Shown: positions 1 to 12,503 of the stretch, piece after piece
Position numbering within the stretch: position 1 is the stretch's first letter
Layout: every line of letters begins with the position of its first letter
Assembly (NCBI GenBank): GCA_021817915.1
Contig: JAKAFV010000003.1
Coordinates: 1-12,503, forward strand
Length of the DNA: 12,503 nt
From: a bacterium
GTDB lineage: Bacteria; Patescibacteriota; Minisyncoccia; UBA6257; UBA9933
Reading direction: 5' to 3'
Position numbers and translations under genes: made by a program
Notes under the pieces: generated by a model
What the model was told of the DNA's origin: nothing
The model's database searches: none
Seen by the model: only the letters and a program-made list of their open reading frames with translations

Positions 1-81
1 CGGCATATGCATAATTTACACAAGCAGTAGACAGCTAAAAGAAAAAATGCTTGTATGGATAGAGCTTTTTCACAAACAGTT

Positions 82-95
82 CCCGCTAAAGCGGG
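82..95. repeat. Hairpin overlapping the tRNA 5' end
   Basis: CCCGC (82-86), a TAAA loop and GCGGG (91-95) form a perfect 5-bp hairpin whose right arm is the first five bases of the tRNA acceptor stem. In the precursor it would compete with the normal acceptor pairing. The left arm resembles the tRNA's own 3' end (ACCCGCT), so it may be a remnant of an adjacent tRNA copy. Nothing else is seen in the first 80 bases. Confidence 0.5.
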
Positions 96-161
96 TATAG
101 TACAGTGGTAGTACACCAGATTGCCATTCTGGAGACGAGGGTTCGATTCCCTTTACCCGCT
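91..161 (+). tRNA. tRNA-Gly, anticodon GCC
   Basis: A full cloverleaf can be folded by eye. The acceptor stem is GCGGGTA (91-97) with TACCCGC (154-160) and discriminator T161. The D stem is GTAC/GTAC around AGTGGTA. The anticodon stem CCAGA/TCTGG holds the loop TTGCCAT with anticodon GCC (124-126 region), which reads GGC/GGU glycine codons. The T arm is GAGGG/CCCTT around TTCGATT, with one G-T pair. The discriminator is followed by CAA, so CCA is not encoded and must be added after transcription. No introns or odd insertions are seen. Confidence 0.95.
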
Positions 162-180
162 CAAATATCTAAAGATTTTT

Positions 181-245
181 GAGCCGGCTCGCCCAATGGG
201 CGGCCGTTGATCCGCCGAAGCTTTAGCGAAGGAGACCGTTCAGAG
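181..245. repeat. Patch of short palindromes before the sigma gene
   Basis: This stretch packs together the perfect palindrome GAGCCGGCTC (181-190), the hairpin GCCC-AAT-GGGC (191-201) and an imperfect hairpin around CCGCCGAAGCTTTAGCGAAGG (about 212-232, centred on GCTTTAGC). It lies between the tRNA and the sigma factor and codes for nothing visible. From memory, similar GCTTTAGC/CGAAGG repeats are common in Patescibacteria assemblies; I could not check this. It might act as a processing or termination signal after the tRNA, but there is no T-run after the hairpins. Confidence 0.45.
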
Positions 246-273
246 AAACCAATTAGCTTTTCATTCGTTTTAT

Positions 274-810
274 ATGTTAGATGGCGATAAAAATTTAATT
301 GAACGCGCCATGGAGGGTGAGGCCGAGGCTTTTGGCCAGCTTTATGATAAGTACCAATCTGGCATTTACAGATTTATTTATCTTAAAGTTGGCCTGCGTG
401 AGGAAGCCGAAGACCTCACCCACCAAGTATTTTTAAAGTCCTGGAGGAACATATCCGGCTACAATTTTAAAGGGTTTCCCTTTTCAAGCTGGCTGTATTC
501 AATAGCAAGGAACCAGGTTATAGATTTCTACCGCTTAAAAAAGGAGGTTGTCGAGCTTGAATCAATCACCGAGCTCAAAACCGAAAACGACGCTCAAATT
601 TCTTTTGACAAAAAAACCGACTTGGCGAGAGTTAAAAATGCTATTCTTGAACTAAACGACGAACAGCAAAACGTAATAATTTTGAGATTTATTGAAGATT
701 TTTCAATCAATGAAACCGCCATGGCGCTTGATAAAAGCGAGAGCGCGGTAAAGCTTCTTCAACACAGAGCCATAAAAAATTTAAAGAAAATAATAGAAAT
801 CAACGAATAA
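274..810 (+). CDS. ECF-like sigma-70 family RNA polymerase sigma factor
   Basis: This 178-residue protein has the two-domain build of an extracytoplasmic-function sigma factor. Region sigma-2 covers about residues 18-88 (AFGQLYDKYQ, then AEDLTHQVFLKSW and FSSWLYSIARNQVIDFYR), which bind core polymerase and the -10 element. A charged linker follows (90-118). Region sigma-4 covers about 122-173 (LNDEQQNVIILRF, then a helix-turn-helix with SINETAMALDKSESAVK), which binds the -35 element. There are no regions 1 or 3. It would direct core RNA polymerase to a small regulon. The ATG at 274 is the first in frame and has no clear ribosome site. The next gene, 41 bp downstream, is a single-pass membrane protein, the usual arrangement for a sigma factor and its anti-sigma factor. 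The family call is firm; the stimulus is unknown. Confidence 0.9.
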   Translation: MLDGDKNLIERAMEGEAEAFGQLYDKYQSGIYRFIYLKVGLREEAEDLTHQVFLKSWRNISGYNFKGFPFSSWLYSIARNQVIDFYRLKKEVVELESITELKTENDAQISFDKKTDLARVKNAILELNDEQQNVIILRFIEDFSINETAMALDKSESAVKLLQHRAIKNLKKIIEINE

Positions 811-815
811 CTAAT

Positions 816-833
816 TTAGTACGAATATACTAA
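816..833. repeat. TTAGTA/TACTAA inverted repeat between sigma and membrane genes
   Basis: TTAGTA (816-821) and TACTAA (828-833) are perfect 6-bp arms around a 6-bp spacer, followed at once by the palindrome TACTAGTA (834-841). A nearly identical pair lies at the hup promoter (1712-1735). It could be an operator, or the -10 region of an internal promoter (TATACT at 826-831), although no good -35 is seen. Confidence 0.4.
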
Positions 834-851
834 TACTAGTAACGATAAAAA

Positions 852-1358
852 ATGGGCAAGAATTTAACCACAATTTTAAAGGAGCTTAAGAACATCGCGC
901 CGGACGCGGGCTATTCCGCCAGGTCGCGCAACATGCTTTTAGCCGAAATAAACATGAGCAAAAGAACGGTTCCGAAAAGGTTTTCCCTTGCGGACGTTTT
1001 TGTCGCCGCTTATTCCCGCAGGCCGGTATATGCTATCGCTGTTACCGCTTTCGCTTTATTCTTAATTGTTTCTAGTTCGGCGATTTATACCGTTGATAAA
1101 ATAAACAGGCAGGAATTCGTGGTTAAAGCCGGCGAAGTTAATAATTCCATACAAGTTAAACTTGACGAGATAAAATATCTCTTAGAAAGCAAAGATATTG
1201 ATTATAATAAAGGCGTTGTAATTCAAACCATGCTTTTAGGCGCCATGGAAGATTTAAAACAAGCATCCGAAGAAAAAGACACCGATAAATCCCTTGAAAA
1301 AATAAAATCCGCCCAGGAAACTCTTTATAGAATAGACGCGTTGCTCCAAAATAAATAA
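852..1358 (+). CDS. Single-pass membrane protein, candidate anti-sigma partner
   Basis: I do not recognise a named family in this 168-residue protein. It has a basic, probably cytoplasmic N-terminus (1-57, with the stretch LKNIAPDAGYSARSRNMLL), one clear transmembrane helix (about 58-80, starting VYAIAVTAFALFLIV), and an outside C-terminal part (81-168) that is charged, predicted helical and possibly coiled-coil. No signal peptidase site, zinc-binding HxxxCxxC motif or enzyme motif is visible, so it is not a classical ZAS-type anti-sigma factor. Its place 41 bp behind an ECF-like sigma gene, and the shared terminator just after its stop, suggest co-transcription and a regulatory or sensor role. 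That role is inference from context only. Confidence 0.75.
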   Translation: MGKNLTTILKELKNIAPDAGYSARSRNMLLAEINMSKRTVPKRFSLADVFVAAYSRRPVYAIAVTAFALFLIVSSSAIYTVDKINRQEFVVKAGEVNNSIQVKLDEIKYLLESKDIDYNKGVVIQTMLLGAMEDLKQASEEKDTDKSLEKIKSAQETLYRIDALLQNK

Positions 1359-1384
1359 AAACCCCGATACGTATCGGGGTTTTT
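1357..1384. terminator. Bidirectional intrinsic terminator between convergent genes
   Basis: ACCCCGATAC/GTATCGGGGT (1361-1380) is a perfect 20-bp palindrome, flanked by A4 on the left and T4 on the right so that the pairing extends to 1357-1384. It ends the + strand sigma/membrane operon directly at the stop codon. Read from the other strand it ends the hup transcript, whose stop codon is 18 bp away. Confidence 0.9.
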
Positions 1385-1401
1385 ATTATATAAGAAAATT
1401 C

Positions 1402-1677
1402 TTATTTAACAGCTTCTTTCAAAACTTTTCCAGCTCTGAATTTCGGCTTTATTGAAGCGGCAATTTGGATTTTTTCTCCAGTCTTCGGATTAACACCCAT
1501 GCGAGCCGCTCTTTTAGCGACTTTGAATGTTCCAAATCCCGTGATGGCGACTTCTTCACCTTTTGACAAGGTTTTTGTGATTGTGTCAAAAACGGCTTCA
1601 ACAATCATGGCTCCTTGTTTTTTAACTTCTATTCCGGCGGCCTTCATAACCGCCTCTACGAGTCCAACTTTATTCAT
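1402..1677 (-). CDS. hup: Histone-like DNA-binding protein HU
   Basis: This 91-residue protein has the full length and layout of the DNABII (HU/IHF) family. Helices 1-2 form the dimer body (1-40). The beta saddle carries the signature GFGTFKVAKRAARMGVNP (47-64), with the arm-tip proline P64 that inserts between base pairs, then KTGEKIQI and a C-terminal helix. It binds and bends DNA without strong sequence preference and compacts the nucleoid. IHF subunits are less likely because the arm tip is HU-like and only one gene is seen. Its own promoter candidate lies 58-86 bp upstream, with an inverted repeat over the start site. It ends at the two-way terminator. Confidence 0.96.
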   Translation of the reverse strand: MNKVGLVEAVMKAAGIEVKKQGAMIVEAVFDTITKTLSKGEEVAITGFGTFKVAKRAARMGVNPKTGEKIQIAASIKPKFRAGKVLKEAVK

Positions 1678-1711
1678 AATCTTAAAACGTAAAATTATGC
1701 TAACTCGACCT

Positions 1712-1735
1712 TTAGTATTGTAAAATCTATACTAA
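1712..1735. promoter_or_regulatory. Candidate operator over the hup start site
   Basis: TTAGTAT (1712-1718) and ATACTAA (1729-1735) are perfect 7-bp inverted arms separated by 10 bp, a common geometry for a dimeric regulator. The element overlaps the edge of the proposed -10 box and the predicted start of the hup transcript. The same half-site pair occurs once more in the window (816-833). Confidence 0.4.
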
Positions 1736-1763
1736 TTCTCGTTTGTCTGTAGAAAAAAGTCAA
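1735..1763 (-). promoter_or_regulatory. Candidate hup promoter
   Basis: On the minus strand, TTGACT (1763-1758) is followed after 17 bp by GAGAAT (1740-1735). The -35 is near consensus but the -10 is weak. An alternative -10, TACAAT (1722-1717), is better by sequence but has no -35 partner. This leaves a leader of about 50 nt before the ATG. Confidence 0.35.
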
Positions 1764-1774
1764 TAGCCCGCATA

Positions 1775-3301
1775 TTACTTGGCATATTCCACTGCCTTCA
1801 TTTCACGGATAACATTTACCTTGATTTCGCCGGGATATTTCAGCTCAGATTCTATCTTATTCGCTATTTCTCGCGCCAATTGAAGAGCTTTAAAGTCGTC
1901 TATTTTCTCGGGAATAACGAATATTCTTAATTCTCTTCCGGCTGAGATAGCATAAGCGTTTTTAACGCCCTCAAATCCAGTGGCGATTTTCTCAAGGTCG
2001 CCCAAGCGTTTAAGATAATTTTCCAAAGTGTCCCGGCGCGCTCCCGGCCTGCTTGCCGAAAGGGCGTCTGCCGCGGCAATAATATAAGCTTCCGGGCTGG
2101 CAAACGGGTATTCTTCATGATGCGCTTCCATTGCTCTGATTATTTCTTCATTAACGCCGTATTTCTGAAGAATTTTTCTGCCAAGATCAACATGGCTTCC
2201 TTGAACTTCATGGTCTATGGCTTTTCCGATATCGTGGAGCAACGCCGCCTTTTTAGCCACTTCAACATTTTGGCCGAGTTCCGAAGCTATCATTGCCGCC
2301 AAATAAGAAGTTTCAATTGAATGAGTCAAAACATTCTGGCCGTAGCTCAAACGGAAATGAAGCCTGCCCAAGAGCTGGATTATCTCTTTAGGCAAATCGT
2401 AAACGCCGGCTTCGTATGCCGCGCCTTCTCCATATTCAATTATTTTTTTGCTTATTTCCTGCTTGGCTTCTTCAACTTTTTCTTCTATTTTCGCCGGCTG
2501 GATTCTGCCGTCTTTGACAAGCTTTTGCAAAGCCATTCTGGCAATTTCCCTTCTTATCGGGTCAAAAGAAGAAATCACAATACTTTCCGGAGTTTCATCT
2601 ATCACGAATTCCACCCCCGTGGCGCGCTCCAGGGCGCGGATGTTTCTTCCTTCTCTTCCAATTATCTTGCCTTTCAAATCTTCATCATTAAGAGTAAAAA
2701 TTGACGTAGTCACGTCGCTCACATGCGAACGCGCGTAACGTTGCATGGCGGTCGTCATAATATCAAGGCTCTTTTTCTCAATTTCTTCCCGCCTTTCTTT
2801 ATCCATTTTGGAAAGAGTTGAAACAAGCTCGCCCTGATGAAGCTCTTGGGCGTTTTTCAAAAGAAATTCTTTCGCCTGGCTGGCAGACATTCCGGAAACC
2901 TTTTCAAGTTCAGAAATAATTCTTTGCTTAAGCTCGTCTATTTCTCCTTTAGCGGTTTTTAATTTTTCTATATCCTGAAGAGATCTTTCTTCGCGCTGCC
3001 TTAAATCAGCGGATTGCGCGTCCAAATGCTCTTCTTTTTTCAAAAGCCTTTCTTCAAGCCTGCCTAACTGGATTTTACCTTCTTTTTCGGCTTTTTTTAC
3101 TTCTTCAAGCGCGCCTGTGGCCTTTTCTTGGGCTTCAAGAATTATTTCATGGGCTTTTGCTTTGGAGTCTTCTATCTGCCGTTTTATTTTTTGCTCGGCG
3201 GAGTTAAGATTTCTAGAAGCTATTGCTTGACGGACAAAATAGCCGGTAATTGCCCCCATAATAATTAGACCGGCCCAAAAAAGCGGATTTTGATAAATCA
3301 T
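1775..3301 (-). CDS. rny: Ribonuclease Y
   Basis: This 508-residue protein shows the standard RNase Y order and length. An N-terminal membrane anchor (about 7-26, FWAGLIIMGAITGYFV) is followed by a long charged coiled coil (about 33-140). A KH RNA-binding domain has its GREG loop at 215-218 (KIIGREGRNIRALE). The HD phosphohydrolase domain has H327, the HD pair H356-D357 in LLHDIGK, H394-H395 and D412 as metal ligands. It is a membrane-bound endoribonuclease that starts mRNA decay, filling the role RNase E has in other bacteria. The ATG at 3301 gives the anchor directly and is preferred. It is divergent from gpmI, with its own promoter candidate and a hairpin-rich leader of about 130 nt. All catalytic residues are present. 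Confidence 0.97.
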   Translation of the reverse strand: MIYQNPLFWAGLIIMGAITGYFVRQAIASRNLNSAEQKIKRQIEDSKAKAHEIILEAQEKATGALEEVKKAEKEGKIQLGRLEERLLKKEEHLDAQSADLRQREERSLQDIEKLKTAKGEIDELKQRIISELEKVSGMSASQAKEFLLKNAQELHQGELVSTLSKMDKERREEIEKKSLDIMTTAMQRYARSHVSDVTTSIFTLNDEDLKGKIIGREGRNIRALERATGVEFVIDETPESIVISSFDPIRREIARMALQKLVKDGRIQPAKIEEKVEEAKQEISKKIIEYGEGAAYEAGVYDLPKEIIQLLGRLHFRLSYGQNVLTHSIETSYLAAMIASELGQNVEVAKKAALLHDIGKAIDHEVQGSHVDLGRKILQKYGVNEEIIRAMEAHHEEYPFASPEAYIIAAADALSASRPGARRDTLENYLKRLGDLEKIATGFEGVKNAYAISAGRELRIFVIPEKIDDFKALQLAREIANKIESELKYPGEIKVNVIREMKAVEYAK

Positions 3302-3337
3302 AATTTAATCGCGAATAATCACGAAGTTGAACACGTT

Positions 3338-3371
3338 TTGTCCCGCTTCGCGGGATGTCCCGAAGGGACAA
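3338..3371. repeat. Double-hairpin repeat in the rny leader
   Basis: Two adjacent perfect 15-nt hairpins, TCCCGC-TTC-GCGGGA (3341-3355) and TGTCCC-GAA-GGGACA (3356-3370), lie side by side. The outer sequences TTGTCCC (3338-3344) and GGGACAA (3365-3371) can also pair with each other, giving one long alternative stem. The element lies 37-70 bp upstream of the rny ATG, inside its predicted untranslated leader. Mutually exclusive folds are possible in the RNA. Confidence 0.6.
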
Positions 3372-3424
3372 ATTTTTAATTTTTATTTCCGTGGCCATAT
3401 TCGTTTAAATTAGCGAACTTTTGT

Positions 3425-3453
3425 TTGCTATAAAATCATTATATCGTTATTAT
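3425..3453 (+). promoter_or_regulatory. Candidate gpmI promoter
   Basis: TTGCTA (3425-3430), a 17-bp spacer and TATTAT (3448-3453) give a reasonable sigma-70-type promoter. The predicted leader is about 70 nt and holds the 18-bp tandem repeat. It overlaps the opposing rny promoter. Confidence 0.45.
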
Positions 3454-3466
3454 TAATATATTACAA
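3438..3466 (-). promoter_or_regulatory. Candidate rny promoter
   Basis: On the minus strand, TTGTAA (3466-3461), exactly 17 bp and a perfect TATAAT (3443-3438) form the best promoter match in the window. The transcript would start near 3431, about 130 nt before the rny ATG, so it includes the double-hairpin repeat. Confidence 0.55.
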
Positions 3467-3490
3467 GCGGACCGAAAATATTTCGGATTT

Positions 3491-3526
3491 ATTCGTAGAT
3501 TCGGATGGATTCGTAGTTTCGGATCG
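3491..3526. repeat. Two-copy 18-bp tandem repeat before gpmI
   Basis: Copy one (3491-3508) and copy two (3509-3526) both start ATTCGTAG and contain TTCGGAT. They differ at 2 of 18 positions. A partial third copy (ATTTCGGATTT, 3480-3490) precedes them. The array ends 6 bp before the gpmI ATG, so it takes up the ribosome-loading region, where no Shine-Dalgarno is seen. Confidence 0.7.
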
Positions 3527-3532
3527 CATTTT

Positions 3533-5077
3533 ATGATGTCAAAACAACCGATTATACTGGCGATTTTAGACGGATGGGGCGAAGGCGCTCCAAACGAAAC
3601 CAATCCAATATACGTTGCCGAGCCGAAAAACTTTGATTATCTAAGGGCTAATTTCCCAAGCGGCTTGCTTCAGGCATCCGGCATCAGCGTCGGCCTTCCT
3701 TGGGGCGAAGAAGGCAACAGCGAAGTAGGGCACCTTAATTTGGGCGCCGGAAGAATTATTTACCAATATCTGCCAAAAATAGATATGGCGATACGCGACG
3801 GAAGTTTTTTTAAAAATCCAACGCTAAAAAACGCGTTTGAACACGCGAAAAAAAATAATTCCAGCGTTAATTTAATTGGATTAATGGGCGACGGCAATGT
3901 CCATTCTTCTTTTGAACACATTAAATCGCTTGTTGAATTCGCAGTAAAAGAAAATGTTTCCAAGATAAATCTCCATCTTTTCACCGATGGGCGCGACAGC
4001 GCGCCGACTTCATCGGTAAATTTGCTTGCCAGCCTGCCGAAAGAAGCGAATTTGGCGAGCATTAGCGGGCGGTTTTACGGCATGGACAGGGAAGGTTATT
4101 GGGACCGCACTCAAAAAGCTTACTCCGTAATTGCCGGCGAAGGGCCGATAAACGCGGATGTCGAAGCTTATATTAAAAATTCTTACGCGAACAAAAAAAC
4201 CGACGAATACATTGAGCCGGCGCGGGTAAAAGAAGGATGCGAGGTTAAAGACAATGACGCGGTAATATTTTTCAACTTCCGCGAAGACAGAACCAAGCAA
4301 ATAGCGTCCGTTTTCGCCGACAAGAATTTTCAAAAATTTCCGGCCAAAAAATTCAATAATCTTTTCGTGGCAATGATGACGCCTTATGATAAAAACATAA
4401 ACGCGGCGGTTATATTTCCCAATGAACCGATTTCCAATTGCCTGGGCAAAATTTTGGCTGATAACGGCAAAAATCAATTAAGAATAGCCGAAACCCAAAA
4501 GTACCCTCACATCACTTATTTCTTTAACGGCCTTGAAGAAAAGCCTTTTTTGAACGAATATCGCGTCTTAATCCCCTCAAGGCCCGTAGCAAGGCAAGAC
4601 ACCCATCCTGAAATGATGGCGGCGGAAATAGCCAATCGCGCCGTTGAATCCATAATGGAAGACGCTTTTGATTTTGTTCTTATAAATTTCGCTAATTCAG
4701 ACATTATCGCCCACACCGGAAATTACGACGCCTGCGTCAAAGCAGTAAGCGTGATAGACGAACAAATAGGAAAACTCATAAAAACTGTTTTAGAAACCGA
4801 TGCGACTCTTATCATCACCTCCGACCATGGCAATATGGAAAAAGTTATAGATGAAAAAACGGGTAATATTGAAACAAAGCATAACGCCAGCCCTGTGCCG
4901 ATTTATTTAGTCGGGAAAAAATATATGCGGCCCAGAACCAAAGAAGAAATTCTCCGGTCAAAAAAAGAAAACACCGGAATTTTGGCCGATGTCGCCCCGA
5001 CTATTTTAGAATTAATGAAGCTCCCCCAGCCCAAAGAAATGACAGGCCAAAGCCTATTTAGATTCTTAGTGAATTAG
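3533..5077 (+). CDS. gpmI: 2,3-bisphosphoglycerate-independent phosphoglycerate mutase
   Basis: This 514-residue enzyme (the usual length is about 510) interconverts 3- and 2-phosphoglycerate in glycolysis using two metal ions and a phosphoserine intermediate. D13 (ILDGWG) and S63 (GNSEVGHLNLGAGR) supply a metal ligand and the nucleophile. H124 (GNVHSS), the DGRD loop (152-155) and R186 (YGMDRE) shape the substrate pocket in the inserted domain. D390, H394 and D399 (NSDIIAHTGNYDA), D431-H432 (TSDHGN) and H450 (TKHNASPVP) complete the metal sites. Two ATGs stand in tandem (MMSK); either could start. The C-terminus ends in RFLVN, where the stop codon falls inside an AT-rich octamer repeat shared with eno. 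It is convergent with eno, the next enzyme in the pathway. No intragenic repeat insert is seen here. Confidence 0.97.
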   Translation: MMSKQPIILAILDGWGEGAPNETNPIYVAEPKNFDYLRANFPSGLLQASGISVGLPWGEEGNSEVGHLNLGAGRIIYQYLPKIDMAIRDGSFFKNPTLKNAFEHAKKNNSSVNLIGLMGDGNVHSSFEHIKSLVEFAVKENVSKINLHLFTDGRDSAPTSSVNLLASLPKEANLASISGRFYGMDREGYWDRTQKAYSVIAGEGPINADVEAYIKNSYANKKTDEYIEPARVKEGCEVKDNDAVIFFNFREDRTKQIASVFADKNFQKFPAKKFNNLFVAMMTPYDKNINAAVIFPNEPISNCLGKILADNGKNQLRIAETQKYPHITYFFNGLEEKPFLNEYRVLIPSRPVARQDTHPEMMAAEIANRAVESIMEDAFDFVLINFANSDIIAHTGNYDACVKAVSVIDEQIGKLIKTVLETDATLIITSDHGNMEKVIDEKTGNIETKHNASPVPIYLVGKKYMRPRTKEEILRSKKENTGILADVAPTILELMKLPQPKEMTGQSLFRFLVN

Positions 5078-5146
5078 ATAATTGGATAATTAGATAATTT
5101 ATTTTCAAAAACTAATTATCTAACTCCCTAATTCTCCAATTCTCAA
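5072..5146. repeat. Octamer repeat arrays forming the gpmI/eno junction
   Basis: On the + strand TTAGATAA, TTGGATAA, TTAGATAA runs from 5074. After an AT spacer the opposite strand carries related units (TTGGAGAA, TTAGGGAG, TTAGATAA). The two sides form a 10-bp perfect inverted repeat, 5090-5099 with 5114-5123, that could act as a weak two-way terminator. The gpmI stop (TAG, 5075-5077) and the last residues and stop of eno (LRIGELGS, stop 5122-5120) both lie within repeat units. The 15-mer GAATTAGATAATTGG (5071-5085) recurs inside eno at 5973-5987. Confidence 0.7.
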
Positions 5147-6358
5147 AAGTCTGTTGTATTTCGCCATTCTTTCCGGCGCTGAAGGAGCGCCGGCTTTTAT
5201 TCCAAAGGCTCCCGTTCCAGCCGCCAAATTCGCTATAAAATCATCCATTGTTTCTCCGCTGCGATGAGAAACAACAAATTGCCAGCCGTTTTCAGAAGCA
5301 AGTTTAATAACATTTATCGTTTCAGTCAGCGTGCCTATCTGGTTTGGTTTTATCAAAATCGCGTTGCCTGATTTCTTTTCTATCGCTCTTTTTAATCTTT
5401 CGGGATTAGTCGTCGTTAAATCATCGGCGATTATTAAAGTTTCCGGCTTGCTCTGAGTTAATTTTGTAAAATCGTCAAACGACTCTTCGAAAAATGGGTC
5501 TTCGATTGAAAAAATATTATATGCCTCGATTAATTTAATATAAAAATCTTTCAGTTCTTCCGCAGAATATTCTTTCTCGCCAATTAAATAATATCCGCGT
5601 TTACCAGCGTTTGATCCGCGTAAATCTGCGTTATGAAAGAACTGCGTCGCCGCTACATCCAATCCGATTTTTAAAGGATAATTGCTTTTTACAATCAAAT
5701 CCGCCAAGATTTCAATCGCTTGTTCGTTGCTCTCAAAAGGACATGAAAATCCCGCCTCATCGCCAAGCATGACATTTTCTTTTCCGAATTTTTCCTCAAG
5801 AGTTTCGTTTAATTTTCTGTAAAATTCTTGGCCTAATCCCAAAGCAATGCCGAAATCTTGCGTTTTCGGGATTATCTGAAATTCTTGAAAATCAAGCTTG
5901 CTCTGCGGATTAGTGGCATGCGCTCCGCCGTTTATAACATTAAAAAATGGTCTCGGAAGTTGGCTAACTTGAGAATTAGATAATTGGCTAATTTGTCTAA
6001 TATATTGAAATAATTCTTTATTTTCCGTTTTCGCTTTCAACCTTGCAAAAGCCAAGGATAAAACCAAAGTTAAATTTCCGCCAAGATTGCCTTTATTTTT
6101 GGAACCGTCTAGATAATTTAAAAAGTCGTCAAATTCTTGCTGGCTGTTAAATTCCCGGTTTAAAATACCGAGTTTTGTTTCGTTGAATTTTTTAACGGCA
6201 AGCTGCGGCTCTAAAACAAACGCCTCATGCGCTCCCCGGCTTTTTCCGCTTGGCGCCGAAGCAACAGCCGATAAATTATCGGCTTTTAACTCGGCCTCTA
6301 AAGTATCTTTACCGCGAGAGTCTTTTATTATTTTTAAATTAGCGTCAGAAATTTTCAT
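5120..6358 (-). CDS. eno: Enolase (phosphopyruvate hydratase)
   Basis: This 412-residue enzyme (typical 415-435) dehydrates 2-phosphoglycerate to PEP. The N-terminal capping domain keeps KDSRG (12-16) and a mobile loop SGKSRG (37-42) in place of the usual SGASTG; the loop serine S40 is retained. The barrel domain has H147 (NGGAHA), E159 (FQEFQI), metal ligands D234 (GLDVAA), E286 (SIEDPF) and D312 (ADDL), acid/base residues E201 (GDEAGF) and K337 (LIKPNQIGT), the SHRSGET loop (364-370) and K388 (KAGAP). The protein is divergent but catalytically complete. Two loops are repeat-derived: residues 122-135 (ISQLSNSQVSQLP) and 243-255 (NADLRGSNAGKRG). The C-terminal tail is also repeat-coded. The start lies 2 bp after a small membrane protein gene, suggesting coupling. 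Confidence 0.96.
   Translation of the reverse strand: MKISDANLKIIKDSRGKDTLEAELKADNLSAVASAPSGKSRGAHEAFVLEPQLAVKKFNETKLGILNREFNSQQEFDDFLNYLDGSKNKGNLGGNLTLVLSLAFARLKAKTENKELFQYIRQISQLSNSQVSQLPRPFFNVINGGAHATNPQSKLDFQEFQIIPKTQDFGIALGLGQEFYRKLNETLEEKFGKENVMLGDEAGFSCPFESNEQAIEILADLIVKSNYPLKIGLDVAATQFFHNADLRGSNAGKRGYYLIGEKEYSAEELKDFYIKLIEAYNIFSIEDPFFEESFDDFTKLTQSKPETLIIADDLTTTNPERLKRAIEKKSGNAILIKPNQIGTLTETINVIKLASENGWQFVVSHRSGETMDDFIANLAAGTGAFGIKAGAPSAPERMAKYNRLLRIGELGS
5594..5632. repeat. CCGCGT/CTGCGT tandem repeat inside eno
   Basis: About four degenerate units of 10-11 bp (ATCCGCGTTT, ACCAGCGTTTG, ATCCGCGTAA, ATCTGCGTTA) lie in frame in eno. They encode residues about 243-255 (NADLRGSNAGKRG), where other enolases have a shorter surface loop after DVAASEFY. 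Confidence 0.65.
5956..6000. repeat. Octamer array inside eno
   Basis: Units TTGGCTAA, CTTGAGAA, TTAGATAA, TTGGCTAA on the + strand are read in frame on the minus strand as ISQLSNSQVSQLP (about 123-135), the variable loop just before PRPFFNVINGG. This is the same family as the arrays at 5072-5146. Confidence 0.7.
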
Positions 6359-6360
6359 TT

Positions 6361-6555
6361 TTACAATAAATAACCCTTATAAACATTGTAAATATCTATT
6401 GCTAGCCCCAAAATACCTACAATCAAAATAATTATTAAAATCCAATCCGACAATAATTTCTTAAATTTAAGCTGCCAAAACGAAACACAAATTAAAAACA
6501 TAAAAATGAAAATTCCAAAAATATCAAAAAATTCAGGCCTTATAAAATCGTACAT
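6361..6555 (-). CDS. Small two-helix membrane protein, unknown function
   Basis: I do not recognise this 64-residue protein. It has two predicted membrane helices, about residues 12-29 (IFGIFIFMFLICVSFW) and 37-57 (DWILIIILIVGILGLAIDIY), joined by a short basic loop (KFKK). Lysines in that loop suggest both ends are outside and the loop inside, by the positive-inside rule. The stop codon is 2 bp before the eno ATG, so the two genes are probably transcribed and translated together. There is no Shine-Dalgarno and no cysteine or histidine motif. It is kept as a real gene because of its strongly membrane-like composition and tight spacing; a function linked to enolase is not implied. Confidence 0.65.
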   Translation of the reverse strand: MYDFIRPEFFDIFGIFIFMFLICVSFWQLKFKKLLSDWILIIILIVGILGLAIDIYNVYKGYLL

Positions 6556-6614
6556 AGTTTATTGTCTTTGATTTCTGCTGTTCAAAATATAAATTCATTA
6601 ATTAACTCTGTCTC

Positions 6615-6643
6615 TTCCTGTGCGCTCTAACGCGTTAGAGCGC
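6615..6643. repeat. Palindromic repeat, copy 1 (downstream of the TrpR-like gene)
   Basis: It contains the perfect 22-bp palindrome 6622-6643 (GCGCTCTAACG and its complement). Together with the preceding TTCCTGT it is identical over 29 bp to the copy at 7113-7141. It sits 18 bp beyond the stop of the TrpR-like gene and could form a terminator-like hairpin, but no T-run follows. Confidence 0.85.
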
Positions 6644-6661
6644 CCTATCAAACCCGATAAT

Positions 6662-7057
6662 TTAAGGATGCGTGCCTATAGCGTCAAAATATGGTTTCCA
6701 ACGGCCCTTGCCATACGGCGGTAAAAATATTCTTTCTTTTTTCTTTTTCGGTTTAGACATGGCTGAATATTTCTTAGATTTTCTAATGGATTTTTCTAAA
6801 CCTCTTTTAATAAAACTTATTGTATTATAATGCACATCCGCAATTTCCGCTATTTTTCGATAAGAATAGTTATTTTTCAATAAAAATAAAACTGCTAATC
6901 GTTTTTCTAAAAGATTTATTTCTTTTTGTGTTAAAGCTTTATCTAAAATTTTTATTAGCTGGCTTTCGTCTCTAGCGCCGACAATCTCTTTTAAAAAATC
7001 CTTCCAGATTTTATTTTTGAAAGTTCCGTCAAAATATTTTTTACTCGTAAAGCTCAT
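6662..7057 (-). CDS. TrpR/YerC-type helix-turn-helix DNA-binding protein
   Basis: This 131-residue protein belongs to the TrpR-like superfamily, closest in pattern to YerC/YecD. Residues 24-60 (IVGARDESQLIKILDKALTQ and EKRLAVLFLL) form the helical dimer core. Residues 66-86 (YRKIAEIADVHYNTISFIKRG) are the helix-turn-helix. The family is usually about 100 residues; here a basic tail is added (KKYSAMSKPKKKKERIFLPPYGKGRW, about 96-120), which may add non-specific DNA contacts. Nothing shows tryptophan binding, and there are no trp genes nearby, so a trp repressor function should not be assumed. The gene stands alone on the minus strand, bracketed by two identical palindromic repeats. No Shine-Dalgarno is seen before the ATG. 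Confidence 0.85.
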   Translation of the reverse strand: MSFTSKKYFDGTFKNKIWKDFLKEIVGARDESQLIKILDKALTQKEINLLEKRLAVLFLLKNNYSYRKIAEIADVHYNTISFIKRGLEKSIRKSKKYSAMSKPKKKKERIFLPPYGKGRWKPYFDAIGTHP

Positions 7058-7112
7058 TTTTATTTAAATAGTTAATGCCCTGAATTTAACCATTTATAGC
7101 CAAACTTCTTAT

Positions 7113-7144
7113 TTCCTGTGCGCTCTAACGCGTTAGAGCGCACA
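7113..7144. repeat. Palindromic repeat, copy 2 (upstream of the TrpR-like gene)
   Basis: A perfect 28-bp palindrome (7117-7144, centre ACGCGT) lies 59 bp upstream of the TrpR-like ATG. Positions 7113-7141 match 6615-6643 exactly and in the same orientation, 498 bp apart. It could be an operator for the regulator, a mobile palindromic element or a terminator for the upstream operon. Confidence 0.85.
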
Positions 7145-7186
7145 TGCTAAAACCTAAACAATGTATTAAATCAAAATAGCCTGCTT

Positions 7187-7795
7187 TTAGATTATTTTAT
7201 TTTCAATCAAAAAGTCTTTTACGATTTCAAAAATCTTTTTGTGGCCGGCGGAATTAGGGTGGAGGCCATCATAAAAATCCTTATCGCTCAAACTGCCCGA
7301 AATATTGATAAATGAAGTATTTTCTTTTTTGCAAACTTTTTTAATAATTTCATTATATATTCTGACATTTTCTTTATCGTAGCATTTTCCCGTAGTGCTT
7401 CTTAACAGCGGAATAGTTGTCTTATCGTTTCCTTTTGAAATACCAATTAGTATTATTTTATCTGTGAGTTTTTTCGCTTTATTAATTAATTTCAATAAAT
7501 TGCTTTCAAATTTTTTAACCGTAACTAAGGGATTATTTTTATTTCTCCTATAAGCAGAGTCATTTATCCCTACCGCAAAAATAATAACGTTCGGATGACG
7601 CGCTTCTATCTCTATGTCGAATCTTTTTAGTAATTCTTCCGTAGTATCCCTATCAATTCCCAAGTCATAAAGTTCAACCGGCGAATATTTTTTATTTCTT
7701 TTTTCTAAAAAATTTCTCAATAAATTAGCCCACGCCGTGCGAAATGGGAGACCCGCTCCCCAAACAATGCTATCTCCAAAAATAACAATTTTCAT
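7187..7795 (-). CDS. SGNH/GDSL-family hydrolase
   Basis: This 202-residue protein carries all four SGNH blocks. The nucleophile S9 lies in FGDSIVWG, G46 in DLGIDRD and N78 in VGINDS, and D176 and H179 in DGLHPN complete the catalytic set. Family members are esterases or lipases acting on acyl, acetyl or peptidoglycan-linked esters; the substrate cannot be told from sequence. There is no signal peptide, so it is probably cytoplasmic. It is the last gene of the operon: its ATG lies 1 bp after the ppsA stop, and it has the only good Shine-Dalgarno in the window (AAGGA, 7806-7802, 6 nt before the ATG). No repeat insert is seen in the gene. A link to glycerate or PEP metabolism is only positional. 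Confidence 0.92.
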   Translation of the reverse strand: MKIVIFGDSIVWGAGLPFRTAWANLLRNFLEKRNKKYSPVELYDLGIDRDTTEELLKRFDIEIEARHPNVIIFAVGINDSAYRRNKNNPLVTVKKFESNLLKLINKAKKLTDKIILIGISKGNDKTTIPLLRSTTGKCYDKENVRIYNEIIKKVCKKENTSFINISGSLSDKDFYDGLHPNSAGHKKIFEIVKDFLIENKII

Positions 7796-7796
7796 T

Positions 7797-10220
7797 TTAT
7801 TTCCTTAATTTCTTTTCTTTCTCATAAACCCTTGAAGTTGTTTTTATAACCGTGTCCGGGTTCAAAGACATGCTTTCAATACCTTCTCCCACCAAAAATT
7901 CGGCGAATTCCGGATAATCCGAAGGCGCTTGTCCGCAAATGCCGATATATTTTTTGCGTTTCCGGCATTTCTGGATAACCTCGGAAATCAGCTTTTTAAC
8001 CGATTCGTCTTTCTCATTTGCGATACCGCGGACTAATTCAGAGGCGTCACGGTCTATGCCAACCGTTAATTGCGTTAAATCATTTGAACCAATACTCATG
8101 CCGTCAAAAACATCTAAAAATTCATCCGCTAAAACAACATTTGAAGGAATTTCGCACATGACAAAAATCTTTAACAGGTTTAAGGTTGAAGGTTTAAGGT
8201 TTAAGGTTTTTTTAATTATATTTACTACTTTCTTCCCTTCTTCTACTGTCCGGCAAAAAGGCACCATCACCGCTACGTTATCAAGCTTCATTTCCTCGCG
8301 GACTTTTTTTATGGCTTCTAATTCTAAAACAAAAGCCGGAGCAAAATTTGGATGATAATAACGCGAAGCGCCGCGCCAGCCAATCATTGGATTTTCTTCT
8401 TGCGGTTCATAAATTTCCCCGCCAATTAAAGTGCGGTACTCGTTTGTTTTAAAATCGGAAAATCTCACAATCACCTGTTTGGGATAAAATGCCGCGCCGA
8501 TTTTCGCGATTCCATAAGCAAGCTTATCAACATAAAACTGCTTTTTGTTTTTATAACCCGCTGTTTTTTTGTCTATGGCTTTTTTTATGGCCGCCGACAT
8601 CTTGCCGTAATTTATCAGCGCGTTTGGATGAATGCCTATGTCACTGGCGATAATGAATTCTTCCCGCGCCAATCCCACGCCGTCATTCGGCAAAAATGAT
8701 TTTTCAAAAGCCGTGTCCGAAGTGGCGATATTCATCATTATTTTTGTTTTCGGCTTCGGGAATTTTTTAACATCATTTTCTATCACCTTAAATTTCAGAG
8801 CGCCGTTATAAACTATGCCCTCGCTGGAAGTAGTATCCACAGTAATAGTCTGGCCCGTTTTTATCCTTCTCGTGGCGCTACCAGAGCCTACAACACAAGG
8901 AATGCCCAATTCCCGGGAAACTATAGCCGCATGGCTGGTTCTACCGCCCTTATCCGTCACAATTGCCGAAGCAATTTTCATAATCGGCTCCCAATCCGGG
9001 TCTGTCATATCGGTTACCAAAACCTCGCCCGCTTTAAATTGGCTTATTTGTTTGGCGTCTAAAATTATCCGCGCTTTGCCCGTAGCGATTTTATTTCCTA
9101 CTGAAGCGCCCTTAACTAAAACTTGAGGCCTGGAGCTTGAAGCTTGAAGCTCATATTCTTTTATTTTTGAAAAATCTCTTCGGCTATGAACCGTTTCAGG
9201 CCTTGCCTGAACAATAAAAAGCTCTCCCGTTTTCCCGTCTTTCGCCCATTCCATGTCCATCGGCGTCCATTTTTTTCGCAAGGCCGTGTAATGTTTTTCT
9301 ATCATCGTCCCCCATTTCGCCAATGTTAAAATTTCCGCCTCGCTTAAAACAAATTTTTCCCTTTCAGTCTTGCTCGTATCTACAACTTTAGTTTTTTTAA
9401 TGCCTTGGCCCGCCGTAGAATAAACCATCTTGCGAGTTTTATCACCCAACCTTTTATCAATAATCGCGTTTGTTTTTTTGAAAATTAAGAATTCATCTGG
9501 GGTTACTTCTCCTTGCACAACCATTTCTCCCAGCCCCCAGGCTCCGCTTATCAAAACCACGTCTGGAAAGCCGGATTCCGTATCAAGCGTGAACATTATT
9601 CCCGAGCACCCAAGGTCGGAACGCACCATTTTTTGCACGCCCACCGAAAGCGCCATTTTTGTATAATCGAAACCCTTGTCCGATCTGTAAGAAATTGCCC
9701 TATCCGTAAATAATGAAGCAAAAGACTCTTTTACTGCCTGCAAAACCTCTTTGGCGCCCCTAATATTCAAGAAAGTTTCATATTGGCCCGCGAATGAAGC
9801 GTCTGGCGCGTCTTCCGTCGTACCGCTGGTGCGGACCGCCACATCCGAATTTTTGCCGTATTCTTTTTCCAGTTTTTGATAATTTAAAACTATTTCTTTT
9901 TCAAGCTCTTCCGGCAAATCAACGCTTTTTATCGTTTCCCTGATTAATTTTCCGCGCTTGGCTAAATCCGGAAGATTTTGCGTATTCAAACCGGCTAATG
10001 TTTGTTTTATAAAAGATTTTAAATTTTGCTTGCCGGATTTTAATTTCGCTTCTTCTAAAAAGAATCTGTAAGCGCTTGCCGTTACCGCGAAACCATCGGG
10101 CACATTTAAGCCTTTTGGCTTTAAATATCGAATCATTTCCCCAAGCGAACCATTCTTTCCCCCTACTTCCAAAACGTTTTTTATGCCAACCTCTTTATAT
10201 TGTTTAATAAAATTTTTCAT
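7797..10220 (-). CDS. ppsA: Phosphoenolpyruvate synthase
   Basis: This 807-residue enzyme (E. coli has 792) interconverts pyruvate and PEP with ATP to AMP and phosphate. The N-terminal ATP-grasp domain (about 10-345) starts VGGKNGSLGEM and ends QARPETVHS. The swivelling phosphohistidine domain (about 365-470) has the catalytic H430 in GGRTSHAAIVSRELGIP. The C-terminal PEP/pyruvate barrel (about 490-800) has R586 (VRFSDFKTNEY), R616 (GWRGASRYY), the CEIPSN strand, GSNDLTQL and the catalytic C762 in GICGQAPSDYPEF. PPDK is less likely because the C-terminus matches PpsA. Two loops are repeat-coded: 357-366 (ELQASSSRPQ), between the ATP-grasp and His domains, and 671-684 (containing NLKPSTLNL). 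The start overlaps the glycerate kinase stop by 4 bp (ATGA). Confidence 0.96.
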   Translation of the reverse strand: MKNFIKQYKEVGIKNVLEVGGKNGSLGEMIRYLKPKGLNVPDGFAVTASAYRFFLEEAKLKSGKQNLKSFIKQTLAGLNTQNLPDLAKRGKLIRETIKSVDLPEELEKEIVLNYQKLEKEYGKNSDVAVRTSGTTEDAPDASFAGQYETFLNIRGAKEVLQAVKESFASLFTDRAISYRSDKGFDYTKMALSVGVQKMVRSDLGCSGIMFTLDTESGFPDVVLISGAWGLGEMVVQGEVTPDEFLIFKKTNAIIDKRLGDKTRKMVYSTAGQGIKKTKVVDTSKTEREKFVLSEAEILTLAKWGTMIEKHYTALRKKWTPMDMEWAKDGKTGELFIVQARPETVHSRRDFSKIKEYELQASSSRPQVLVKGASVGNKIATGKARIILDAKQISQFKAGEVLVTDMTDPDWEPIMKIASAIVTDKGGRTSHAAIVSRELGIPCVVGSGSATRRIKTGQTITVDTTSSEGIVYNGALKFKVIENDVKKFPKPKTKIMMNIATSDTAFEKSFLPNDGVGLAREEFIIASDIGIHPNALINYGKMSAAIKKAIDKKTAGYKNKKQFYVDKLAYGIAKIGAAFYPKQVIVRFSDFKTNEYRTLIGGEIYEPQEENPMIGWRGASRYYHPNFAPAFVLELEAIKKVREEMKLDNVAVMVPFCRTVEEGKKVVNIIKKTLNLKPSTLNLLKIFVMCEIPSNVVLADEFLDVFDGMSIGSNDLTQLTVGIDRDASELVRGIANEKDESVKKLISEVIQKCRKRKKYIGICGQAPSDYPEFAEFLVGEGIESMSLNPDTVIKTTSRVYEKEKKLRK
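8177..8209. repeat. Heptamer array (GGTTTAA) inside ppsA
   Basis: Units are GGTTTAA, GGTTGAA, GGTTTAA, GGTTTAA and GGTTT, 4.7 copies with one substitution. On the coding strand they read about TLNLKPSTLNL (672-682). The single changed unit puts TCA (S678) where a pure array would give TAA in frame. Confidence 0.85.
9122..9149. repeat. Heptamer array (CTTGAAG) inside ppsA
   Basis: Four units, CTTGAGG, CCTGGAG, CTTGAAG and CTTGAAG, are read on the minus strand as LQASSSRPQ (358-366) in the linker between the ATP-grasp and phosphohistidine domains. This unit has no stop in any sense frame. Confidence 0.75.
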
Positions 10221-11575
10221 ATTTTTAATATTAACATCAAATCCGACACATTAAAAGTTTTTTTGTCCGTGAAAATTAAATCCCCGGTCTTTTTGAAAAA
10301 ATCCAAAGTATTGTGGCCTTTAAGATACTTTTCGCGGTCCAATTTTAATTTTCCCGCCTTATTAATGGTCAAAATGTCGCCGATAGCCCCGGCAGATTCC
10401 GTATTATCCCTGCCATCGCTGGCGAAAGAAACTATAACTAAGTTATGAGTTATAAGCTGTGAGTTGAGAGTTAAAGACCCGAGCACCGCTTCCATATTTC
10501 TTCCTCCTTTGCCCGGATTTTTGCCTAAAATAATAGTTGTTTCCCCTCCTGCCAAAACCGCTCTCGGTTCGTCTACTTTCCTATAGGAAAGTAGACGAAT
10601 TAATGGCGTCAAGGCATTTTTCGCCTCGCCTTTTAAATTATAAGAGTAAATTTTTTGTTTAAATTCTAATTTTTTCGCTTTTTCCGCCATCGCCATTGTG
10701 GGCTCGCGATTGGATATAAATAAAATATTTTTTACTTTTTCAAAATACTTTTTGTTTTTCGGCGTCTCATTTAATATGTATTTTGTATTTTGTATTTTGT
10801 ATTTTGCCAAAACTTTTTCCGCATCTTTTTTTGTTGTTTTATCATAAATTGTCGGGCCTGAAGCAACCATTGATAAACCCCAAAGGAGAGACTCCGTCTC
10901 CCTACGGGGCAGGTCCCCTTTAAAATCAAGAGGGACGTCTGCTGTTATTAAAGATATTATACTTGCGGGATAAGCGGTTTTTGCCAAACCCCCACCTTTT
11001 ACTTCCGACAAGTGTTTTCTTATTGTATTAAGTTCTACTATGTTGGCTCCCGCGTTAGTCAGTTTGCCAAAAATATCCCGCGAGGCTTTTAATTCTTTTT
11101 CAGAAGCGCAAAGCAAGGCCGAACCTCCTCCGCAAATAAAAGAAATTATCAAATCGTCTTTTCCGGCATTTTTCGCCAGCTCAATTATCTTTTTGGTTAT
11201 TTTTATATTTTGAGCCGATGGCAGTGGATGGGTGCCGGTTAAAATTTCTAATTTCGAATTTCTAATTTCTAATTTCGGTTTTTCAGTGTCTACGGCAATT
11301 CCCTTATTTAATTTACTGCCAAGAATTTTTGCTAGCGCCGCGCTTGCCAGAGCAGAGCCCTTGCCAATCCCAATAACAAAAACGTTTTTATAATTATTTA
11401 AATTAATGCTATGATGCATCATAGCATTAGAAATAAACAATTTATTGCCGTTTAATTTTATTTTATTTTTAACCGCTTTTTCTATATCTATTGCTTCATA
11501 GCCCGCCTCAACGATTTGAAGCGCTTTCTTCCGAAGCGGAGTCTTTGCCAAATTTTTAAAATTAGTGATTATCAT
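10217..11575 (-). CDS. Glycerate 2-kinase, MOFRL (GckA/TtuD) family
   Basis: This 452-residue kinase phosphorylates glycerate to 2-phosphoglycerate, which feeds enolase. The N-terminal DUF4147 domain has VIGIGKGSA (67-75, catalytic K72), GTHPLPS (114-120), CGGGSALL (148-155) and NTIRKHLSEVKGGGLA (183-198), and VASGPT follows at 237-242. The C-terminal MOFRL domain has LAGGETT (341-347), GKGGRNMEA (356-364), SFASDGRDNTESAG (383-396) and NVSDLMLIL (442-450). The gene is unusual in holding six repeat-derived stretches in frame: about 50-56 (palindrome), 101-112, 218-233 (double hairpin), 258-266, 329-338 (32-bp palindrome) and 368-379. It starts 2 bp after ileS and its TGA overlaps the ppsA ATG, so it is in the same operon. 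All signature motifs are intact, so it is probably active. Confidence 0.93.
   Translation of the reverse strand: MIITNFKNLAKTPLRKKALQIVEAGYEAIDIEKAVKNKIKLNGNKLFISNAMMHHSINLNNYKNVFVIGIGKGSALASAALAKILGSKLNKGIAVDTEKPKLEIRNSKLEILTGTHPLPSAQNIKITKKIIELAKNAGKDDLIISFICGGGSALLCASEKELKASRDIFGKLTNAGANIVELNTIRKHLSEVKGGGLAKTAYPASIISLITADVPLDFKGDLPRRETESLLWGLSMVASGPTIYDKTTKKDAEKVLAKYKIQNTKYILNETPKNKKYFEKVKNILFISNREPTMAMAEKAKKLEFKQKIYSYNLKGEAKNALTPLIRLLSYRKVDEPRAVLAGGETTIILGKNPGKGGRNMEAVLGSLTLNSQLITHNLVIVSFASDGRDNTESAGAIGDILTINKAGKLKLDREKYLKGHNTLDFFKKTGDLIFTDKKTFNVSDLMLILKI
10436..10477. repeat. Degenerate heptamer array inside the glycerate kinase gene
   Basis: Six units keep 7-bp spacing: AACTAAG, TTATGAG, TTATAAG, CTGTGAG, TTGAGAG, TTAAAGA. 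They are read on the minus strand as LTLNSQLITHNL (368-379). The CTGTGAG unit gives CAG in frame where the TTATGAG consensus would give TAA. Confidence 0.65.
10568..10599. repeat. Perfect 32-bp palindrome inside the glycerate kinase gene
   Basis: The left half runs TTCGTCTACTTTCCTA and the right half is its exact complement, with no loop bases. It encodes about SYRKVDEPR (330-338), just before the conserved LAGGETT strand, where family members have a variable linker. Confidence 0.9.
10778..10805. repeat. Heptamer array (GTATTTT x4) inside the glycerate kinase gene
   Basis: Four perfect GTATTTT units are read on the minus strand as KYKIQNTKY (258-266). The same unit forms the ileS array at 12431-12469. 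The unit has no stop in any frame on the coding strand, and the array is unmutated. Confidence 0.9.
10882..10921. repeat. Double-hairpin element inside the glycerate kinase gene
   Basis: GAGAC-TCC-GTCTC (10888-10900) and GGGG-CAGGT-CCCC (10906-10918) lie within outer arms AAAGG (10882-10886) and CCTTT (10917-10921). It codes for about 218-233 (FKGDLPRRETESLLWG), an apparent insert of roughly 14 residues between TADVP and the conserved VASGPT motif. Confidence 0.7.
11243..11277. repeat. Heptamer array (AATTTCT/G x5) inside the glycerate kinase gene
   Basis: Units are AATTTCT, AATTTCG, AATTTCT, AATTTCT and AATTTCG, read on the minus strand as KLEIRNSKLEI (101-111). The AATTTCG in the second unit makes S107 TCG, where a pure array would give TAG. 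Confidence 0.9.
11404..11429. repeat. Perfect 26-bp palindrome inside the glycerate kinase gene
   Basis: TAATGCTATGATG and its exact complement meet at ATGCAT. It encodes NAMMHHS (50-56), a short insert before the conserved NVFVIGIGKGS strand. Confidence 0.85.
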
Positions 11576-11577
11576 AG

Positions 11578-12503
11578 TTAAATCTTTTTAACCCCCGCCC
11601 AAATAGCAAAATTTTCCATTTTTGTTTCGGTTTCGGCGTCAAACTTGTCAGTCCGGCTGAAATAAATATCTTTAGCGCAAATTTTTTCTTTAAATTCGCT
11701 TATATTCTTTTCTATCGCCGAACGCGCTTCCGCCGGAACTTCCAGCCATAAATTAATTTTGTCTTTCGGCAAAAGACCGGCTTCTTTCCTTAAATCTTGT
11801 ATCGTCCTTGCCGCTTCCCTTAATAATCCTTCCGCTTTCAATTCCGGCGTAATTTTTATGTTCAACTCAATCTCTTGGGATATTTTAGCGTCAAAAACGA
11901 CTTCTTTAACATTTATTTCGTCGGCTAAAATTTTTAATAATTCTTTTTTATTTCTTAATTCTGAATTCTTAATTCTTAATTCTGAAAGCGGCTGTCTCAC
12001 CTTAATTCCTTCCTTACTCCTTAATTCCAAAGCCAGCGAAGCAATTTTTCTAATCTCGGCCATTGAATCCAATAAATCTTTGTCTATTAATTTTTTATCG
12101 GAAACCGGCCACTTTTCTAGGTGAACACTCGCTATTCTCTTGTTATCACTCGTCATTTTATATATCGCTTCCGCCACAAACGGCGCAAACGGCGCAAGAA
12201 TTTTTGAAAATTCCGCCAAAACATATTTCGTCGTTTCTATTGCGGCAATTTTGTCTTTACTTTCCGATTTAAACCTTTCGCGCGAACGCCTGATATGCCA
12301 AGTTGAAAGGTCGTCAATAAAACCGCCTAACGGCCTAACCGCTTTATCAAGTTCGTAATTTTCAAGCGAATTTAAAACTTCCTGTTTTAATTGTTCCAGC
12401 CTGGCAATAATCCACTTATCCAGAATATTAGTATTTTGTATTTTGTATTTTGTATTTTGTATTTTGTATCTAGCATATAACTCATAAAACTTATAAGTAT
12501 TCC
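11578..12503 (-). CDS. ileS: Isoleucyl-tRNA synthetase, C-terminal part (cut by window edge)
   Basis: The frame is open to the window edge, so the 5' part lies beyond 12503; 307 residues are visible. The ATG at 12219 is internal. NTYKFYELYA and LDKWIIARLEQL, then DDLSTWHIRRSRERF, mark the anticodon-binding domain entry. LAPFAPFVAEAIY, SVHLEKWP and ALELRSKEGIKVRQPLSEL mark the C-terminal domain typical of the longer, eukaryote-like IleRS form (with DUF5915). The enzyme charges tRNA-Ile. The catalytic HIGH/KMSKS region is not in the window. Two heptamer arrays are in frame: RYKIQNTKYKIQNT just before LDKW, and SELRIKNSELRN after VRQPL. It heads the visible operon; glycerate kinase starts 2 bp after its stop. 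Confidence 0.93.
   Translation of the reverse strand, partial: NTYKFYELYARYKIQNTKYKIQNTNILDKWIIARLEQLKQEVLNSLENYELDKAVRPLGGFIDDLSTWHIRRSRERFKSESKDKIAAIETTKYVLAEFSKILAPFAPFVAEAIYKMTSDNKRIASVHLEKWPVSDKKLIDKDLLDSMAEIRKIASLALELRSKEGIKVRQPLSELRIKNSELRNKKELLKILADEINVKEVVFDAKISQEIELNIKITPELKAEGLLREAARTIQDLRKEAGLLPKDKINLWLEVPAEARSAIEKNISEFKEKICAKDIYFSRTDKFDAETETKMENFAIWAGVKKI
11955..11986. repeat. Heptamer array (TTAATTC) inside ileS
   Basis: Units are TTAATTC, TGAATTC, TTAATTC, TTAATTC and TGAA, read on the minus strand as SELRIKNSELR. Both TGA variants fall 21 nt apart and code TCA serine, exactly where a pure array would code TAA. Confidence 0.9.
12431..12469. repeat. Heptamer array (GTATTTT x5.6) inside ileS
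   Basis: Five perfect GTATTTT units plus GTAT are read in frame on the minus strand as YKIQNTKYKIQNT, which has a seven-residue period. It lies in the variable linker before LDKWIIARL, and is the same unit and phase as the array in the glycerate kinase gene. Confidence 0.95.

Follow-up and report, generated by a model that had tools for sequence, protein, structure and literature searches.

The question raised by this locus is how tandem repeats with a 7-nt unit come to lie in core protein genes, and why the period stays constant while the words change. The DNA belongs to a tiny, uncultured bacterium near Candidatus Wolfebacteria, and the window, that is the whole analysed stretch of 12,503 nt, shows 7-letter repeats sitting in essential genes without breaking them. 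Passages of two papers state the expectation that tandem repeats within genes have units divisible by three (PMC9879509, PMC4679880).

Period-7 arrays in ppsA, glycerate kinase and ileS

Seven period-7 arrays were identified in the window by TRF (minimum score 30). They lie within ppsA, glycerate kinase and ileS, between conserved motifs, and are built of differing heptamer words, in agreement with the earlier note on all three points. A strict call, defined as a lag score (+1/-3) of at least 12, gave five period-7 arrays against 0 in all 100 dinucleotide shuffles, while the degenerate arrays at 9122-9151 and 10441-10473 fall below this threshold. Periods 8, 9 and 18 were also present in the window at this score, with one array apiece. 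The host genes and arrays are as follows.

7797..10220, minus strand: ppsA (phosphoenolpyruvate synthase), host gene; frame uninterrupted, Pfam PPDK_N/PEP-utilizers
8176..8209, minus strand: ppsA period-7 array, loop pps2; TRF score 61, strict lag score; coding word TAAACCT, with one unit TCAACCT where an in-frame TAA would be a stop
9122..9151, minus strand: ppsA degenerate period-7 array, loop 1; TRF score 39; coding word CTTCAAG
10217..11575, minus strand: glycerate 2-kinase, host gene; frame uninterrupted, Pfam DUF4147+MOFRL
10441..10473, minus strand: glycerate kinase degenerate period-7 array, loop C; TRF score 31, orthologous loops compared
10777..10806, minus strand: glycerate kinase period-7 array, loop B; TRF score 60, strict lag score, orthologous loops; coding word AAAATAC
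11243..11276, minus strand: glycerate kinase period-7 array, loop A; TRF score 61, strict lag score, orthologous loops; coding word GAAATTA
11578..12501, minus strand: ileS 3' part, host gene; Pfam Anticodon_1+DUF5915
11948..11983, minus strand: ileS period-7 array, loop 2; TRF score 58, strict lag score, orthologous loops; coding word GAATTAA, with one unit carrying TCA where an in-frame TAA would be a stop
12431..12469, minus strand: ileS period-7 array, loop 1; TRF score 78, strict lag score; coding word AAAATAC, preceding the anticodon-binding domain

The ileS fragment comprises the anticodon-binding domain and the C-terminus. It is open from 12501 to the stop at 11578-11580 and continues beyond the contig end.

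Period 7 in the genome and the phylum

The earlier note asked whether repeat periods centre on 7 across the genome, and in the sampled third of the genome period 7 was found to dominate, with 15 of 28 arrays, another four having period 14. Among coding arrays of the same genome, 14 of 21 had period 7 or 14. Its coding DNA contained 28 runs at lag 7 compared with 3.0 in shuffles, while lags 5, 6 and 8 gave 6, 7 and 4 runs (3.3, 7.3 and 1.7 in shuffles). In coding arrays of two Patescibacteria groups the commonest period was again 7, a value coprime to 3 and contrary to expectation, with ileS and ppsA among the genes concerned. Of 86 coding arrays, 77 have their A-rich strand as the coding one.

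Heptamer arrays were found in genes, intergenic DNA and 23S rRNA, where the inserted helix measures 170 nt. With duplicates masked, other Patescibacteria carry intergenic arrays as frequently as Wolfebacteria relatives, and their in-gene arrays are about 9 times rarer. The claim of a constant period with changing words holds across the sampled genome and its relatives. Identical words were shared by 38 of 615 pairs (6.2%) within genomes and 93 of 4497 (2.1%) between genomes. A private word vocabulary for each genome was considered and found weak, as at one mismatch or fewer the values were 14.1% within and 13.3% between genomes.

The R1 palindrome

The genome also contains a dispersed element, R1, an imperfect palindrome of about 127 nt in which AAA recurs at 7-nt intervals through the left half and TTT through the right, and the remaining positions are mostly free. 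It occurs at 16 places of the genome (31 matches; 15 places matched on both strands). With the own genome counted, the relatives set gave matches in 28 of its 41 genomes (E<=0.01) and the phylum sample in 87 of 286 (E<=1e-4). The consensus from 33 places showed the AA/TT phasing, with lag-7 autocorrelation of 0.68 and 0.70, at a mean pairwise identity of only 0.63. Outside a conserved AAACAAAT-type step the arms measure about 25-31 nt.

The full copies inspected adjoin genes or sit in rRNA, and the copy in L117 lies within an LSU rRNA match of the Rfam scan. No Rfam family was obtained at gathering score at the R1 places in L018, L147, L111 and L156, and the RNAalifold covariation term of R1 (+0.26) gave no support. 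The ends are inverted, and by eye no clear target-site duplication was seen at L018/L274 or L147/L148. Many arms read CTAAATC/GATTTAG, which stops all frames. Stop-codon spacing was rejected as the general reason for 7, since the arms in L111 and L117 read CGAAATC or CCAAATC without a stop. In streamlined genomes a palindromic repeat as widespread as R1 may affect the spacing of genes, the helices of rRNA and the loops of proteins.

Relation of the arrays to R1

The arms of R1 and the arrays are alike in period and length. In three pairs (L018/L274, L156/L175 and L028/L260) the full element of one species stands opposite what is, by eye, a short heptamer array or a smaller heptamer hairpin in the other, while in L117/L102 the site without the element is also without heptamers. 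Four of 20 R1 profile places fall in open frames and match the element beyond the arm; two of these, which retain the step, are loop A of the glycerate kinase gene in G006 and G016. Over 11 family genomes R1 matches and array density gave a Spearman coefficient of 0.87 with kinship ignored, in a set where three zeros were filled in manually from a separate array survey and genomes with less than 40 kb read were left out, including G012 and G016, which fit poorly.

These observations point to a reading which we prefer, though with less than even confidence, namely that the in-gene arrays are one-armed members of the R1 repeat class, kept in frame by selection. A heptamer-phased repeat class, spread through Patescibacteria and having the palindrome as its full form, would then include the arrays. 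Single arms of about 4-5 heptamers, with the A-rich strand coding, would be placed in length-tolerant protein loops; in-gene arrays would derive from element arms and not have a separate origin. Selection on frame and stop codons would filter them, and copying between units, by slippage or conversion, may homogenise the words.

For the arrays of the window itself the arm origin is unproven. None was significant against the R1 model (arrays 0.085-0.093; the best E in the window, 0.068, was of an intergenic stretch), and the possibility that they are full R1 elements was rejected. The pattern AAAtnCn is not matched by many of the coding words. In other families coding arrays are few in genomes rich in the element, and G026 shows 69 R1 matches and zero period-7 arrays in 20 kb. 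The R1 junction motif follows 5 of 86 coding arrays compared with a baseline of 0.7%. This excess is weak and partly due to A-richness, as the motif lies immediately at the array end in only two of the five (L116 and L122) and occurs on the opposite side too in 3 of 86. The earlier note had proposed a process which counts length and does not copy one element; this was too strong, because an element family with heptamer-phased arms is present in the genome, and part of the element in a few coding arrays of relatives. The broader proposal of a phylum-wide, undescribed Patescibacteria repeat system, defined by phase instead of sequence, is conceivable but rather doubtful. In it a hairpin element would keep hardly more than its AAA/TTT phasing, and its arms would be written, erased and reworded in place in core protein genes and 23S rRNA, which stay intact.

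Array length and replication slippage

A close rival of the arm origin, itself quite possible though short of probable, is that these are ordinary heptamer SSRs which arose independently in tolerant loops, through slippage during replication with 7 nt as the favoured step; in genes a net change would persist only if it were a multiple of 3 (three units, 21 nt). It is favoured by the sharp lag-7 peak in coding DNA and by the published heptamer excess with its polymerase-footprint hypothesis, as given in parts of PMC4692102 and PMC4679880. The lengths of coding arrays of at least 21 nt peak at 28-34 nt, and coding arrays prefer 28-34 over 21-27 nt (34 v 19) more than noncoding ones (16 v 21; Fisher p=0.056). 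L274 shows a single +21-nt difference relative to an array-free orthologue. However, the loop length between G000 and G001 differed by 21 nt at just one of 16 array sites, by 0 at four and by 3-12 nt at eight, with larger end gaps at the remaining three, to which no difference was assigned. Copy number was identical in three arrays at 80-90% identity. The length ceiling near 36 nt holds between genes too, 35 nt being reached at 4.4 of 170 coding sites and in 3 of 99 noncoding arrays. Of the 90 glycerate kinase orthologues that could be read, 69 have a loop A of 15 or 17 residues and 17 one of 24-29; other families have a 13-aa form. By eye, 15 of the 17 with 24-29 residues carry other inserts, P0103 and P0119 show an extended run of heptamers that includes the element step, and none is a plain array lengthened by 7 aa, which also speaks against slippage.

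Orthologous loops and the remaining explanations

Orthologous loops frequently hold other heptamer words with loop length equal and register kept. The comparison with orthologues suggested by the earlier note gave a mixed answer, as another heptamer word was present in some and a loop of the same length without repeat in others (ppsA loop 1 in the same-genus orthologue L199; ileS loop 2 in L241-L244). In glycerate kinase, loop A is wholly reworded between L043 and L045 (89% DNA identity) at identical length and in register, and loop C between L037 and L042 is likewise reworded at equal length, with a unit-3 variant common to both. Equal-length orthologous arrays agreed best at offset 0 (glyA, 0.63 v 0.47-0.50 at +-1; ile2, 0.67 v 0.42-0.43). 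All this would suit a length-neutral rewriting, in which existing sequence is overwritten in place by copying or conversion misaligned by 7 nt, leaving the frame unharmed. Such rewriting is nevertheless unlikely as the explanation: the sequences have diverged too far for gain with compensating loss to be excluded, and outside arrays the relatives' mismatches were not enriched in lag-7 templated change (0.029-0.030 at +-7 v 0.032-0.033 at +-8). A general 7-nt copying error was therefore rejected. With fixed loops and changing words, why bacterial repeats favour 7 becomes testable on aligned orthologues.

Selection at the protein level for a 7-residue repeat, e.g. a beta-hairpin, could account for the steady length of loop A and for its amino-acid identities in the 90 readable orthologues (282 at lag 7, 68 at 6 and 35 at 8). 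In 6 of 7 loops (z 3.5 to 8.7; the exception is pps2, z 1.5), however, DNA lag-7 identity was higher than when the same peptides were re-coded synonymously, and the noncoding copies, intergenic and in 23S rRNA, largely refute this explanation, which is highly improbable. An assembly or binning artefact might be suspected in a bin of 84 contigs and 76.8% completeness, but its probability is negligible as the arrays, 20-54 nt long, are seen again in numerous independent assemblies, in some cases with position and copies unchanged.

Comparison with known repeat systems

Heptameric SSRs, or LSSR5-11, of bacteria were reportedly treated by Mrazek and others in 2007. The present arrays exceed chance as tandem repeats with a unit of exactly 7 nt. 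The statement of the earlier note that no described counterpart inside core metabolic genes was known finds no support in that form: parts of two papers already report an excess of heptamer SSRs in bacteria, mainly intergenic, and offer polymerase slippage as the reason for 7 (PMC4692102, PMC4679880). The likeness covers tandem heptamers, many words and a period-7 excess. In the same passages coding SSRs are mostly multiples of three and the cases mainly intergenic, unlike the present coding arrays with their predominance of period 7 or 14, a ceiling of about 5 units and words that vary at fixed loop length. Among the matches listed from open-licence literature, nothing concerned Patescibacteria heptamer repeats or the R1 palindrome.

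TAACTGA direct repeats of Beggiatoaceae are also heptamers in tandem, in many cases upstream of a start codon; as described in part of PMC4679880 they have a single fixed word and are mainly intergenic, whereas the present arrays have many words and lie also in genes. Borg amino-acid tandem repeats are similarly A-biased, in-gene and varied in unit, but the part of PMC9879509 on them gives in-ORF units all divisible by three, which a unit of 7 is not. REP and MITE elements resemble R1 as small dispersed intergenic palindromes; compared with their description in parts of PMC10969869 and PMC3733652, R1 conserves little beyond the 7-nt phase and the step. Rickettsia palindromic elements (RPE) are palindromic and of similar size, and some lie in frame in metabolic genes, according to part of PMC10969869. 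Intergenic and rRNA copies of R1, and not the window arrays, are dispersed imperfect palindromes of the RPE-like size of about 100-150 nt. Compared by description only (PMC10969869, in part), RPE conserve sequence and peptide, whereas R1 conserves heptamer phasing with free letters.

Heptamer arrays in genes and gaps

An earlier note had described seven tandem arrays of period 7: two in ppsA, three in the glycerate kinase gene and two in ileS. All seven were recovered in place, within genes on the reverse strand whose reading frames are open (the kinase arrays being in loops A, B and C). Five passed a stricter test, and 0 of 100 dinucleotide shuffles yielded any. Modelled by AlphaFold with a mean pLDDT of 81.9, the kinase has its three arrays (residues ~101-111, 260-269 and 369-379) mostly in coil between secondary-structure elements.

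The bin comprises 461,545 bases in 84 contigs (completeness 76.8%), the window being contig 69. Tandem arrays were sampled in 146,769 bases, that is the window and 20 of the other 83 contigs; 15 of 28 arrays (period 2-40, score at least 12) had period 7 and four had period 14. Coding DNA of this genome contained 28 match runs of at least 8 at lag 7, where codon shuffles gave 3.0; lag 14 had 17 (shuffles 2.7) and lag 21 had 24 (shuffles 3.3). Small-count excesses also occurred at a few further lags (lag 29, 6 against 1.3). In relatives, lag-7 runs numbered 144 against 27 in a single shuffle. A 50-kb stretch of E. coli K-12, unmatched in composition, gave zero arrays.

Among 80 retained out of 167 glycerate kinase relatives from named genomes, the nearest are labelled Candidatus Wolfebacteria or just 'bacterium', and the more distant other Patescibacteria and two Bathyarchaeota. 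The top relative, from a Spirochaetia-titled locus (L118, QYPD01000003.1), has the same arrays as contig C23 of the same-genus relative G001 and is probably from a mislabelled bin.

Period-7 and period-14 arrays per 100 kb (coding, within an open frame of 100 codons or more, homology unchecked; duplicates masked)
Own genome: coding 11.7, noncoding 21.3
Wolfebacteria-family relatives: coding 6.9, noncoding 9.8
Levybacteria: coding 10.7, noncoding 30.3
Other Patescibacteria and two archaeal loci: coding 0.8, noncoding 8.8

Periods 7 and 14 made up 14/21 coding arrays in the own genome, 71/147 in relatives, 17/23 in Levybacteria and 8/52 in the last group, where 34/52 were multiples of three. The contrast of family with others (71 and 13 vs 8 and 9) gave a Fisher p=0.002. 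On these contrasts of density and period, the peculiarity of this genome and its relatives is mainly that genes host heptamer arrays. The coding strand of 102 arrays is A 53%, C 16%, G 7% and T 24%, compared with A 32, C 18, G 22 and T 28% in all coding DNA.

The window holds other repeats. A perfect palindrome around GTCTACTTTCCTATAGGAAAGTAGAC (10568-10599) lies in frame within the kinase gene, its residues being absent from most aligned relatives; an in-frame insert of the same gene at 10882-10921 (KGDLPRRETESLLWG, model pLDDT <50) was seen in none of the aligned relatives shown. Enolase contains repeat-like stretches at 5593-5632 and 5942-6000 (ATCCGCGTTTACCAGCG type; AATTATCTAATTCTCAAG type). 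The palindrome TGCGCTCTAACGCGTTAGAGCGC occurs at 6621-6643 and 7119-7141, either side of a small Trp-repressor-like gene (6662-7057). A repeat based on TTCGGAT/ATTCGTAG, with longer periods (18 and 36), occurs at 3482-3524 and elsewhere in the own genome (L022:4601-4662).

Rewording at orthologous loops

Among 21 pattern-readable sequences, kinase loop A has 17 residues in nine and an array by score in 11, with varying words (GAAATTA, AAAATTG, AAAATTC, AAAATCA, AAATTTC and CCGTCAA among them). In the 90 readable of 120 listed protein orthologues, it has 15 residues in 33 and 17 in 36. Between the 89% identical kinases of G020 and G021, the loop is wholly reworded, in register and unchanged in length. 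Loop 1 of ppsA carries an array by score in 5/11 orthologues, with unrelated words, and none by score in L199, L200 and L208. Three arrays are identical across species at 80-90% identity. The own genome and G001 share 32 reciprocal best hits at 81% amino-acid identity; of 16 array sites compared between them, four are equal in length, eight differ by 3-12 nt and one by 21 nt, the other three having larger gaps at their ends.

DNA periodicity exceeded synonymous re-coding of the encoded peptides in six of seven loops, with no excess at the ppsA loop at 8176..8209 (z 1.5). Lags other than 7 gave lesser excesses too: 6 and 8 in loop A, and 4-6, 8 and 10 in the ileS loop at 11948..11983.

In the relatives L032, L033, L037 and L049, these kinase loops contain other in-frame repeat classes, such as GGACATCCGATGTCC palindromes, RLRQDFGGQV and a 28-nt direct repeat. 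A second own-genome frame (L251, G000:C34:3616-3933) matches ileS residues 12-115 (E 4.5e-12) and is probably a paralogous tRNA ligase; it opens with two AAAATAC units at the position of ileS loop 1.

A dispersed heptamer-phased palindrome

The own 23S rRNA houses a pair of arrays, (AATTTCT)4 and (AGGATTT)4, as arms of a 170-nt insert (folding z=-9.1); the helix at this site spans 20 nt in one relative, 24 nt in another and 95 nt in a further one. Similar intergenic stretches occur elsewhere. Twelve aligned copies of the element, a ~127-nt imperfect palindrome, carry AAA in the left half and TTT in the right at 7-nt intervals, a pattern interrupted by a conserved AAACAAAT-type step. All eight folded copies have energies below the mean of their shuffles (z -3.0 to -6.0), and in 4/14 predicted pairs both partners are altered in at least one copy, yet the covariation term stands at +0.26. 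In the own genome, a Group I intron (Rfam 80.8 bits) at L017:6673-6907 lies upstream of the 23S rRNA gene, close to tRNA genes.

Three nhmmer rounds over a masked ~2.6 Mb sample gave 20 places: 11 intergenic, five partly coding and four coding. The covariance model found 16 in the own genome. Of 12 own places read, one is within 23S rRNA, none falls inside a 60-codon frame, and 11 have an open-frame edge at most 12 nt away on at least one side. Matches, a place matched on both strands counting as two, occurred in 28/41 genomes of the relatives set (E<=0.01) and at least 87/286 of the phylum sample (E<=1e-4; 12 candidates scored per genome), own genome included in both. Rfam scans of five loci returned no family at the palindrome apart from LSU rRNA around one. 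Palindromes of similar type may exist outside Patescibacteria.

Origin of the arrays

Arrays and palindrome share their period, arm length resembles array length, and four coding places match the profile. At three orthologous intergenic sites full element and short array alternate, and palindrome matches correlate with array density across 11 genomes. Against a link, or weak as support for one, the window arrays are not significantly matched by the palindrome model, many array words do not fit AAAtnCn, palindrome-rich families have few coding arrays, and the palindrome-free site of L117/L102 lacks heptamers; the junction motif follows 5/86 coding arrays, yet also precedes 3/86. As the points are mixed, an origin of the in-gene arrays as single palindrome arms is favored tentatively, at somewhat under an even chance, and ordinary slippage is nearly as likely.

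Comparison with known repeats

Among the papers listed in searches of open-licence literature, none described heptamer arrays predominating within genes, their rewording at fixed loops or this phase-defined palindrome. An excess of heptamer SSRs in bacteria has already been reported, with slippage governed by polymerase footprint as the suggested cause (passages of PMC4692102, PMC4679880). Palindromes in frame within genes have been described in Rickettsia (passages of PMC10969869).
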